From positions 62,001-126,000 of the forward strand of contig NZ_VJMG01000030.1 in assembly GCF_007004135.1 (NCBI RefSeq): 64,000 nucleotides of DNA, written 5' to 3'. Positions 1 to 64,000 of this stretch are shown piece by piece. This stretch comes from Affinirhizobium straminoryzae. GTDB taxonomy: Bacteria; Pseudomonadota; Alphaproteobacteria; Rhizobiales; Rhizobiaceae. The notes beneath the pieces were generated by a model. The model ran no database searches. It worked only from the letters and a program-made list of their open reading frames with translations, and was not told the DNA's origin. The position numbers and the translations under genes were made by a program. Each line of letters begins with the position of its first letter. Within the stretch, counting starts at the first letter, position 1.

Positions 1-9
1 GATGGTTCC

Positions 10-44
10 GCGGAGCGGGACGCCCTGAGGCCGCCCCGCTCCGC
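10..44. repeat. Strong GC hairpin at the window edge
   Basis: Perfect 10-bp inverted repeat (GCGGAGCGGG at 10-19 against CCCGCTCCGC at 35-44) with a 15-nt loop. It lies just beyond the stop codon of the leftward gene at 64, so it may end that transcript, but no U-tract follows on either strand. It could equally belong to a gene outside the window. Confidence 0.4.
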
Positions 45-63
45 CAAAGTGATCAGACAACAG

Positions 64-744
64 TCAGAAACTGCGCAGCAGGCGCTGTGCAGGGACCCCC
101 GTCCGGTCCGCCGCGATGCTGGCCTCGATGATGTTGCCGTTGCGGCCGTTCGAGGGTGCCGTCTGGACCGGTGCGGCCGGCTGTGGCGCGGCGGGCACCG
201 CCGGTGCGAGGCGTACCGTGCGCGGCGAGACGGACGGCGCGATGGCATCACAATTGCCCGATGCGGTCTTTTCCACCTTCGGCGCGCCGCTGCCGTCATT
301 CAGGTAGCGGATCGCCTGCGAGCAGGTCTTGCCGCCGCTCGTCACGGAATAGACGGAATAGCCCTGCACGCCGGGCGGCAGGTGGCTCATGTCGACCGTG
401 AGAAGGCCGGGGCCGGCCGCCGCCAGAGGTGCGGTCAGAGGTGCAGCGTGATCAAACGCCTGCATCATGCGGGCCGCCTGCAGATCCATCGCGGCCGAGA
501 TCTGCTCGATTGCGGCGAAGGGATCGGCGGCAAGACCGTCATCGAAGACCGGCACCAGGATGCGGTCGCTGCGCGTGTCATAGCTTACCTTCGGCGGCTG
601 GTCGCCGAGGTAGCGGATGTGCTCGATGCTGCCATCCGGCAGGCGGACGGTCATGTCGTGCATGGCATCACGGGCAAAGGCGGTGCCGGCCATCACGACC
701 GCAAGACCGGCGCCGGCAAGAACGAGGGAACGAAGGTTACGCAT
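64..744 (-). CDS. Exported protein of unknown function
   Basis: A 226-residue protein that I cannot assign to a family. The first ~24 residues (MRNLRSLV..., hydrophobic core, then GTAFA before RDAMHDM) form a Sec signal peptide, so the product should be periplasmic or secreted. The rest is a low-complexity Ala/Pro-rich protein with two Cys in the mature part (GKTCSQ and SGNCDA) that could pair as a disulfide. The ATG at 744 was chosen because GGAG lies ~7 nt upstream and the signal peptide starts there; an in-frame extension to 939 has no signal sequence. It lies downstream of aspS in the same direction, beyond a terminator, so it probably has its own promoter. Confidence 0.65.
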   Translation of the reverse strand: MRNLRSLVLAGAGLAVVMAGTAFARDAMHDMTVRLPDGSIEHIRYLGDQPPKVSYDTRSDRILVPVFDDGLAADPFAAIEQISAAMDLQAARMMQAFDHAAPLTAPLAAAGPGLLTVDMSHLPPGVQGYSVYSVTSGGKTCSQAIRYLNDGSGAPKVEKTASGNCDAIAPSVSPRTVRLAPAVPAAPQPAAPVQTAPSNGRNGNIIEASIAADRTGVPAQRLLRSF

Positions 745-892
745 GGCTATCTCCATTGATCTGTCATGAAGAACGTCGCTCTTCCGCATCCCCGTATGCT
801 GCGGAAGCGGCGCCCTGCCCTGCCGATGATCGCCCGCTCCCCGGCCATTTTGTGGCAATGCAACCGAGTGGGCCGCACCGCACGCGAATGTG

Positions 893-926
893 AAAACGCC
901 GCCGGCGAGAGGCTCACCGGCGGCGT
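893..926 (-). terminator. Rho-independent terminator after aspS
   Basis: Read leftward, a perfect 10-bp GC stem (ACGCCGCCGG/CCGGCGGCGT, arms 896-905 and 917-926) with an 11-nt loop is followed by a short U-run (893-896 as A on the plus strand). It begins 30 nt past the aspS stop codon. Confidence 0.75.
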
Positions 927-956
927 CTGATCTCTCCAAAGGGAGGGGCTAGCCCC

Positions 957-2747
957 TCAGTCCTTCTTCTGCGGCGGGATGACGCGCAGCGACAGTTCCA
1001 TCAGCTGCTTCGGCATGGCCGGCGCGGGCGCGTTCATCAGAAGATCCTGCGCCTGCTGGTTCATCGGGAACAGCGTGATCTCGCGAAGGTTCTTCGCACC
1101 GACGAGCAGCATGACGATACGGTCGATGCCGAAGGCGCAGCCGCCATGCGGAGGCGCGCCATACTGGAAGGCGCGGTACATGCCGCCGAAACGCTCTTCC
1201 ACATCCGCCTTGGAAAGGCCGACCAGTTCGAAGGCTTTGACCATCAATTCGGGCGACTGGTTACGGATCGAACCGGACGCGATCTCGAAGCCGTTGCAGA
1301 CGGCATCATACTGGAAGGCCTTGATGGTGAGCGGATCCTGACTCTCCAGCGCTTCCAGACCGCCCTGCGGCATCGAGAAGGGGTTGTGCGCGAAGTCGAT
1401 CTTCTTGTCTTCCTCGTTCCATTCGAAGAAGGGGAAGTCGACGATCCAGCAGAACTCGAAGCGGTCACGATCAACGAGGTTCAGGTCCTCGCCGACGCGG
1501 GTGCGCGCTTCACCGGCAAACTTGTAGAACTTTGCGGGTTCGCCAGCGACGAAGAAGCAGGCATCGCCAGCCTCAAGGCCGAGCTGCGTGCGGACGGCTT
1601 CCGTGCGCTCCTCGCCGATGTTCTTGGCGAGCGGGCCGGAACCGCCGATCTTGCCGTCCTCTTCCTTCCAGAAGATATAGCCGAGGCCGGGCTGACCCGC
1701 GGACTGCGCCCAGGCGTTCATGCGGTCGCAGAAGGCGCGGGAGCCGCCGGTCTTGGCCGGGATCGCCCAGACCTGAACCTTCGGGTTGGACGCGATCATG
1801 TTCGCAAAGACCTTGAAGCCGGAGCCCGCAAAATGCTCGGTGACGTTCTGCATCTCGATCGGGTTGCGCAGGTCCGGCTTGTCGGAACCGTACTTGCGGA
1901 TCGCCTCGTCGTAAGGAATGCGCGGCCACTGCTTTGTCACCGGCTTGCCTTCGGCGAACTGCTCGAAGACCTTCGTCATCATCGGCTCCATCGTGCCCCA
2001 GACATCTTCCTGGGTGACGAAGCTCATTTCGACGTCGAGCTGGTAGAATTCGCCCGGCAGGCGATCGGCGCGCGGGTCTTCGTCACGGAAGCAGGGCGCG
2101 ATCTGGAAATAGCGGTCGAAGCCGGCCACCATCAGGAGCTGCTTGTACTGCTGCGGCGCCTGCGGCAGGGCGAAGAACTGGCCGGGATGGATGCGGCTCG
2201 GCACGAGGAAGTCGCGCGCGCCTTCCGGCGAGGAGGCCGTCAGGATCGGCGTCGAATATTCGGCAAAACCGGCAGAGGTCATGCCCGACCGCATCGAGGC
2301 GATGATCTGCGTGCGGCGCACGATGTTCTTGTGCAGCGTCTCGCGGCGCAGGTCGAGGAAGCGGTACTTCAGGCGCACATCTTCCGGATAGTCCGGCTCG
2401 CCGAACACCGGCAGCGGCAGTTCCTTGGCGGCAGACAGGATTTCGATTTCCCTGGCATAGAGTTCGATCTCGCCGGTGGCCATCTGCTTGTTGATCGTCT
2501 CGTCGGAGCGGGCCTTCACGACGCCATCGATGCGGATCACCCATTCGCCGCGCACGGTCTCGGCCACCTTGAAGGCCGGGCTGTCGGGGTCGGCGACGAC
2601 CTGGGTCATGCCGTAATGGTCGCGCAGGTCGATGAAGAGAACGCCGCCATGATCGCGGACGCGGTGAACCCAGCCGGACAGGCGAACGGTTTCGCCGACA
2701 TCGGACTTGCGAAGGGCTGCACAGGTGTGGCTGCGGTAACGGTGCAT
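957..2747 (-). CDS. aspS: Aspartyl-tRNA synthetase
   Basis: A 596-residue class II aminoacyl-tRNA synthetase that charges tRNA with aspartate in the cytoplasm. The N-terminal OB-fold anticodon-binding domain ([13 protein letters not shown], ~20-35) is followed by the bacterial-type catalytic core: the [10 protein letters not shown] motif 2 with the adjacent GEFYQLD, the GAD-type insertion in the middle, and motif 3 near the C terminus (GIDRIVMLL). Length matches bacterial AspRS (~590). The ATG at 2747 is used because MHRYRSHTC is the usual N terminus and AGGA lies ~10 nt upstream; the 27-residue extension to 2828 looks non-coding. In alphaproteobacteria the enzyme may be non-discriminating and also charge tRNA-Asn, which the sequence alone does not settle. 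It ends at a good terminator. Confidence 0.97.
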
Positions 2748-2901
2748 TTTCGAGATCCTGGAATCACTTGTGCCGGCGCAGGCCGCAATGGCCGGGCCGG
2801 CAGGGGAAAATCGGGCGGAAAAGCGCATGGCCCGCCCGCTTTGTCAAGGCGGAACCGGTTCTGCGCCCGATTGCGGCTGTCCGCGCGCCGCCGGCCATGG
2901 C

Positions 2902-3426
2902 TCAGTCCTTCGCGGAAAACAGGTCCCGCATCGCGGCTTCCTCCTGGCGAATGCGGATCACCAGGATGACCAGATAGACCGGCAGACCGACGACAAGCGT
3001 CACATAGGCATGGAAGATGAGGGCGAAGCCGATCAGTTCCGGCAGGATGTTCAGGAAATAGTTGGGGTGACGCACCGTGCGGAACAGCCAGTGCCTGTTC
3101 ACCACATGATCGCGGGCGATCATGATCTTCACCGTCCAGATCGGCCCGAGCAGCCGCACGATCCAGACCAGCATCAGGATAGCGGCGCCATAGAGACCAA
3201 ATCCCGTCAGCGACACCGCATCGAACCGGGTGGCGCGTGCAATCCCCTCGCCGAGGCAGGCGACATAGTAGAGTACATGGGCGAACGCCAGCAGGCGGGT
3301 GTTGAGCGCCCCGTGCTCCACGGCACCGTCGCGCCGCAGCGCCGCCTCATGCCGCTTCGAGACCACGAGACTGGAGAGACGAATCGCCGCCCCGACCAGA
3401 AAGACTGCGATCAGCAGGAAATCCAT
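2902..3426 (-). CDS. Isoprenylcysteine carboxyl methyltransferase-fold membrane protein
   Basis: A 174-residue integral membrane protein with about five hydrophobic segments. Near residue 120 it carries the RHPNYF signature of the ICMT/PEMT methyltransferase superfamily, preceded by a conserved RHWLFRTV stretch. Family members methylate lipid-linked or membrane substrates with S-adenosylmethionine; the bacterial substrate is unknown. The ATG at 3426 starts a transmembrane helix directly (MDFLLIAVFLVG) and has GGAGG ~10 nt upstream, so the Arg/Pro-rich extension to 3540 is rejected. It lies upstream of aspS in the same direction with ~150 nt between. Family assignment is fairly secure, the reaction is not. 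Confidence 0.75.
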   Translation of the reverse strand: MDFLLIAVFLVGAAIRLSSLVVSKRHEAALRRDGAVEHGALNTRLLAFAHVLYYVACLGEGIARATRFDAVSLTGFGLYGAAILMLVWIVRLLGPIWTVKIMIARDHVVNRHWLFRTVRHPNYFLNILPELIGFALIFHAYVTLVVGLPVYLVILVIRIRQEEAAMRDLFSAKD

Positions 3427-3717
3427 GGCACGCCGCCTCCGCCGCCGGCTCGACCTTTGGGGCGGGCAGTCGTCCGGCGGATACCGACCGAACCCCGCTA
3501 CGGCACACCCGCGCGACATTGGTAGAAGCCTGTCGGCCACCGTTCAAGCACATTCCCGCCGCGCAGGCCCTCTGCCGGTGCCGTGGTGCTCATCGATCAC
3601 GCCCGCTGATCGACAAATTCATCCTGTGAACTATCTTCTCGGCCGGCAGGCGGCTACAAGAATCGCAGGGTTTGCGATGAAGGTTGCAGGGCCCCGCGTT
3701 CTTCTCATGGCTGTCCG

Positions 3718-4977
3718 GTGCCGATGTCGACCATACGTCCGCTTGTTCCCCTTCTCGTCACGGCGGGCATTCTCATCGGCGGCAACGGCCTGCAGGGCAC
3801 GTTCATCGCGCTGCGCGGTTCGGCGGAAGGATTTTCGCCCTCCACCATCGGCCTGATCGGCGCGGGCTACAGCATCGGCTTTGCGCTCGGTTGCCTCTAT
3901 ATCACCCGCATCCTGCGCTCGATCGGCCATATCCGCACGTTTGCGGCCATGGCGGCGATTGCCGCCTCCTGTTCCATCCTGATGCCGCTCGTCATCGCGC
4001 CGCTGTTCTGGACGCTGATGCGCTTCATCATCGGCCTCTGCGTGGCGGGCCTCTTTGCCGTGGTGGAAAGCTGGATCAATGCCAAGGTCACCAACGAGAA
4101 CCGCGCCCGCACGCTCTCCGTCTATCGTCTGGTGGACCTCAGTTCCGTGACGGTGGCGCAATACATCATTCCGACCTTCGGCGTCGAAGGGCCGGTAATC
4201 TTCTCGCTTATCGCCATTGCCATGGCGCTGTCGCTGGTCCCGATCTCGGTTGCCGATCGCTCCAGCCCGACGCCGCCGGAAGCGATCAGTTACGATATCC
4301 GCGCCGTGTGGCGCATCTCGCCACTCTCTGTGGTCGGCGTCATCGCGGTCGGCCTCAGCATGGCCGCCTTCCGCAATATCGGGCCGATCTATGCGCAGGA
4401 TATCGGCATGGATATCACCGAGATCGCCACCTTCATGAGCGCCGGAATCATCGGCGGCGTGGTGCTGCAATATCCGCTCGGGATCTTTTCCGACCGGCTC
4501 GACCGGCGCAAGGTGATCATCTGGGCGACCATCGGCACGATCCTGACCGGCGGCTACCTGTCCTTCTTCGCCGGCACCGACGAGACGGCCAATATCATCG
4601 CCATCTTCATCTACGGCGCCTTCGCCATGCCGCTTTATTCGCTGTGTTCGGCGCATGGCAATGATTTCGCCAAGCCCGGCGAACATGCGCTGGTCTCGGC
4701 GGGCCTCCTGTTCTTCTGGTCGATCGGCGCGACCGTCGGGCCGCTGATCGCTTCGCTGCTGTTGCAGTTCATCGGGCCGCAGGTGTTCTTCATCTACACC
4801 TCGTTCATCTTCATGGGCTTCCTCTGGTACACGCTGGTGCGCATGCGCGCCCGCCCCGCCGTGCCGCCTGAAAGCCGACCGGGACGTTTTCGCGCGCTCT
4901 TGCGCACCTCTGCCTATTTCAACCGGCTGGCCGGCGCGCCGGGCGACGACCGCAAGGACGGCCCGCCCCGGTCGTGA
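3718..4977 (+). CDS. Major facilitator superfamily transporter (YcaD-like)
   Basis: A 419-residue protein with about twelve hydrophobic helices, a central cytoplasmic loop near residue 190-200, and MFS loop signatures (YPLGIFSDRLDRRKVI around 255-270, the A-like loop between helices 8 and 9). It resembles the YcaD/UMF2 group of inner-membrane exporters, whose substrates are mostly unknown. The hydrophilic C-terminal ~45 residues are Arg/Pro-rich. The start is uncertain: GTG at 3718 and ATG at 3724 are both possible and neither has a clear ribosome binding site. About 290 nt upstream back to the divergent gene hold no recognisable feature. Confidence 0.85.
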   Translation: MPMSTIRPLVPLLVTAGILIGGNGLQGTFIALRGSAEGFSPSTIGLIGAGYSIGFALGCLYITRILRSIGHIRTFAAMAAIAASCSILMPLVIAPLFWTLMRFIIGLCVAGLFAVVESWINAKVTNENRARTLSVYRLVDLSSVTVAQYIIPTFGVEGPVIFSLIAIAMALSLVPISVADRSSPTPPEAISYDIRAVWRISPLSVVGVIAVGLSMAAFRNIGPIYAQDIGMDITEIATFMSAGIIGGVVLQYPLGIFSDRLDRRKVIIWATIGTILTGGYLSFFAGTDETANIIAIFIYGAFAMPLYSLCSAHGNDFAKPGEHALVSAGLLFFWSIGATVGPLIASLLLQFIGPQVFFIYTSFIFMGFLWYTLVRMRARPAVPPESRPGRFRALLRTSAYFNRLAGAPGDDRKDGPPRS

Positions 4978-5068
4978 CCTGCGGCAAATTCGCGTATCCC
5001 TCTCTATTGCTGAATGCTGCGCTCAGCTTTAATCAGGACGCAGATGCATGCCAGCCGGAGGCCACGCC

Positions 5069-6484
5069 ATGGTTCACCTGTCCCGCCGCACCCTGCTGAA
5101 GGGCGCCGCCGCGCTTGGCGCCTACGGCATCGGGCTGGGGGCCGCGAGCCTTTACCGCAGCGCGGAGGCCGCCACTCCGGTGACGCTGGAAGCAAAGACC
5201 GCCGATGCGCTGCTGGACGGCCAGCACCTGACGAAGGGTGTGATGACATACGGCGCGGACGGCGCGGCGGATGCGATGACCGGCCCGCCGATGCCGCCGA
5301 CGCTGCGGCTGCGCAAGGGCGAACCCTTTGCCGCCAAACTCATCAACCGGCTGGACGAGCCGACAACCATCCACTGGCACGGCCTGCGGGTCGATAACCG
5401 CATGGATGGCGTCCCCTTCCTGACGCAGCCTTACGTCTATACCGGCGACAGTTTCGACTATGCCTTCACGCCGCCGGATGCCGGCACCTTCTGGTATCAC
5501 CCGCACTGCAACACGCTGACCCAGATGGGCCGCGGCATGACGGGGTTGCTGATCGTCGAAAACCCCGAAGATCCCGCCTTCGACGCCGAGATCGCCGTCA
5601 ACCTGCGCGACTGGCGTCTGGGCAGCGACGGCCAGTTCATCGAGCAGTTCAAGCCGCGTGACGCCGCCCGCAACGGCACCTTTGGTACCGTGCGCGGCGC
5701 CAACTGGCAGGTGGAACCGGCCTTCGATGCACCCGCCGGCGGGCTGGTGCGCGTACGGCTGGTGGCGACCGACGTGACCCGCATCTATACGCTCAAGCTT
5801 GCCGGGGCGGACGCCGTGATCGTGGCGCTGGACGGCCAGCCGCTGCCCGCCCCCGTACCGCTCGATCAGGCGGTCCTCGGCCCCGGCCAGCGCGCCGATC
5901 TGGTGCTGCGCATGCCGGATGGCGAAGGTCAGACGGTATCGCTCGTCGATGCGCGCCCCTCCACCGCGAAAACCGTCGCCACATTCCGCGCCACCGGATC
6001 CTCGCTGAAGCGCGACCTTCGCGCCGTTGCGGCGCTCGCCGCCAATCCCTTCACGCCGCCGGACCTCAAGAATGCCGAGGCGGTGCCGCTGGTGCTGAGC
6101 GCCACCGCGGAAAACGCGGCGCGCGAATCCTTCTGCGGCTCGCTCGGCTATTCCTTCTGGGCGATCAACAAGGTGCCGTGGCCGGGCGATACCTCCGACC
6201 CGACGGCGCCGCTGGCGGAACTCAAACGCGGGCGCACCTATCTCCTCAACCTGGAAAACCTCACGCCGCATCTGCACCCCATCCACCTGCACGGGATGAA
6301 TTTCCAGGTCGTCTCCTCGAGCGTCCGCAGCGTCCCGCCGCTGATTTCCGACACCTATCTCGTGCTGCCGGACGAAAAGGTGCAGCTGGCGCTGGTGGCC
6401 GACAATCCGGGCGACTGGGTTCTGCATTGCCACATCATCGAACACCAGAAGGCCGGCATGACGAGCTATGTGCGGGTGGTGTGA
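5069..6484 (+). CDS. Tat-exported multicopper oxidase
   Basis: A 471-residue multicopper oxidase, exported by the Tat system to the periplasm: the N terminus has a twin-arginine signal (SRRTLLKGAA, residues 5-14) followed by a hydrophobic stretch and an Ala-rich cleavage region. All four copper-ligand motifs are present: HWHG (102-105), YHPHC (143-147), HPIHLHG (~405-412) and HCHIIEHQKAGM (453-464), so type 1 and the type 2/3 trinuclear sites should be intact. Substrate (phenols, Cu(I), Mn(II) or metal stress protection) cannot be read from sequence. ATG 5069 is preferred over ATG 5048 because GGAGG sits 8 nt upstream and it places the RR correctly. The next gene follows after 35 nt, so they are probably co-transcribed. 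Confidence 0.92.
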   Translation: MVHLSRRTLLKGAAALGAYGIGLGAASLYRSAEAATPVTLEAKTADALLDGQHLTKGVMTYGADGAADAMTGPPMPPTLRLRKGEPFAAKLINRLDEPTTIHWHGLRVDNRMDGVPFLTQPYVYTGDSFDYAFTPPDAGTFWYHPHCNTLTQMGRGMTGLLIVENPEDPAFDAEIAVNLRDWRLGSDGQFIEQFKPRDAARNGTFGTVRGANWQVEPAFDAPAGGLVRVRLVATDVTRIYTLKLAGADAVIVALDGQPLPAPVPLDQAVLGPGQRADLVLRMPDGEGQTVSLVDARPSTAKTVATFRATGSSLKRDLRAVAALAANPFTPPDLKNAEAVPLVLSATAENAARESFCGSLGYSFWAINKVPWPGDTSDPTAPLAELKRGRTYLLNLENLTPHLHPIHLHGMNFQVVSSSVRSVPPLISDTYLVLPDEKVQLALVADNPGDWVLHCHIIEHQKAGMTSYVRVV

Positions 6485-6519
6485 CGCCACGCGCCGAACG
6501 TCCCGACCGGGAGACAGAC

Positions 6520-7413
6520 ATGAGTGACCTGACCGCCACGCTTCGGGTGCTGGAACCCGCTCCCGGCCTCCTTGCCTTCTATGACGGCCGCATTGCGGGC
6601 AAGCGCCTCCATTCGGACGCGCGCAACTGGATGGATGACGGCGCCTATGCGCTCGGCATCGCAAGCTATGCGCTGATCTGCGGCGACGAGGCGCTGGTCT
6701 ACGACACGCATATCTCGACCGCGCATGCGACCCTCATCCGCCGGCATCTTGCCGAGCGCGGCGTGCGGCACACCACGCTGGTGCTCAGTCACTGGCACAC
6801 CGACCACATTGCCGGCATCACCGCCTTTGCCGATTGTCCCATCATCGCCAATCCGCTGACGGCGCTGGCGATGGTCGAGAACGAGGCGGCGCTTGCCGCC
6901 AAGGACCCGCCGATCCATCCGCTGGTGCCGCCGAACCGGCTGTTCGACGACCGGCTGGAACTGACGGTCGGCGACCGGACGGCGCATCTTTTGCAGTTCG
7001 ACATCCACAGCGCCGATGGCACCGTGCTGTGGCTACCCGAGGAGCGGCTGCTTCTCGCGGGCGACACGCTGGAGGACACGGTGACCTATGTCTCCGAGCC
7101 GCACGGCATCTGCCGCCATATCGCGGAGCTTCACCGTCTCGCAAGCCTGCCGGTGCACCGCATCCTGCCCAATCACGGCAGCGAGGCGGCGATTGCCGCA
7201 GGCGGCTACAGCCCCGATCTCATCACCGCCAACCGCGCCTATCTGGAGCGGCTTCTGTCGCGCATCGAGGACCCCTCGCTCGACGCCGAGAGCCTGGAAA
7301 GCTTCGTGGCACCCGAAATCGCCACCGGCAGCATCGGCTATTTCGCCCCTTACGAGCAGGTGCACCGGGACAATATCCAGACGCTCCGTCAAAGCCTTGG
7401 CCGCACGCCCTGA
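6520..7413 (+). CDS. Metallo-beta-lactamase-fold hydrolase
   Basis: A 297-residue metallo-beta-lactamase superfamily protein. The zinc-binding HxHxDH motif is seen as HWHTDH (~89-94), with a later GDTLEDT Asp and PNHGSE His completing the metal site. No signal peptide, so it is probably cytoplasmic. The superfamily covers lactonases, glyoxalases, thioesterases and nucleases and the exact substrate is not evident. The ATG at 6520 has GGGAG ~7 nt upstream. It starts 35 nt after the multicopper oxidase gene, which suggests a two-gene operon, although a functional link is only inferred. Confidence 0.88.
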   Translation: MSDLTATLRVLEPAPGLLAFYDGRIAGKRLHSDARNWMDDGAYALGIASYALICGDEALVYDTHISTAHATLIRRHLAERGVRHTTLVLSHWHTDHIAGITAFADCPIIANPLTALAMVENEAALAAKDPPIHPLVPPNRLFDDRLELTVGDRTAHLLQFDIHSADGTVLWLPEERLLLAGDTLEDTVTYVSEPHGICRHIAELHRLASLPVHRILPNHGSEAAIAAGGYSPDLITANRAYLERLLSRIEDPSLDAESLESFVAPEIATGSIGYFAPYEQVHRDNIQTLRQSLGRTP

Positions 7414-7503
7414 GCTTTTCCGGCATGAACTTTCCACCGGGAATAGCGGGCGGACCGGCAAATGCGGGCGGCGAAGGCCAGCCTTCTGTTGACATCCTCT
7501 GAT

Positions 7504-7536
7504 GAAAGGGAAAGGAAGGTTGACCACGTCCCTTTC
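7504..7536 (+). promoter_or_regulatory. Hairpin in the rnd leader
   Basis: Perfect 8-bp inverted repeat GAAAGGGA/TCCCTTTC (7504-7511 and 7529-7536) 23 nt before the rnd ATG. It may fold in the 5' leader; RNase targets often carry such structures, but function is not shown. Confidence 0.3.
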
Positions 7537-7559
7537 TTCAAGCCGCACGACCGATTCTG

Positions 7560-8711
7560 ATGATTGTCACGACCGCCGCCCTCGATGAAGCATGCCGCAA
7601 GCTCGCCCAGTCGGAATTCGTTACCGTCGACACGGAATTTCTCCGCGAAACGACCTTCTGGCCGGAACTCTGCCTCATCCAGATGGCGAGCCCCGACCTT
7701 GAGGTGCTGGTGGACCCGATGGCCAAGGGGCTGGATCTTGCGCCCTTCTTCGCGCTGATGGCCAATCCGGCGGTGGTGAAGGTCTTCCACGCAGCGCGCC
7801 AGGATCTGGAAATCATCTACCATCTCGGCAAGCTCATCCCGCATCCGATCTTCGATACGCAGGTGGCCGCCATGGTCTGCGGCTTCGGCGATTCGATTTC
7901 CTACGACCAGCTGGTGCAGCGCACGAAGAACGTGCAGATCGACAAGTCCTCCCGCTTTACCGACTGGAGCCGCCGGCCGCTCTCCGAAAAGCAGCTGGAT
8001 TATGCGCTGGCCGACGTCACCCATCTGCGCGACGTGTATCTGAGCCTGCGCAGCCGCCTCGACAGCGAGGGCCGCACCACCTGGGTCGCCGAGGAAATGG
8101 CGATCCTGGAAAACCCCGAAACCTACGACGTGCATCCGGACGACGCGTGGCTGCGGCTGAAATCGCGCCTGCGCAAGCCGCAGGAACTGGCCGTGCTGAA
8201 ATTCGTCGCCGCCTGGCGCGAACGGGAAGCACGCAGCCGCAACGTGCCGCGTTCACGCGTGCTGAAGGACGACGCGATCTACGAGATCGCCCAGCAGCAG
8301 CCGAAGGATACCGAGGCGCTGGGGCGCCTGCGCACGGTGCCGAAGGGCTGGGAGCGCTCGTCTTCCGGCGCCGCGATCGTGGAAGCGGTCAATGCGGCGC
8401 TGGCGCTGCCGAAGGCAGACATGCCGCATGCGCCAAAGCACGTGCACACGCCGGAAGGCGCGCAGTCCGCCGTCGAGCTGCTCAAGGTTCTGCTGCGGCT
8501 GATCTCCGAACAGCATGGCGTCGCCGCCAAGGTGATCGCCAACAGCGAAGACCTCGACAAGATTGCCGTGGATGGCGAAAACGCCGAGGTGCCGGCCCTG
8601 ACCGGCTGGCGCCGCGACCTGTTCGGCGAGCCGGCGCTGAAACTGATTTCCGGCAAGGTAGCGCTGCGCTTCGCCGACAAGAAAGTGGAAGCCGTGGAGC
8701 TTGAGGGGTGA
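7560..8711 (+). CDS. rnd: Ribonuclease D
   Basis: A 383-residue 3'-5' exoribonuclease acting in tRNA 3'-end maturation. The N-terminal DEDDy nuclease domain is complete: VDTEF (Exo I, ~22-26), HAARQDLEI (Exo II, ~78-86) and YALADVTHL (Exo III, with the Tyr and Asp). The HRDC helicase/RNase D C-terminal domain follows from about residue 205. Length fits the alphaproteobacterial family (~380). The ATG at 7560 has no strong Shine-Dalgarno. The next gene begins in the last codons of rnd (GTGA overlap), so the two are translated from one message. Confidence 0.95.
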   Translation: MIVTTAALDEACRKLAQSEFVTVDTEFLRETTFWPELCLIQMASPDLEVLVDPMAKGLDLAPFFALMANPAVVKVFHAARQDLEIIYHLGKLIPHPIFDTQVAAMVCGFGDSISYDQLVQRTKNVQIDKSSRFTDWSRRPLSEKQLDYALADVTHLRDVYLSLRSRLDSEGRTTWVAEEMAILENPETYDVHPDDAWLRLKSRLRKPQELAVLKFVAAWREREARSRNVPRSRVLKDDAIYEIAQQQPKDTEALGRLRTVPKGWERSSSGAAIVEAVNAALALPKADMPHAPKHVHTPEGAQSAVELLKVLLRLISEQHGVAAKVIANSEDLDKIAVDGENAEVPALTGWRRDLFGEPALKLISGKVALRFADKKVEAVELEG

Positions 8712-9715
8712 GCGCCCCCGGGCTGACCATCGCGCTTGCCGATCGTTTTGCCGCGATCGCGCTCGGCCATGTCACCCGCGAATATCCGAACCACCTCGCG
8801 CATGGGTTCGAAGGCCCCGAGGATCTCGGCACGCCGCGCGCGCTGCATCCCCTCTTCTACGGCAGCTTCGACTGGCATTCCTGCGTGCACGGCTACTGGC
8901 TGCTGGCAAGCCTGCTGCGACGCTTTCCCGACATGCAGGAGGCAGGCCGCATCCGCGCCCTGTTCGATGCGCAGATCACGGCGGATGCGGTGGCCGGCGA
9001 GCGCGCCTATTTCGCGCGGCCGCTGGCGCGTGGCTATGAGCGGCCCTATGGCTGGGGCTGGCTGCTGAAGCTGGCCTCTGACCTGATGCCGCTCGAAAAC
9101 GGCCGCTGGGCGGCGATCCTTCAACCGCTGACGGATGTGATCCGCGACCGTTTCATGGCCTTCCTGCCGCTCGCCACCTATCCGGTGCGCGTCGGAACCC
9201 ATTTCAACACGGCCTTTGCGCTGCGCCTTGCCGCCGATTATGCCGAAACCGCCGGCGATGCCGATCTCATGGCGCTGCTGACCGGGACAGCCGAACGCTG
9301 GTATGGCGCCGACGAAAACTGCCCGGCCTGGGGCGAACCGTCCGGAGACGAATTCCTGTCGTCAACGCTTGTCGAGGCAGAATGCCTGCGTCGCCTTCTG
9401 CCGCGGGATCGCTTCCTCGCCTGGTTCGACGCCTTCCTGCCCCGGATCGGAGCACAGGAGCCCGCGACGCTGTTTACGCCCGCCACCGTGTCCGACCGGT
9501 CCGACGGAAAGATCGCCCATCTGGACGGGCTGAACCTCAGCCGCGCCTGGTGTTTCCGGACGCTGACGGCTTCGCTGCCCGAGGGAGATCCGCGCCGCGG
9601 CGTGATAGAGACGGCAGCGGAACACCATCTGGCGACCGCGCTGCCGCATGTGGCGGGCGATTACATGGGCGAACACTGGCTGGCGAGTTTTGCGCTGCTG
9701 GCGCTCACCGCCTGA
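8708..9715 (+). CDS. DUF2891 family protein
   Basis: A 335-residue protein of the DUF2891 family, function unknown. The N terminus shows the conserved GSFDWHSCVHGYW block (~55-67), and the central WGEPSGDEFLSS and LNLSRAW motifs suggest an alpha/alpha-toroid fold, as in glycosidase-like enzymes, but this is inference. There is no signal peptide. It starts with GTG at 8708 overlapping the rnd stop by 4 nt (GTGA), so it is probably translationally coupled to RNase D. The pairing with rnd is intriguing because nothing in the protein suggests RNA metabolism. The end is followed by ~200 nt of spacer. Confidence 0.8.
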   Translation: MSAPGLTIALADRFAAIALGHVTREYPNHLAHGFEGPEDLGTPRALHPLFYGSFDWHSCVHGYWLLASLLRRFPDMQEAGRIRALFDAQITADAVAGERAYFARPLARGYERPYGWGWLLKLASDLMPLENGRWAAILQPLTDVIRDRFMAFLPLATYPVRVGTHFNTAFALRLAADYAETAGDADLMALLTGTAERWYGADENCPAWGEPSGDEFLSSTLVEAECLRRLLPRDRFLAWFDAFLPRIGAQEPATLFTPATVSDRSDGKIAHLDGLNLSRAWCFRTLTASLPEGDPRRGVIETAAEHHLATALPHVAGDYMGEHWLASFALLALTA

Positions 9716-9834
9716 TCGTGACACCCGATCATCAGGGATGCATCCGGTCACTCCCGTGATCATTTCCGCTCGCCCCCCGGAGCCAGACGATGCGACGCCC
9801 GGAGGCAGGCGCCGTCTTGCGGCGCGATGCTGAA

Positions 9835-9852
9835 ACGTCACCAAAACTTCAT
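9835..9852 (+). promoter_or_regulatory. Candidate Pho box
   Basis: Two imperfect copies of the PhoB half-site CTGTCAY with the expected 11-bp period: ACGTCAC (9835-9841), a 4-nt AT-rich spacer CAAA, then ACTTCAT (9846-9852). They match 5/7 and 4/7 positions. The site is ~73 nt before the phytase-like gene. The match is weak and is supported mainly by position and the function of the target gene. Confidence 0.3.
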
Positions 9853-9924
9853 CCCCCCGCAATGCGAGCGACATTCAGCTTTTCTAATCATGCCCCGTTC
9901 GATTCCATCATCGGGGGATACAAG

Positions 9925-11280
9925 ATGAAGACGATCCTGCTCGCGTCCGCCGCCGTTCTGGCGCTTGCCATCGGCGCCAAGGCCGAGGAAAAGGCCTTTC
10001 CGGCCAGACTTTCGGCCCAGGCCATCCTGCCCGCCAACACCGTCATTCCGGCTCCGGCCGATGCACCGGACGCGCTGAAGACCGCCGCCAAGTTCACGAC
10101 CGCCGACCGCAAGCGCGCCAATGGTCTCGGCACCGTGCCGGGCATGGACGGCATTCACCCGACCGGCCTCTCGATGCCATTCGACGGCCAAGCCGTGCAG
10201 GGCTTTTCCGGCATCAAGACCATGCCGGACGGCTCGTTCTGGAGCCTTTCCGACAACGGTTTCGGCAGCAAGCTGAACTCTGTCGATGCCATGCTGATGC
10301 TGCACCACCTGAAGATGGACTGGGCCAACAACAAGGTCGACCGCCTGGAGACCGTGTTCCTCTCCGACCCGAACAAGATCGCGCCCTTCCCGATCGTCAT
10401 GGAAGGCACGGAAAAGCGTTATCTGACAGGCTCCGATTTCGACATCGAATCCATCCAGCCGGTGGCCGACGGCTACTGGATCGGCGAGGAATTCGGTCCC
10501 TACCTGATCAAGATCAACCTGAAGGGCGAACTGGTCGCCGTCTATGCGACCAGCGTCGAGGGCAAGACCGTGATGTCGCCGGACAATCCGACGCTGGCGC
10601 TGCCGTCTGATCCATCAAAGCCGATGCCGGCCTTCACCCTGCGCCGCTCCAACGGCTTCGAGGGCCTTGCCATGTCGCCGGACGGCGCGCGCCTTTATGC
10701 GCTGCTCGAAGGCCCGCTTTATCTGGGCGACGGCAAGTTCGAGCAGGTGGACGGCCAGAACGCGCTGCGCGTCATCGAATTCGACACGGCCGGCAAGGGC
10801 TGGACGGGCCGCAGCTGGCTCTATCCGCTGTCGGCCGGCGGCACCAATATCGGCGATTTCAACATGATCGACGCCACCACCGGCCTCGTTCTGGAGCGTG
10901 ACGGCGGCGAAGGCACCGCCGACAAGGCCTGCGCCGACCCGGCCAAGCCGCAGGTCGATTGCTTCGAAAAGCCCGCCAGGCACAAGCGCGTCTACAAGAT
11001 CGAGATGAGCGATGCCAATGTCGGGAAGGCCGTCCGCAAGATCGGCTATATCGATCTGATGAACATCGCCGACCCGGACAAGAAGGCCAAGCAGGGCACG
11101 AAGGACGGCATCTACACCATGCCCTTCGTGACGATCGAGAACGTCGATGTGGTCGATGCCACGCATATCATCGTCGGCAACGACAACAATCTGCCCTTCT
11201 CCATCGGCCGCTTCATCGACAGAGCCGACGACAACGAGTTCGTGCTGCTCGACGTGGCCGATTTCCTCGCTGCCCGCTGA
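9925..11280 (+). CDS. Exported phytase-like esterase (esterase-like activity of phytase domain)
   Basis: A 451-residue secreted protein. The signal peptide covers residues 1-20 (MKTILLASAAVLALAIGAKAEE). The mature part resembles the beta-propeller 'esterase-like activity of phytase' family (PF13449), with recognisable blocks GFSGIKTMPDGSFWSLSDNG (~92-111), SIQPVADGYWIGEEFGPY and RSNGFEGLAMSPDG. Members have been linked to phosphoester hydrolysis in the periplasm; the actual substrate is unproven. One Cys pair (KACAD/QVDCFE) may form a disulfide. ATG at 9925 has GGGGGA ~7 nt upstream and fixes the signal peptide; the 45-residue extension to 9790 is rejected. A candidate Pho box lies upstream and a strong terminator downstream, so it looks monocistronic. 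Confidence 0.82.
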   Translation: MKTILLASAAVLALAIGAKAEEKAFPARLSAQAILPANTVIPAPADAPDALKTAAKFTTADRKRANGLGTVPGMDGIHPTGLSMPFDGQAVQGFSGIKTMPDGSFWSLSDNGFGSKLNSVDAMLMLHHLKMDWANNKVDRLETVFLSDPNKIAPFPIVMEGTEKRYLTGSDFDIESIQPVADGYWIGEEFGPYLIKINLKGELVAVYATSVEGKTVMSPDNPTLALPSDPSKPMPAFTLRRSNGFEGLAMSPDGARLYALLEGPLYLGDGKFEQVDGQNALRVIEFDTAGKGWTGRSWLYPLSAGGTNIGDFNMIDATTGLVLERDGGEGTADKACADPAKPQVDCFEKPARHKRVYKIEMSDANVGKAVRKIGYIDLMNIADPDKKAKQGTKDGIYTMPFVTIENVDVVDATHIIVGNDNNLPFSIGRFIDRADDNEFVLLDVADFLAAR

Positions 11281-11302
11281 GCCGACGGCATTCAGACATG
11301 CG

Positions 11303-11331
11303 ACGGGCACCGGGTTTCCGGTGCCCGTTTT
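11303..11331 (+). terminator. Rho-independent terminator after the phytase-like gene
   Basis: Perfect 11-bp stem ACGGGCACCGG/CCGGTGCCCGT (11303-11313, 11318-11328), 4-nt loop and a four-T tail. It separates the rightward phytase-like gene from the convergent flippase-like gene. Confidence 0.9.
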
Positions 11332-11355
11332 CCGTTTCAGGGATGCAAGAGCCCT

Positions 11356-12312
11356 CTAGCGGCCGGCGCTCAGCGAACGTTTCTCGAAGACGAGAACGAC
11401 GATCAGCGACAGGGCGAAGGGAATGATCAGGTAGAGCAGCCGGAAGACGATGAGAGCCGCCAGCACGTCCGGCTTGTCCATTTCCGGCAGGCCGTTGACG
11501 AAGACCAGCTCCAGGACGCCGAGCCCGCCCGGCGCCGTCGACAGAAGGGCTGCCGAAAAGGACATCAGGAAGATGCCGAGCACGATGAAAAAGCCCGGAT
11601 TGCCGGCCGCCGGCAGCGCAAAATAGATGATGGCGGCAGCCGCAATCAGTTCCGCCGGTCCGATGATCAGCTGCAGCATCACCGTCCGCAGGTTCGGATA
11701 GGCAATACGGATCGGACCGAGCACCAGCGGCCGGAAGCCGCGCCAGCTGCCATAGACATAGGCTGCCGTCAGCAACAGGACGGCGATGCCGGCCCCGCGC
11801 GACACCTCCGGCGAGAGACCCTCGATGAAGCGCTCGCCGAGCGAGGGCTCGAGCACCAGGGTGATGCCGGACAGGAGAATGGTGCCGAACGCAAAGGTGA
11901 ACGAGCAGAAAGCCACCAGCTGGCCGATCTGGATGGCGCTCAAGCCTTTCGACGAATAGGCGCGGTAGCGGATCACCGAACCGGAAAACACAGAAGCACC
12001 CAGATTGTGCGAGAGCGCATAGGTGGTGAAGGAGGTGAGCATGATGAACCATCCGTTCACCCGCCGCCCGAGATAGCCGAGCGCAAGCGCATCATAGCCC
12101 GCAAGCGCCACATAGGCGCCGAGCGCACTCAGCACTGCCAGACACCAGTGCATGGCCGATATGGCTTTCAGACTGTCGCCCAGCGCATCGAGAGAAAGAC
12201 CACGCAGCTCCTTGTAGAGAAACCAGACCGAGATCGCGACGACCGCGAGCCCGAGAACCGACCAACCGTATTTCCTGATAATCGCCTCATCCCCCATGCT
12301 TTTTTTCGGCAC
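11356..12312 (-). CDS. UPF0104/YbhN-type membrane protein (flippase-like)
   Basis: A 318-residue polytopic membrane protein of the UPF0104 (lysylphosphatidylglycerol synthetase transmembrane, YbhN) superfamily. About eight hydrophobic helices are visible, with the family hallmarks SHNLGASVFSGSVIRYR (~100-116) and TAPGGLGVLELVF (~260-272). Relatives move or modify phospholipids across the inner membrane. GTG at 12312 is favoured over ATG 12297 because GGGGA lies ~8 nt upstream. It converges on the phytase-like gene and diverges from the cyclase. A lipid flippase role is inferred. Confidence 0.82.
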   Translation of the reverse strand: MPKKSMGDEAIIRKYGWSVLGLAVVAISVWFLYKELRGLSLDALGDSLKAISAMHWCLAVLSALGAYVALAGYDALALGYLGRRVNGWFIMLTSFTTYALSHNLGASVFSGSVIRYRAYSSKGLSAIQIGQLVAFCSFTFAFGTILLSGITLVLEPSLGERFIEGLSPEVSRGAGIAVLLLTAAYVYGSWRGFRPLVLGPIRIAYPNLRTVMLQLIIGPAELIAAAAIIYFALPAAGNPGFFIVLGIFLMSFSAALLSTAPGGLGVLELVFVNGLPEMDKPDVLAALIVFRLLYLIIPFALSLIVVLVFEKRSLSAGR

Positions 12313-12641
12313 GCCACGTCCCCGATCAGATCATGACTGCCGTTGCCCCCACAAGACTATAACCATACCCGCAGCCCGTCGGTCCAGTGATGGTCGTGGC
12401 GCGGTCACGCCGGCTTGATCCGCCGTGACACTGCGCACCAGGGAAGAAAGGACGCTGCCCCCGGTGCTGCAGCCCGATGGCAAAGGAACCTCGGTCAGAA
12501 CGCGAGAGTTCCCGTTGCGATCCCGCCGCCCACCCACAAATTGCCGCAGTTGTCTCGGACCGCAAAGCTCGTATTGTGCGCTTCGGGAAGCTGGCAGACG
12601 AGGCGTAAAGCCCATCTGCCGCGGGAGATGACAGAGGGACC
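12313..12641. other. Intergenic region between flippase-like and cyclase genes
   Basis: This 329-nt divergent spacer should contain both promoters. I see no convincing operator, RNA gene or small coding region; short open frames on both strands look like GC-driven shadows. Confidence 0.5.
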
Positions 12642-13727
12642 ATGACGCGGGCGAGACGGACCGTCATCAATGCGAGGGCCGTCTTTTCCGGCCTGCGCCT
12701 CATCATGTTGCTGTCCTTCATCGCGCTGACGGGCATGCTGTTCATGCTGCTGTTTTCGGTCGATGGCGCACTCTATATCGGTTCGCTCTACGCGCTCGCC
12801 TGCAGCGTGCCGCTGATTGCCTTCGAAGGTGGTCTGCTGCTGCCAGCCCTGCTGCAGCGCATCCGCTGCTTCTCGACGCCGGCTTATTTCCTCTCGAGCC
12901 TCGGCATCTACTTCGTGCTCTCGGGCGTCGGGTTCGCCCTCGCCGGCATTATCATGAAGACGACCGGTATGATCGACGCGCACTGGAAGCAGGTGCTGCT
13001 GATCCGCCCACCGGCCTTCCTCTACACGCTGGCCTTCTTCCTGAGCGGGATCACCATCCTGCGCGTCCGCCAGCTCCTCGGACGGCGCGTCTTCCTCAGC
13101 CTGCTGACCGGGCGCTACCGCACGCCCGTCCAGGAGGAACGCATCTTCCTGTTCATTGATCTCGTCGGCTCGACCGCCTATGCCCGCGGGTTCGGCGACC
13201 TGCGTGCCCAGGAATTTCTTGGCGAACTCTTTGCGGATTTCGCCGGCCACGTGCGCAAGCATCAGGGCGAGATCGATGATTATGTCGGAGATTGCGCGAT
13301 CGTCACCTGGCCCATGCAGGAGGGACTGAAGGAGGCGCGTTGCGTGCAGTGCCTGCACGATATTCTCGATGACATCACCGTGCGTGCCGCATGGTGGGAG
13401 ACCCATTTCGGGCGCGTGCCGCAATTGTCTGCCGCGCTGCATGGCGGATCGGTGGTGACGGCCGAAATCGGCGTCTTCCACCACAAGATCACCTATTTCG
13501 GCGATGTCGTGAACACCACCGCACGCATCGAGGCCCTGTGCAGGACATTGCAGCGCCCCGTGCTGATCTCCAGCGATCTGATGCAACGGCTGACCCTGCC
13601 GCAGGGCACACTGGCCGAGCCGATGGGAGCGCATCTCGTCAAGGGCCGCGACGAGCCGCTCAACGTCTATGCCCTGTCTCGGACTGGCAAGGGCCGCACG
13701 GCAGAGGCCCGTCCCCGCGCGTCCTGA
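12642..13727 (+). CDS. Membrane-bound class III adenylate/guanylate cyclase
   Basis: A 361-residue protein with four N-terminal transmembrane segments (roughly 18-42, 45-68, 83-107, 122-145) and a C-terminal class III nucleotidyl cyclase domain from ~165. Metal-binding Asp is in FIDLVGSTAYA (~169-179), the second metal Asp in YVGDCAIVTW, and the transition-state Asn/Arg in GDVVNTTARIE. The position usually occupied by the base-selecting Lys (KxxGD) is Asp here (DDYVGD), so adenine specificity is not certain. Start ATG 12642 has GAGGG ~6 nt upstream. It should make cAMP (or cGMP) at the inner membrane. It converges on ppx with a 2-nt gap. Confidence 0.85.
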   Translation: MTRARRTVINARAVFSGLRLIMLLSFIALTGMLFMLLFSVDGALYIGSLYALACSVPLIAFEGGLLLPALLQRIRCFSTPAYFLSSLGIYFVLSGVGFALAGIIMKTTGMIDAHWKQVLLIRPPAFLYTLAFFLSGITILRVRQLLGRRVFLSLLTGRYRTPVQEERIFLFIDLVGSTAYARGFGDLRAQEFLGELFADFAGHVRKHQGEIDDYVGDCAIVTWPMQEGLKEARCVQCLHDILDDITVRAAWWETHFGRVPQLSAALHGGSVVTAEIGVFHHKITYFGDVVNTTARIEALCRTLQRPVLISSDLMQRLTLPQGTLAEPMGAHLVKGRDEPLNVYALSRTGKGRTAEARPRAS

Positions 13728-13729
13728 TC

Positions 13730-15250
13730 TTATTCGAAGACGAAGGCGATCCGCCTGCCGGTCAGTTTCGACAGCTGCTGAAGGCGCCCGTCCAGACGTT
13801 CGCCGGCAAAATCAATGTAGTCGTGCGGCACCACCAGATCGAGGTCGAGATCGGGGCTTGCGGAGCGGCGGAAATAAAGATGGTCCACGACCCCTGGCAT
13901 CGAGGCCGAGAACAGGTAGACGACGCGCAGCAGCCCGCCGAGCAGCTTGGCAAGCGACAGAAGCCTGGGCGTTGCGATCTGCGACAGCGGCCCTGTCGCC
14001 CCGTCGTCATGCAGGCCCTCGAACCGGTAGTAATTGGCCAGTGCCAGATAGGCGCGGCCCGGATGGGTGATGCCGACCAGCGAGGAATGGGCGATCAGGT
14101 TGAGCGCCTGCAGCCCGCGATAATCCGGATGGGCCCGCCAGCTGATATCGGCGAGAAGACAGGCGGCACGGCGATAGCGCGCCTCCTCTTCCGTCTCCTC
14201 GATGCCGAACATCGGCACCATGCGGCCGGTCCAGTCCGCAAGCTCGCGCGCATGTTCGGGCGAGCGGGCCCGCAGAATGGCGAGCTGGTCGGCGGCAAGC
14301 AGCAGCGGATCCTTCTGCTGCTCGTCCTCGGGAAGCTCGGAGAAGAGGAACCCCTCGCGCACCCCTTGCGCGGAAAACACCACGCGGGCCGGCTTCATCA
14401 CGGCAAGCACTTCCTGCATGGCGACCGCCCCGAACGGCAGAAGCGCGCGGCGGTTCTTGGAGACGGATTGCCAGGCGGGATCCTTGGAGTCTTTCGACAG
14501 AACCACCTGATCGAGGAAATTCTGCATCTCGTTCAGTTGCAGCTCGTAGCCCTGCATCATGTGCAGCGGATAGCGGGTGATCTCCATGTGCAGCTTGGCG
14601 ATGTTGCGCCAGGTGCCGCCAACCGCGTAGAAGGTGCGTCCCTCTCCCTTGGTGAGAAATTTGGCGTTACGGACCTCGTTGCGGGCAAGGCTTCGCGCCT
14701 TCTGCAGGGAATTTCCCGAGGATTCCGACAGGCGCAACCCGCCGAGCGGCAGCGTGATTCCCTTGCCGAAGCTGCTGCCCTTGATGTCGATCAGTTCCAG
14801 CGAGCCGCCGCCGAGATCACCGGCGATGCCATCCACATCGTTAAAGCCACTGATCACGCCGAGCGCGGAATAATAGGCCTCCTGCTCGCCGGACAGCACC
14901 CGGATCTGCTGGCCAAGGATGCGCTCGGCCTCCTCGATGAAGGCCGGGCCGTTGGAGGCCTCCCGGGCGGCGGCGGTCGCCAGCGCAAACAGCCGCGTCG
15001 CACGGGCCTGATCGGACAGCGCGCGGAAGCGACGCAACGCGCTCAGGGCGCGCTTGACCGCCTCCTCGTCCATGCGGCCATTGATGCCGAGGCCCTTGCC
15101 GAGCCCGCACAGCACCTTCTCGTTGAACAGGATGGTCGGCGAGCGGGACAGATCCTCATAGATCACCACGCGCACCGAGTTTGAGCCGATGTCGACAACG
15201 GAAACGGGAGCGCTTCCGGGGAGACGCCCCTGGGCTTCAGATCGTACCAT
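13730..15250 (-). CDS. ppx: Exopolyphosphatase, Ppx/GppA family
   Basis: A 506-residue Ppx/GppA phosphatase of the actin-like ATPase fold. Phosphate-binding signatures are visible: VVDIGSNSVRVV (~18-29), ATAAAREASN, and GIAGDLGGGSLELI (~142-155). It hydrolyses terminal phosphates of inorganic polyphosphate and possibly pppGpp, in the cytoplasm. Length matches the usual 500-510. It starts 6 nt after the ppk stop, so ppk-ppx is a single operon holding the synthesis and breakdown enzymes of polyphosphate. The stop lies 2 nt from that of the convergent cyclase gene. Confidence 0.95.
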   Translation of the reverse strand: MVRSEAQGRLPGSAPVSVVDIGSNSVRVVIYEDLSRSPTILFNEKVLCGLGKGLGINGRMDEEAVKRALSALRRFRALSDQARATRLFALATAAAREASNGPAFIEEAERILGQQIRVLSGEQEAYYSALGVISGFNDVDGIAGDLGGGSLELIDIKGSSFGKGITLPLGGLRLSESSGNSLQKARSLARNEVRNAKFLTKGEGRTFYAVGGTWRNIAKLHMEITRYPLHMMQGYELQLNEMQNFLDQVVLSKDSKDPAWQSVSKNRRALLPFGAVAMQEVLAVMKPARVVFSAQGVREGFLFSELPEDEQQKDPLLLAADQLAILRARSPEHARELADWTGRMVPMFGIEETEEEARYRRAACLLADISWRAHPDYRGLQALNLIAHSSLVGITHPGRAYLALANYYRFEGLHDDGATGPLSQIATPRLLSLAKLLGGLLRVVYLFSASMPGVVDHLYFRRSASPDLDLDLVVPHDYIDFAGERLDGRLQQLSKLTGRRIAFVFE

Positions 15251-15256
15251 TCGTCA

Positions 15257-17446
15257 CTATTTCTTGCGGCCGGAGATCAATCCAGCGATGAGTTTCGGCG
15301 CACTCGACTTCAGGGCTTCCCCGCGCCCCGAAAGGCTCGGATTGGTCATAAAATACTGCTGCGCGTTGAAAGGTTCCTCGCCCTGACGGACTTCCATGCG
15401 ACGCGACGTACCGTCGGGCAATATCTCGTAGCTCTGCTGGTTGTCAATCAGGTTGCCGAGCATGATCTGTGACAACACCTGCTCGTGCACGGTGGGATTG
15501 AGCAGCGGCACCAGCGTTTCGACGCGCCGGTCGAGGTTGCGCGGCATCATGTCGGCCGAGCCGATATAGACGAGCGCCTTGTCGGAGGGCAGGCCGTGGC
15601 CATTGCCGAAGCAGAAGATGCGGCTGTGTTCGAGGAAGCGGCCGACGATCGATTTGACGCGGATATTGTCGGAAAGGCCGGGCACCTGCGGCCTGAGGCA
15701 GCAGATGCCGCGCACCACCAGATCGACATCGACGCCGGCCCGGCTTGCCCGGTAGAGCGCATCGATGATGTCGGGATCGACCAGCGAGTTCATCTTCATC
15801 CAGATGGCCGCCGGGCGCCCGGCTTCTGCGTGCTCGATCTCCTCCTCGATATGCCTGAGGATGCGTGGCCGCAGCGTATAGGGCGAGACGGCAAGCTTCA
15901 TGCTCTCTTCCGGCTCGCCATAGCCGGTGATGAAGTTGAACACGTTCGCCATGTCATGGGCGATCTTCGGATTGCAGGTGAAGAAGGACAGGTCCGTGTA
16001 GATCTTCGCCGTGACCGGATGATAGTTGCCCGTACCGAGATGGCAGTAGGTCCTGAGCTTGCCGTCCTCACGGCGCACCACCATCGACATCTTCGCGTGC
16101 GTCTTCAATTCGATGAAGCCGAACACCACCTGAACGCCGGCGCGCTCCAGGTCGCGCGCCCAGCGGATATTGGCTTCCTCGTCGAACCGGGCCTTCAGCT
16201 CCACCAGCGCCGTTACCGACTTCCCCATCTCGGCCGCATCGATCAGGGCGCGGACGATCGGGCTGTCGTTCGAGGTGCGGTAGAGCGTCTGCTTGATCGC
16301 CAGCACATCCGGATCGCGCGCCGCCTGCAACAGGAACTGCACAACAACGTCAAAGCTCTCATAGGGGTGGTGAACCACCATGTCCTTTTCGCGGATGGCC
16401 GCAAGGCAATCGCCAGCGTGTTCGCGAACGCGCTCCGGAAATCGGGCATTGTAGGGCTCGAAACGCAGGTCGTCGCGCGGGGCCTTGGTGATTTCGGAAA
16501 GGGTGTTGAGCGCCAGCAGACCCGGCAGAACCGCGACGCGATTGTCGGGCACGCCAAGCTCCTGCACCACGAACTGGCGAAGGGACGCCGGCATTTCGGA
16601 ATCGGTCTCAATGCGGATGACCTTGCCGCGGCGGCGGCGCTTCAGCGCCGTCTCGAAGAAACGCACCAGATCCTCGGCCTCTTCCTCCACTTCGATATCG
16701 CTGTCGCGGATGATGCGGAAGGTGCCTGCGCCCTTGACCTCGTAGCCGGGGAAGAGGCGGTCGATGAACATCGACACCACGTCTTCCAGGGTGATGTAGC
16801 GGATCGTCTGGCCCTCGTCCGGCAGGCGGATGAAGCGATCGAGCGTCGGCGGCAGGCGCAGCAGGCCGGTCATCGGCTCGCGACCGCTCTTGCTGTCGAG
16901 CTGCAGGCCCATCGAGAAGCCGAGATTGGGAATGAAGGGGAAGGGATGGGCCGGATCGATGGAGAGCGGGGTCAGGATCGGGAACAGATTGTCCTCGAAA
17001 TCGCTGGCGAGCCAGTTGCGATCCTCCGGCGACAGCGCCGCCGGCCGGACGATCAGGATGTCTTCCTTGGCGAGATACTGCTGCAGCACGGCGAGCGAGG
17101 CCTGCTGCTCCATCTGCAGATTGTCGATTTCTTTGAGGATGTCGTCGAGCTGCTCGGCCGGCGTCTTGCCGTCGGGGCTGCGCACCACGATGCTCTGGCG
17201 CACCTGGCCTTCGAGGCCGGCGACGCGCACCATGAAGAACTCGTCGAGGTTCGCCGCCGAGATCGACAGGAAGCGTACGCGTTCCAGCAGCGGATGCGCA
17301 GTGTTCAGCGTCTCCTCGAGAACGCGGCGGTTGAACTGGAGCCAGGAAAATTCGCGGTTGATGAAGCGATCAGGGCTCGTCAGCAGGTCAGAAGCTTCCG
17401 CCGTCATCTCCGGGAGGCTCTCCCGCGTTTCGGAAATCTGGTCCAT
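15257..17446 (-). CDS. ppk: Polyphosphate kinase 1
   Basis: A 729-residue PPK1 that makes polyphosphate from ATP at the membrane-associated complex. The N-terminal domain begins [18 protein letters not shown] (~27-44); the catalytic phospholipase-D-like part shows the autophosphorylated His region ([11 protein letters not shown]) and the second conserved His/Lys block (FCFGNGHG...[12 protein letters not shown]). Length is typical (~700-730). ATG 17446 has AGGGAG 4 nt upstream. It leads the ppk-ppx operon. A 90-nt gap separates it from hdaA upstream, same direction. Confidence 0.97.
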
Positions 17447-17536
17447 GTCGCTCCCTCTGCCATTGCCATACCGCTCGGACGATGCGCCGAACGTTGCACT
17501 CGCCCCTATTCCTTTTCAACGACGCGGCGATGACAG

Positions 17537-18247
17537 TCAATCAGCGGTGTCCCGGCCGGCGAGGCTTTCCAGCACTTCGGCCGCAAGCGTGCGGGTGATG
17601 CGCGTACCGCGCGCCAGCGCCAGCCGGTCGAGGCGATCGACAACGCCTTGCGCCGCCTCCATCGAGCGCTCCATGCGCGCCACGATATAGGCGACGATGC
17701 GGTCATCGATATGCAGCTGCCGGTCTGCAAACAGCTTGATGATCACCTGCCCCAGCAGATCCTCATCCGGCTCGCCGATATCCACCACCGTCGCGGCCTT
17801 CAGGCGCGAGCGCAGATCGGCAAGCATCACCGGCCAGGACATCGGCCAGAGCCGCGCCGTGATGAGCAGCGTCGTCTGGTGCTGGCGCACGCTGTTGATG
17901 ACATGAAAGAGCGCATTGTCATCGAAGCCGCGCCGGTCGGCATCCTCGAAGAGAACAGGGCCGCGGGCGGCGACGAGGGCCGCGTCGCTTTCGGCGGTCG
18001 GGTGGATGTCGGCGGCACCGGTGCGTTCGCGCCAGATGCTGGCAAGATGCGACTTGCCGCAGCCGGCGGGTCCGGTGAGGATCACCACAGGCGCCGGCCA
18101 GTGCGGCCAGGCATCGATCATGGCAACGGCCGCACTGACGGGGGGCGCGACGAGGAGATCGTCGCGGCCGGTCGCGGCATCATGGGTCAGCGCCAGCGGC
18201 AGCTGTTCCGCGCGCTGACGCTTCTGTTTGTCGAGCGTCTCAGTCAT
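17537..18247 (-). CDS. hdaA: DnaA regulatory inactivator HdaA
   Basis: A 236-residue DnaA-like AAA+ protein without the DNA-binding domain of DnaA. In Caulobacter and relatives HdaA works with the beta clamp to convert DnaA-ATP to DnaA-ADP. Walker A is GPAGCGKSH (59-67), Walker B-like VLFEDAD (98-104), with the sensor arginine region near EEMxR (AYIVARMERSMEAAQG) towards the C terminus; QLPLAL near residue 15 fits a QxxL-type clamp-binding motif. ATG 18247 overlaps the stop of the upstream transporter gene (ATGACTGA arrangement), so translation is probably coupled. No good Shine-Dalgarno is seen, consistent with coupling. Confidence 0.88.
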   Translation of the reverse strand: MTETLDKQKRQRAEQLPLALTHDAATGRDDLLVAPPVSAAVAMIDAWPHWPAPVVILTGPAGCGKSHLASIWRERTGAADIHPTAESDAALVAARGPVLFEDADRRGFDDNALFHVINSVRQHQTTLLITARLWPMSWPVMLADLRSRLKAATVVDIGEPDEDLLGQVIIKLFADRQLHIDDRIVAYIVARMERSMEAAQGVVDRLDRLALARGTRITRTLAAEVLESLAGRDTAD

Positions 18248-19394
18248 GGTCGTTCGGAGGCGTTTCAAGGGCCCTGGCTTCCACGCCGTTCCTGTCGTCC
18301 CAGGGCAGCGCGGCCGAATGGCCGAAGTAAATATCACTTTGAAGATACCGTGTGAGGGCGAAGCGGACAAGCACGCCGACCACGGCGGCGGCGGGAACCG
18401 CAATCAGCAGCCCGACGAAGCCGAACATGGTGCCAAAGGCCAGTAGCGCAAACATCAGCCAGACCGGATGCAGCCCGACGCTGGAGCCGACGAGCTTCGG
18501 CTGCAGGATGTTGCCCTCGATGAACTGGCCGGTGAAGAACACGCAGACCACGGCAATGATCCAGGGATAATCCGGCCAGAACTGCATCAGCGCCACGCCG
18601 ACGGCCAGCACCAGCCCGACCAGCGAGCCGATATAGGGAATGAAGCTGATCATGCCCGCGACGAAACCGATCAGAAGGCCGAAGTTCAGCCCGACGATGG
18701 AGAGCCCCACCGCGTAGAAGAGGCCGAGGATGAGGCAGAGCGACCCCTGTCCGCGAATGAAACCGGACACCGCCTGATCCATCTCGCGCGCCAGCTGGCG
18801 GATCGTCGTCACCTGATCGCGCGGGATCCAGCTGTCGACCTTGGCGACCATGCGATCCCAGTCGAGCAGGATGTAGAAGGCGACGACGGGCGTGACGACG
18901 AGCAGCGAGATGACATCGACGATGGCCTTGCCGGAACTCCAGATCTGGCTGAGCAGGCCGCCGAGGAAACCGGCGCCCTCCGACATCAGGCTGGAAAAGT
19001 TCTGCTTGGCGTTCTGCACCTGCGTCACCAGCCATTTCGGCAGGAAGGAGTTTTCGGGGCTGGCGATCACCTGCTGCAGCTGCGTGATATAGCCCGGCAG
19101 CATCTTGGCGAAATCGTTGAACTGGCTGACGATCAGCGGGATCACCACCATCAGGGCAATCGCGAACATCAGCACGAAGCCGATCAGGATCACGACCGTT
19201 GCCATCAGGCGCGAAAGGCCGCGCCGTTCGAGCCAGTCTGCCACCGGATCGAGGAAATAGGCGAGTGCCATGCCCGCCACGAACGGCAGAAGGATGGTGC
19301 GGAAGGCGAGCAGGAACAGGACGAAGACAAGAAGCGCGCCGAACCAGAACAGCACGTAACGTCTGAGGCTCGCACCACTGATATGATAGGCCAT
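18240..19394 (-). CDS. AI-2E family transporter (PerM-like)
   Basis: A 384-residue membrane protein of the AI-2E/PerM (TqsA) family with about eight helices. Conserved stretches include [22 protein letters not shown] (helix 2 and following loop) and [20 protein letters not shown] near residue 260-280. Family members export small molecules; the substrate is unknown. ATG 19394 was chosen from several in-frame Met codons because GGGGA is ~9 nt upstream and [13 protein letters not shown] is hydrophilic before helix 1. It overlaps the start of hdaA by 8 nt and is divergent from purM, a common rhizobial arrangement. Confidence 0.87.
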
Positions 19395-19702
19395 CGCTTG
19401 CGTCCCCTGCATCACTCTCGAGGACATGGGATAGGCGCTTGCCCGTTGCAAGGTCAAGGCTGCGGATGCAATGCACAAGAGAGGGCCTGAACAGCTGGGA
19501 AAACCGGGGTTCAAGGCGTCTGCCGCTTGCATATCGCGCCCACTCGTGCAATGGCGACCGTCTCCAGGCAATCCCGTTCCGTTGCCGGTCTTGGCCGGTC
19601 TTGCGACCCGGAGCGGGCGGCCTGTTCCTTTTTATCAGGGCGCAGGTTCTTCTCGCGACGCATGCGACCGCGACACCTGCCGCAGACAAGCGGAGACGGG
19701 CG
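19395..19702. other. Divergent promoter region between the transporter and purM
   Basis: This 308-nt spacer must hold the promoters of purM-purN and of the transporter-hdaA pair. I did not recognise a PurR-type box, riboswitch or small gene in it. Confidence 0.5.
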
Positions 19703-20776
19703 ATGAGCAACGCAGGCAAGAACGGTCTCACCTACAGCGATGCGGGCGTCGACATCGATGCGGGCAACCTGATGGTGGAAAAGATCAAGCCGGCCGTGCG
19801 CTCTACCCGCCGCCCCGGCGCCGATGGCGAGATCGGCGGCTTCGGCGGCCTGTTCGACCTGAAGGCCGCGGGCTTTACCGATCCGGTTCTGGTGGCCGCC
19901 AATGACGGCGTCGGCACCAAGCTGAAGATCGCCATCGACGCCAACCGTCATGACACCGTCGGCATCGACCTTGTCGCCATGTGCGTCAACGACCTCGTGG
20001 TGCAGGGCGCCGAGCCGCTGTTCTTCCTCGACTATTTCGCAACCGGCAAGCTGGACCCGGAACAGGGTGCCGCCATCGTGCTCGGCATCGCCGATGGCTG
20101 CCGCCAGGCCGGCTGCGCGCTGATCGGCGGCGAGACCGCGGAAATGCCCGGCATGTACCGCGACGGCGATTATGATCTCGCCGGCTTTGCGGTCGGTGCT
20201 GCCGAGCGCGGCCAGCTGCTGCCCTCCGGCGACCTTGCCGAAGGCGATGTGATCCTCGGCCTGACATCGTCGGGCGTGCATTCGAACGGCTTCTCGCTGG
20301 TGCGCAAGATCGTGTCGCTTTCCGGCCTCGCCTGGGATGCGCCGGCCCCCTTTGCGGACGGCAAGACGCTCGGCGAAGCGCTGCTGACGCCGACACGCAT
20401 CTATGTGAAGCCGCTCCTGAAGGCGATCCGCGAGACGGCCGGCATCAAGGCGCTCGCCCACATCACCGGCGGCGGCTTTCCGGACAATATTCCGCGCGTT
20501 CTGCCCGACACTCTGGCCGCCGAAATCGACCTCGGCAGCATTCCCGTTCCGCCGGTCTTCTCGTGGCTCTCTGCCACGGGCGGCGTGGCAGCCAATGAAA
20601 TGCTGCGCACCTTCAACTGCGGCGTCGGCATGATCGCCGTCGTCGCTGCGGAAAATGTCGCGGCCGTCACCGACGTTCTGGCGGGCGAAGGCGAAGTCGT
20701 CGTGCCGCTCGGCCGCATCGTCGCGCGCGCCGAAGGCGGCGCGGGGACGCTCTACAAGGGTACGCTTGGCCTATGA
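19703..20776 (+). CDS. purM: Phosphoribosylformylglycinamidine cyclo-ligase
   Basis: A 357-residue AIR synthetase for step 5 of purine synthesis (FGAM to AIR). Family signatures present: [13 protein letters not shown] (~46-58), [11 protein letters not shown] (~68-78), [23 protein letters not shown] region (~96-118), [11 protein letters not shown] (~143-153) and [19 protein letters not shown] 19703 is preceded by GGAG ~8 nt upstream; the extension to 19439 lacks family similarity. It overlaps purN by 4 nt (ATGA). Confidence 0.98.
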
Positions 20777-21429
20777 GCATGGAGAAGAAGCGCGTCGTCG
20801 TGCTGATCTCCGGCAGCGGCTCCAACATGCTGGCGCTGGCCGATGCCTGTGCCGCACCGGATTTCCCGGCCGAGATCGTCGGCGTGATCTCCGACAAGAA
20901 GGCGGCGGGCGGGCTTGCGAAGGCGAGTGCTCGCGGCATCGCCACCTTCGCCTTCGAGCGCAAGGATTTTTCCAGCAAGGCCGAGCACGAGGCGGCGGTG
21001 CTCGGCGCCCTCGCGGCGTTGCAGCCAGACCTCGTCTGCCTTGCAGGCTACATGCGGCTTCTGTCGGCGGACTTCATCCGTCCGTATGACGGGCGCATCC
21101 TCAACATCCACCCCTCGCTGCTGCCGCTGTTTCCCGGCCTCCACACCCACCAGCGCGCGCTGGAGGCCGGCGTGCGGATTGCCGGCTGCACGGTGCATTT
21201 CGTGACCGAAGGCATGGATGAAGGCCCCTGCATCGCCCAGTCCGTGGTGCCGGTCATGCCGGGCGATACCGCCGACACGCTCGCCGCCCGCGTGCTGACG
21301 GTCGAGCATCATACCTATCCGCTGGCGCTTCGCCTCGTGGCGGAAGGCACGGTGCGGATGACGGCCCAGGGAAGGGTGGAGCGGATGACAAGCATCGTCA
21401 GCCCCGATGCCCGGCTGATCAGCGCCTGA
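20773..21429 (+). CDS. purN: Phosphoribosylglycinamide formyltransferase
   Basis: A 218-residue GART using 10-formyl-tetrahydrofolate. GSGSN (13-17) binds phosphate, and the active site Asn/His/Asp are present in [12 protein letters not shown] (~107-118) and GMDEGPC (~145). Its ATG overlaps the purM stop (ATGA), giving a translationally coupled purMN operon. It converges on the TauE-family gene with a 25-nt gap. Confidence 0.97.
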
Positions 21430-21454
21430 GCCCCCGGCACTGACGGATAGCGCC

Positions 21455-22234
21455 TTACCCAGCAATCGCGCCAAGGCTGCGGGAGATCACATAGAGGGCG
21501 ACGCAAAAGATCAGGCCGGCAAAGATGCGGTTCAGCATGTTCTTCTGTGCCGAAAGCCGTGTGGCCGCCAGCGTTCCCACCAGACCGCCCAGCACGCCGC
21601 CGAAGATGAACTCGCCCGCCAGCGCCCAGTCCACCAGCCCTGACAGCGAATAGTTGACAGCGGTGGCCAGCCCGAAGGCGGTGACCGCCATCAGCGAGGT
21701 GCCGACCGCATCAATCATGGGCATGCCGGTCGCCAGGATCAGCGCCGGCACGATGAGAAAGCCGCCGCCAATGCCAAAGAAGCCGGAGGCGCCGCCGGCG
21801 AGCAATGCCATGACGGCCGTCAGCACGCACATGCGCCGATCGACGGGGCGCGGTGCGACCTCCACCAGCGGTCGCCGGCGCAGCATCAACGCCCCGACCG
21901 CGATCATCACCAGCCCGAAGAAGAACAGCAGCTTCGATCCGTCGAGCGCCTTGCCAAGCGTCGAGCCACCGAAGGCCCCGACGACGCCGAAGGCCGAAAA
22001 CACCAGGCCGCAGCGCCAGCGCACATGCCCCTTGGCCGCATGGCCGATGAAATTGGCAAGGGCATTGACGGCAACCGCCAGCGCGCCGGTGCCGATCGCC
22101 ACATGCGGCTGCGCGACACCGACGACATAGAGCAGCAGCGGCGTGGCGAGGATGGAGCCGCCGCCGCCGAGCAGGCCGAGCGTGAAGCCCACCAGCCCGC
22201 CGGAGCCGAGCGCGGCGATCAGCTGTTCGGTCAT
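21455..22234 (-). CDS. TauE/SafE-family sulfite/sulfonate exporter-type permease
   Basis: A 259-residue membrane protein with about eight helices and two internal repeats each carrying glycine-rich stretches (TLGLLGGGGSILATPLL near 17-33 and ASGFFGIGGGFLIVPALI near 150-167), diagnostic of TauE/SafE. It would move sulfite or a related sulfur anion outward. ATG 22234 overlaps the upstream stop as TGATG and has GGGGAAGG a few nt ahead; GTG 22237 is an alternative. Last gene of the BigR operon, so sulfite from persulfide oxidation is a plausible substrate (inference). Confidence 0.88.
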   Translation of the reverse strand: MTEQLIAALGSGGLVGFTLGLLGGGGSILATPLLLYVVGVAQPHVAIGTGALAVAVNALANFIGHAAKGHVRWRCGLVFSAFGVVGAFGGSTLGKALDGSKLLFFFGLVMIAVGALMLRRRPLVEVAPRPVDRRMCVLTAVMALLAGGASGFFGIGGGFLIVPALILATGMPMIDAVGTSLMAVTAFGLATAVNYSLSGLVDWALAGEFIFGGVLGGLVGTLAATRLSAQKNMLNRIFAGLIFCVALYVISRSLGAIAG

Positions 22235-22665
22235 CACACCTTCCCCGCCAGCATGCGGTCATGCAGGATCATGCCCGCCACCATGGCGATGACGAACAGC
22301 AGCCCGGCCCCGAAGCCGAGCGGCAACGCGGAAATCGCCGGTCCCGGACAGAAGCCGCCGAGCCCCCAGCCGATGCCGAACAGGGCCGAGCCCAGCACCA
22401 GCGGCCGGTCGATGGGGCGGTTGGCGGGGATCTGGAACTGATCGGCCAGCACCGGCTGTGGCATGCGGCGGACCCAAACCATGCCCGCCATGGCCACCAG
22501 CACGGCACCACCCAGCACGAAGATCAGGCTCGGATCCCAGGCGCCGAACGGATCGAGAAAGCCCTGCACGCGGGCGGGGTCCAGCATGCCGGAGAGCGAA
22601 AGGCCGAAGCCGAACAGCGTGCCGCAGCCAAGGGCGGCCAGAACGGAACGAAAGGATGCGGTCAT
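22234..22665 (-). CDS. YeeE/YedE family membrane protein, C-terminal-half type
   Basis: A 143-residue membrane protein with four helices. It matches one half of the YeeE/YedE thiosulfate/sulfur transporter: LSLSGMLDPARVQGFLDPFG (~22-41) and the conserved-Cys motif GLGGFCPGP (~100-108). The Cys lies in the pore of the family and relays sulfur. ATG 22665 overlaps the previous stop (ATGA) and the stop is shared with the TauE start (TGATG). It probably pairs with the preceding half-protein to form one transporter. Confidence 0.88.
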   Translation of the reverse strand: MTASFRSVLAALGCGTLFGFGLSLSGMLDPARVQGFLDPFGAWDPSLIFVLGGAVLVAMAGMVWVRRMPQPVLADQFQIPANRPIDRPLVLGSALFGIGWGLGGFCPGPAISALPLGFGAGLLFVIAMVAGMILHDRMLAGKV

Positions 22666-23069
22666 AGGCTTGCCCTCATCAGGGTGACGGTCACGATGCC
22701 GGTGATCAGGAAGGTGGCGACGGCCACCATCGAGCGCGGCGAGAAACGGGCAAGGCCGAGCACGCCATGACCGCTGGTGCAGCCGGAGCCCATGCGTGAA
22801 CCAATGCCGACCAGCAGGCCCGCAAGAATGATCACCGGCAGTGAGGCGCTGATCGTCACCGCAGGCCACGCGCCGAAGGCAAGGTGATAGAGGAGCGGCC
22901 CGAGCAGCAGGCCGATCACGAAGGCGCCGTTCAGGGCGGCATTCGCCCCTTCCGCCAGCCGGCCGACGATACCGCTGATGCCGGCAATGCGACCGGTGAG
23001 GATGAGGTACAGGATGGCGGAGAGACCGATCAGCAGCCCGCCGGCAAAGGAGGTGAGGTACGGGCTCAT
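22662..23069 (-). CDS. YeeE/YedE family membrane protein, N-terminal-half type
   Basis: A 135-residue membrane protein with four helices and the conserved GSRMGSGCTSGHGVLGLARFS motif (~88-108) containing the pore Cys. It is the other half of a split YeeE/YedE sulfur transporter. ATG 23069 overlaps the bigR stop by 4 nt and its stop overlaps the next start, an unbroken chain of coupled genes. Uptake of thiosulfate or a sulfane-sulfur species is inferred from the family. Confidence 0.88.
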   Translation of the reverse strand: MSPYLTSFAGGLLIGLSAILYLILTGRIAGISGIVGRLAEGANAALNGAFVIGLLLGPLLYHLAFGAWPAVTISASLPVIILAGLLVGIGSRMGSGCTSGHGVLGLARFSPRSMVAVATFLITGIVTVTLMRASL

Positions 23070-23410
23070 CGCGGCATGTCCGCGCAGTAGATGTCGAACA
23101 GCGCGGCGATCAGCTGCGCCGTCTTCGCCGCGGTGAGGCGATAGAAGATCTGCTTGCCCTCCCGCCGGGTTTCGACGATCTCCGCCTCGCGCAGCACGGT
23201 CAGCTGCTGGGAGAGCGTCGGCTGGTGCACGTCGAGCTTTTCCTCGAGTTCACCGACGGAAAACTCGCCCTGCACGAGGGTACAGACCAGCATCAGGCGC
23301 ACCGGATGGGCCAGCACCTTCAGGTGCCCGGCCACCTCCGAGGCACGCGCCTCCATGGCCTTGGGGCTCATGCCGAGCGCGCGCTTCCTGTCGAGAAAAT
23401 CGGTTACCAT
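23066..23410 (-). CDS. bigR: BigR-type sulfide/persulfide-responsive repressor
   Basis: A 114-residue ArsR-family winged helix protein. The HTH recognition region is HQPTLSQQLTVLREAEIV (~62-79) and the wing REGKQIFYRL (~83-92). Two cysteines, C43 (LVCTL) and C109 (IYCAD), occupy the places of the two BigR redox cysteines that form a disulfide or polysulfide on reaction with sulfane sulfur. BigR represses its own operon through an AT-rich palindrome, and such a palindrome lies before the leading gene. It overlaps the preceding gene by 7 nt (ATGGTAA). I am confident of family, fairly confident of the name. Confidence 0.9.
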   Translation of the reverse strand: MVTDFLDRKRALGMSPKAMEARASEVAGHLKVLAHPVRLMLVCTLVQGEFSVGELEEKLDVHQPTLSQQLTVLREAEIVETRREGKQIFYRLTAAKTAQLIAALFDIYCADMPR

Positions 23411-24696
23411 GCGGCCCCCTCCAGCGCATTGAGCGGAATCTTCAGATAACGCCGGCCATTGTCTTCCGGCTCCGGCAGGCGCCCACCGCGCACGTTGACC
23501 TGCAGCGCATGCAGGATCAGCTTTGGCATCGGCAGCGTGCGATCGCGCGCCTGACGCAGGTCTACGAAAGCGGCTTCGGCAATGCCGGCGAGATGCGGGT
23601 TGGTGCGCTTCTGCTCGGCCACCGTGCTTTCGAAGCGGGGATGACGCCCGCCGGGCTGATAGTCGTGGCCGGTGAACAGCCGCGTCTCCTCCGGCAGGGC
23701 GAGGATCGCCTGGATCGACTGCCAGAGCGCATGTGCGCTGCCGCCCGGAAAATCGGCGCGGGCGGTACCGCTGTCCGGCATGAAGATGGTGTCGTGCACG
23801 AAGGCTGCATCGCCGATGACATAGGTGATGGAGGCGAGCGTATGACCCGGCGAGAACATCACCCGCGCATCGATGCCACCGACCTTGAAGGTGTCTCCCT
23901 CGGCAAACAGCCGGTCCCACTGCGAACCGTCGGTCTGAAGCGCCGGCCAGTTGTAGATGCCCTTCCACAGCCGCTGCACCTCGACGACATGATCGCCGAT
24001 CGCCGTCGGCGCGCCGGTCTTTTCCTTCAGATACCGGGCGGCGGAGAAGTGGTCCGCATGCGGATGCGTGTCGAGGATCCATTCGACCGTCAGCCCCTTC
24101 TCGGCGACATAGGCGAGGATGCGGTCGGCATTGGTGGTCGAGGTCTGGCCGGATTTCTCATCGTAATCCAGCACCGGATCGATGATGGCGCAGCGCTTCG
24201 TCGCCGGATCGGTGACGACATATTGCACGCTCCAGGTGCGCGGATCGAAGAAGCCCTTCACCTCGGGACGGCTGCGGAGGCGGCGTTCGAGCCAGGCGAT
24301 GGGCGCGCTCATGTCGAGACCGTGGACAGTTCCGAGCGCGCCGATGTCCGCGACGCTCATGCGCCCATCCAGCGCCTCGCCGAGGGCATGGAGCGCAAGC
24401 GCCCGCGCGCCGGTGCGGCAATGGGCCAGAACCGGTCCCTTCGCCTCGGCAAGCGCTGCACGGAACGCATCCACATCCGCGTCGGTCATGGCGCCCATGC
24501 TGACCGGCAGAAACCGATAGGCAAGCCCGGCCTCGGCCGCCGCCTCGCGCTCGATGCGATCTCCGGGCGCGCCCTCCTCGCCGTTGGGACGCAGATTGAC
24601 GAGCGCAGCAAAACCTTGCGCCCGCAGGCGGGCAATGTCCTCGACGGTCGGCTGCGCCGCAATGGCGAGGCGATCAGTGATCTGGATGGCGTTCAT
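23404..24696 (-). CDS. blh: Blh: phosphatase-like/persulfide dioxygenase fusion
   Basis: A 430-residue bifunctional protein. The N-terminal ~110 residues form a Blh/DUF442 phosphatase-like (rhodanese-related) domain with an active-site loop HCRTGAR (92-98). The C-terminal part from ~150 is a metallo-beta-lactamase dioxygenase (ETHE1-like), with iron/metal motif THPHADH (210-216) and later SPGHT and TGHDY histidine and aspartate ligands. It oxidises glutathione persulfide, detoxifying H2S. ATG 24696 has AGGGAG ~7 nt upstream. It leads the operon and lies just downstream of the palindromic operator. Confidence 0.92.
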   Translation of the reverse strand: MNAIQITDRLAIAAQPTVEDIARLRAQGFAALVNLRPNGEEGAPGDRIEREAAAEAGLAYRFLPVSMGAMTDADVDAFRAALAEAKGPVLAHCRTGARALALHALGEALDGRMSVADIGALGTVHGLDMSAPIAWLERRLRSRPEVKGFFDPRTWSVQYVVTDPATKRCAIIDPVLDYDEKSGQTSTTNADRILAYVAEKGLTVEWILDTHPHADHFSAARYLKEKTGAPTAIGDHVVEVQRLWKGIYNWPALQTDGSQWDRLFAEGDTFKVGGIDARVMFSPGHTLASITYVIGDAAFVHDTIFMPDSGTARADFPGGSAHALWQSIQAILALPEETRLFTGHDYQPGGRHPRFESTVAEQKRTNPHLAGIAEAAFVDLRQARDRTLPMPKLILHALQVNVRGGRLPEPEDNGRRYLKIPLNALEGAAW

Positions 24697-24716
24697 GACG
24701 GGGCTCCCTGGCCTTT

Positions 24717-24745
24717 CAATATACAGTTATATATAATGTATATTG
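24717..24745 (-). promoter_or_regulatory. BigR operator palindrome
   Basis: AT-rich 29-bp imperfect palindrome with perfect 8-bp outer arms CAATATAC (24717-24724) and GTATATTG (24738-24745) and an AT-rich 13-nt centre. It is 20 nt ahead of the blh start. Position and form match an ArsR/BigR autoregulatory site; the binding itself is inferred. Confidence 0.8.
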
Positions 24746-24756
24746 TTTGAGCGCAA
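24728..24756 (-). promoter_or_regulatory. Promoter of the blh-bigR operon
   Basis: Read leftward: -35 TTGCGC (24756-24751), a 17-nt spacer, and -10 TATATA (24733-24728). The -10 sits inside the palindrome, so a bound repressor would block RNA polymerase. Confidence 0.65.
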
Positions 24757-24760
24757 GAGA

Positions 24761-24791
24761 GCCTTCGCCGTTTTCAAGGAACGGCGAAGGC
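24761..24791 (-). terminator. Hairpin terminator after nudK
   Basis: Perfect 12-bp stem GCCTTCGCCGTT/AACGGCGAAGGC (24761-24772, 24780-24791), 7-nt loop. Read leftward it is followed by a weakly U-rich stretch (TCTCTTG). It separates nudK from the BigR operon. Confidence 0.7.
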
Positions 24792-24826
24792 CGAAGGGTC
24801 GGTCCCTGATCCGGTTGACGGTTATC

Positions 24827-25420
24827 TTAATGCAGGCAGGCGCGGTTCAGCTGTGCCCATTGCAGCAGCATGATCGTCTTGCCGTCGGCGATCTCGCCGG
24901 TCTCGATCATCGCAAGCGCGCTTGCCAGCGGCACTTCCAGAACCTCGATATCCTCATTCTCTTCGTCCAGTCCGCCGCCTTCGGTCACGCGGTCGCAGGT
25001 ATCGATGATCGCCGCGAAGAAGTGCACGACCTCGGTGACGGCGCCCGGCGACATGAAGCACTTGAACAGGAAACGGACATCGCGCACCTGATAGCCGGTC
25101 TCCTCGATCGCCTCGCGGCGGATCGCCTCTTCCGGATGCTCGCCATCCAGCAGGCCGGCCGGCGTCTCGATCAGCCAGCCGGAATAGCCGTTGAGATAGG
25201 CGGGGATACGGAACTGCCGCACCAGCACCACCACGTCGCGGGCGGGATCGTAGAGCAGGATGGTCGCGCCATTGCCGCGATCATAGACCTCGCGGTCCAG
25301 CCGATGGGTGACGCCATTGGCGCCGGTATAATCGAACGTGACCTTGTGGAGATGATACCAGTTGTCGGAGAGAAGCTTCTTCTCGACGATGTGGATCGTC
25401 GCGTCCTTGCTGCGGCTCAT
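24827..25420 (-). CDS. nudK: GDP-mannose pyrophosphatase NudK-type Nudix hydrolase
   Basis: A 197-residue Nudix hydrolase. The N terminus (REVYDRGNGATILLYD, ~43-58) and FKCFMSPGAVTEVVHFF (~119-135) closely resemble NudK, which splits GDP-mannose and related nucleotide sugars into NMP and sugar phosphate. The Nudix box core is REAIEETG (~102-109). ADP-ribose or ADP-glucose activity is an alternative within this subgroup. The ATG overlaps the stop of the upstream molybdoenzyme gene by 4 nt (ATGA). Confidence 0.87.
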   Translation of the reverse strand: MSRSKDATIHIVEKKLLSDNWYHLHKVTFDYTGANGVTHRLDREVYDRGNGATILLYDPARDVVVLVRQFRIPAYLNGYSGWLIETPAGLLDGEHPEEAIRREAIEETGYQVRDVRFLFKCFMSPGAVTEVVHFFAAIIDTCDRVTEGGGLDEENEDIEVLEVPLASALAMIETGEIADGKTIMLLQWAQLNRACLH

Positions 25421-27555
25421 GCCTCGTCCTTCGTCAGCCAGACCCGGTTGTCATGCACGGCCGCCCCGCCATAGGGAGCGACCGGATCGGCACCGGTCAG
25501 AACGTTGATGCCCTCGCCGTCGAGATGCGCCTTGTTCGGCCACAGGCCCTCGGCAATCAGCACGCCGCGCCGGGCGCCGGGCATGATTTTCGCGTGAATG
25601 CGAAGCGCGCCGCGACGGTTGCCGATGCGCACCACAGCGCCATCGACAATGCCAAGCGCCTGCGCATCGTCGGGATGGATCATCACCTCCGGCCGCCCCT
25701 CCTTCTCGCGCGAGGTCTTCGTCTCGGCAAAGGTGGAGTTCAGGAAGTTGCGGGCCGGCGAGGTCGCGAGCCGGAAGGGATGCTCGGCATCCGCCAGTTC
25801 GATCACATCCACCTGGTCGGGGAAAACCGGAAATTCGGCATGGGGCCCGAGCGGACCGATGCTCTCCGGCGTCTTGTTGGGCGACGGGCCATTCGACCAG
25901 TCCGGCCGGAAGCGGAATTTTCCATCCGGATAGCCAAAGCCGTTCAGGTAATGCGCATCCTCAAAGGCGGGCTGACAGTCGATCCATTTGTCGACGGAGA
26001 GCTGGTCATAGCCCGGCAGGCCGTTCGGCAGCAGCATGCGATCGATGTGTTCACGCTCCGACAGACCGAAACCCGGATAGTGAGCGACGCCGAGGCGCTT
26101 TGCCAGTTCCTCGATGACGAAGAGATTGGTGCGTACCGTCTCCGGCGGCTCGACCAGCTTCGGCCCGAGCAGGATGTGGTTCTGCCCGCCGGCCCGGTAG
26201 AGATCGTCATGCTCCACGAACATGGTGGCGGGCAGCACGATATCGGCCATATCGGCCGTCTCGGTCATGAACTGCTCGTGCACGGCAACAAACAGGTCGC
26301 TGCGGGCAAAGCCCTGCCGCACCAGACGCTGTTCCGGCGCGATGTTCATCGGATTGGTGTTCTGGATCAGAAGCGCCGTCACCGGGCCGCCCTGCCGCAG
26401 CGCCACCGGATCGCCCGTCAGAACGCGGCCGATCTGCGACTGGTCGAGCATGCGGATCGACGGATCGAGATAGCCGGTGCCCATCAGTTCGCGCTTGTCG
26501 AGCCGGAAGATCTCGCCATTGTTGTGGAAGGCACCGCCGCCTTCATACTGCCATGACCCCAGGACGGTGGCGATGGAGAGCGCGGCATGCATGGACATGG
26601 TGCCGTTGCGCTGGCGGGTAAACCCGTAGCCCAGACGGAAGAAGGTCTTTTTCGTCGTGCCGACGAGGCGCGCGAAGGTCTCGATCTCCTCGACCGGGAG
26701 GCCGGTGATGGCAGAGGCCCATTCCGGCGTCCTGGTCTTGAGATGCGCTTCGAGACCGGCGGGATCGTCGGCAAACGTGTCCATGTAGGCGCGGTCGGCA
26801 TACCCGTCGCGGAAGGCGATGTGCATGATCGCGCAGGCAAGCGCCGCATCGGTGCCGGGCTTCAGGATGACCTTGATATCGGCCTGCTTCATCGTCGGGC
26901 TGTCGTAGATATCGACGACGACGATTTTGGCGCCGCGCTCCTTGCGCGCCTTCACCGCATGGGTCATCACGTTGACCTGGGTGGCAACCGGATTGGTGCC
27001 CCAGATGACGATGCAATCGGATTTTGCCATCTCGCGCGGATCGGGACCGCGCAGCGCGCCGGTGCCGAGCACATAGCCCGTCCAGGCCATGTTGGTGCAG
27101 ATCGAGCCGAAGAAGCCGGAATAGCGCTTGGCATGGCGCAGCCGCTCGATGGAATCGCGCTGCACCTGGCCCATCGTGCCGGCATAGAAATAAGGCCAGA
27201 TCGCCTCGCTGCCATGGGCGGCTTCCGCCTTCACGAAGGCGTTGGCAATCTCGTCGAGGGCGGCCTCCCAGGAGATCTCCTGCCAGACACCCTCCCCTTT
27301 GGCGCCCTTGCGGCGCTTCGGCGTGAGAAGCCGGTCCGGATGGTAGAGCCGCTCGGCATAGCGCGCCACCTTGGCGCAGATGACACCCGCGGTATAGCTG
27401 TTGGCATTGGCGCCCCGCACGCGGCCGACACGTCCCTCGGCGGTCAGATCGACCTCGAGCGCGCAGGCAGACGGACAGTCATGGGGGCAGACGGTGGCCC
27501 TCACCGCGGACGCGGTGGCGGTGTTTTTCGAAGAGATCGGGGTCGCAACGTTCAT
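25417..27555 (-). CDS. Molybdopterin-dependent oxidoreductase with [4Fe-4S] cluster
   Basis: A 712-residue member of the DMSO reductase/formate dehydrogenase-like superfamily. The N-terminal cluster ligands are CPHDCPSAC followed by GVICAKV ~25 residues later (C-x2-C-x3-C-xn-C). The molybdopterin domains follow (WGTNPVATQVN, RQRNGTMSMHAAL, and the C-terminal dinucleotide-binding domain with ATSPARNFLNST and RIGNRRG). There is no Tat signal, so it is probably cytoplasmic. The metal-ligand residue could not be assigned with certainty and the substrate is unknown. ATG 27555 has AGGAAAGG directly upstream. It is co-transcribed with nudK and divergent from rlmJ. Confidence 0.85.
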   Translation of the reverse strand: MNVATPISSKNTATASAVRATVCPHDCPSACALEVDLTAEGRVGRVRGANANSYTAGVICAKVARYAERLYHPDRLLTPKRRKGAKGEGVWQEISWEAALDEIANAFVKAEAAHGSEAIWPYFYAGTMGQVQRDSIERLRHAKRYSGFFGSICTNMAWTGYVLGTGALRGPDPREMAKSDCIVIWGTNPVATQVNVMTHAVKARKERGAKIVVVDIYDSPTMKQADIKVILKPGTDAALACAIMHIAFRDGYADRAYMDTFADDPAGLEAHLKTRTPEWASAITGLPVEEIETFARLVGTTKKTFFRLGYGFTRQRNGTMSMHAALSIATVLGSWQYEGGGAFHNNGEIFRLDKRELMGTGYLDPSIRMLDQSQIGRVLTGDPVALRQGGPVTALLIQNTNPMNIAPEQRLVRQGFARSDLFVAVHEQFMTETADMADIVLPATMFVEHDDLYRAGGQNHILLGPKLVEPPETVRTNLFVIEELAKRLGVAHYPGFGLSEREHIDRMLLPNGLPGYDQLSVDKWIDCQPAFEDAHYLNGFGYPDGKFRFRPDWSNGPSPNKTPESIGPLGPHAEFPVFPDQVDVIELADAEHPFRLATSPARNFLNSTFAETKTSREKEGRPEVMIHPDDAQALGIVDGAVVRIGNRRGALRIHAKIMPGARRGVLIAEGLWPNKAHLDGEGINVLTGADPVAPYGGAAVHDNRVWLTKDEA

Positions 27556-27641
27556 GCCTTTCCTATAGGACAAGCAGACCGTCGCAGAAAGCCGCTTTTG
27601 CGATGCATCAAATCTATTCAAGAGAGCCAGAAGGCCCCGTC

Positions 27642-28508
27642 ATGAACTATCGGCACATCTACCATGCCGGCAATTTCGCCGATGTCCTGAAACACGCCGT
27701 CCTCTGCCTGCTGATCCGCTACATGCAGAAGAAGGACAAGGCGTTTCGGGTGCTGGACACCCATGCCGGCATCGGGCTCTACGACCTTTCCTCCGAGGAG
27801 GCGCAGAAGACCGGCGAATGGCGCGATGGCATCGGCCGGCTGATGGAGGCCGAGCTGGAGCCGCAGGCCGCCGAGATCCTGGCCCCCTATCTGGATGCCG
27901 TGCGGGAGCTGAACCCGAAGGGCGCGATCACCCGCTATCCGGGCTCGCCGAAGCTGGCCCGCATGCTGTTTCGCCCGCAGGACCGGCTGGCGGCGATGGA
28001 GCTGCATCCGGACGATTACCTGCGCCTTGCCCGACTGTTCGAAGGCGACTTTCAGGTGCGCGTGACCGAACTCGACGGCTGGCTGTCGCTCGGCGCCCAT
28101 CTGCCGCCCAAGGAAAAGCGCGGCATCGTGCTGGTCGATCCGCCCTTCGAGATCGAGGGCGAATACGAGCGGCTGGCGAAGGGGCTCGGCACCGCCTGGC
28201 GACGCTTTCCGGGTGGCACCTATTGCCTGTGGTATCCGCTGAAGAAGGGGGCGCCGATCAAGGCGTTTCACGAGGCGCTGCAGGCGCTCGAGATTCCGAA
28301 GATGCTGTGCACCGAACTTTCGGTGAAGAGCGATCGCGATGCGACCGGGCTTTCCGGTTCCGGCCTGATCGTTGTCAATCCGCCCTTCACGCTGAAGGAC
28401 GAGCTGCACCGCGTTCTGCCCGTGCTGAAGGACATTCTGGCGCAGGATCGCTTCGCCTCCTCCCGCACCTTCTGGCTGCGCGGCGAGGAAAAGCCCGAGG
28501 AGATCTGA
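27642..28508 (+). CDS. rlmJ: 23S rRNA (adenine(2030)-N(6))-methyltransferase
   Basis: A 288-residue RlmJ/YhiR family methyltransferase. The diagnostic N terminus NYRHIYHAGNFADVLKH begins at residue 2, the SAM-binding start is VLDTHAGIGLYD (~37-48), and the catalytic N6-adenine motif is VDPPFE (~164-169). It modifies A2030 of 23S rRNA. ATG 27642 was chosen because it begins the family N terminus; AAGG lies ~8 nt upstream. Divergent from the molybdoenzyme gene. Confidence 0.93.
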   Translation: MNYRHIYHAGNFADVLKHAVLCLLIRYMQKKDKAFRVLDTHAGIGLYDLSSEEAQKTGEWRDGIGRLMEAELEPQAAEILAPYLDAVRELNPKGAITRYPGSPKLARMLFRPQDRLAAMELHPDDYLRLARLFEGDFQVRVTELDGWLSLGAHLPPKEKRGIVLVDPPFEIEGEYERLAKGLGTAWRRFPGGTYCLWYPLKKGAPIKAFHEALQALEIPKMLCTELSVKSDRDATGLSGSGLIVVNPPFTLKDELHRVLPVLKDILAQDRFASSRTFWLRGEEKPEEI

Positions 28509-28592
28509 GCCTTTGTCCGCATCCCGCCCACGACGGACTTGACCGGGCCGAGCGGCCTGAGACATGGTCGGTTGCGAGATGAGGAGGCTTCG

Positions 28593-29246
28593 ATGATGAT
28601 CCGCCGTTTCCTTTGCTGCCTGACGACAGCCATTCTGATGCTGGCCGCCCTGCCCGCGGCAGCGGACGATACCGCCGCCCGCTTCGATTTCTACGTGCTG
28701 TCGCTGTCCTGGTCGCCCACCTACTGCGCCTCGCCGAAAGGCAAGGACAGCAAGGAACAGTGCGGTCCGGAGAAAAAGTTCGCCTTCATCGTGCATGGCC
28801 TCTGGCCGCAGAACGAAAACGACTATCCGCAATCCTGCGCGACGACGGAGCCACGCCGGGTGCCGGAAACGCTGGGGCGCGCCTATTTCGACATCATGCC
28901 CTCGATGGGCCTGATCGGCCATGAATGGCGCAAGCACGGCAGCTGCTCCGGCCTCGGCCAGAAGGCCTATTTCGACAAGACCCGCGCGGCCTTCGAGAAA
29001 ATCCGCCTGCCGGCCGGCATCGTCACCGCAACCACCGCACAGACCTTCACCGCCGACCAGATCGAACAGAGTTTTATCCGCGACAATCCCGGGCTCGGCG
29101 CCTCCTCCATCGCCGTGAGCTGCGAGCGCAACCAGCTGGAAGAGGTGCGCATCTGCATGTCCAAGGATCTTGCCTTCCGCCCCTGCGCCGAGGTGGACCG
29201 CAAGGGCTGCTCACTCAACCGCATCACCGTGCCGCCGGCACGCTGA
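28593..29246 (+). CDS. Periplasmic ribonuclease T2
   Basis: A 217-residue RNase T2 (RNase I-type) with a Sec signal peptide (residues 1-25, MMIRRFLCCLTTAILMLAALPAAA). The two active-site histidine motifs are present: FIVHGLWPQ (CAS I, ~62-70) and HEWRKHGSC (CAS II, ~110-118). Several Cys pairs should form disulfides, as usual in the periplasm. It cleaves RNA to 2',3'-cyclic nucleotides for scavenging. AGGAGG lies 5-8 nt before ATG 28593/28596. It lies 84 nt after rlmJ and 22 nt before the first GST. Confidence 0.92.
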   Translation: MMIRRFLCCLTTAILMLAALPAAADDTAARFDFYVLSLSWSPTYCASPKGKDSKEQCGPEKKFAFIVHGLWPQNENDYPQSCATTEPRRVPETLGRAYFDIMPSMGLIGHEWRKHGSCSGLGQKAYFDKTRAAFEKIRLPAGIVTATTAQTFTADQIEQSFIRDNPGLGASSIAVSCERNQLEEVRICMSKDLAFRPCAEVDRKGCSLNRITVPPAR

Positions 29247-29268
29247 CCCTCCCGACAGGACCCTGACA

Positions 29269-29865
29269 ATGAAACTTCTCTATTCACCCGCCTCCCCCTA
29301 TTCGGCCAAGTGCCGCATGGCCGCACGCCATCTCGGCATCGCGGTCGAGGAAGTGCGCACCGATACCGGCGCCGAGCCTGCCGAACTGGTCGACAACAAT
29401 CCGCTCGGCAAGATCCCGGTCCTGATCCGAGAAGGTGACGCCCCGATCTATGACAGCGTGGCCATCATGCATTTCCTGGACAGGGAATCGGATGGCGCGC
29501 TCTATCCGAAGAAGCCGGAGAAGCGTACCGATGCGGAAGTGCTGGAAGCGCTCTGCGACGGCATCACCGACTGCCTGCTCGCCATCATTTACGAGCGCCG
29601 CTTCCGTCCGGAAGAGAAGATTCACCAGGACTGGATCGACAAGCAGTGGAAGAAGGTCGTGCGCGGTCTCGACCATCTGGAAAAGAACCTGCCGAAGACG
29701 GAAAAGAAACTGCATGGCGGTCATTTCGCGCTGGCAGCCCTGATCGGTTACCTTGACCTGCGTTTTGCCGGCCAGTGGGCCGAAGGACGCCCCAACCTCG
29801 CCGCCTGGCCGGAGAAATTTTCCGCGCTTTTTCCCGATCACGCCAGCATGAAGCCGGCCGCCTGA
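29269..29865 (+). CDS. Glutathione S-transferase family protein (copy 1)
   Basis: A 198-residue two-domain GST: thioredoxin-fold N-terminal half beginning MKLLYSPASPYSAKCRM, with NNPLGKIPVL and DSVAIM glutathione-site blocks, and an all-helical C-terminal half. The start has AGGA ~10 nt upstream and immediately begins the fold. The protein at 30285 is a close paralogue with the same opening residues. It follows RNase T2 by 22 nt; a terminator lies ~55 nt after its stop. Substrate unknown. Confidence 0.9.
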   Translation: MKLLYSPASPYSAKCRMAARHLGIAVEEVRTDTGAEPAELVDNNPLGKIPVLIREGDAPIYDSVAIMHFLDRESDGALYPKKPEKRTDAEVLEALCDGITDCLLAIIYERRFRPEEKIHQDWIDKQWKKVVRGLDHLEKNLPKTEKKLHGGHFALAALIGYLDLRFAGQWAEGRPNLAAWPEKFSALFPDHASMKPAA

Positions 29866-29920
29866 AGAAGCGCCGGCCCCGACGCTCCTGACATCGACCA
29901 CCTCGTTCATCTACAACCGG

Positions 29921-29947
29921 AAGGCAGCCATAGCGGCTGCCTTTTTT
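29921..29947 (+). terminator. Rho-independent terminator after GST copy 1
   Basis: Nine-bp stem AAGGCAGCC/GGCTGCCTT (29921-29929, 29935-29943) with a 5-nt loop and a six-T tail (29942-29947). Confidence 0.92.
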
Positions 29948-30284
29948 GCTTTCTGCGGACCTTGCAGATGCGCGCCAGCAGGCGCAACGCATCGCAGCGA
30001 AGGTGGCATTGCACAATGCAAAAACCCCGCAAAAGCCCGGAATATGTATTGCTGCAACCGCGAAGGGATCGCAGTCAAACATCTCCGGTACCAGGATATG
30101 CACTTATTCGGCAAAACAGCATCTAGACTCGATTTTTCACAAATAATTCTCCATCCGCCAGAGTCTAGAATGCGAAATGGATCAATACGAGATAATCTAT
30201 CTGTGAATATTAAGAATCTATTAGCGACAAATTTTGATTTGCATTATATCGGAAGGCGGAGGAAATATTGGATAGGATTGTGTT
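29948..30284. other. AT-rich spacer between the two GST genes
   Basis: Between 30040 and 30280 base composition turns clearly AT-rich (for example GATAATCTATCTGTG and AAGAATCTATTAGCG), unlike the GC-rich neighbours. It contains a 9-bp inverted repeat (next entry) and the short palindrome TTGCACAATGCAA. No convincing gene: the open frame from 30044 runs into the GST in the wrong frame. It is probably the promoter/leader of GST copy 2 or a relic of an insertion. Confidence 0.5.
30122..30169. repeat. Inverted repeat in the AT-rich spacer
   Basis: Perfect 9-bp arms TCTAGACTC (30122-30130) and GAGTCTAGA (30161-30169) with a 30-nt spacer. It could be a hairpin or a two-site operator for GST copy 2. 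Confidence 0.55.
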
Positions 30285-30878
30285 GTGCGTCTACTCTATT
30301 CGCCTGCTTCGCCCTACTCGGCGAAATGCCGGATGGCTGCTCGCCACCTTGGAATCAACCTTGAGGAGGTCAACGCGACAGACGGAAAGGAGCCACCGGA
30401 ACTGGCCGGCTGCAACCCTCTGGGCAAAATTCCTATGCTGATCCGCAGCGGGGAAGTGCCGCTGTGCGACAGCGTCGCCATCATGCATTACTTCGACCGC
30501 CTCTCGCAGGGGCGGCTTTACCCGAAGCGCCTGGAGAAGCGCGCCGAGGCCGAAATGCTGGAAGCGCTCTGCGACGGCATTACCGACAGCCTGCTCTGCA
30601 TCACCTATGAACGCCGGCTGCGGCCGGAGGAGAAGGTGTACCAGCCCTGGATCGATCGCCATTGGGTGAAGGTGGCGCGCGGCCTCGACTATCTGGAAAA
30701 TCACGTGCCAAAGACCGAGAAGAAGCTGAACGGCGGTCATTTCGCGCTGGCGGCCCTGATCGGCTACCTGCATCTGCGCTACGCCGGGCGCTGGTCCGTC
30801 GGCCGCCCCAGGCTTGCCGCCTGGCCACGCCAGTTCTCTGCCCTGTTCCACGAGCAGAAGATGAAGACGGCCGCGTGA
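30285..30878 (+). CDS. Glutathione S-transferase family protein (copy 2)
   Basis: A 197-residue GST nearly identical in its first 24 residues to copy 1 (only Lys/Arg at position 2 differs) and matching it through CNPLGKIP, DSVAIMH, EALCDGITD and KTEKKL. The start is GTG at 30285 with AGGAT ~6-10 nt upstream. Divergence rises towards the C terminus, so this is an old tandem duplication. Its own AT-rich upstream region separates it from copy 1, which ends at a terminator, so the two are regulated separately. Confidence 0.88.
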   Translation: MRLLYSPASPYSAKCRMAARHLGINLEEVNATDGKEPPELAGCNPLGKIPMLIRSGEVPLCDSVAIMHYFDRLSQGRLYPKRLEKRAEAEMLEALCDGITDSLLCITYERRLRPEEKVYQPWIDRHWVKVARGLDYLENHVPKTEKKLNGGHFALAALIGYLHLRYAGRWSVGRPRLAAWPRQFSALFHEQKMKTAA

Positions 30879-31016
30879 TCCTTGTTCCGCGGAAGCTGGG
30901 GGCTGGCAACGCCCGGCGAGAACAGCGGGTGGCGGCACGGAGGCGAAGCGCCCGGCTTATCCGCACCAGGAGGGACTGCACGCGGACACGCCACACGTCA
31001 CACGGCAATACAACGC

Positions 31017-31047
31017 AAAAAGGGCCGGAGGTGTCCCCCCGGCCCTT
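31017..31047 (-). terminator. Rho-independent terminator of the outer membrane protein gene
   Basis: Read leftward: stem AAGGGCCGG/CCGGCCCTT (31020-31028, 31039-31047) with a 10-nt loop, then a five-U run (31017-31021). It lies 20 nt past the stop. Confidence 0.92.
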
Positions 31048-31067
31048 CTCGATCTGCTGGAGACGGA

Positions 31068-31706
31068 TCAGAACTTTACGCCGATACCGACCTTGACCGA
31101 CTGGTCGTCGAAGCCGCGCGAAACATTCGTGCCGCCGAGGTTGTAGTTCTTGTCGTTGTAGTCGGTGTAGCGGTATTCGAGGCGAGCCGTGATGTTGGAG
31201 GTCACGAAAGCTTCGACACCGGCGCCAACCGTGTAGCCGACCGAGGTCTTGCTGTCAGAACCGGCAGCGCTCGATACTTCGTGGTTGCCAACAGCCAGAC
31301 CAGCCGTGCCGTAGATCATGAAGGGGTTCAGGTCGTAACCGACGCGGCCGCGGACCGAGCCGTTCAGCTTTTCTTCGGTGGTAACGCCGTTTGCGGAGCC
31401 CTTCTGGTCGTTGTAGCCGAGGTCGGCTTCAGCACCGTAAACGATCTGGCCGCTCTGCCAGTTGTAACCGCCGTAAATGCCACCACCCCAGCCATCAGCG
31501 CTCGGCTTGGTGGAGTCACCCTTGACCTTGCCCCAGTCATAGGCGCCGTTACCGCCGAGGTAGAAACCAGACCAGGTCGCAGCCGGGGCCGGCGCATCGT
31601 AAGCAGCCGGAGCCTGCGGAACCTGCGTGACGGCGTCGGCGGCCTGTGCCGAAACGGCGATGAGGCTGGCGGCGGAAACCATCAGGGACGCTACGAGAGT
31701 ACGCAT
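31068..31706 (-). CDS. Small beta-barrel outer membrane protein (Omp25/RopB-like)
   Basis: A 212-residue outer membrane protein. Signal peptide 1-22 (MRTLVASLMVSAASLIAVSAQAAD), a Pro/Ala linker, then alternating beta strands (WSGFYLGGNGAYDWG, GGGIYGGYNW, RGRVGYDLNPFMIYGTAGLAVG, RLEYRYTDY) ending in Phe (VGIGVKF), the typical BAM recognition signal. It matches the rhizobial/Brucella Omp25-RopB eight-stranded barrel family. AAGGAG lies ~6 nt before ATG 31706. It is monocistronic with an AT-rich upstream region and a strong terminator, as expected for an abundant porin-like protein. Confidence 0.92.
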   Translation of the reverse strand: MRTLVASLMVSAASLIAVSAQAADAVTQVPQAPAAYDAPAPAATWSGFYLGGNGAYDWGKVKGDSTKPSADGWGGGIYGGYNWQSGQIVYGAEADLGYNDQKGSANGVTTEEKLNGSVRGRVGYDLNPFMIYGTAGLAVGNHEVSSAAGSDSKTSVGYTVGAGVEAFVTSNITARLEYRYTDYNDKNYNLGGTNVSRGFDDQSVKVGIGVKF

Positions 31707-32036
31707 ACTTTATCTCCTTTTCAATGCGGGCCGGGAGGCGCTGTTCTCTCAGGCGACAACGCCATCGCTCCCTGCTCGTTGAGTTGGAATTTGGTGGCCA
31801 ATTGAGGAATTGAAAGTACCGAATTGTGAATTGATTGTGGCACAGACATGGCTGAATCTGGATGTTGCTTGCCCGCAACATGGAATTTATTAACCCTAAC
31901 GAAAGGTTAATTGACGATAAACTTCGATTTTATTTGTCACGGTCGCGTGAATACAACGTAATAATACTGAAATAAAAAGAACAACATCCAAGCAATCCGC
32001 GGCCTTGATCCGGGCGTAAAGCACTTGCATCTCAGA
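31707..32036. other. AT-rich promoter region between the outer membrane protein and SDR genes
   Basis: 330 nt with low GC. It holds four AATTG repeats at 31800, 31808, 31822 and 31829, a TTAACC/GGTTAA inverted repeat (31890-31895, 31905-31910), and a partial CtrA-like match (TTAA-N7-TAAA, 31907-31921). No gene or RNA was recognised. It should contain the promoters of both flanking genes. Confidence 0.5.
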
Positions 32037-32834
32037 ATGACCCCGAAGCAGGCCGACAGGACAAGATCATCCGTGACTTCTTCCCCTACCGTACTTGTAA
32101 CCGGCGCCGCGCGCCGCATGGGCAAGGCGATCTGCGAAGATCTGGCCCGCAATGGCTATGGCGTTGCCATCCACGCAGACCGCTCGATCGAGGAGGCGCA
32201 ATCGGTGGCCGCGAGTCTGCGGGCCGAGGGTCACCGAGTCGTGGCCGTTCAGGCAAACCTTCTCGATGCGTCCGCAGCAGATGCGCTCATCGATCTGGCC
32301 GCGGCTCAACTCGGCCCCCTTACCGGCCTCGTCAACAGCGCATCGATCTTCCAGAAGGATACGGCCGAAACCTTCGATGCCGAGACCTTCGACCGTCATT
32401 TCGCCATCCATGTGCGGGCACCCTCCATTCTCTCCGCGGCCCTGCTGCGTCAGCTGCCGGCCGATCGCGAGGGCCTGATCGTCAACATCATCGACCAGCG
32501 CGTCTGGAAGCTCACGCCGCACTTCTATTCCTATACCCTCTCCAAGGCGGCGCTTTGGACCGCCACGCAGACGCTGGCGCAGGCCTATGCGCCGCGCGTC
32601 CGGGTCAATGCGATCGGCCCCGGCCCCTCCTTCAAGAGCGAGCGTCAGGCCCAGGCGGATTTTGACAAGCAGGTGGCCGGCGTGCCGCTGAAGCGCGGCC
32701 CCGCCCCTTGCGAATTCGGCCGCACGATCCGATTTCTTTTTGACACTCCATCCATCACGGGCCAAATGATCGCTCTGGATGGAGGCCAGCACCTGGCCTG
32801 GGAAACGCCTGATGTGGCGGAGATTGTTGAATGA
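32037..32834 (+). CDS. Pteridine-reductase-like short-chain dehydrogenase (FolM/PTR1 type)
   Basis: A 265-residue SDR. The NAD(P)-binding motif is [11 protein letters not shown] (~22-32) and the catalytic Tyr and Lys are in YTLSK. The catalytic Ser is replaced by Asp (NIIDQRV), and TGAARRMG plus NSASIF resemble FolM/PTR1, which reduce dihydropteridines. So a pteridine or dihydrofolate reductase role is likely, but only inferred. The start is uncertain: ATG 32037, with GTG 32073 (AGGACAAG upstream) as an alternative. It overlaps uvrC by 4 nt (ATGA). Confidence 0.82.
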
Positions 32835-34867
32835 ATGGAACGAAACTGCCTGACGGCGGCGTTCTTTATGACGAATCGGACGATGATGACGACGACATGC
32901 TCCCCCCGGAGGGCGATGTCGCGCGCGCGGTAGCCGGCATCGAATGGAATCACGGCCTTGCCAATGAAAGCGGGCTGACGGGCGCCGAGCTGATCGCCGA
33001 ATTCGTCAAGCATCTGCCCAATGCTCCCGGCGTCTACCGCATGTTCAACGCGGCCGGCGACGTGCTCTATGTCGGCAAGGCGCGCAGCCTGAAGAAGCGC
33101 GTGACCAATTATGCGCAGGGCCGCGTCCATTCCAACCGCCTGTCGAAGATGGTGCGCGAGACGGTGCAGATGGAATTCGTCACCACGCGGACGGAAACCG
33201 AGGCACTGCTGCTGGAAGCCAACCTCATCAAGCGCCTGCGCCCGCGCTACAACGTGCTGCTGCGCGACGACAAGAGCTTTCCCTATATCATGATCACCGG
33301 CGATCACCGCGCGCCGGCGATCTACAAGCACCGGGGCGCGCGTGCCCGCAAGGGAGACTATTTCGGTCCCTTCGCCTCGGCAAGCGCGGTCGGCCGCACG
33401 ATCAACTCGCTGCAGCGCGCCTTCCTGCTGCGTACCTGCACCGACAGCGTGTTCGAGGCTCGCACCCGCCCCTGCCTGCTCTACCAGATCAAGCGCTGTT
33501 CCGGCCCCTGCACGCACGAGGTCTCCGACGCGGATTATGCGGGGCTGGTCGACGAGGCCAAGGATTTTCTCTCCGGTCGCAGCCAGAACGTCAAGGAAGC
33601 GATCGCCCGGCAGATGGCGGAAGCCTCGGAAGATCTCGATTTCGAGCGCGCCGCGGTCTATCGCGACCGGCTGGCGGCGCTCTCCCACGTGCAGAGCCAC
33701 CAGGGCATCAACCCCGCCGGTGTCGAGGAGGCGGATGTTTTCGCCATCCACCACGAAGGCGGGCTTACCTGCATCCAGGTCTTCTTCTTCCGGGCCGGCC
33801 AGAACTGGGGCAACCAGGCCTATTTCCCGAAGGCCGACCCGCAGCTTTCCGGCGCCGAGGTGCTGAACGCCTTCCTCGCGCAGTTCTATGACGACAAGCC
33901 TGTGCCCAGGCAGATCCTGCTGTCGGAAACCGTCGAGGAACAGGACCTGCTGTCCCAGGCGCTGACGGAAAAGGCCGCGCACAAGGTGGCGATCCTGGTG
34001 CCGCAGCGGGGCGAAAAGCGCGACCTGGTCGACCATGTTCTCGCCAATGCCCGCGAGGCGCATGGCCGCAAGCTGGCGGAAACCGCCTCGCAGGAACGGC
34101 TGCTGAAGGGCTTTGCCGAAACCTTCGGCCTCGCTTATGTGCCGCGCCGCATCGAGATCTACGACAACTCGCACATCATGGGCACCAATGCGGTGGGCGG
34201 CATGGTGGTGGCAGGGCCCGAAGGCTTCGTGAAGGGCCAGTACCGCAAGTTCAACATCAAATCGACCGACATCACCCCCGGCGACGATTTTGGCATGATG
34301 CGCGAGGTGATGACCCGCCGCTTCACGCGCCTGCTGAAGGAAGAGGGCCTGCCGGACCGCACGGCGCAGCCTGCGGCCGAAGAAGCCGTCGATGCAGGTT
34401 TTCCTGCCTGGCCCGACGTGATCCTGATCGACGGCGGCCAGGGACAGATGACGGCAGTGCGCGCCATTCTGGACGAGCTTGGCATCCGCGAAGTGGTGAC
34501 CGCCATCGGCGTCGCCAAGGGTGTCGATCGCGATGCCGGCAGAGAGCGCTTCTTTGCCGATGGCCGCAGCGATTTTTCGCTGCCGCCGCGTGACCCGGTG
34601 CTCTACTTCATCCAGCGCCTGCGCGACGAGGCGCACCGTTTCGCCATCGGTTCACACCGGGCGCGGCGCAAGAAGGAGATGGTGAAGAACCCGCTGGACG
34701 AGATTTCCGGCATCGGCCCGAGCCGCAAGCGTGCCCTGTTGCAACACTTCGGCACCGCCAAGGCCGTGTCGCGTGCCGGCATCAACGACCTGATGGCCGT
34801 GGAGGGCATTTCCGAGGCGGTCGCCAAACAGATCTACAATCATTTTCACGAAAGCCGCGCGCCGTGA
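32831..34867 (+). CDS. uvrC: Excinuclease ABC subunit C
   Basis: A 678-residue nucleotide-excision repair nuclease. The GIY-YIG domain begins at NAPGVYRMF (~64-72) with YVGKA (~80-84), followed by UVR domain (central, ~240-275), the endonuclease domain ([14 protein letters not shown] ~ 437-450, with the conserved Asp) and helix-hairpin-helix at the C terminus ([18 protein letters not shown]). The N-terminal ~30 residues include a run of seven acidic residues with no counterpart in E. coli UvrC. The start overlaps the SDR stop (ATGA), so it is coupled. Confidence 0.97.
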
Positions 34868-34961
34868 TCGTCGCTACTGGGCGAATTCCGCCAGAATTGC
34901 AGTTGACGCTTGGCCTTCGAAGCATCAACTAAGGGCCCAGCAAGCAGGTAGCAGGTTCGTC

Positions 34962-35549
34962 ATGGCATCGCGCGCATACAACATTCCCAACCTCCTGACC
35001 TATGCGCGCATCGTGGCCGTGCCGGTCGTCGTCGCGTGCTTTTTCGTGGAAGGCCGGCTGCAGAGTTCCGACGTGGCGCGCTGGACGGCGCTCGGCATCT
35101 TCGTCATTGCCTCGATCACCGATTACCTCGACGGCTATCTCGCCCGCATCTGGAACCAGACCTCCAATATCGGCCGCATGCTCGATCCGATCGCCGACAA
35201 GCTGCTGGTGGCCTCCGTGCTGCTGCTGATGGCCGCAGACGGCACGATTGCCGGCTGGTCGCTCTGGGCCGCCATCACCATTCTGTGCCGCGAGATTCTC
35301 GTATCGGGCCTTCGCGAATATCTGGCGGGCCTCAAGGTGGCGGTGCCGGTCACCCGTATCGCCAAATGGAAGACGGCAATCCAGATGGTGTCGATCGCCT
35401 TCCTGCTGGCGGGCCCCGCCGGCGACAAGTTCGGCCTTCACACGACCACGCTTGGCATTACCCTGCTGTGGCTTGCGGCCATCCTGACGATCTATACCGG
35501 CTATGACTACTTCAAGGCCGGCCTCAAGCATGTGGTGGACGAAGAATGA
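34962..35549 (+). CDS. pgsA: CDP-diacylglycerol-glycerol-3-phosphate 3-phosphatidyltransferase
   Basis: A 195-residue inner-membrane enzyme making phosphatidylglycerophosphate. The CDP-alcohol phosphotransferase motif D-G-x2-A-R-x8-G-x3-D-x3-D is complete (DGYLAR at 57-62, then G71, D75, D79). Four to five helices fit the family. It starts 95 nt after uvrC. It overlaps moaD by 4 nt. Confidence 0.96.
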   Translation: MASRAYNIPNLLTYARIVAVPVVVACFFVEGRLQSSDVARWTALGIFVIASITDYLDGYLARIWNQTSNIGRMLDPIADKLLVASVLLLMAADGTIAGWSLWAAITILCREILVSGLREYLAGLKVAVPVTRIAKWKTAIQMVSIAFLLAGPAGDKFGLHTTTLGITLLWLAAILTIYTGYDYFKAGLKHVVDEE

Positions 35550-35803
35550 AGGTGAAGCTCGTCTATTTCGCCTGGGTGCGCGAGCGCATCGACAAGCCGG
35601 AAGAGGACCTCGACCTGCCGGACAGCGTCGTGACGGCCGGCGACCTGCTGCAGCACCTGAAGACGCTCGGTGACGGCTATGAAGCGGCCCTGCAATATCC
35701 GGAGGTGATCCGGGTTGCTGTCAATCAGGAGCATGTCGATCACGACGAACCGATTGCCGGCGCCCGTGAAATCGGCATTTTTCCGCCGATGACGGGCGGG
35801 TGA
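35546..35803 (+). CDS. moaD: Molybdopterin synthase small subunit MoaD
   Basis: An 85-residue ubiquitin-fold sulfur carrier ending in Gly-Gly (PPMTGG), the residue pair that becomes a thiocarboxylate. FAWVRERID near the N terminus is the usual MoaD stretch. It works with MoaE in molybdopterin cofactor synthesis; a molybdoenzyme lies elsewhere in this window. ATG overlaps the pgsA stop (ATGA). Confidence 0.95.
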   Translation: MKVKLVYFAWVRERIDKPEEDLDLPDSVVTAGDLLQHLKTLGDGYEAALQYPEVIRVAVNQEHVDHDEPIAGAREIGIFPPMTGG

Positions 35804-35881
35804 AGCCCGGGAGCAGCCCCCTATGCCCTGCCGGGCATCGCACGAAACGGCATAGGTGCCGGACAAGGTGAGGCATTCGAC

Positions 35882-36346
35882 ATGACGACACCCACCATCC
35901 GCGTCCAGCGCGAAAATTTCGACCTCCAGACGGAAATTGACCGGCTGACGGCCGGGCGGGCGGATATCGGCGCGGTCGTCACCTTTACCGGCCTCTGCCG
36001 CGATGAAGGCGGTAGCCTGACGGCGCTGGAGCTGGAGCATTATCCCGGCATGGCGGAGGCCGAAATGCGTCGCATCGGCGAGGAAGCGATTTCGCGCTTC
36101 TCCCTGCTCGGCCTCACTGCCGTGCACCGCTATGGAAAGATCGCGCCGGGCGAGACCATCGTGATGGTGGTGGCCTCGGCCCCGCACCGGCAGGCGGCCT
36201 TCGACGGCGCCAGCTTCGTAATGGATTTTCTGAAGACCGCCGCCCCCTTCTGGAAGAAGGAGCACCTGCAGGATGGCTCCGCAGGCGGCTGGGTCTCGGC
36301 CAAGGATGCCGACGATCGGGCGCGGGACAAGTGGATCACGCGCTGA
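35882..36346 (+). CDS. moaE: Molybdopterin synthase catalytic subunit MoaE
   Basis: A 154-residue MoaE that transfers sulfur from MoaD to precursor Z. VVTFTGLCRDEGG (~33-45) and LELEHYPGMAEAEM (~51-64) are family signatures; the active Lys pair is in APFWKKEHL (~122-130). It starts 78 nt after moaD and converges on the LivH-type permease gene with a 6-nt gap. Confidence 0.96.
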   Translation: MTTPTIRVQRENFDLQTEIDRLTAGRADIGAVVTFTGLCRDEGGSLTALELEHYPGMAEAEMRRIGEEAISRFSLLGLTAVHRYGKIAPGETIVMVVASAPHRQAAFDGASFVMDFLKTAAPFWKKEHLQDGSAGGWVSAKDADDRARDKWITR

Positions 36347-36352
36347 CTCGTC

Positions 36353-37249
36353 TCACACCAGAACCCTTTCCCTCCGGCTGATCACCAGCAGCGCCACCAG
36401 GGCGCCAAGCATGACCGTATCGCGCCAGGCAACCGGGCCATAGCCGCTCCACAGCGTTTCGCCGAAGCCGAACAGGGCGGCGCCCGCGGCCGCACGCAGG
36501 GGATGGCTGTGGCCACCGGCCGCCGCGATCAGCACGATCTTCAGCCCGAAGAGGATGCCGGCGCCGAAATCCATGGTGCCGTAATGGGCGGTGGCGAGCA
36601 GGCCGGCGAGCGCCGCAAACAGCGCAGCCAGCCCATAGGCGCCGGCAAAGATACGGGCAGCCTGCACCCCGCAGAGTTCGGCGGCCAGCGGATCGTCGCA
36701 GACGGCGCGCCAGTGTCGCCCCCAGCGGCTTGCCGCGAGAAACCATCCGCCGCCCGCGACCAGCAGCAGCAGAACAAGGCTGTTCAGCGCCTGCAAGAGC
36801 GTCAGACTTGCCGTGCCCTCCTCTCCGCGCCAGAGACGGAGCGGCGTATTGAGAAAGGGCGGCAGCCAGAGTTCGCGCGTGCCGGAGGCGAGCCGTGCCG
36901 CTTCCATCAGGACCAGCAGCAGGCCGAGCGAGGCAACGGTGAGCGCGTTCGGCGAGACGCGGGCCAGCGGCGCGACCACCTGCCGGCCGATGACCACACC
37001 ACCGCCCGCCACCAGCGTCACGGCCGCAAGGCCCCCCAGCGAGAGCGCTGCCGGAAAGGTGAGGAACAGAACATTCCAGCCGGCATGGGCGACCAGCAGG
37101 AACAGGTGGCCGGCGGCGGCAAACAGCGCGCCATAGCTGATGTCCGCCCGCTTGGTGACGGCAAAGGCAATCGCGTAGCCGAAGGCGAGCGCCGCATAGA
37201 GGCTGGCGATCGGCACGGCATTCAAAAGCTGTTGCAGGGCGTAGAGCAT
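36353..37249 (-). CDS. LivH-type branched-chain amino acid ABC permease (orphan)
   Basis: A 298-residue inner-membrane permease with about eight helices. LYAALAFGYAIAFAVTKRADISYGALFAA (~17-45), ARVSPNALTVASLGLLLV and ILFGLKIVLIAAAGG match LivH/LivM permeases. Neither a second permease, an ATPase nor a binding protein lies next to it, so it is an orphan subunit. ATG 37249 has only a weak ribosome binding site; the extension to 37558 is not protein-like. It is divergent from a CGNR regulator with a perfect inverted repeat between, so it is probably controlled by that regulator. Confidence 0.8.
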   Translation of the reverse strand: MLYALQQLLNAVPIASLYAALAFGYAIAFAVTKRADISYGALFAAAGHLFLLVAHAGWNVLFLTFPAALSLGGLAAVTLVAGGGVVIGRQVVAPLARVSPNALTVASLGLLLVLMEAARLASGTRELWLPPFLNTPLRLWRGEEGTASLTLLQALNSLVLLLLVAGGGWFLAASRWGRHWRAVCDDPLAAELCGVQAARIFAGAYGLAALFAALAGLLATAHYGTMDFGAGILFGLKIVLIAAAGGHSHPLRAAAGAALFGFGETLWSGYGPVAWRDTVMLGALVALLVISRRERVLV

Positions 37250-37281
37250 GGCGCGATCCAGCCGGAATGGGTGCTGAGAAT

Positions 37282-37313
37282 TATAACTGGTAAACGCAAT
37301 TTTACCAGTTATA
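37282..37313. promoter_or_regulatory. Perfect 13-bp inverted repeat between permease and CGNR gene (operator)
   Basis: Arms TATAACTGGTAAA (37282-37294) and TTTACCAGTTATA (37301-37313) match perfectly with a 6-nt spacer. It ends 7 nt before the CGNR ATG, whose GAGG Shine-Dalgarno (37316-37319) starts just beyond it, and lies 32 nt from the permease start. Its position makes it the likely binding site of the regulator, acting on both genes. A hairpin/terminator role is unlikely as it is not after a gene end. Confidence 0.8.
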
Positions 37314-37320
37314 TTGAGGC

Positions 37321-37869
37321 ATGAGCTTTTCCTGGACCCCTCACCGTTTCGCCGGCGGCGCATTGGCGCTCGATGTCGCCAACAGCGTGATCCTGCGCTT
37401 CGACCCCGCCCGCAGCATCGACCGTTTTGCGGACCCCGCACAGTTCGACGCCTTCCCGCAGGCGGCAATGGAATTTTCCGCCGAGCGCGCGCTGTTCGGG
37501 CCGTTGAAGCCGGTGCGCCCGGAGGCACGACACGTCTTTCTGACCTTTCGCGAGGCAATCGACCGGCATTTCCGGGCCGAGGCCGAGGGAGGATCCACCG
37601 ACCACACGCTGGCCGATCTTCTGGAACAGGGCGCCTGCCTGCTGCGGCTGTCCTGCGACGCGGATGGTCTGGAGGGGCAGACAGTGCGCTCGGCGCTCAG
37701 GCTGCTCGCCTTGCCGGAGCCGGACCGCCTGAAGATCTGCGGCCATTGCGGCTGGCTGTTTCTCGACCGCAGCAAGAACAGGAGCCGCTTCTGGTGCGAC
37801 ATGGCCGTGTGCGGCAACCGCGCCAAGGCCGCCCGCCATTACCGACGCAGGAAAGGGGAACAGGAATGA
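37321..37869 (+). CDS. CGNR zinc-finger/ABATE-domain transcriptional regulator
   Basis: A 182-residue regulator. The N-terminal ABATE-like ligand domain (FAGGALALDVANSV, ~10-23) is followed by a C-terminal CGNR zinc finger: CGHC (~141-144) and CDMAVCGNRAKAARHYRRRK (~160-179), giving the C-x2-C...C-x4-C-GNR ligand pattern. Such regulators are usually one-component and self-controlled. The stop overlaps the next start (ATGA), coupling it to the lipoprotein gene. Target and ligand are unknown; the divergent permease suggests an imported small molecule. Confidence 0.88.
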   Translation: MSFSWTPHRFAGGALALDVANSVILRFDPARSIDRFADPAQFDAFPQAAMEFSAERALFGPLKPVRPEARHVFLTFREAIDRHFRAEAEGGSTDHTLADLLEQGACLLRLSCDADGLEGQTVRSALRLLALPEPDRLKICGHCGWLFLDRSKNRSRFWCDMAVCGNRAKAARHYRRRKGEQE

Positions 37870-38366
37870 GAAGAAAGATCACCATGGCTGCGCTCGGCCT
37901 GCTGGCGCTTGCCGGCTGCCAGCGGGAGATGGAGAAGCTGGCGGAATTTTCCGGCCACATCTTCGTGTTCAACTATCGCCTCTCCAAGGCGAATTACGTC
38001 GTGACGCTGCGGCCGACCGCCGCTCTGCCGGACGGCGGCATGGCGATTGCCCGCTTCGAGAACCCGCGCGGCGGCGCACCCCTGGTGACGGAAGCAAAGC
38101 TTTATCCGAAGATGGAAAAGATCGTGCTGGAAAGCCCCAACCTGCAATGCGTGCGCGAGGGGCGTTCCTATGAGGTGAAGATCGATCTGGCCGATGCCCA
38201 CGGCAAGGTATTGCAGCAGCTGGAAACCAGGGTTCTCGCCACCATCGACCAGAGCATCCTGCCGGCCAATTCCATCGTCGTCGGCCCGGCCTATGACATG
38301 AACCCGAAGGTGTTCAAGCCCGGCGGCCACATTGACCTGACGCCGGTGCAGGATTGCCCGGCCTGA
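37866..38366 (+). CDS. Putative lipoprotein
   Basis: A 166-residue protein with a lipoprotein signal: MRRKITMAALGLLALAGC has the LAGC lipobox with Cys18. No domain recognised in the remaining ~148 residues, which look like a beta-rich fold (NYVVTLRPTAALPDGG, YEVKIDLADAHG). ATG 37866 overlaps the CGNR stop by 4 nt, so it is in the same transcript. Position in the outer membrane or inner membrane leaflet is not evident (Gln follows Cys18, favouring outer membrane). Confidence 0.78.
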   Translation: MRRKITMAALGLLALAGCQREMEKLAEFSGHIFVFNYRLSKANYVVTLRPTAALPDGGMAIARFENPRGGAPLVTEAKLYPKMEKIVLESPNLQCVREGRSYEVKIDLADAHGKVLQQLETRVLATIDQSILPANSIVVGPAYDMNPKVFKPGGHIDLTPVQDCPA

Positions 38367-38430
38367 GCCGCCTTCACCTCGCGCGGCGCCGGTGCTACCA
38401 GAGGCATCATCAGCCAGACGAGGGTGCAGC

Positions 38431-39315
38431 ATGTTCCGTGGTCTTTCCGCCTTTCCGCCCACGCCGACCGATGCGGACGGCATCGTGCAGCCGGACGCCC
38501 TGTCGCGCCTGGTCGATCGTCTCGCGACCGCCGGCGTCGATTCCATCGGCCTGCTCGGCAGCACCGGTGGCTATGCCTATCTGTCGCGTCCGGAGCGGCG
38601 CCGCGCCGTCGAGATCGCGGTTAAGACGCTCGCCGGCCGCACGCCGCTGATCGTCGGCGTCGGGGCGCTGCGCACCGACGAGGCCATGGCGCTCGCCGGA
38701 GATGCGGCCAAGGCCGGCGCCAACGGCCTGCTGCTGGCCCCCGTTTCCTACACGCCGCTGACGGAGGACGAGGTGTTTGCCCATTTTGCCGCGGTGGCCG
38801 GTGCGACGGATCTGCCGCTGGTCATCTACAACAATCCCGGCACCACGAAATTCACCTTCAGCCCGGACCTGATCGTACGGCTCTCCGCCATTCCGCAGAT
38901 TGCGACGGTAAAAATGCCGCTGCCGGTCGATGCCAGTTTCGAGGCGGAAATGGCCGCGCTCCGCGCCCGCCTGCCGCAGGGCTTTGCCATCGGCTATAGC
39001 GGTGACTGGGGGGCGGCAGAGGCGCTGCTGTCCGGCGCCGATGCCTGGTACAGCGTGGTCGCCGGCCTTCTGCCAGCCCAGGCTCTGGCGCTGACCCGCG
39101 CCGCCCAGGCCGGCGATGCCGCCGAAGCGCACCGTCTGAACCAGGCCTTCGACCCGCTCTGGACCCTGTTCAAGCAATTCGGCAGTTTTCGCGTGATGTA
39201 TGCCATGGCCGCGACGCTCGACCTGTTCCACGCCGCCCCGCACCGCCCGGTACTGCCGATCCCGGACGAGGCCCTGCCGCGCGTAGCCGCGGCGCTGGAG
39301 GGGCTGCAGGACTGA
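38431..39315 (+). CDS. Dihydrodipicolinate synthase family aldolase
   Basis: A 294-residue DapA-superfamily lyase (TIM barrel). The Schiff-base Lys161 (VKMP) and Tyr133 (VIYNNPG) sit exactly at E. coli DapA numbering, but the N-terminal GTTGE loop is GSTGGYA, so DHDPS activity is doubtful and N-acetylneuraminate lyase or 2-keto-3-deoxy sugar aldolase activity are alternatives. AGGG is ~7 nt upstream of ATG 38431. It stands alone, convergent with the SpeE-like gene. Confidence 0.85.
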   Translation: MFRGLSAFPPTPTDADGIVQPDALSRLVDRLATAGVDSIGLLGSTGGYAYLSRPERRRAVEIAVKTLAGRTPLIVGVGALRTDEAMALAGDAAKAGANGLLLAPVSYTPLTEDEVFAHFAAVAGATDLPLVIYNNPGTTKFTFSPDLIVRLSAIPQIATVKMPLPVDASFEAEMAALRARLPQGFAIGYSGDWGAAEALLSGADAWYSVVAGLLPAQALALTRAAQAGDAAEAHRLNQAFDPLWTLFKQFGSFRVMYAMAATLDLFHAAPHRPVLPIPDEALPRVAAALEGLQD

Positions 39316-39330
39316 GAGAGCGCGTGACGA

Positions 39331-40005
39331 TCAGGGGCGGACAGCCATCCAGATCACATGGCGGGCACCGCTGCGCTTCGTGCTGGCCCGCACGGAGAGC
39401 GCTTCGGCGGCAAAGCCGCACTCCTTCAGGCGGCGCGTGAACCGGTCGTCCGGCCCCGAGGACCAGACGCCGAGCACGCCCTTCGGCCTCAGCGCCACCT
39501 GCGCGCCGCGCAGTCCGGCATGATCGTAGAGGCCGTCATTGCTGCTGCGGGTCAGTCCGTCCGGGCCGTTGTCGACATCGAGAAGAATGGCGTCGAAGGC
39601 CGATTTCGAGCTGCGGATCAGCGCGCCGACATCGCCGACGTGAACGGAAACGCGCGGATCGTCGAGGCAGCCCTGAAAGACCGCGGCCATCGGTCCCCGC
39701 GCCCAGGCGACCACTGCCGGCACGAGTTCTGCGACGATCACCTTCGCCTCGGCCGGCAGCACGCGCAGTGCCGCGCGCAGCGTAAAGCCCATGCCGAGGC
39801 CACCGATCAGAACGACCGGCGCCGGCTGCGGACCGAGTCGCTCGGCGGCCAGCGTGGCCAGCGCCTCTTCCGAACCGCTGAGACGGCTGTTCATCAGCTC
39901 GTTGGCGCCGAGCATGATGGAAAATTCGCTGCCGCGCTGCTTCAGCCGCAGTTCGGCCGTATCGCCGGGCACCGATGCGCGATCAAGCTCGATCCAGGGC
40001 AGCAT
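39331..40005 (-). CDS. Spermidine synthase-like methyltransferase-fold protein
   Basis: A 224-residue Rossmann-fold protein resembling the SpeE family: LIGGLGMGFTLRAALRV (~66-82) is the SAM/dcSAM loop, VAELVPAVVAWARG and DAILLDVDNGPDG (~144-156) follow. The long SpeE N-terminal domain is short here, so a true polyamine synthase is not certain. ATG 40005 has GGAAAGG ~8 nt upstream; a TTG at 40023 is less likely. It follows the ndk terminator, so it is probably transcribed separately. Confidence 0.75.
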   Translation of the reverse strand: MLPWIELDRASVPGDTAELRLKQRGSEFSIMLGANELMNSRLSGSEEALATLAAERLGPQPAPVVLIGGLGMGFTLRAALRVLPAEAKVIVAELVPAVVAWARGPMAAVFQGCLDDPRVSVHVGDVGALIRSSKSAFDAILLDVDNGPDGLTRSSNDGLYDHAGLRGAQVALRPKGVLGVWSSGPDDRFTRRLKECGFAAEALSVRASTKRSGARHVIWMAVRP

Positions 40006-40026
40006 GGCAGGGCCTTTCCTCAAACG

Positions 40027-40064
40027 AAAAAGGCCGCCCGAGACGATCCCGTCGCAGGCGGCCT
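40027..40064 (-). terminator. Rho-independent terminator after ndk
   Basis: Read leftward: stem AGGCCGCC/GGCGGCCT (40031-40038, 40057-40064) with an 18-nt loop and a five-U tail (40027-40031). Confidence 0.85.
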
Positions 40065-40103
40065 CGCAATGTCATCTGCCGTCACACCGGCAGCCGGGCC
40101 TGA

Positions 40104-40526
40104 TCAGCCGACGATTTCGGTTTCGGAGAACCAGTAGGCGATTTCCTGGGCAGCGGTTTCCGGAGCATCCGAGCCGTGAACCGAGTTTTCGCCGATGGAG
40201 AGCGCGAAGGTCTTGCGGATGGTGCCTTCGGCGGCGTTGGCCGGGTTGGTGGCGCCCATGATCTCGCGGTTCTTCAGGATGGCGTTTTCGCCTTCGAGAA
40301 CCTGAACGACGGTCGGGCCGGAGGTCATGCCTTCAACCAGTTCGCCGAAGAACGGACGTTCCTTGTGAACGGCGTAGAAGCCTTCGGCTTCGCGCTTGCT
40401 CATCCAGACGCGCTTGGAAGCGATGACGCGCAGGCCATTCTCTTCGAAGACCTTGGTGATGGCACCGGTCAGGTTGCGCTTCGTTGCGTCGGGCTTGATC
40501 ATGGAGAAAGTGCGTTCGATCGCCAT
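40104..40526 (-). CDS. ndk: Nucleoside-diphosphate kinase
   Basis: A 140-residue NDP kinase balancing NTP pools. The phospho-accepting His117 lies in NSVHGSD (114-120), with [12 protein letters not shown] at the N terminus. Length and sequence are typical. Monocistronic with a clear terminator. Confidence 0.98.
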
Positions 40527-40644
40527 TTCGGAAAATCCTTGTTCTTCAGGGATAAGTGGGCGGTGTTTAGCCGCCCCGAATCACGAAGACAAGGGGGAGA
40601 TGCGAATTTCACGCCTGCGTCACAAAGGCCGGCGGCTCCGCGCT

Positions 40645-41328
40645 TCAGGCCACCGCCCGGCCCATTCCGCCATGAAGATCGAGGCAGCGCCCGAACCAGA
40701 GCGCCACCGGATCCTCGTCCGGCAGAAGGGCAAGCCCCGTCGTGACCCGCGCCCATTGCAGCGCGCCGAACAGGATGTAGTCGGCAAACAACGGGGTAGC
40801 ACCGCCGATGAAAGGCTGAAGCTTCAGCGTGTGACGCACGGGCTCCAGACGCAGGGAAAGATCGGCCAGCGCCGCCTCACGCGCAGCACTGAAGGCCTCC
40901 AGCGTCTGGCCGAGCCTCGCCTCGCGGCTTTCGCGAAAATAGACCTGATCCGGTTCCGCCAGCATGTCGTGAATGTCCTTCACGGCAATCTTCGTCAGCA
41001 CCGGGTGGATCAGCGTCTGGGAAAAGCCTTCGACCAGACGCGACAGCGCCTTGCCGCCCTCGCCGCCGAACAGGGTCGGCCGATCGGGATAGGTGTCCTC
41101 GAGATAGAGGGCGATGTCGAAACTGTCGCGGACCAGTCTGTCACCGTCCTTCAGAATCGGCACGGTCCTGGAAAAACCGCCCTCCAGCTTGGGGATCTCG
41201 GTGAAGGCCACCGGTTTCTCGATGAAGTCCAGCCCCTTGTGGGCGAGCGCCAGCGACACCTTCCAGCAATGCGGCGAAAACGGCCGGCTCTCGTCGCGAC
41301 CACACAGCGAATACAGAATTCTGGTCAT
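40645..41328 (-). CDS. Glutathione S-transferase family protein
   Basis: A 227-residue GST. N-terminal thioredoxin fold includes SPHCWKVSLALAHKGLDF (~18-35), with a CWKV active-site segment, and KDGDRLVRDSFDIALYLE (~60-77) as the glutathione site; the C-terminal half is helical. ATG 41328 has GGGAG ~12 nt and GGGA ~5 nt upstream. Unrelated at close range to the tandem GST pair. Substrate unknown. Confidence 0.88.
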   Translation of the reverse strand: MTRILYSLCGRDESRPFSPHCWKVSLALAHKGLDFIEKPVAFTEIPKLEGGFSRTVPILKDGDRLVRDSFDIALYLEDTYPDRPTLFGGEGGKALSRLVEGFSQTLIHPVLTKIAVKDIHDMLAEPDQVYFRESREARLGQTLEAFSAAREAALADLSLRLEPVRHTLKLQPFIGGATPLFADYILFGALQWARVTTGLALLPDEDPVALWFGRCLDLHGGMGRAVA

Positions 41329-41499
41329 GCTATCCCGGCTCCCCTGCCGCCCTTTTGGCGGCCTTATCGACCCCATCGTCGCGCTCCATGGTGGAACAAG
41401 ACGGCAGCCTCGATCAAATCAGGAAATTTCATCGGTCGCATCACACGCAGTGCAGCATTTTTCGGTTAGCGTCCCGCCCCAATCAAAAAGGAGACCTGC

Positions 41500-42009
41500 A
41501 TGCTTCGCCACTTCCAGATGTTTGCCGATTACAACCGCTGGGCCAATGAGCGGGTCTACGAGGCCTGCGCCACGCTGAGCGGCGAGGATTACCGCGCCGA
41601 CATGGGCGCCTTCTTCGGCTCGGCCGAGCGCACGCTGAATCACCTGCTAGCCGCCGACCGCATCTGGCTGAAGCGCTTCACCGGAGAAGGCGAGGCACCG
41701 ACCGGCCTCGACGCCGTTCTCTTCGAGGACTTCGCCGAACTGCGCGCCGCACGCGAGGCGGAGGACCGGCGCATCATCGACTGGCTGAACGGCCTGCAGG
41801 AGGCGGAGCTTTCCCGCATCATTTCCTATACGCCGATCAGCACGCCGACCAAGGTCGAGCTGCGGCTCGGACCGATCCTGGCGCATGTCTTCAACCATCA
41901 GACCCATCATCGCGGCCAGGTGCATACGATCCTGACCAGTCTCGGCAAGCCCAGTATCGCGATCGATCTCGTCTATTTCGTGCTCGCAGACGGCCAGCGC
42001 TGGCAATAG
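41500..42009 (+). CDS. DinB family protein
   Basis: A 169-residue four-helix DinB/YfiT-type protein. The metal-binding His triad is present: LNHLLAADRIW (~47-57) and FNHQTHHRGQ (~130-139). Members are thiol-dependent or metal-dependent enzymes of uncertain function. AAAGGAG lies ~7 nt before ATG. The gene follows divergently from the GST. Confidence 0.92.
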   Translation: MLRHFQMFADYNRWANERVYEACATLSGEDYRADMGAFFGSAERTLNHLLAADRIWLKRFTGEGEAPTGLDAVLFEDFAELRAAREAEDRRIIDWLNGLQEAELSRIISYTPISTPTKVELRLGPILAHVFNHQTHHRGQVHTILTSLGKPSIAIDLVYFVLADGQRWQ

Positions 42010-42069
42010 CGTGGTCGCGACGGGTCGCCTCTCTTGCATCGCTGAAAAACTTCGGCCAAAACCCGGCGC

Positions 42070-43956
42070 ATGATCACGATTACCGACCTTTCCGCGCGCG
42101 TCGCGGGCCGCCTTCTTCTGGACCATGCGAGCGTCAGTCTGCCGACCGGCACCAAGGCTGGCCTCGTGGGGCGCAATGGCGCGGGAAAATCCACGCTCTT
42201 CCGCGTCATTACCGGGGATCTCGCCGCCGAAAGCGGATCGGTCGCACTGCCCAGGAATGCGCGCATCGGCCAGGTGGCGCAGGAGGCGCCCGGCACCGAG
42301 GATGCGCTGATCGAGATCGTGCTTGCCGCCGACAAGGAGCGCACCGCGCTTCTTGCCGAGGCCGAGACGGCGACCGATCCCAACCGCATTGCCGAAATCC
42401 AGACACGCCTCGTCGATATCGACGCCCATTCGGCCGAAGCGCGCGCCGCAAGCATTCTCGCCGGCCTCGGCTTCAACGCGGAGGCGCAGCGCCGCCCCGC
42501 CTCCTCCTTCTCTGGCGGATGGCGCATGCGCGTCGCCCTTGCCGCGGTTCTGTTTTCCGAACCGGACCTGCTGCTGCTCGACGAGCCCACCAACTATCTC
42601 GACCTGGAAGGCACGCTGTGGCTGGAAGATTATATCCGGCGCTATCCGCACACCGTCGTCATCATCAGCCATGACCGCGACCTGCTGAACAATGCCGTCA
42701 ACGCCATCGTGCATCTCGACCAGAAGAAGCTCACCTTCTATCGCGGCGGCTATGACAGTTTCGAGCGGCAGAAGGCGGAAGCCGACGAGTTGCAGATGAA
42801 GGCGAAGGCCAAGAGCGACGCCGCCCGCAAGCATATCCAGAGCTATATCGACCGCTTCCGCTACAAGGCCTCCAAGGCCCGCCAGGCGCAGAGCCGCATC
42901 AAGGCGCTGGAACGCATGGGCACCGTGTCGGCCGTCATCGAGGATCACGTCCACCCGATCACCTTTCCGGAACCGGACCGGCAGCCCGCCTCGCCGATCA
43001 TCGCCATCGACAAGGGTGCCGTCGGCTATGCGCCGGGCAAGCCGATCCTGAAGAACATCACGCTTCGGATCGACAATGACGATCGCATCGCGCTGCTGGG
43101 CTCGAACGGCAACGGCAAGTCCACCTTCGCAAAATTCATCTGCGGCAGGCTGGATGCCGAAGCCGGCAACCTGAAGGTGGCGCCCAACCTGAAGATCGGC
43201 TTCTTTGCACAGCACCAGCTGGACGACCTGATCCCCGATCAGTCCGCCGCCGACCATGTGCGCCGCCTGATGCCGGACCAGCCGGAGGCGAAGGTGCGGG
43301 CCCGCGTTGCCCAGATGGGACTTGCCACCGAAAAGATGGATACGGCCGCCAAGGATCTTTCCGGTGGCGAGAAGGCGCGCCTGCTGATGGGCCTTGCCGC
43401 CTTCCACGCGCCGAACCTCCTGATCCTCGACGAGCCGACCAACCATCTCGACATCGACAGCCGCCGCGCGCTGATCGAGGCGCTGAACGAGTACAACGGC
43501 GCCGTCATCCTGATCAGCCACGACCGCCATCTGATCGAAGCGACCGTCGACCGCCTGTGGCTGGTCAATGACGGCACAGTTGCCCCCTTCGACGGCGATC
43601 TCGAGGATTACCGCTCGATCATCGTCGCCTCCTCGCGCCGCAAGGACGACAAGCCGCAGGCCGGTGCCGAAGAGCCGGTTTCGAAATCCGACCAGCGCAA
43701 GGCCAATGCCGAAAAGCGCGCCTCGCTTGCGCCGCTGAAGAAGAAGATCACCGATCTCGAAGCCATGACCGCCAAGCTGGAGAAGCTGATCCAGGCGCTG
43801 GACAAGGATCTGGCCGATCCGGCTCTCTACGAGAAATCGCCGGCAAAGGCCGCAGAAAAGGCCAAGCAACGCAGCGATGCCGCGCAGAAGCTTTCGGATT
43901 GCGAGGAACAGTGGCTGGAACTTTCCGCCGAATATGAAGCGGCGATGGCAGGCTGA
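42070..43956 (+). CDS. ABC-F family ATPase (YheS/Uup-like)
   Basis: A 628-residue protein with two ABC ATPase domains and no membrane domain. First NBD: Walker A GRNGAGKST (~35-43), signature SFSGGWRMR (~150-158), Walker B LLLLDEPTNYLDLEG. Second NBD: GSNGNGKST (~343-351), LSGGEKARLL, LLILDEPTNHLD. The linker is Lys-rich and helical. ABC-F proteins act on ribosomes during translation. It is more YheS-like by its charged C-terminal coiled-coil (EKRASLAPLKKKITDLE...). Terminator ~60 nt downstream. Confidence 0.93.
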   Translation: MITITDLSARVAGRLLLDHASVSLPTGTKAGLVGRNGAGKSTLFRVITGDLAAESGSVALPRNARIGQVAQEAPGTEDALIEIVLAADKERTALLAEAETATDPNRIAEIQTRLVDIDAHSAEARAASILAGLGFNAEAQRRPASSFSGGWRMRVALAAVLFSEPDLLLLDEPTNYLDLEGTLWLEDYIRRYPHTVVIISHDRDLLNNAVNAIVHLDQKKLTFYRGGYDSFERQKAEADELQMKAKAKSDAARKHIQSYIDRFRYKASKARQAQSRIKALERMGTVSAVIEDHVHPITFPEPDRQPASPIIAIDKGAVGYAPGKPILKNITLRIDNDDRIALLGSNGNGKSTFAKFICGRLDAEAGNLKVAPNLKIGFFAQHQLDDLIPDQSAADHVRRLMPDQPEAKVRARVAQMGLATEKMDTAAKDLSGGEKARLLMGLAAFHAPNLLILDEPTNHLDIDSRRALIEALNEYNGAVILISHDRHLIEATVDRLWLVNDGTVAPFDGDLEDYRSIIVASSRRKDDKPQAGAEEPVSKSDQRKANAEKRASLAPLKKKITDLEAMTAKLEKLIQALDKDLADPALYEKSPAKAAEKAKQRSDAAQKLSDCEEQWLELSAEYEAAMAG

Positions 43957-44013
43957 TCCTGGCTTGCCTCGCCCGTCTTTTGGAGTGACAAGGCGCGTCT
44001 TCCGCTTTCGCGC

Positions 44014-44042
44014 CGGATCTTGGCAGAAGCCGAGATCCGTTT
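44014..44042 (+). terminator. Terminator after the ABC-F gene
   Basis: Stem CGGATCTTGGC/GCCGAGATCCG (44014-44024, 44029-44039), one T-G wobble, 4-nt AGAA loop, then a short T run (44040-44042). It lies ~57 nt past the stop. Confidence 0.75.
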
Positions 44043-44379
44043 ACCCCTCAATTCTTAGGGCGAAAGTAATAAAACTTCGTTGCCGCATATGCGAAACGAC
44101 GTCAATTAGCACAATCTTAAGTAAAGCTTGAACATCATCGCTCGCATTCTCCGTTTTATACACGGCAAGCGGGTCATGAGCCTCCATCCTGCGGGATGGA
44201 ATGACAGGCTTGCCATCCTGCCCGACATGCGCTCCGCGCAGTGTCCGCCCCGCGGCGCCGCGCGCCGTGACGGATGACGCGTGTCTGCCATCATGGATGT
44301 GGCCGATGATGGCCCTGTCCCTCCGGTTTCCGGCACCTGCCGCCATGATGACGGCACGCCCCTGTTCTGGACCCATGCA
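44043..44379. other. Leader region of the chemoreceptor gene
   Basis: About 337 nt, AT-richer than the surroundings (44043-44160), holding the chemoreceptor promoter. I see no gene, riboswitch or conserved operator. An in-frame upstream GTG at 44281 could extend the receptor by 33 residues, without homology. Confidence 0.4.
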
Positions 44380-46332
44380 ATGCTTCGTGCTCTGTCCCTG
44401 AAGACATCCCTGACATCTGCCTTCGCCCTTCTTCTTCTGCTGCTTCTGCTGCAGGGAGGTGTTGCGCTGTCCTCCATGCGCGGCATCTTCACCAATGTCG
44501 ACGGGCTTGCCAACGATGCCGTACCGGCGGTCGACATCACGAACCGCCTGAACATCTCGATCGCCAATCTGCGCGGCCTGCAGACACGCCATATCCTGAC
44601 CACCGAGCCAAAGGCGCTGGAAGAGGCCGAGGCGGTGCTGGCACGCGAGGTCAAGAAACTGAAGGATCGCATGGCGACCTACGAGCCGATGATATCGCTG
44701 GCGGAAGAGCGCCGCGCCTTCGACGGGTTCAAGCAGGCCGCAGCCGAATATCTGCGCCTGCACGAACAGCTGCTGGCCCTTTCGCGCGCCGGCGAAAAGC
44801 AGAAGGCCTCCGCCCTGCTGACCGGCGAGATGGTCAAGAGCTACGAGCGCATGGACGATTATGCCGATGCCTTCCGCGATGCCAATGTGAAGGCTGCGGA
44901 AGACATGTATGCCGAAAGTGCCAGCGAATTCACGGCATCGCTCATCAAGAACGCCATCCTGCTCTCGATCGGTGCACTTGCCGGCATCGGTGCGATGATC
45001 TTCGTGTCCCGTGATGTCTCGCGCCCCATCGACCGCATGACGGCGATCATGCGCCGGCTGGCGGCGGGTGATTTTGCGGTTGCCATTCCCTATCTCGAAC
45101 GACGCAACGAGATCGGCCAGATGGCCAAGGCCGTCGGCGTCTTCAGGGACAACGGTATTCGCGTGCAGGCGCTTGGCGCAGAGGAACAGCATTTCAACGA
45201 GAAGTGCCATGACCTGCGCACCGCCGTGGGCCAGATCGTCTCGGCGGCCGTCGAGGGCGACTTCAGCATCCGCATGAACCGCGATTTCGAGTTTGCCGAT
45301 CTCAACGCCTTTGCCGCCTCGATGAACGAACTGGTCGAATCGATCGATGCCGGTCTTGCCGAAACACGCCGCGTGATGGGGCGCCTGGCCGAGGGTGATC
45401 TCACCGACGGCATGCGCGGCAGCTTCACCGGCGCATTCGCCGAACTCCAGCACAATGTGAACACCACCGTGGATACGCTGCGCTCGATCGTGACCGAGGT
45501 ACGCCAGTCGATCGACCAGATCAATTCCGGCTCCGGCGAGCTGCGCCACGCCTCGGATGACCTCGCCCGTCGCACGGAGCAGCAGGCCGCGGCCCTGGAA
45601 GAAACCTCCTCGGCGCTTGAGGAAATCACCGTCTCAGTCCGCCAGGCGACCGACCGCGCCCGGGAAGCAACCCGCAAGGTGGATGAGGCACGCCGCAGCA
45701 CCGAGGCTTCCAGCGTGGTGGTGGGCGATGCGATTGCCGCCATGGAGCGGATCGAGCAGGCCTCCGGACAAATCGGCCAGATCATCAACGTGATCGACGA
45801 GATTGCCTTCCAGACGAACCTGCTGGCACTCAATGCCGGCGTGGAAGCCGCGCGCGCCGGGGAAGCCGGCAAGGGTTTTGCCGTCGTGGCGCAGGAAGTC
45901 CGCGAACTTGCCCAGCGCTCGGCAGGTGCGGCCAAGGACATCAAGGCCCTCATTACCAAGTCCGGCAATGAAGTGGCCTCGGGCGTGAAGCTTGTAACCG
46001 CCACGGGCGACGCGCTCGCCCAGATCCGCGGCCATGTCGACAGCATCAATGGCGAGGTGCACGAAATCGCCGCCACCTCCAACCAGCAATCCGGCCGCCT
46101 GCAGGAAATCAATTCCGCCGTCGGGCAGATGGATCAGGTGACCCAGCGCAATGCCGCGATGGTGGAGGAAACCACGGCAAGCACCAACCGGCTGGCCGAT
46201 GATGCACTTCAGCTTTCCCGCCTCATCGACCGCTTTACGCTGTCTTCCGACACACCGCCGGCAGCCGGCCGCGCCAAAACCCGCGCGACCGTTCCGGCAG
46301 TCTCCCGCAGCGATATGCGCCGCCACGCATGA
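44380..46332 (+). CDS. Methyl-accepting chemotaxis protein
   Basis: A 650-residue chemoreceptor. TM1 is at ~12-30 ([18 protein letters not shown]), then a helical periplasmic 4HB-type sensor (~35-185), TM2 at ~187-208 ([21 protein letters not shown]), HAMP (~209-265) and the cytoplasmic signalling tip [20 protein letters not shown] (~470-490), whose 28-heptad-type hairpin is intact. There is no CheR-docking pentapeptide (ends DMRRHA). Ligand unknown. ATG 44380 lacks a strong ribosome binding site. A bidirectional terminator follows. Confidence 0.95.
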
Positions 46333-46389
46333 TCCACGCCTATCGGCCGGTGGTCGTTCATCACCGGCAGGAAAGGCATCAGCCACAGG

Positions 46390-46433
46390 AAGGCCGCCCC
46401 GGGGATGCAGCGCTCTGCCCCGGGGCGGCCTTT
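46390..46433. terminator. Bidirectional terminator
   Basis: Perfect 15-bp GC-rich stem AAGGCCGCCCCGGGG/CCCCGGGGCGGCCTT (46390-46404, 46418-46432), 13-nt loop, T-containing tail. It sits between convergent chemoreceptor and hydrolase genes. Confidence 0.92.
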
Positions 46434-46456
46434 CTGTCTTTCGACAGGCGCGGGCG

Positions 46457-47563
46457 TCAGGCGCTGAGGTGCTGGCCGAAGAAGGATTCGAGCTTGTCGA
46501 ACGGGATCTTGTCGACCTGATCATAGAGATCCACATGGCTTGCGCCGGGAATGATCATCAGTTCCTTCGGCTCGGCCGCAGCCGCAAAGGCGGTTTCCGC
46601 GAAATAGCGGGAATGGGCCTTTTCCCCATGCACGAACAGCACCGGACGCGGCGAGATTTCCGCGATATAGGTGAGGATCGGCATGTTCATGAAGGACAGC
46701 GGCGTCGTCTGCGACCAGGCGTTGCCGGAATTGACGGCCCGCTTGTGATAGCCACGCGGCGTCATGTAGTAATCGTGGTAATCGACCAGGAATTGCGGCT
46801 CGCCGCCCTTCAGTACATTGTAGGGCTGCTGGTAGACGGTGTTGCCGCTCGCCACGTCGACCCAGCGCTGACGGCTCAGCCGATCCAGCGTCTGCGTGCG
46901 CTGTTCGAGTGTCACGCTGTCATTGTAGCCCTTCGACATCACGCGCGTCATGTCATACATCGTGCTGGCGACGACGGCCTTCACGCGCTTGTCGACGGCA
47001 ACCGCATTCAGCGCGAAACCACCCCAACCGCAAACGCCGATCATGCCGATCCGCTCGCGGTCGACCTCGGGGCGCAGGCCGAGATAGTCCACGGCAGCGC
47101 TGAAATCCTCGGTATTGATGTCGGGCGAGGCAATGTTGCGCGGCTCGCCGCCGCTTTCGCCGGTGAAGGAGCCGTCGAAGGCCAGCGTCGCAAAGCCGCG
47201 CTCCGCCATGATCTGGGCATAGAGGCCGGAGGACTGCTCCTTGACGGCACCGAAGGGACCTCCGACAACGATTGCCGCCAGCGCCTGGCCGGCGCGGTTC
47301 TTCGGCAGATAGAGATCACCCGACAGCGTGATGCCGTAGCGATTCCTGAAGCTGACCTTCTGGTGATCGACCTTGTCGCTCTTCGGGAACACCTTGTCCC
47401 AGTCTGCGGCCGTGGACTGGGCCTGCGCGGTCGCGGTCGTGGCAAGGCTTGCGGCACCGGCGGCGGCAAGACCGACGCCGGTGATCTTCAGAAGATCGCG
47501 GCGCGCCATGGTGAGCGGTTCGGCACCGGCCGGGACGGGGGTAAGTTCGCGAGGTTCGTGCAT
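46457..47563 (-). CDS. Tat-exported alpha/beta hydrolase with Cys nucleophile
   Basis: A 368-residue alpha/beta hydrolase. Twin-arginine signal ARRDLLKITGVG (~20-31) precedes a hydrophobic stretch ending TTATAQAQ, so it is exported folded. The nucleophile elbow reads GVCGWGG (~ 179-185): Cys replaces Ser, as in dienelactone-hydrolase-like and YcjY-type enzymes. The catalytic His is in GASHVDLYD (~349). Substrate unknown. ATG 47563 has GGAG ~10 nt upstream; the in-frame extension to 47845 is rejected. Confidence 0.82.
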   Translation of the reverse strand: MHEPRELTPVPAGAEPLTMARRDLLKITGVGLAAAGAASLATTATAQAQSTAADWDKVFPKSDKVDHQKVSFRNRYGITLSGDLYLPKNRAGQALAAIVVGGPFGAVKEQSSGLYAQIMAERGFATLAFDGSFTGESGGEPRNIASPDINTEDFSAAVDYLGLRPEVDRERIGMIGVCGWGGFALNAVAVDKRVKAVVASTMYDMTRVMSKGYNDSVTLEQRTQTLDRLSRQRWVDVASGNTVYQQPYNVLKGGEPQFLVDYHDYYMTPRGYHKRAVNSGNAWSQTTPLSFMNMPILTYIAEISPRPVLFVHGEKAHSRYFAETAFAAAAEPKELMIIPGASHVDLYDQVDKIPFDKLESFFGQHLSA

Positions 47564-47783
47564 CGGGAGACACTCCGGTTTGCGGGACAATTTCCACACC
47601 GGATATAAGTCGCCCCCGCCTGTGCGATTAGCGCGAGCCGGCCGATAGCCTTCATCGCCGTTGTTCATCAATCGGGAAACCGGAGGCCGGAGCCAGATGT
47701 CACTCGATCGGGGCGATGCGAGAGCACGTCCGAGCCAAAAGTGCGTCAGCGGTTTTGCATCCGGGTTGCGTGAAAACAAAGAG

Positions 47784-47827
47784 ATAGAGCATTTCCGGTG
47801 ATCCCGTTTTCCCCGGAAACGCTCTAT
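47784..47827. repeat. REP-like palindrome
   Basis: Arms ATAGAGCATTTCCGG (47784-47798) and CCGGAAACGCTCTAT (47813-47827) pair at 14 of 15 positions with a 14-nt loop. Such AGAGCATTTCCGG palindromes are a kind of dispersed intergenic element in rhizobia (RIME/REP-like), but copy number cannot be checked here. Confidence 0.5.
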
Positions 47828-47865
47828 GCCGCCTACTCCCGGCATAGGCCTGAACCGCAGCAGAC

Positions 47866-47899
47866 AAAAAAGACCGGCCCTCCCCGTGGAAGACCGGTC
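47866..47899 (-). terminator. Rho-independent terminator after nitroreductase
   Basis: Read leftward: stem GACCGG/CCGGTC (47872-47877, 47894-47899) then a six-U run (47866-47871). It begins 32 nt past the nitroreductase stop. Confidence 0.85.
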
Positions 47900-47931
47900 C
47901 TCCGGTTCATGCCCGTCGATCGTGACTCGGC

Positions 47932-48525
47932 TCAGTCCTTGAAGACGCCGTGCACGACGGTTTCGGACAGCGGCAGGCGCGGGCTTGCCACTTCGCGGGC
48001 CTGCAGGGCTTCCGGCAGCAGAGAGGCATCGCCCTGCTTGCCGATCGCAACAGCCGCGTGCAGCACGTGGCCTTCCGGCAGGTTCACGGCCTTCGCCATG
48101 GCCTGCTTGTCGAAACCCGCCATGGCATGCGAGGCCCAGCCGGCCATGTGGGCCTGCAGCGCAAGATAACCCCAGGCCGTGCCGGCATCGAAGGTATGGC
48201 TGCCGTTGTCGCTCGGCTCGGTCTTGCCGGGTGCCGTGAAGCGGGTGGCCGAGGCAACGATGACGAGGGCGGACGCCTTTTCGGCCCAGCTCTGGTTGAA
48301 GGGCAGCAGTGCGCCGAGGATCGGCTGCCAGACGGCATCACCGCGCAGCGCATAGATGAAGCGCCAGGGCTGGGCGTTGAAGGCGGACGGCGCCCAGCGG
48401 GCAGCTTCCAGAAGACCGAGCAGTTCCTGCTCCGAGATCGTGGCATCGGTGAAGGCACGCGGCGACCAGCGGCCGGTGAAGACCTCGGCGACGGGATGAT
48501 CGGCCTTGCGGGTATTGGCAGTCAT
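47932..48525 (-). CDS. Nitroreductase family flavoprotein
   Basis: A 197-residue FMN-dependent nitroreductase. RWSPRAF (~19-25), the AARWAPSAFNAQPWRF flavin-binding region (~41-56) and GYLALQAHMAGWASHAMAGFD (~124-144) are family blocks. It reduces nitroaromatics or quinones with NAD(P)H in the cytoplasm. ATG 48525 with AGGAG upstream; followed by a strong terminator. Confidence 0.9.
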   Translation of the reverse strand: MTANTRKADHPVAEVFTGRWSPRAFTDATISEQELLGLLEAARWAPSAFNAQPWRFIYALRGDAVWQPILGALLPFNQSWAEKASALVIVASATRFTAPGKTEPSDNGSHTFDAGTAWGYLALQAHMAGWASHAMAGFDKQAMAKAVNLPEGHVLHAAVAIGKQGDASLLPEALQAREVASPRLPLSETVVHGVFKD

Positions 48526-48635
48526 GGCTTCCAGGCTCCTGTTTCTGTGGGATGCCATCAGCTAGCAAGCCGTGCTGCGGCGCACAAGGGGCCGTCACGC
48601 ACCGTCATCAGCGGCTCGACCATCCCCATCCCCGC

Positions 48636-49085
48636 TCACGCCTTCTTGATCCAGCGCCCGTCATCCGACTGCTGCCAGTAGGTCAGCCGGTGGCCCTCCC
48701 CCTTCAGGCGCTTCCAGTGGCTCCGCGCGCCCTCCAGCTGGGCGGCATCATGACCGTCGAACATGAAGACGACACGTTCATAGGACGAGAGATCGCCGGG
48801 ATCGGCACCATCCACCAGAAAGCGGACGCTCGCCCCGTTCGGATTGTGGTCCTTCACCGTCAGCAGCACAGGCTGTTCTGCGGCAAGAACGCCGGTATCG
48901 GTCCCGTGCGGCAGGAAGCTGTCTTCCCGAAACGTCCACAAATGCTGGTCGAGCCGGTCGCGCCGGGCCTCTTCCACCGTCTGGAGCACGACGCGCCAGC
49001 CGCGCTCGACGCTCTTTTCGAGGAGCGCGGGCAGCGCATCCTCCAGCTTCGATTCGGTCAGATGGTAGAAGAGGACCTCGGTCAT
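48636..49085 (-). CDS. holC: DNA polymerase III chi subunit
   Basis: A 149-residue HolC chi subunit linking the clamp loader to single-stranded DNA-binding protein. TEVLFYHLTES at the N terminus and the LEKSVERGWRVVLQT block (~25-39) are typical. ATG 49085 is preferred; a GTG at 49097 overlaps the pepA stop (GTGA) and is an alternative. It directly follows pepA, with which it forms an operon, as in many proteobacteria. Confidence 0.9.
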   Translation of the reverse strand: MTEVLFYHLTESKLEDALPALLEKSVERGWRVVLQTVEEARRDRLDQHLWTFREDSFLPHGTDTGVLAAEQPVLLTVKDHNPNGASVRFLVDGADPGDLSSYERVVFMFDGHDAAQLEGARSHWKRLKGEGHRLTYWQQSDDGRWIKKA

Positions 49086-49093
49086 GGTGCCGT

Positions 49094-50584
49094 TCACGCC
49101 TCGTAGCGGTCGCGCACCAGCTGGTCGAGCAGGCGCACGCCATAGCCCGAGCCCCAGGACTGGTTGATCTCGCTGGCGGGCGAGCCCATGGCCGTGCCGG
49201 CCACATCGAGATGCGCCCAGGGCGTGTCACCGACGAAGCGCTTGAGGAACTGCGCCGCCGTGATCGAGCCGGCATAGCGCCCGCCGCTGTTCTTCATGTC
49301 GGCGAAGCGGGAATCGATGATCTTGTCGTAATCCTTGCCGAGCGGCATGCGCCAAAGCTTCTCCCCGCTCGTCTCGCCGGCGGCAAGCAGGCTGGCCGCG
49401 AGTTCGTCATCGTTGGAGAACAGGCCGGCATGCAGGTTGCCGAGCGCCACCAGGATTGCCCCCGTCAGCGTGGCGAGGTTGATCATGAAGCGCGGCTTGA
49501 AGCGTTCCTTGGCATACCAGAGCGCATCGGCGAGCACGAGACGGCCTTCCGCATCGGTATTGATGATCTCGATCGTCTGGCCGGACATGGAGGTGACGAT
49601 ATCGCCGGGGCGCTGGGCATTGCCATCCGGCATGTTTTCCACAAGCCCGATGATGCCGACGGCATTCACCTTCGCCTTGCGGGCGGCCAGCGTGTGCATG
49701 AGGCCGGTCACGGCGGCAGCCCCGCCCATGTCGCCCTTCATGTCTTCCATGTTGGCGGCCGGCTTGATCGAAATGCCGCCGGTATCGAAAACAACGCCCT
49801 TGCCGATGAAGGCGAGCGGCGCCTCGTCCGTCTTGCCGCCCTTCCACTGCATGATCGCCATGCGCGGCGGACGGGCCGAACCCTGCGCCACGCCGAGCAG
49901 CGCGCCCATGCCGAGCGCGCGCATCTCGGTTTCCGTCAGGATCTCCACCTCGACGCCGAGTGCCTGAAGCGCGCTTGCACGCTCGGCGAATTCGATCGGG
50001 CCGAGAACGTTCGGCGGCAGGTTCACCAGCTCGCGGGCCAGGTTGACACCGCCGGCCACTGCCTCTGCAAAGCCGAAGCCCGCGGCTGCGGCCTCGTGAT
50101 GGGCGGTGACGATGGTGATCTCGACCGCCTTGGCGCTCTTGTCCTCGTCATCGGCCTTCTTCGTCTTGAAGCTGTCGAAGCTGTAGGCCCGCAGCAGCAG
50201 GCCGGTGGCAAAATCCACGGCCTTGGTTGCATCCACCTCAAGGCCTGGCGCATCAAGGAAAATGGTGACCGTCTCGGCACGCTTGATCATGCTCGACGCC
50301 TTGCCGCCGGCCCGCAGCCAGTCATAGGCGCTGATGTCCGCCGGCTTTCCAAGCCCCAGCACCACCAGCCGGTCGAACGGCGACTGATGTGGCGCCAGGA
50401 CATCGAGCACGCTCATCGACTTGGCGGAGAAGCCGGCAACCTCGCCCGCACGGCCGAGCACCTGCGCAGGATCTGCAAATTCCGCCCCGGCCACGGCATG
50501 ATCACCGGACACTTTCAGGCCGATGGCGAGACCGCTACTGACGGTTGCGAACTGTGCGAAACGAATTGTATACTGAACGGACAT
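49094..50584 (-). CDS. pepA: Leucyl aminopeptidase
   Basis: A 496-residue M17 two-metal aminopeptidase. The signature NTDAEGRL is present (~340), along with the active Lys in [16 protein letters not shown] and the metal-site region [13 protein letters not shown]. The ATG has GGAGAA ~6 nt upstream. In some bacteria PepA is also a DNA-binding protein. It leads the pepA-holC operon and is divergent from the PAP2 gene. Confidence 0.97.
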
Positions 50585-50755
50585 TTCTTCTCCGGAGGCA
50601 GAGGATGATGTAAGACTTCACGGCCAATCTGGGAGGATGGGCCGCCGAGGACAAGAGAGCGGACAGGCATTGGCAAGGCGACGTCTTAATGTTGTCATGC
50701 GATCTGCGTAACCGCTACCAGGCTCGGAACGATCATAGGGGAAGGAATAAACACT

Positions 50756-51535
50756 TTGGCAGACGCGTTCCAGTCATCCAACCTGTTTTCCGGACCGCGG
50801 CTTCGGCAAAGTTTCCGGCGGCCGCAGGCTTGGTTCGTCACGCTGTTTTGTGCCTGGTGGGTTCTTCTCGCCGTCTTCTACCTGTTTCCGGGCATAGACA
50901 TCGCCGTGGCGCAGAGCTTCTTCCATCCGATCGATTGCGGCGCGAACACGGTCGCGGGCCGCATCTGCGGCAGCTTCGCCTATTCCAGCGAAGGGATCCT
51001 GATCGCGCTGCGCAAGTTCTTCTTCTACCTGCCCGTCGTGGTCGCGATCGTGATCCTGATGTTGCTGCTTGAAAACCTGCAGCACCACGGCGCGACCTAT
51101 GATGCGGGCAAGACCCGGCGCTACTCGATCGCGCTCACAGCCTTCCTTCTCGGTCCCTATGTGCTGGTAAACCTGATTCTCAAGACGATCTCCGGTCGCT
51201 CGCGGCCCTACAATACGGATCTCTTCGGCGGCACGGAGTTTTTCACCGCGGCAGGCACCTTCCATGGCAGCTGCGTCAACAACTGCTCGTTCATTTCCGG
51301 GGAAGCGGCCAGCGCCGGCTGGCTCGTCTGTCTCGTGGTGCTGCTTCCAGCCCGCCTGCGACCGGTCGTGGGGCCGCCGCTTCTGCTGCTCTGCCTCGTT
51401 CCGGCCAGCCTTCGCCTGTCCTTCGGCGGCCACTATCTGTCGGATGTCATCCTTGGCTTCCTGTCGTCAGCCGTCGTCTATGCGGGTGTCGCCAGCTATT
51501 TCGAAATGACACAGACACAAAAAAAACACCGGTAG
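50756..51535 (+). CDS. PAP2 family phosphatase with SGE motif (LpxE-like)
   Basis: A 259-residue inner-membrane phosphatase with five or six helices. PAP2 motifs: KTISGRSRP (~143-151), CSFISGEAASAG (~176-187), where Glu replaces the usual His of SGH, and RLSFGGHYLSDV (~222-233) with the catalytic His and Asp. Rhizobial LpxE-type lipid A and PgpB-type phosphatases are the closest role, but the substrate is inferred. The start is TTG at 50756 with GGAAGGAA ~7 nt upstream. It precedes the LPS transport genes. Confidence 0.82.
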   Translation: MADAFQSSNLFSGPRLRQSFRRPQAWFVTLFCAWWVLLAVFYLFPGIDIAVAQSFFHPIDCGANTVAGRICGSFAYSSEGILIALRKFFFYLPVVVAIVILMLLLENLQHHGATYDAGKTRRYSIALTAFLLGPYVLVNLILKTISGRSRPYNTDLFGGTEFFTAAGTFHGSCVNNCSFISGEAASAGWLVCLVVLLPARLRPVVGPPLLLLCLVPASLRLSFGGHYLSDVILGFLSSAVVYAGVASYFEMTQTQKKHR

Positions 51536-51632
51536 CAAACAGTTTTGTGACAGGACGGCTGTCGCCATGGCGCACCGAATTGCTTAGAACCCGCGAACCA
51601 GCCGTCACCAGGCCATTACCGACCGGACCCGA

Positions 51633-52814
51633 ATGAAGCTTCTCGAACTCTACATTTTTCGGCGAGCGTTCCAGATGTTCTTCATCACCCTCATTCCGGT
51701 GCTGACGATCATATGGACCATCCAGGTGCTCGGGCGGATCAATCTCGTCACCGATACCGGCCAGTCGATGGGCTCGTTCGTCCTGCTCGCGACCTTCATC
51801 CTGCCGACAATCATACCGGTGGTGCTGCCGTTTGCCGTCGTGATCGGCGTGACGCAGACGCTGAACGCGATGAACAACGATTCGGAGCTGGCGGTGATCG
51901 ATGCGGCGGGCGCGCCGCGCTCGGTGCTCTACCGCCCGGTGATGCTGCTGGCGATCGGCATGGCGGCCTTCTCCTTCCTGATCACCAATTTCGTCGAGCC
52001 GGCTTCGCGCACCAAGGCGCGCGACATGGTGGCGGAGGCCTATGCGGATCTCCTCTCCTCGGTGATCGAGGAAAAGACCTTCCGCAGCATCGAGGACAAT
52101 CTCTATGTGCAGATCTCGGAGCGCCATTCCGGCCGCATCCTGAAGGGTCTGTTCCTGGTGGATTACCGCGATCCGAACATGGAACTCATCTATTATGCGC
52201 GGGAAGGCTCGATCGACGAGAGCGGCACGACGCTGACAATGCGTGACGGCGAGGTGCACCGGAAAGCCAAGGACGGCCGAATCTCCATCGTGAAATTCCT
52301 CTCCTATGCCTTCGACCTGTCCTCCATGAACGAGACGACGGGCGACAAGGCGGTGTTTTCCAGCGATCGCAGCCTCGCCTTCCTGCTGAAGCCCGACCCG
52401 ACCGACAAGGCCTTCCTGAGCTCTCCGGGCGCCTTCCGTTCGGAACTGCACCGCCGCCTCTCGGACTGGATGCTGCCCGTGGTGTTCGGCCTGATCTCCC
52501 TGGTTGTCGCCGGTAATGTACGCTCCAGCCGCCGCACCCGCATGCATCCGATGGTGCTGGCGCTCATTCTGGCCTTCGCACTGCGCTGGCTGAGCTTCTA
52601 TATCGTGAATCTGACCAAGACGAACGCTGCCATGGTGCCGCTGGTCTATCTGGTTCCGGCCGCCTTCGGGGCGATCTGCGTCGTGATGCTGATGACCAAC
52701 CGCGGCCTTCGCCTGCCATCCTTCCTTGCCAATCACACCGGTCGCTGGATGAACAAGGCCGAAAGCGGACTGCGCCAGATGGCGTCCGGCTCGAAGGGAG
52801 GCGGACAGCCATGA
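51633..52814 (+). CDS. lptF: LPS export ABC permease LptF
   Basis: A 393-residue LptF/LptG family permease: N-terminal three helices, a large periplasmic beta-jellyroll region (~130-285), then three helices (DWMLPVVFGLISLVVAG, ~286). It pulls LPS from the inner membrane for passage to the outer membrane. LELYIFRRAFQMFFITL is the usual N terminus. It overlaps lptG by 4 nt (ATGA). Confidence 0.95.
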   Translation: MKLLELYIFRRAFQMFFITLIPVLTIIWTIQVLGRINLVTDTGQSMGSFVLLATFILPTIIPVVLPFAVVIGVTQTLNAMNNDSELAVIDAAGAPRSVLYRPVMLLAIGMAAFSFLITNFVEPASRTKARDMVAEAYADLLSSVIEEKTFRSIEDNLYVQISERHSGRILKGLFLVDYRDPNMELIYYAREGSIDESGTTLTMRDGEVHRKAKDGRISIVKFLSYAFDLSSMNETTGDKAVFSSDRSLAFLLKPDPTDKAFLSSPGAFRSELHRRLSDWMLPVVFGLISLVVAGNVRSSRRTRMHPMVLALILAFALRWLSFYIVNLTKTNAAMVPLVYLVPAAFGAICVVMLMTNRGLRLPSFLANHTGRWMNKAESGLRQMASGSKGGGQP

Positions 52815-53899
52815 TCGCGCGGACGCTGAGCTGGTATTTCTTCAAGCGCTACATGATCACCGCCCTCTGGTTCCTCCTGGGCGTCTGCGGGATCATCTTC
52901 CTGGCCGATTTCAGCGAGACAAGCCGCCGCATGTCCGGCTTCGTCGGCTACACCGTGCCGGGCGGCCTGCTGATGAGCGCGCTGCGCCTGCCGCTGATCG
53001 TGCAGCAGACCGTTCCGACGCTGACCCTGTTCATCGGCATGACCACGCTGATCACCCTCAACCGTCGCTCCGAACTCGTGGTGACGCGCGCCGCCGGTCT
53101 TTCTGTCTGGCAGTTCGTGCTGCCCTTCGTCGCCGGCGCCTTCCTGATCGGCCTTGCCACGGTGACCGTGATCAATCCGCTGGCCGCCTGGGGACAGAAC
53201 CTCTCTTCCACCATGGAATCGGACTGGCGCAAGGCCAGCAATGCCAGCCGCGCCTCCAATTTCCTGCCGTGGATCCGCCAGATCAGCAACACGGACGATA
53301 CCGTCATCGGCGCCAAGGGCTTTGAAAACGGCGGAACGCAGCTGATCGACGTGGTCATTGTCCACTTTGATCCACAGGGTCGGATCACGCTTCGGCAGGA
53401 TGCGCAGACCGCGACCTTGGAGGATGGTTACTGGCTGCTTAACAATGTTCTGGAAACGCGCACCGATGCGCCCCCGGCTCGCCTGCCGGAGGTCAAGGTG
53501 CGCACGAACCTTCGGAAGGCCTATCTGCAGGAATCGCTGTCGAAGCCGGAGAACGTTGCTTTCTTTGACATTTTACGAAAAATCGAAGTTGTTCGCTCGT
53601 TCGGCATCTCCACCAAGCCCTTCGAGACCCAATTTCATTCGCTCCTGTCCTTGCCGCTGCTTCTGGTGGCAATGACCCTGATCGCTGCGACGGTTTCCCT
53701 CCGCTTCAGCCGAATGGCACAATCGCGTTCGGTGATTCTGGGTGGAATCGTCTGTGGCTTCGTGCTTTATGTGGTAACCGTGCTTGTAAAAGCATTCGGA
53801 AGCAGTGGCGTTGTGCCCCCCTTCGTGGCCGTCTGGATTCCGGTCGTGGTCGCGATGGCAATCGGCGCAACAATCCTGCTTCATCAGGAGGATGGCTAG
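52811..53899 (+). CDS. lptG: LPS export ABC permease LptG
   Basis: A 362-residue partner of LptF with the same fold: LSWYFFKRYMITALWFLLG at the start, periplasmic jellyroll in the middle and three C-terminal helices (SLPLLLVAMTLIAATVSL, ~275). It ends TAG and shares one base with the GTG of lptD. The lptF-lptG-lptD order is an LPS transport operon. Confidence 0.95.
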   Translation: MIARTLSWYFFKRYMITALWFLLGVCGIIFLADFSETSRRMSGFVGYTVPGGLLMSALRLPLIVQQTVPTLTLFIGMTTLITLNRRSELVVTRAAGLSVWQFVLPFVAGAFLIGLATVTVINPLAAWGQNLSSTMESDWRKASNASRASNFLPWIRQISNTDDTVIGAKGFENGGTQLIDVVIVHFDPQGRITLRQDAQTATLEDGYWLLNNVLETRTDAPPARLPEVKVRTNLRKAYLQESLSKPENVAFFDILRKIEVVRSFGISTKPFETQFHSLLSLPLLLVAMTLIAATVSLRFSRMAQSRSVILGGIVCGFVLYVVTVLVKAFGSSGVVPPFVAVWIPVVVAMAIGATILLHQEDG

Positions 53900-56229
53900 T
53901 GGCGGTACATGACCGCGGGAACATCAGACGGCTTCTTGCCGCCTTGCTCACCAGCACGGCTGCATGCGTATTGGTCGTCAACCCGTCGCCCGTTCACGCA
54001 CAGGCGTCTCGCCTCGTGCCTCAGGAAGCCGATGGAGCGAAAATGCTCCTGCGGGCCAATGAACTCGTCTATAATCAGGACAGCCAGCACGTGACCGCCA
54101 CCGGCGGCGTGCAGCTCTATTACAATCGCCACCGCATGGTGGCCCAGCGCGTGGAATATGACCAGAAGACCGGTCGTGTGATGGCGACCGGCAATATCGA
54201 ACTGATCGAACCGGACGGCAACCGCGTCTATGCCGATTCGCTGGATGTGACCGACGACTTCGGTCAGGGCTTCGTGAATTCGCTGCGTGTCGAGACCACC
54301 GACAACACACGCATGGCTGCCGAGAGCGCCGAGCAGTTGCCCGACGAGAAGATGATCCTGAACAACGGGGTCTATACGGCCTGCCTGCCCTGCGCACAGC
54401 GGCCGGACAAGGCGCCGCTCTGGCAGGTCAAGGCGCAGCGCGTCATCCGCGACGGCAAGAACCACACGATTCGCCTCGAACATGCCCGCTTCGAGCTGTT
54501 CGGCATGCCGATCGGCTATGTGCCTTTCATCACGGTTCCCGACGAAACGGTGGAACGCAAGTCCGGCTTCCTGTTCCCGAGTGCAAGCCTCACCGACAAG
54601 CTGGGTTTCGGCACGACGGTTCCCTATTATCAGGTCATCTCGCCGAGCATGGATGCGACGCTGAGCCCGACCTATTACACCAAGCAGGGCCTGCTGTTGC
54701 AGGGCGAGGTCCGCAACCGTTTCGAGACCGGCGATCACACGCTGCGATTTGCCTATATCGACCAGCAGAGTTCGAACGTCTTCAATGCCGGCACCAGCGA
54801 TGCCCGGGCCAATAGCCGCGAGATGATCGCATCCAAGGCGGAGTTCAAGATCAATCCGCGCTGGACCTTCGGCTGGAACGTGATGCTCCAGTCGGACAAT
54901 AACTTCTCCAAGACCTACAAGCTGAACGATCTCAATACGACCAATTTCACCAATGACCTGTACCTGACGGGCATCGGGACGCGGAACTATTTCGATCTGC
55001 ACAGCTACTACTTCGACGTGCAGGATGCTGATTACAACAGCAACGCCGAAAAGCAGCAGGCGATCGTCTATCCGGTCATCGACTACAGCTACTATGCGCC
55101 CGAGCCGGTGGCGGGCGGGGAACTGTCGTTCAACGCCAACATCACCAACATGTCGCGCCGCAAGGACGATTTCTATACCGAAGGCGGCTTCGCCCGCTAT
55201 CGCGGCCTGGAAGGCAGCTACAGCCGCATGACGGCCGAGGCGGAGTGGAAGCGCACCTTCACGACCGACGAAGGCCTGCTTGTAACGCCGATCCTGGCGG
55301 CCCGCGGCGATGCGCTGCGCAGCACCGCCTCGACCGCGCCGAGCTTCGGCACCTCTACCTATGCCGGCGACTTCTCCGGTTCCGGTGCCTCCACGCGCTA
55401 CATGCTGACCGCAGGCATGGAAGCCCGTTATCCCGTGCTGATCACGACCGATCATGCCACGCATGTGATCGAGCCTATCGCGCAGATTTTCGCGCGTCCG
55501 GACGAACAGCACGCCGGCGGCTTGCCAAACGAGGATGCGCAGAGCTTCGTCTTCGACGCCACCACCTTGTTCGACCGCGACAAGTTCTCGGGCTATGACC
55601 GCATCGAAGGCGGAACGCGCGCCAATGTCGGCATCCGCTATTCCGGCAACTTCGACAACGGCATCGGACTGCGTGGCATCTTCGGACAGTCCTATCAGCT
55701 CGCCGGTCTGAATTCCTTTGCCACATCCGACCTGGTCAATGCCGGTGCCGAATCGGGTCTTGAGACCAATGTCTCGGATTTCGTCACCATGGCGGCAATC
55801 GACCTGCCGCATGGCTACAGCATTTCGACGCAGGGCCGTTTCGACGAGAAGACGCTCGAACTGCGTCGGGCGGACGCCTCCTTCAGCTATAACCTGCCGC
55901 GCGTCAGCGGTTCGCTGATCTACACCAACATCCAGCCCCAGCCCGAATACGGCGTAGCAACCACAGCGGAATATCTGAAGGCCTCCAACAACCTGAAGAT
56001 CAACCAGAACTGGTCCTTCGCAACGTCGGCCACCTGGGACATCCAGAAGCAGGATGTGGTGCGTCGCGGCGTGGGTCTGAGCTATGCGGACGAGTGCACG
56101 GTCTTCACCGTGGCCTACAGCGACCAGCCGGCCAATACCGACCCGAACGACTGGACCGTGACGGCGCGTCTGACGTTCCGTACGCTGGGCGACGTCAAGG
56201 TCGGCTCAACCGGCAACACGACCAACTAA
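53899..56229 (+). CDS. lptD: LPS assembly protein LptD
   Basis: A 776-residue outer membrane LPS assembly barrel. Signal peptide ~1-36 (ending PVHAQA), periplasmic LptA-like jellyroll (LLRANELVYNQDSQHVTATGG, ~50-70), the CLPC cysteine pair (~157), then a large barrel (TLSPTYYTKQGLLLQGEVRNRF, VPFITVPDETVERKSGFLFPS). The C-terminal third Cys is in YADECTVF. GTG 53899 with AGGAGG ~7 nt upstream, overlapping the lptG stop by 1 nt. Confidence 0.95.
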   Translation: MAVHDRGNIRRLLAALLTSTAACVLVVNPSPVHAQASRLVPQEADGAKMLLRANELVYNQDSQHVTATGGVQLYYNRHRMVAQRVEYDQKTGRVMATGNIELIEPDGNRVYADSLDVTDDFGQGFVNSLRVETTDNTRMAAESAEQLPDEKMILNNGVYTACLPCAQRPDKAPLWQVKAQRVIRDGKNHTIRLEHARFELFGMPIGYVPFITVPDETVERKSGFLFPSASLTDKLGFGTTVPYYQVISPSMDATLSPTYYTKQGLLLQGEVRNRFETGDHTLRFAYIDQQSSNVFNAGTSDARANSREMIASKAEFKINPRWTFGWNVMLQSDNNFSKTYKLNDLNTTNFTNDLYLTGIGTRNYFDLHSYYFDVQDADYNSNAEKQQAIVYPVIDYSYYAPEPVAGGELSFNANITNMSRRKDDFYTEGGFARYRGLEGSYSRMTAEAEWKRTFTTDEGLLVTPILAARGDALRSTASTAPSFGTSTYAGDFSGSGASTRYMLTAGMEARYPVLITTDHATHVIEPIAQIFARPDEQHAGGLPNEDAQSFVFDATTLFDRDKFSGYDRIEGGTRANVGIRYSGNFDNGIGLRGIFGQSYQLAGLNSFATSDLVNAGAESGLETNVSDFVTMAAIDLPHGYSISTQGRFDEKTLELRRADASFSYNLPRVSGSLIYTNIQPQPEYGVATTAEYLKASNNLKINQNWSFATSATWDIQKQDVVRRGVGLSYADECTVFTVAYSDQPANTDPNDWTVTARLTFRTLGDVKVGSTGNTTN

Positions 56230-56346
56230 TGTCGGCACCCTTGTGCTTGTCATTGTTTCGCCGCATGGTTTATGCAATCCACACCGAGAACTGAAATCGA
56301 CTGAGCCGGCGGCCCGAAGGGGCCGCCGCACGCCAAGAAGGGACGA

Positions 56347-57294
56347 ATGATGTTTGCCAGCATTGCCTTGCGCCGGGCAGCACTCGCCGCTACCGCACTC
56401 GCTATGGCCTTCGTCGTGGATCCGGCGCCCCGTGTGGCGCTTGCGGCAAGCGAGGTCGTGGTGGTCGTCAACAAGACGCCGATCATCAATACCGACGTCG
56501 CACGACGCGTCGCCTTCCTGAAGCTGCAGCGCCAGACCGGCAACCTGCAGAAGATGGCCAAGGATCAGTTGATCGACGAGGCGCTGAAGCGCGAGGAAAT
56601 TGCGCGGCTTCGCATGTCGGTCAGCACCGAGGATGTCGATCGCGCCTTCGAGCGTTTCGCGCAGGGCAACAAGCTGTCTGCCGCCCAGATGACCCAGATT
56701 CTGGATCGGGCCGGCGTCGGCGTCGATCATTTCAAGGCCTTCATCGCCGTTCAGATGAGCTGGCCGCGTCTCGTCAACGCGCGCTATGGCTCGAGCGGCA
56801 AGATGTCGCCTGACGAACTGGTCAAGCGCATGCAGGAAAACAAGGAAAAGCCGGTTACCACCGAATATTTCCTGCAGCAGATCATTTTCGTCGTACCCGC
56901 ATCCCGCCGCAACGAGATTCTCGCCAAGCGCAAGGCGGAAGCGGACAAGGCACGTCCCAATTTTCCGGGCTGCGACAAGGCCAAGGACTTTGCCAAGACC
57001 ATGCTCGACGTCTCCGTTCGGGATCTCGGCCGTGTCATGAAGCCGGAACTGCCGGAGGAATGGCGGCCGCTGATCGAAAAGCCGGCGGCGAATGGCACAA
57101 CTGGCGCCCGCGTGACCGAGCGCGGTGTGGAATTCCTTGCCATCTGCAGCCAGCGCCAGGTGTCCGACGACACCGCCGCCGAAATCGTCTTCCGCGCCGA
57201 GGATATCGGCAAGCAGAAGAAGGGTGGCGAAAATCCGAACGACGCCAAGTATCTCGCGGAGCTGCGCCAGCAGGCACAGATCGTCTATCCTTGA
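56347..57294 (+). CDS. SurA-like periplasmic chaperone
   Basis: A 315-residue exported protein with a signal peptide (~1-34, ending RVALAASE) and a SurA N-terminal chaperone domain ([19 protein letters not shown], ~37-55; [18 protein letters not shown]). It is shorter than E. coli SurA (~430) and any parvulin domain is degenerate or single, so prolyl isomerase activity is doubtful. Lies after lptD, as commonly seen, and probably helps LptD/outer-membrane protein folding. It overlaps the TTG start of pdxA. Confidence 0.87.
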
Positions 57295-58325
57295 GCGGGG
57301 CAGCCCTGACGGCACGTCCCCTCGCCCTCACGCAGGGTGATCCGGCCGGCATAGGCCCCGACATCGCACTTGCCGCCTGGCTTCAGCGCGAGACGCACAA
57401 TCTGCGCCCCTTTCTCTATGTGGGCGACCGACAGGTGCTTGCGGCACGGGCCAATCTTCTGGGCGTGACTGTCGCCCTGGAGCAAAGCGACGCTGCCTCT
57501 GCTGCGGAAATCTTTGCGCGCGCCCTTCCCGTTCTGGACGTGCCTGTCGGCCATCCGATCGAAGCCGGCCGACCGCATGTGGCCGCAGCCAGAAGCACGA
57601 TCAGCGCGATCGAAACCGCCGTTGCACTCTGCTTCAAGGGCGAGGCCGCTGCCGTCGTGACCAATCCCATCGCAAAATCCGTGCTCTACGAGGCGGGCTT
57701 CGGTTTTCCCGGCCATACGGAGTTCCTTGCGGACCTCGCCATGCGGGCAACAGGAAAAGCCTGCACACCCGTCATGATGCTGGCCGGGCCAAAACTGCGC
57801 GCCATTCCGGTCACGATCCATATTCCGTTGAAGGACGTTCCGGCTGCGCTGACGCGCGAAGCGATCCTGGAAACCTGCCGGATTGCCGATCGTGACCTGC
57901 GCACGCGCTTCGGCCTGACGCAGCCACGTCTCGCCGTGGCAGGCCTCAACCCGCATGCGGGTGAGGATGGTGCCATGGGTCTCGAGGACCGATACCTCAT
58001 CGCGCCTGCGATTGCGACCCTGCGCCAGGACGGCATCAACGCCTTCGGCCCGCTGCCCGCGGACACCATGTTCCACGACGAGGCCCGCAGCCGCTATGAC
58101 GTGGCCGTGTGCATGTATCACGACCAGGCGCTCATTCCGGCCAAGGCGCTGGGTTTCGACGATTCGGTCAATGTGACGCTCGGCCTTCCCTTCATCCGCA
58201 CATCGCCCGATCACGGCACGGCCTTTGGGCTCGCCGGCAAGGGTATTGCCCGCGAGGCAAGCCTGATCGCCGCCCTGAAGCTTGCTGCCAAACTCGCTTC
58301 ACAGACAGAAGAAAACCGCACCTGA
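57291..58325 (+). CDS. pdxA: 4-hydroxythreonine-4-phosphate dehydrogenase
   Basis: A 344-residue PdxA of vitamin B6 synthesis. [17 protein letters not shown] (~12-28), [29 protein letters not shown] (metal His) and TSPDHGTAF are family blocks. The start must be inferred: the frame has no ATG near the 5' end and TTG 57291 overlaps the previous stop as TTGA, giving a length matching the family. Its TGA overlaps the rsmA ATG (TGATG). Confidence 0.92.
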
Positions 58326-59152
58326 TGGCGACCCTTGACGGACTTCCGCCGCTGCGCGAGGTGATCGACCGCCACGGTCTCGATGCCCGCAAGGCGCTCG
58401 GCCAGAACTTTCTGCTCGACCTGAACCTGACTCAGAAGATCGCGCGCACCGCCGGTCCGCTGGAGGACTGCACGGTGTTCGAGGTCGGCCCCGGCCCCGG
58501 CGGCCTGACGCGCGCCATTCTGTCGCTCGGGGCGAAGAAGGTGATCGCCGTGGAACGCGATTCCCGCTGCCTGCCGGCCTTGGCCGAGGTCGCGGATTAT
58601 TATCCGGGCCGCCTCGAGGTGATCGAGGGCGACGCGCTGAAGACGGATTTCGAGGCGCTGGCCCCGGAAGGCCCGATCCGCATCATTGCCAATCTGCCCT
58701 ACAATGTCGGCACCCAGCTGCTGGTGAACTGGCTTCTGCCGCGCCAGTGGCCGCCCTTCTGGCGGTCGCTGACGCTGATGTTCCAGAAGGAAGTCGGCCA
58801 GCGGATCGTGGCGAAGGAAGACGACAATCATTACGGCCGCCTTGGCGTTCTCTGCGGCTGGCGCACCGAGGCCCGCATGGCCTTCGACGTGCCGCCGCAG
58901 GCCTTTACGCCGCCGCCGAAGGTGACCTCCAGCGTGGTGCATCTCGTGCCGCGCGAAACGCCCCTGCCCTGCGATGTGGAGAAGCTGGAGCGGGTGACGC
59001 AGGCCGCCTTCGGCCAGCGCCGCAAGATGCTGCGCCAGAGCCTGAAGCCGCTCGGCGGCGAGGCGCTCCTGACGCGCGCCGGGATCGATCCGGCAAGGCG
59101 GGCCGAAACGCTGTCGGTCGAGGAATTCGTGACGATCGCCAACCTTCTGTGA
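58325..59152 (+). CDS. rsmA: 16S rRNA (A1518/A1519-N6,N6)-dimethyltransferase
   Basis: A 275-residue KsgA/RsmA that dimethylates two adenines of 16S rRNA in late 30S assembly. LGQNFLLD (~25-32), [12 protein letters not shown] (~51-62) and NLPYNVGT (~123-130, catalytic) are present. It begins with TGATG overlap with pdxA. pdxA-rsmA coupling is a very common arrangement. Confidence 0.97.
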
Positions 59153-59163
59153 AGGCCAGCTGC

Positions 59164-59183
59164 GAACCGCAGGGCTGCGGTTC
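59164..59183. terminator. Hairpin between convergent rsmA and gmk
   Basis: Stem GAACCGCA/TGCGGTTC (59164-59171, 59176-59183), 4-nt loop, without a T run. It is likely a weak terminator for rsmA or gmk. Confidence 0.45.
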
Positions 59184-59213
59184 ATCACTGGGTCGTTCCG
59201 TCGAAAAACGGCC

Positions 59214-59888
59214 TCAGCGGCCGGAGAGATCAGGCTCTTCCTGCAGCAGGCTTCCGACGAAGTCAAACAGGCCATAGCGCCGATCGCGGCGGATCCGCTC
59301 GGCATTGACGATACAGCTCACATGGCCAAAGGCTTCATCAAGGTCATCATTGACGATGACGTAATCATATTCGCGCCAGTGCTCGATCTCGGCCCGGGAA
59401 TTGAGAAGCCGCGTGCGGATCACCTCCTCGGTGTCCTCGGCGCGGCGATGCAGGCGAGACTGCAGTTCCGTCATGGTCGGCGGCAGAACGAAGATGGAGA
59501 CGACATCGGCCTTCATCTTTTCCTGCAGCTGGCGGGCACCCTGCCAGTCGATGTCGAACAGCATGTCGCGGCCTTCCGCCATTGCCTTTTCCACCGGCTC
59601 GCGCGGCGTGCCGTAGAAATTGCCATGAACCTCCGCCCATTCCAGCAGATCACCGGCGTCACGCATCTTCTCGAACTGCTGGACGCTGATGAAGTGGTAA
59701 TGCTTGCCGGCAATCTCGCTGCCGCGTTTCGCCCGCGTGGTGACGCTGACGGAAATTTCGAGGCTTCGATCCGTGTCGAGCAGGTTGCGGGCGATGGTGG
59801 ACTTTCCCGCGCCCGACGGCGAGGAGAGAACCAGCATCAGGCCACGACGGGCGATCTTGACGGCAGGCGAGGACGGCGCCGGGCTCAT
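59214..59888 (-). CDS. gmk: Guanylate kinase
   Basis: A 224-residue GMP kinase. Walker [10 protein letters not shown] (~23-31), SVTTRAKRG (~48-56) GMP-binding, and [11 protein letters not shown] (~91-101) are in place. It starts 3 nt after the yicC stop with GGAG ~6 nt upstream. Usual yicC-gmk operon. Confidence 0.97.
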
Positions 59889-59891
59889 GCA

Positions 59892-60779
59892 CTACTCCAA
59901 ATTCTGGATCTGCTCGCGAAACTGGTCGATCACGACCTTCAGTTCTATACCAGCCGCCGTTACCTGAGCGGAATTGGATTTGGAACAGATCGTGTTGGAC
60001 TCGCGATTAAATTCCTGTGCAAGAAAGTCAAGCCGGCGCCCGATCGGCCCGCCCCTGGCAAGCAGTTCGTCGGCGGCCGCCACATGCGCCTTCAGCCGGT
60101 CGATCTCCTCGCGCAGGTCCGCCTTGGTGGCGAGCAGCGCCACTTCCCCATAGAGCCGGTCGCGGTCCAGCGTGCCGGCAGCGTCCATCAGCGTCGCCAC
60201 CTGGGAGGCAAGCCGGCGGGCGATCTCCTCCGGCGAGCGGGAGGGATCCTGTTCCACCACGGCGGCAAGCCGCTCGATGGTGCGCACCTGCTCCGACAGA
60301 ACGGCGACCAGCGCCTGGCCTTCCCCGGTGCGCATGGCAACCAGGTCATCAAGTGCGGCTTCCAGCCCGGAAAGGATGGCCGCATCGCGCTCGGCGGCAG
60401 CCTCGGCGCTTTCCTCGGCCTCGCGGATATCGACGAGACCGCGAATGCCAAGCAGGCTGTCCAGCTTCAACGGAGAAGGATCGACAAGCGGCCCGAGTTC
60501 GTCACGGAGCGCTATGACTGCGTTCAGCGCATCGCGATTGAGGACCGCTTCGATGCGCGCTTCCGCCACCGTGACCGACAGCGACATCTGCAGATTGCCG
60601 CGCGTGAGCCGTGCCGCGGTCAGCCGGCGCACCTCGGCCTCCAGAGGCTCGAATCCGGGGGGAAGCCTCAGTCTCAGGTCAAGGCCCTTGCCATTGACCG
60701 AGCGCAGTTCCCAGACCCAGCGATGACGGCCGGCGGTGCCTTCGCGGCGGGCAAAGCCCGTCATGGACTGAACAGTCAT
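59892..60779 (-). CDS. yicC: YicC family endoribonuclease-like protein
   Basis: A 295-residue YicC/YloC protein. The N terminus MTVQSMTGFARRE and C terminus (RLDFLAQEFNRESNTICSKSN... with the conserved FxxQExxREaNT block) are diagnostic. Recent work assigns YicC an RNase activity; here it is inferred by family. In front of gmk with a 3-nt gap. Confidence 0.95.
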   Translation of the reverse strand: MTVQSMTGFARREGTAGRHRWVWELRSVNGKGLDLRLRLPPGFEPLEAEVRRLTAARLTRGNLQMSLSVTVAEARIEAVLNRDALNAVIALRDELGPLVDPSPLKLDSLLGIRGLVDIREAEESAEAAAERDAAILSGLEAALDDLVAMRTGEGQALVAVLSEQVRTIERLAAVVEQDPSRSPEEIARRLASQVATLMDAAGTLDRDRLYGEVALLATKADLREEIDRLKAHVAAADELLARGGPIGRRLDFLAQEFNRESNTICSKSNSAQVTAAGIELKVVIDQFREQIQNLE

Positions 60780-60824
60780 GCGTCAAATCCTTCCCCGCCC
60801 GTCGCCATCGTCGCGACAGCGCGC

Positions 60825-62033
60825 TTAGTTGGAGGCAGGCTTTTCGGCATCCTTGCCGCCCGGCTGTCCATCCACCACGTCCTCGTCGGCCGTCCCGGCA
60901 TTGCCGCGCTCGGCCTGGATCTTGCGCCAGCGGCGCACATTGGCATTGTGCTCGTCGAGCGTTGCCGCAAACACATGGCCACCGGTGCCATCGGCCACGA
61001 AATACAGATCCTTCGTGCGCCAGGGATTGGCCACGGCTTCGAGCGCGGCGCGGCCCGGATTGGCGATCGGCGTCGGCGGCAGCCCCTTGATCTGGTAGGT
61101 GTTGTAGGGCGTCTGCTTGTCGAGATCCGACTTGTAGATCGCCCGATCTGCCGGCTTGCCGGCGCCGCCGAACAGACCGTAGAGGATCGTCGGGTCGGAT
61201 TGCAGGCGCATGCCCTTGTTGAGGCGGTTGATGAAGACCGAGGCCACATGGGCGCGCTCGTCATCCTTGCCGGTTTCCTTCTCGACGATGGAAGCGAGGA
61301 CGACGAATTCCTCCTTCGTCTTGATCGGCAGATCCGGGTCGCGCTTGGCCCAGATCTGGTCGACGAGACGTTCCTGCGCCGCGCGCATCTGGGCGAGGAT
61401 CTCGGTGCGCTTGGTGCCGCGCGTGAATTTGTAGGTATCCGGGCGCAGGCTGCCTTCCGGCGGCTGTTCCTGCGGCAGGCTGCCTTCCAGCACCGGATCG
61501 GCGGCCAGCCGGCTCATCATCTGCTGCACCGTCAGCCCTTCCGGCATGGAGACGGAATAGAGGATGGACTTGCCGGATTCCAGCAGTTCGGCCACGTCCT
61601 TCATCGAGGCGCCGGCCTTGATCTCATACTCGCCGGCCTTCAGCGTGCGGTTCTTGCCGAGATTGGTATCGGTGACATAGCGGAAGATGCGGGCATCCGA
61701 GATGATACCATTGCGCTCCAGCGTCTGGGCGATCTCGACGAGGCCAGCGCCCTCGCGGATGACCACATGCGTGTTGGTCTCCAGCGGACCCGGATTCTGA
61801 TAGGCGGTGATGACGTAATAGAACCCGGCGACGGCGGCCACGCAGGCAAACACCATCATCGTCATCAGGAAGTTGAGGAAGATGACGATCTGGCTGCGCG
61901 CCTTCTTCGAGCGGCGCGGCGGTTCCGGCACGCGCTCGGGCTTCAGCGCCTCGTTCGGCGACTTGGGAATGAAGGGGCCGCCGGTATCGCTGCGGCCGGA
62001 AGACGAGTCGCTGCTGTGGTTCGTGTCGGTCAC
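60825..62033 (-). CDS. mltG: Endolytic murein transglycosylase MltG
   Basis: A 402-residue YceG-like lytic transglycosylase that cuts nascent glycan strands and ends peptidoglycan growth. A cytoplasmic N terminus (~1-48), one TM helix (~49-72), a LysM-like segment and the catalytic domain with Glu in SIVEKETG (~247) are visible. GTG 62033 is chosen because AGAAGGAG lies ~6 nt upstream; the in-frame extension overlaps fabF. Follows fabF in the fab cluster. Confidence 0.93.
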   Translation of the reverse strand: MTDTNHSSDSSSGRSDTGGPFIPKSPNEALKPERVPEPPRRSKKARSQIVIFLNFLMTMMVFACVAAVAGFYYVITAYQNPGPLETNTHVVIREGAGLVEIAQTLERNGIISDARIFRYVTDTNLGKNRTLKAGEYEIKAGASMKDVAELLESGKSILYSVSMPEGLTVQQMMSRLAADPVLEGSLPQEQPPEGSLRPDTYKFTRGTKRTEILAQMRAAQERLVDQIWAKRDPDLPIKTKEEFVVLASIVEKETGKDDERAHVASVFINRLNKGMRLQSDPTILYGLFGGAGKPADRAIYKSDLDKQTPYNTYQIKGLPPTPIANPGRAALEAVANPWRTKDLYFVADGTGGHVFAATLDEHNANVRRWRKIQAERGNAGTADEDVVDGQPGGKDAEKPASN

Positions 62034-62146
62034 CGGCACTCCTTCTGATACTCTTGCATTGCCTGCCTTTTGGGCAAGCAATGCGGCGAAAACAGGGTTC
62101 AGAAGACGACAGCCCGGCTGACCAGCCCGGCAGACCCGTCTGTCGA

Positions 62147-63409
62147 TCAGCCTTCGTAGCGGCGCAGCACGAGCGAGGCGTTCGTGCCGCCGAAGCCGAA
62201 GGAATTGGAAAGTGCCACATTGATCTCGCGCTTGCGCGCCACGTGCGGCACCAGATCGATCTTCGTTTCCACGTCCGGATTGTAGAGGTTGAGCGTCGGC
62301 GGCGCGATGTTGTCGCGGATCGCAAGCGTCGAGAAGATCGCCTCGATGGCACCGGCAGCCCCCAGGAGGTGGCCGACGGCGGACTTGGTGGAGGACATCG
62401 ACACCTTCGAGGCCGCATCGCCGACCAGACGCTCGACAGCGCCAAGCTCGATCGTGTCGGCCATGGTCGAGGTGCCATGAGCATTGATGTAATCGATGTC
62501 GGAGGGCTTCAGGCCCGCCCGCTTCAGCGCCATCGTCATGCAGCGGAAGGCGCCGTCGCCATCCTCGCACGGGGCGGTGATATGGAAGGCATCGCCCGAC
62601 AGACCGTAACCGATCACCTCGGCATAGATCTTGGCGCCGCGGGCCTTGGCATGTTCCAGTTCCTCCAGAACAACGATACCTGCCCCCTCGCCCATGACGA
62701 AGCCGTCGCGGTCGCGGTCATAGGGGCGTGAGGCCTTCTGCGGATCGTCATTGTGCTGGGTCGACAGCGCCTTGCAGGCGGCAAAGCCGGCCAGTGAAAT
62801 GCGGCTGATCGGCGATTCCGCGCCGCCGGCCACCATCACGTCGGCATCGCCGAAGGCGATCAGGCGGGCGGCGTCGCCGATGGCATGCGCGCCGGTCGAG
62901 CAGGCGGTGACGACCGAATGGTTCGGGCCGCGCAGCTTGTGCTTGATCGAGACATGGCCGGAGACCAGGTTGATCAGGCGGCCGGGAATGAAGAAGGGCG
63001 AGATGCGGCGGGGGCCCTTGTCGCGCAGGGTATAGCCGGCGTCCACGATGCCCTCGATGCCGCCGATGCCGGAGCCGATCAGCACGCCGGTGGCACACTG
63101 GTCCTCGTCCGTCTTCGGCTGCCATCCGGCATCGGCCAGCGCCATGTCGGCAGCAGCCACGCCGTAGATGATGAAGGGGTCAACCTTGCGCTGTTCCTTC
63201 GGCTCCATCCAGTCGTCGGCGATGAAGGCGCCTTCAGTACCGGGATCCGTCGGAATGCGGCAGGCAATCTTGGCCGGCAGATCTTCGACCTCGAATTCGG
63301 TCACGCGGCGCGCGGCATTCTGACCGGCCAGCAATCGCGACCAGCTGATGTCCGTTCCGCAACCCAGAGGAGATACCATACCGGTACCAGTGATAACGAC
63401 ACGCCTCAT
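62147..63409 (-). CDS. fabF: Beta-ketoacyl-ACP synthase II
   Basis: A 420-residue condensing enzyme of fatty acid elongation. Cys-His-His triad: TACSTG (Cys170), NAHGTST (His311) and VGHLLGAAG (His347). ATG 63409 begins the family sequence RRVVITGTGMVSPLG; GTG-like extensions are rejected. It lies ~114 nt after acpP in the same direction and 113 nt before mltG. Confidence 0.97.
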   Translation of the reverse strand: MRRVVITGTGMVSPLGCGTDISWSRLLAGQNAARRVTEFEVEDLPAKIACRIPTDPGTEGAFIADDWMEPKEQRKVDPFIIYGVAAADMALADAGWQPKTDEDQCATGVLIGSGIGGIEGIVDAGYTLRDKGPRRISPFFIPGRLINLVSGHVSIKHKLRGPNHSVVTACSTGAHAIGDAARLIAFGDADVMVAGGAESPISRISLAGFAACKALSTQHNDDPQKASRPYDRDRDGFVMGEGAGIVVLEELEHAKARGAKIYAEVIGYGLSGDAFHITAPCEDGDGAFRCMTMALKRAGLKPSDIDYINAHGTSTMADTIELGAVERLVGDAASKVSMSSTKSAVGHLLGAAGAIEAIFSTLAIRDNIAPPTLNLYNPDVETKIDLVPHVARKREINVALSNSFGFGGTNASLVLRRYEG

Positions 63410-63456
63410 GCCAGCGTCCCACCCCTGCATGTCTTATGCAATATCACAATACTGAA

Positions 63457-63479
63457 ACGGCCCGAACGTGCCGGGCCGT
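63457..63479 (-). terminator. Hairpin between acpP and fabF
   Basis: Eight-bp stem ACGGCCCG/CGGGCCGT (63457-63464, 63472-63479), 7-nt loop, only a three-U tail. It may be a partial terminator or stability element, giving more acpP than fabF transcript. Confidence 0.5.
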
Positions 63480-63523
63480 CGAGGAACCTCATCTTGCGAC
63501 GGGTCCTAACCTGTCGATCGAAA

Positions 63524-63760
63524 TCAGGCCTGGGCCTTCTCGATGAACTTGACGGCGTCGCCAACCGTCAGGATCGAGTCAGCGGCATCGTCCGGAATTT
63601 CAACGCCGAACTCTTCTTCGAAAGCCATGACGAGTTCAACGGTGTCGAGCGAGTCGGCGCCCAGGTCGTCGATGAAGCTCGCGCCTTCGACAACTTTGTC
63701 GGCATCGACGCCGAGATGATCAATGACAATTTTCTTTACGCGCTCTGCGATATCGCTCAT
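63524..63760 (-). CDS. acpP: Acyl carrier protein
   Basis: A 78-residue ACP. The phosphopantetheine attachment Ser37 lies in GADSLDT (34-40). The acidic composition and length are typical. GGAA ~6 nt before ATG 63760; a 17-residue extension is unlikely. First gene of the acpP-fabF cluster in this window. Confidence 0.98.
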
Positions 63761-64000
63761 GTCGGTTTCCTCGACCTTTGTCTTTTCGGACTGCCTCACC
63801 GGCATCCGCACCCTGTTGAAACCCTGACCGCCTATGTTCAGGCCGGCTCCAGGGCAAACTCGCTCACCCGAGAAAAGACTTCAAGCTTCCATAGATCAAC
63901 AGACAGCCTGTCAGTTTTCGGGGTGACTGTTCACAGTCATGGCCCGCTTAACACGGTTTCACCGTGTCGCAAAGCCAGAAAATGGCCCGCCACCCGGCCA
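63761..64000. other. Upstream region of acpP
   Basis: 240 nt with the acpP promoter. It contains two inverted repeats: TGACTGT-tc-ACAGTCA (63924-63939) and ACACGGT-ttc-ACCGTGT (63951-63967). They could be regulator sites or a weak terminator of an upstream gene (fabG would be expected just outside the window). No start or stop codon of fabG is visible. Confidence 0.5.

Follow-up and report, generated by a model that had tools for sequence, protein, structure and literature searches.

The locus considered here raises the question of what purpose is served by a perfect inverted repeat that lies between the gene for a CGNR zinc-finger protein and the divergently oriented gene of a LivH-like permease. 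The window, the whole stretch of 64,000 nucleotides that was analysed, carries this palindrome at 37282-37313, in an intergenic position with the CGNR gene on one flank and the permease gene on the other (Table 1). As the first-pass annotation had described, the two 13-nt arms are 100% complementary and are separated by a 6-nt spacer, and the gap to the permease start codon, which begins at 37249 on the minus strand, is indeed 32 nt; on the other side, the palindrome ends 7 nt upstream of the CGNR ATG at 37321. The GC content of the palindrome is 28.1%, against 63.8% for the window. The motif that had been proposed for searching related genes, ACTGGTAAA-N8-TTTACCAGT, contains the wrong spacer and yields 0 matches in the window at up to 3 mismatches, while the N6 form yields one exact match.

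Table 1. Features of the CGNR-permease intergenic region and its two flanking genes, with positions in the window.
Feature	Positions	Strand	Basis
LivH-like permease (BPD_transp_2), divergent, presumed co-regulated	36350-37249 (including stop)	-	PF02653, 78.9 bits, full-length match
Predicted -10 hexamer of the divergent permease, TATAAT	37280-37285	-	Sequence and orthologue conservation
Perfect inverted repeat, left arm, TATAACTGGTAAA	37282-37294	+	Inverted-repeat search
Predicted core operator TAAC-N20-GTTA, TAACTGGTAAACGCAATTTTACCAGTTA	37284-37311	.	Sole match in the window at up to 3 mismatches
-35 position of the CGNR gene, TGGTAA (poor match), 16-nt spacer to -10	37288-37293	+	Orthologue comparison
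Perfect inverted repeat, right arm, TTTACCAGTTATA	37301-37313	+	Inverted-repeat search
Predicted -10 hexamer of the CGNR gene, TATATT	37310-37315	+	Sequence; position conserved in orthologues; inferred
CGNR zinc-finger protein, 182 aa, presumed autoregulator	37321-37869	+	PF11706; structure-model likeness to 3h0n

Perfect repeats with 13-bp arms and a spacer of up to 12 nt number one in the window and one in total over 20 dinucleotide shuffles, which gives a chance expectation of approximately 0.05 such repeats per window. The first-pass annotation called the repeat unusually long for chance; taken alone, it is rare to a moderate degree only. It is conservation that decides.

Close orthologues were collected by searching the CGNR protein in 199 genomes of the window's family, 77 of which matched; the family loci covered most matches down to weak paralogues, with G176 and a few weak second matches left out. 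When the 30 best family loci were inspected without reference to the motif, the best inverted repeat within 160 nt upstream was located 3 to 11 nt before the start in 28 of them, and in these 28 it reads TATAACTGGTAAAA-N4-TTTTACCAGTTATA, exactly or nearly; in L003 and L022, the remaining two, an imperfect copy is visible by eye at the same place. The sequence decays in weaker paralogues, while TAAC-N20-GTTA persists in many of them, including the distant L103, L113 and L120. The wider set comprised zf-CGNR proteins from 299 genomes of the phylum (38 matched, with 30 loci for 50 places), together with 80 loci from a named genome collection, the best among 585 relatives. The 5' region of each gene was defined as 480-900 bp before the stop codon, and a control region further upstream as 1200-1620 bp.

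Across this set, TAAC and GTTA at a spacing of 10, 11, 20 or 21 bp are present in 150 of 186 CGNR 5' regions, whereas one of the 182 control regions and none of the 189 coding regions contain them, although these counts are not independent because the genes are related by descent. The check that the first-pass annotation had put forward, namely a search for the motif before related CGNR genes, therefore comes out in its favour, and the counts place a conserved inverted candidate operator at the gene's own promoter, as befits a DNA-binding autoregulator. From the 191 genes in total, L044 and L054, loci that came from a motif search, were excluded from these three counts and from the kb-density counts, and in the remaining 189 genes the upstream DNA was too short in 3 for the 5' region and in 7 for the control region. 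Both loci are included in the shuffle test, the clusters, the start distances, the pair-8 counts, the tree, the hexamer counts and the second-site counts.

The spacing itself is informative. The 186 5' regions contain N20 in 107, N21 in 19, N10 in 28 and N11 in 5 cases, against 0, 1, 0 and 0, respectively, in the 182 control regions; any other spacing from 0 to 40 occurs in at most 8 of the 186, and the off-phase spacings of 5, 6, 15 and 16 combined occur in 5. Spacings of 10-11 and 20-21 bp correspond to one and two turns of the DNA helix. In the same loci the N20 form is found 122 times in 105 kb of CGNR 5' region against 6 times in 1.23 Mb elsewhere, and in shuffled 5' regions it appears in a mean of 0.3 regions (maximum 2) against 109 of 188 real ones. 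Four of the six sites elsewhere are pairs in L191 and L192, positioned 94-148 bp after the CGNR stop, which perhaps control the next gene. Outside the window's two orthologue groups, the site, with C/G allowed in one half, is present in 106 of 133 genes; in 25 of the 186 genes even the relaxed site is absent.

Within the family, the element appears to be specific for CGNR loci. The strict form TAACTNGYNAA-N6-TTNRCNNGTTA occurs in 40 of the 199 family genomes, at one place in each, and all 40 places adjoin a CGNR start, the distance to the start of the protein match being 9-11 bp in 38, 16 bp in one and 46 bp in one. All 40 genomes fall within the 77 with a CGNR match, and the remaining 37 lack the strict form and carry looser sites or none. 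The strict pattern reversed was not encountered among the same family-genome matches, and a spacing control, in which the pattern was made 2 bp longer, gave 0 of 199 genomes. A chance origin, to which the shuffles would leave some 0.05 repeats per window, is refuted by this same-place conservation at CGNR starts, both in the strict family sites and in the wider gene set, and we regard it as next to impossible. The window's genome contains one CGNR gene and, when the looser form is applied to the whole genome, one exact site, the next best having 2 mismatches. A larger regulon in this genome was considered and rejected: the 14 other places, with 2-3 mismatches, look like chance, the looser form having 15 places in total and the reversed pattern 59.

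The identity of the protein that would bind such a site is suggested by the gene beside it. The PF11706 (CGNR zinc finger) profile matches the encoded protein with 62.5 bits (cut-off 24); the protein reads CGNR in the zinc-finger motif, and the four presumed zinc cysteines, C140, C143, C159 and C164, are invariant in 41 aligned sequences, as are G165 and N166. The ABATE domain, PF07336, reaches 20.1 bits against a cut-off of 24.4 (E 0.001, residues 13-126), and matches at E <=0.01 are obtained in 37 of the 41 aligned proteins. An AlphaFold2 model of the CGNR protein (mean pLDDT 93.7) compared with the PDB returned 3h0n first of 118 matches, with a probability of 1.00, a modest E of 2.6e-3, a TM of 0.54 and an rmsd of 8.4. 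By this model comparison the protein has the same ABATE plus CGNR fold as Jann_2411 (3h0n), and the modest superposition may mean that the domains are perhaps set differently. A phmmer search with the single CGNR protein matched no chain in the PDB, and the zinc-finger family profile matched 3h0n_A alone (6.6e-10).

For Jann_2411, the available part of the structure paper reports a likely dimer, proposes nucleic acid binding by the zinc finger and a role in transcription regulation, and notes ABC transport neighbours (PMC2954205). By analogy, a dimer with a nucleic-acid-binding zinc finger would fit an inverted-repeat operator. The protein studied here resembles Jann_2411 in its zinc-finger family and in its length of about 180 aa; it differs in that its ABATE region falls under the Pfam cut-off and in that a conserved operator is predicted here for the family, whereas the available part of that paper gives no DNA target (PMC2954205). 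No DNA target site for CGNR/ABATE proteins turned up in searches of open-licence PubMed Central.

That a regulator other than the CGNR protein binds the palindrome seems very unlikely, since the loci were picked by CGNR alone, the strict form in family genomes stands exclusively beside CGNR genes, and the element persists while the divergent neighbours vary. Among the divergent frames of the named loci, of which the neighbour scan took 50 of 53 and which are script-chosen longest open frames rather than annotated genes, EamA was matched in 8, AzlC in 7, BPD_transp_2 in 6 and MFS_1 in 3. The six BPD_transp_2 matches probably come from window-group loci, six of the named loci belonging to those groups.

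The location of the site relative to the two promoters bears on what binding would achieve. The predicted -10 hexamer of the CGNR gene stands 5 nt before its ATG, which would place a leaderless start at 37321, and that of the permease stands 30 nt before the permease start codon. In the 38 site-bearing close orthologues, the hexamer starting in GTTA reads TANNNT in 35 and TATAAT in 18, and the mirror hexamer on the permease side reads TANNNT in 35 and TATAAT in 15; in the second group of orthologues (n=20), TANNNT is present in 15 on the CGNR side and in 17 on the permease side. The -35 position reads TGGTAA in 21 of the 38 members of group 1, and the left half of the second-group site provides a good -35, TTGTCA, in 13 of 20. 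A consensus promoter scan of the window reported no promoter at the palindrome, because the -35 in the window is poor. As judged from these hexamers, the predicted operator and the core promoter occupy the same DNA.

The start codon was taken as the first in-frame ATG, GTG or TTG after the site, and some of the short distances are therefore doubtful. On this definition, 73 of 132 genes with two-turn sites have their start 9-11 nt from GTTA, so that 5-7 nt separate it from the -10 hexamer. Leaderless mRNAs are laid out in this way. Furthermore, a Shine-Dalgarno-like tetramer accompanies 21 of 119 starts within 14 nt of the site, against 18 of 41 farther starts, the former being about chance level on a rough reckoning of roughly 0.2. 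Since the near starts lie behind a conserved -10 hexamer and are mostly devoid of a Shine-Dalgarno sequence, the CGNR mRNA is probably leaderless, beginning at its own ATG, and the operator probably lies upstream of the transcript. The palindrome had been said to abut the CGNR ribosome binding site, and this probably does not hold: a single nucleotide separates the GAGG at 37316-37319 from the ATG, which is too close for a usual Shine-Dalgarno sequence, and the GAGG, probably not a ribosome binding site, is absent from the other 29 of the 30 best family loci. The related suggestion that a bound regulator could block both transcription and its own translation start survives in its first half, given the overlap with both divergent promoters, but not in its second.

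These observations also bear on whether the palindrome works as RNA, either as a terminator or as a hairpin with which the CGNR mRNA would begin, a reading to which a perfect 13-bp stem ending 7 nt before the ATG lends itself. Because the right arm is overlapped by the -10 hexamer, the CGNR mRNA probably does not include that arm, and a sequence scan for terminator-like sites found none. Compensatory stem changes were not found either: in 37 distinct close-orthologue sites, pair 8 is T-A in 16, unpaired C-A in 12, T-G in 8 and C-G in one. The T to C change is thus tolerated independently in either half, which suits a protein half-site, while an RNA stem would avoid C-A. With no terminator-like site and no covariation at pair 8, the RNA hairpin or terminator was rejected as extremely improbable.

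We hold with some confidence that the palindrome is the operator of the adjoining CGNR protein, most likely repressing both the CGNR and the permease promoters, an explanation taken here as a whole. The idea of a CGNR operator, present in the first-pass annotation, is thereby supported and broadened to the family, considering that 150 of 186 genes have a site and that all 40 strict family sites adjoin a CGNR start. In the proposed mechanism, a CGNR dimer would bind the two inverted TAAC half-sites, which, at 20 bp apart here, would be presented on the same face of the DNA at a distance of two helical turns. The operator would occupy the CGNR promoter from -35 to -10 and, owing to its symmetry, the same part of the divergent permease promoter. 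While bound, the dimer would deny RNA polymerase access to both genes, a ligand or the loss of zinc would release it, and the CGNR mRNA would start at its own ATG. The predicted overlap of the site with both divergent promoters supports control of the CGNR gene and the permease gene together.

The opposite sign of control, in which the site-bound CGNR protein would switch on the divergent permease, and perhaps its own gene as well, once its ligand is present, appears unlikely to us. In the available part of a report on Bordetella pertussis, the CGNR gene bp3097 is up 3.88 log2 together with modABC (PMC9976334); by analogy this fits a regulator whose own gene responds alongside a transporter, and it fits either sign. 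The divergent layout with a transporter would suit activation, as would the poor -35 of group 1, which is as found at activated promoters, and the second sites in 54 of the 106 site-bearing genes outside the window's two groups could serve activation there. However, activators usually bind upstream positions, not the -35 to -10 stretch that the site covers here, and the left half in group 2 retains a good -35.

Repression of both promoters by the CGNR protein, the reading that we prefer, would resemble a well-known arrangement. In TetR/TetA-type systems, an autoregulated regulator is divergent to a transporter gene and shares an operator with it, and one operator between regulator and divergent transporter is likewise predicted to control both here. 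Unlike TetR, the CGNR protein has a treble-clef zinc finger rather than a helix-turn-helix as its presumed DNA-binding domain, its half-sites lie at a distance of one or two helical turns depending on the subfamily, and its transcript is probably leaderless.

The divergent gene is like LivH-type ABC permeases in that it matches PF02653 over its full length, and it is retained by no fewer than 36 of the 38 close orthologues and 19 of the 20 in the second group. In liv operons an ABC ATPase gene lies beside the permease gene; in contrast, the permease in the loci examined has no adjoining ABC ATPase on its own strand. Of 45 orthologue loci, 43 contain the permease, and none contains an ABC ATPase motif frame, defined by a motif match to Walker A plus signature, on the permease strand within the 3 to 10 kb covered on each side (less in L069 and L122); five such frames occur on the CGNR side, at least 3 kb away. 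Two of the three permease-less orthologues are long-frame cases (L029 and L066), and the motif-frame scan does find the permease in L066.

As to the remaining neighbours, a frame at 37866-38366 (+) overlaps the CGNR stop (ATGA) and is probably co-transcribed with CGNR; it has a lipoprotein-like start by eye and no Pfam match at E 0.001. Next downstream is a dihydrodipicolinate synthase family gene (38431-39315, +; PF00701, 152.9 bits). Beyond the permease, ThiS-family (probably moaD) and MoaE genes occupy 35546-36346 (+), the MoaE and permease stops being convergent and 3 nt apart.

The occurrence of two spacings leads to the question as to how these are distributed over the family. Among the best 80 of 585 relatives, the named loci with sites carry 14 phylum labels, several on one locus only, plus two without a label. 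The labels derive from record titles, many of which belong to metagenome bins, and some of the single sites, that of L212 for example, may be due to chance. These 80 named loci have N20 or N21 in 37 cases, N10 alone in 23 and neither in 20, the latter falling to 17 once N11 is counted. In the same 80 loci, 10 of 15 from Actinomycetota are without N10, N20 or N21 (three of these having N11), as are 4 of 7 from Chloroflexota and 3 of 6 from Gemmatimonadota. When the proteins are grouped at 40% identity, the majority type of the 39 clusters is N20/N21 in 23, N10 in 4 and none in 12. A few of these last clusters nevertheless show altered half-sites in an unchanged layout (L194 and L195). The 5' regions of L145 and L148 instead carry ACCAGTA/TACTGGT-like inverted repeats, perhaps reflecting a changed specificity.

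When 104 proteins were placed in a quick tree, labels for one-turn and for two-turn spacing formed clusters and required 10 changes, site-less entries not being counted, although 43 of the 101 inner branches are weak and a few labels are doubtful (L163, L144, overlapping sites). We think it reasonably likely that, for the CGNR/ABATE family as a whole and across phyla, TAAC-N10/11-GTTA and TAAC-N20/21-GTTA represent the ancestral operator, that this operator lies within the core promoter of the gene for the regulator itself, a gene that is often leaderless, and that subfamilies have switched spacing repeatedly. All 58 site-bearing genes of the window's two groups have a single operator. In the 54 two-operator genes outside these groups, the centres are 38-54 bp apart in 46, and such double operators (e.g. 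L126, L131, L132, L137, L138 and L181) suggest, from their arrangement, cooperative binding.

CGNR/ABATE proteins are found in many phyla and were named from a structure. A precise operator, backed by controls, turns what was an annotated guess into a family-wide testable prediction, and the predicted operator would allow likely regulons to be listed genome by genome. The CGNR proteins would thus constitute a regulator family in which the spacing of the half-sites differs by one helical turn between subfamilies.
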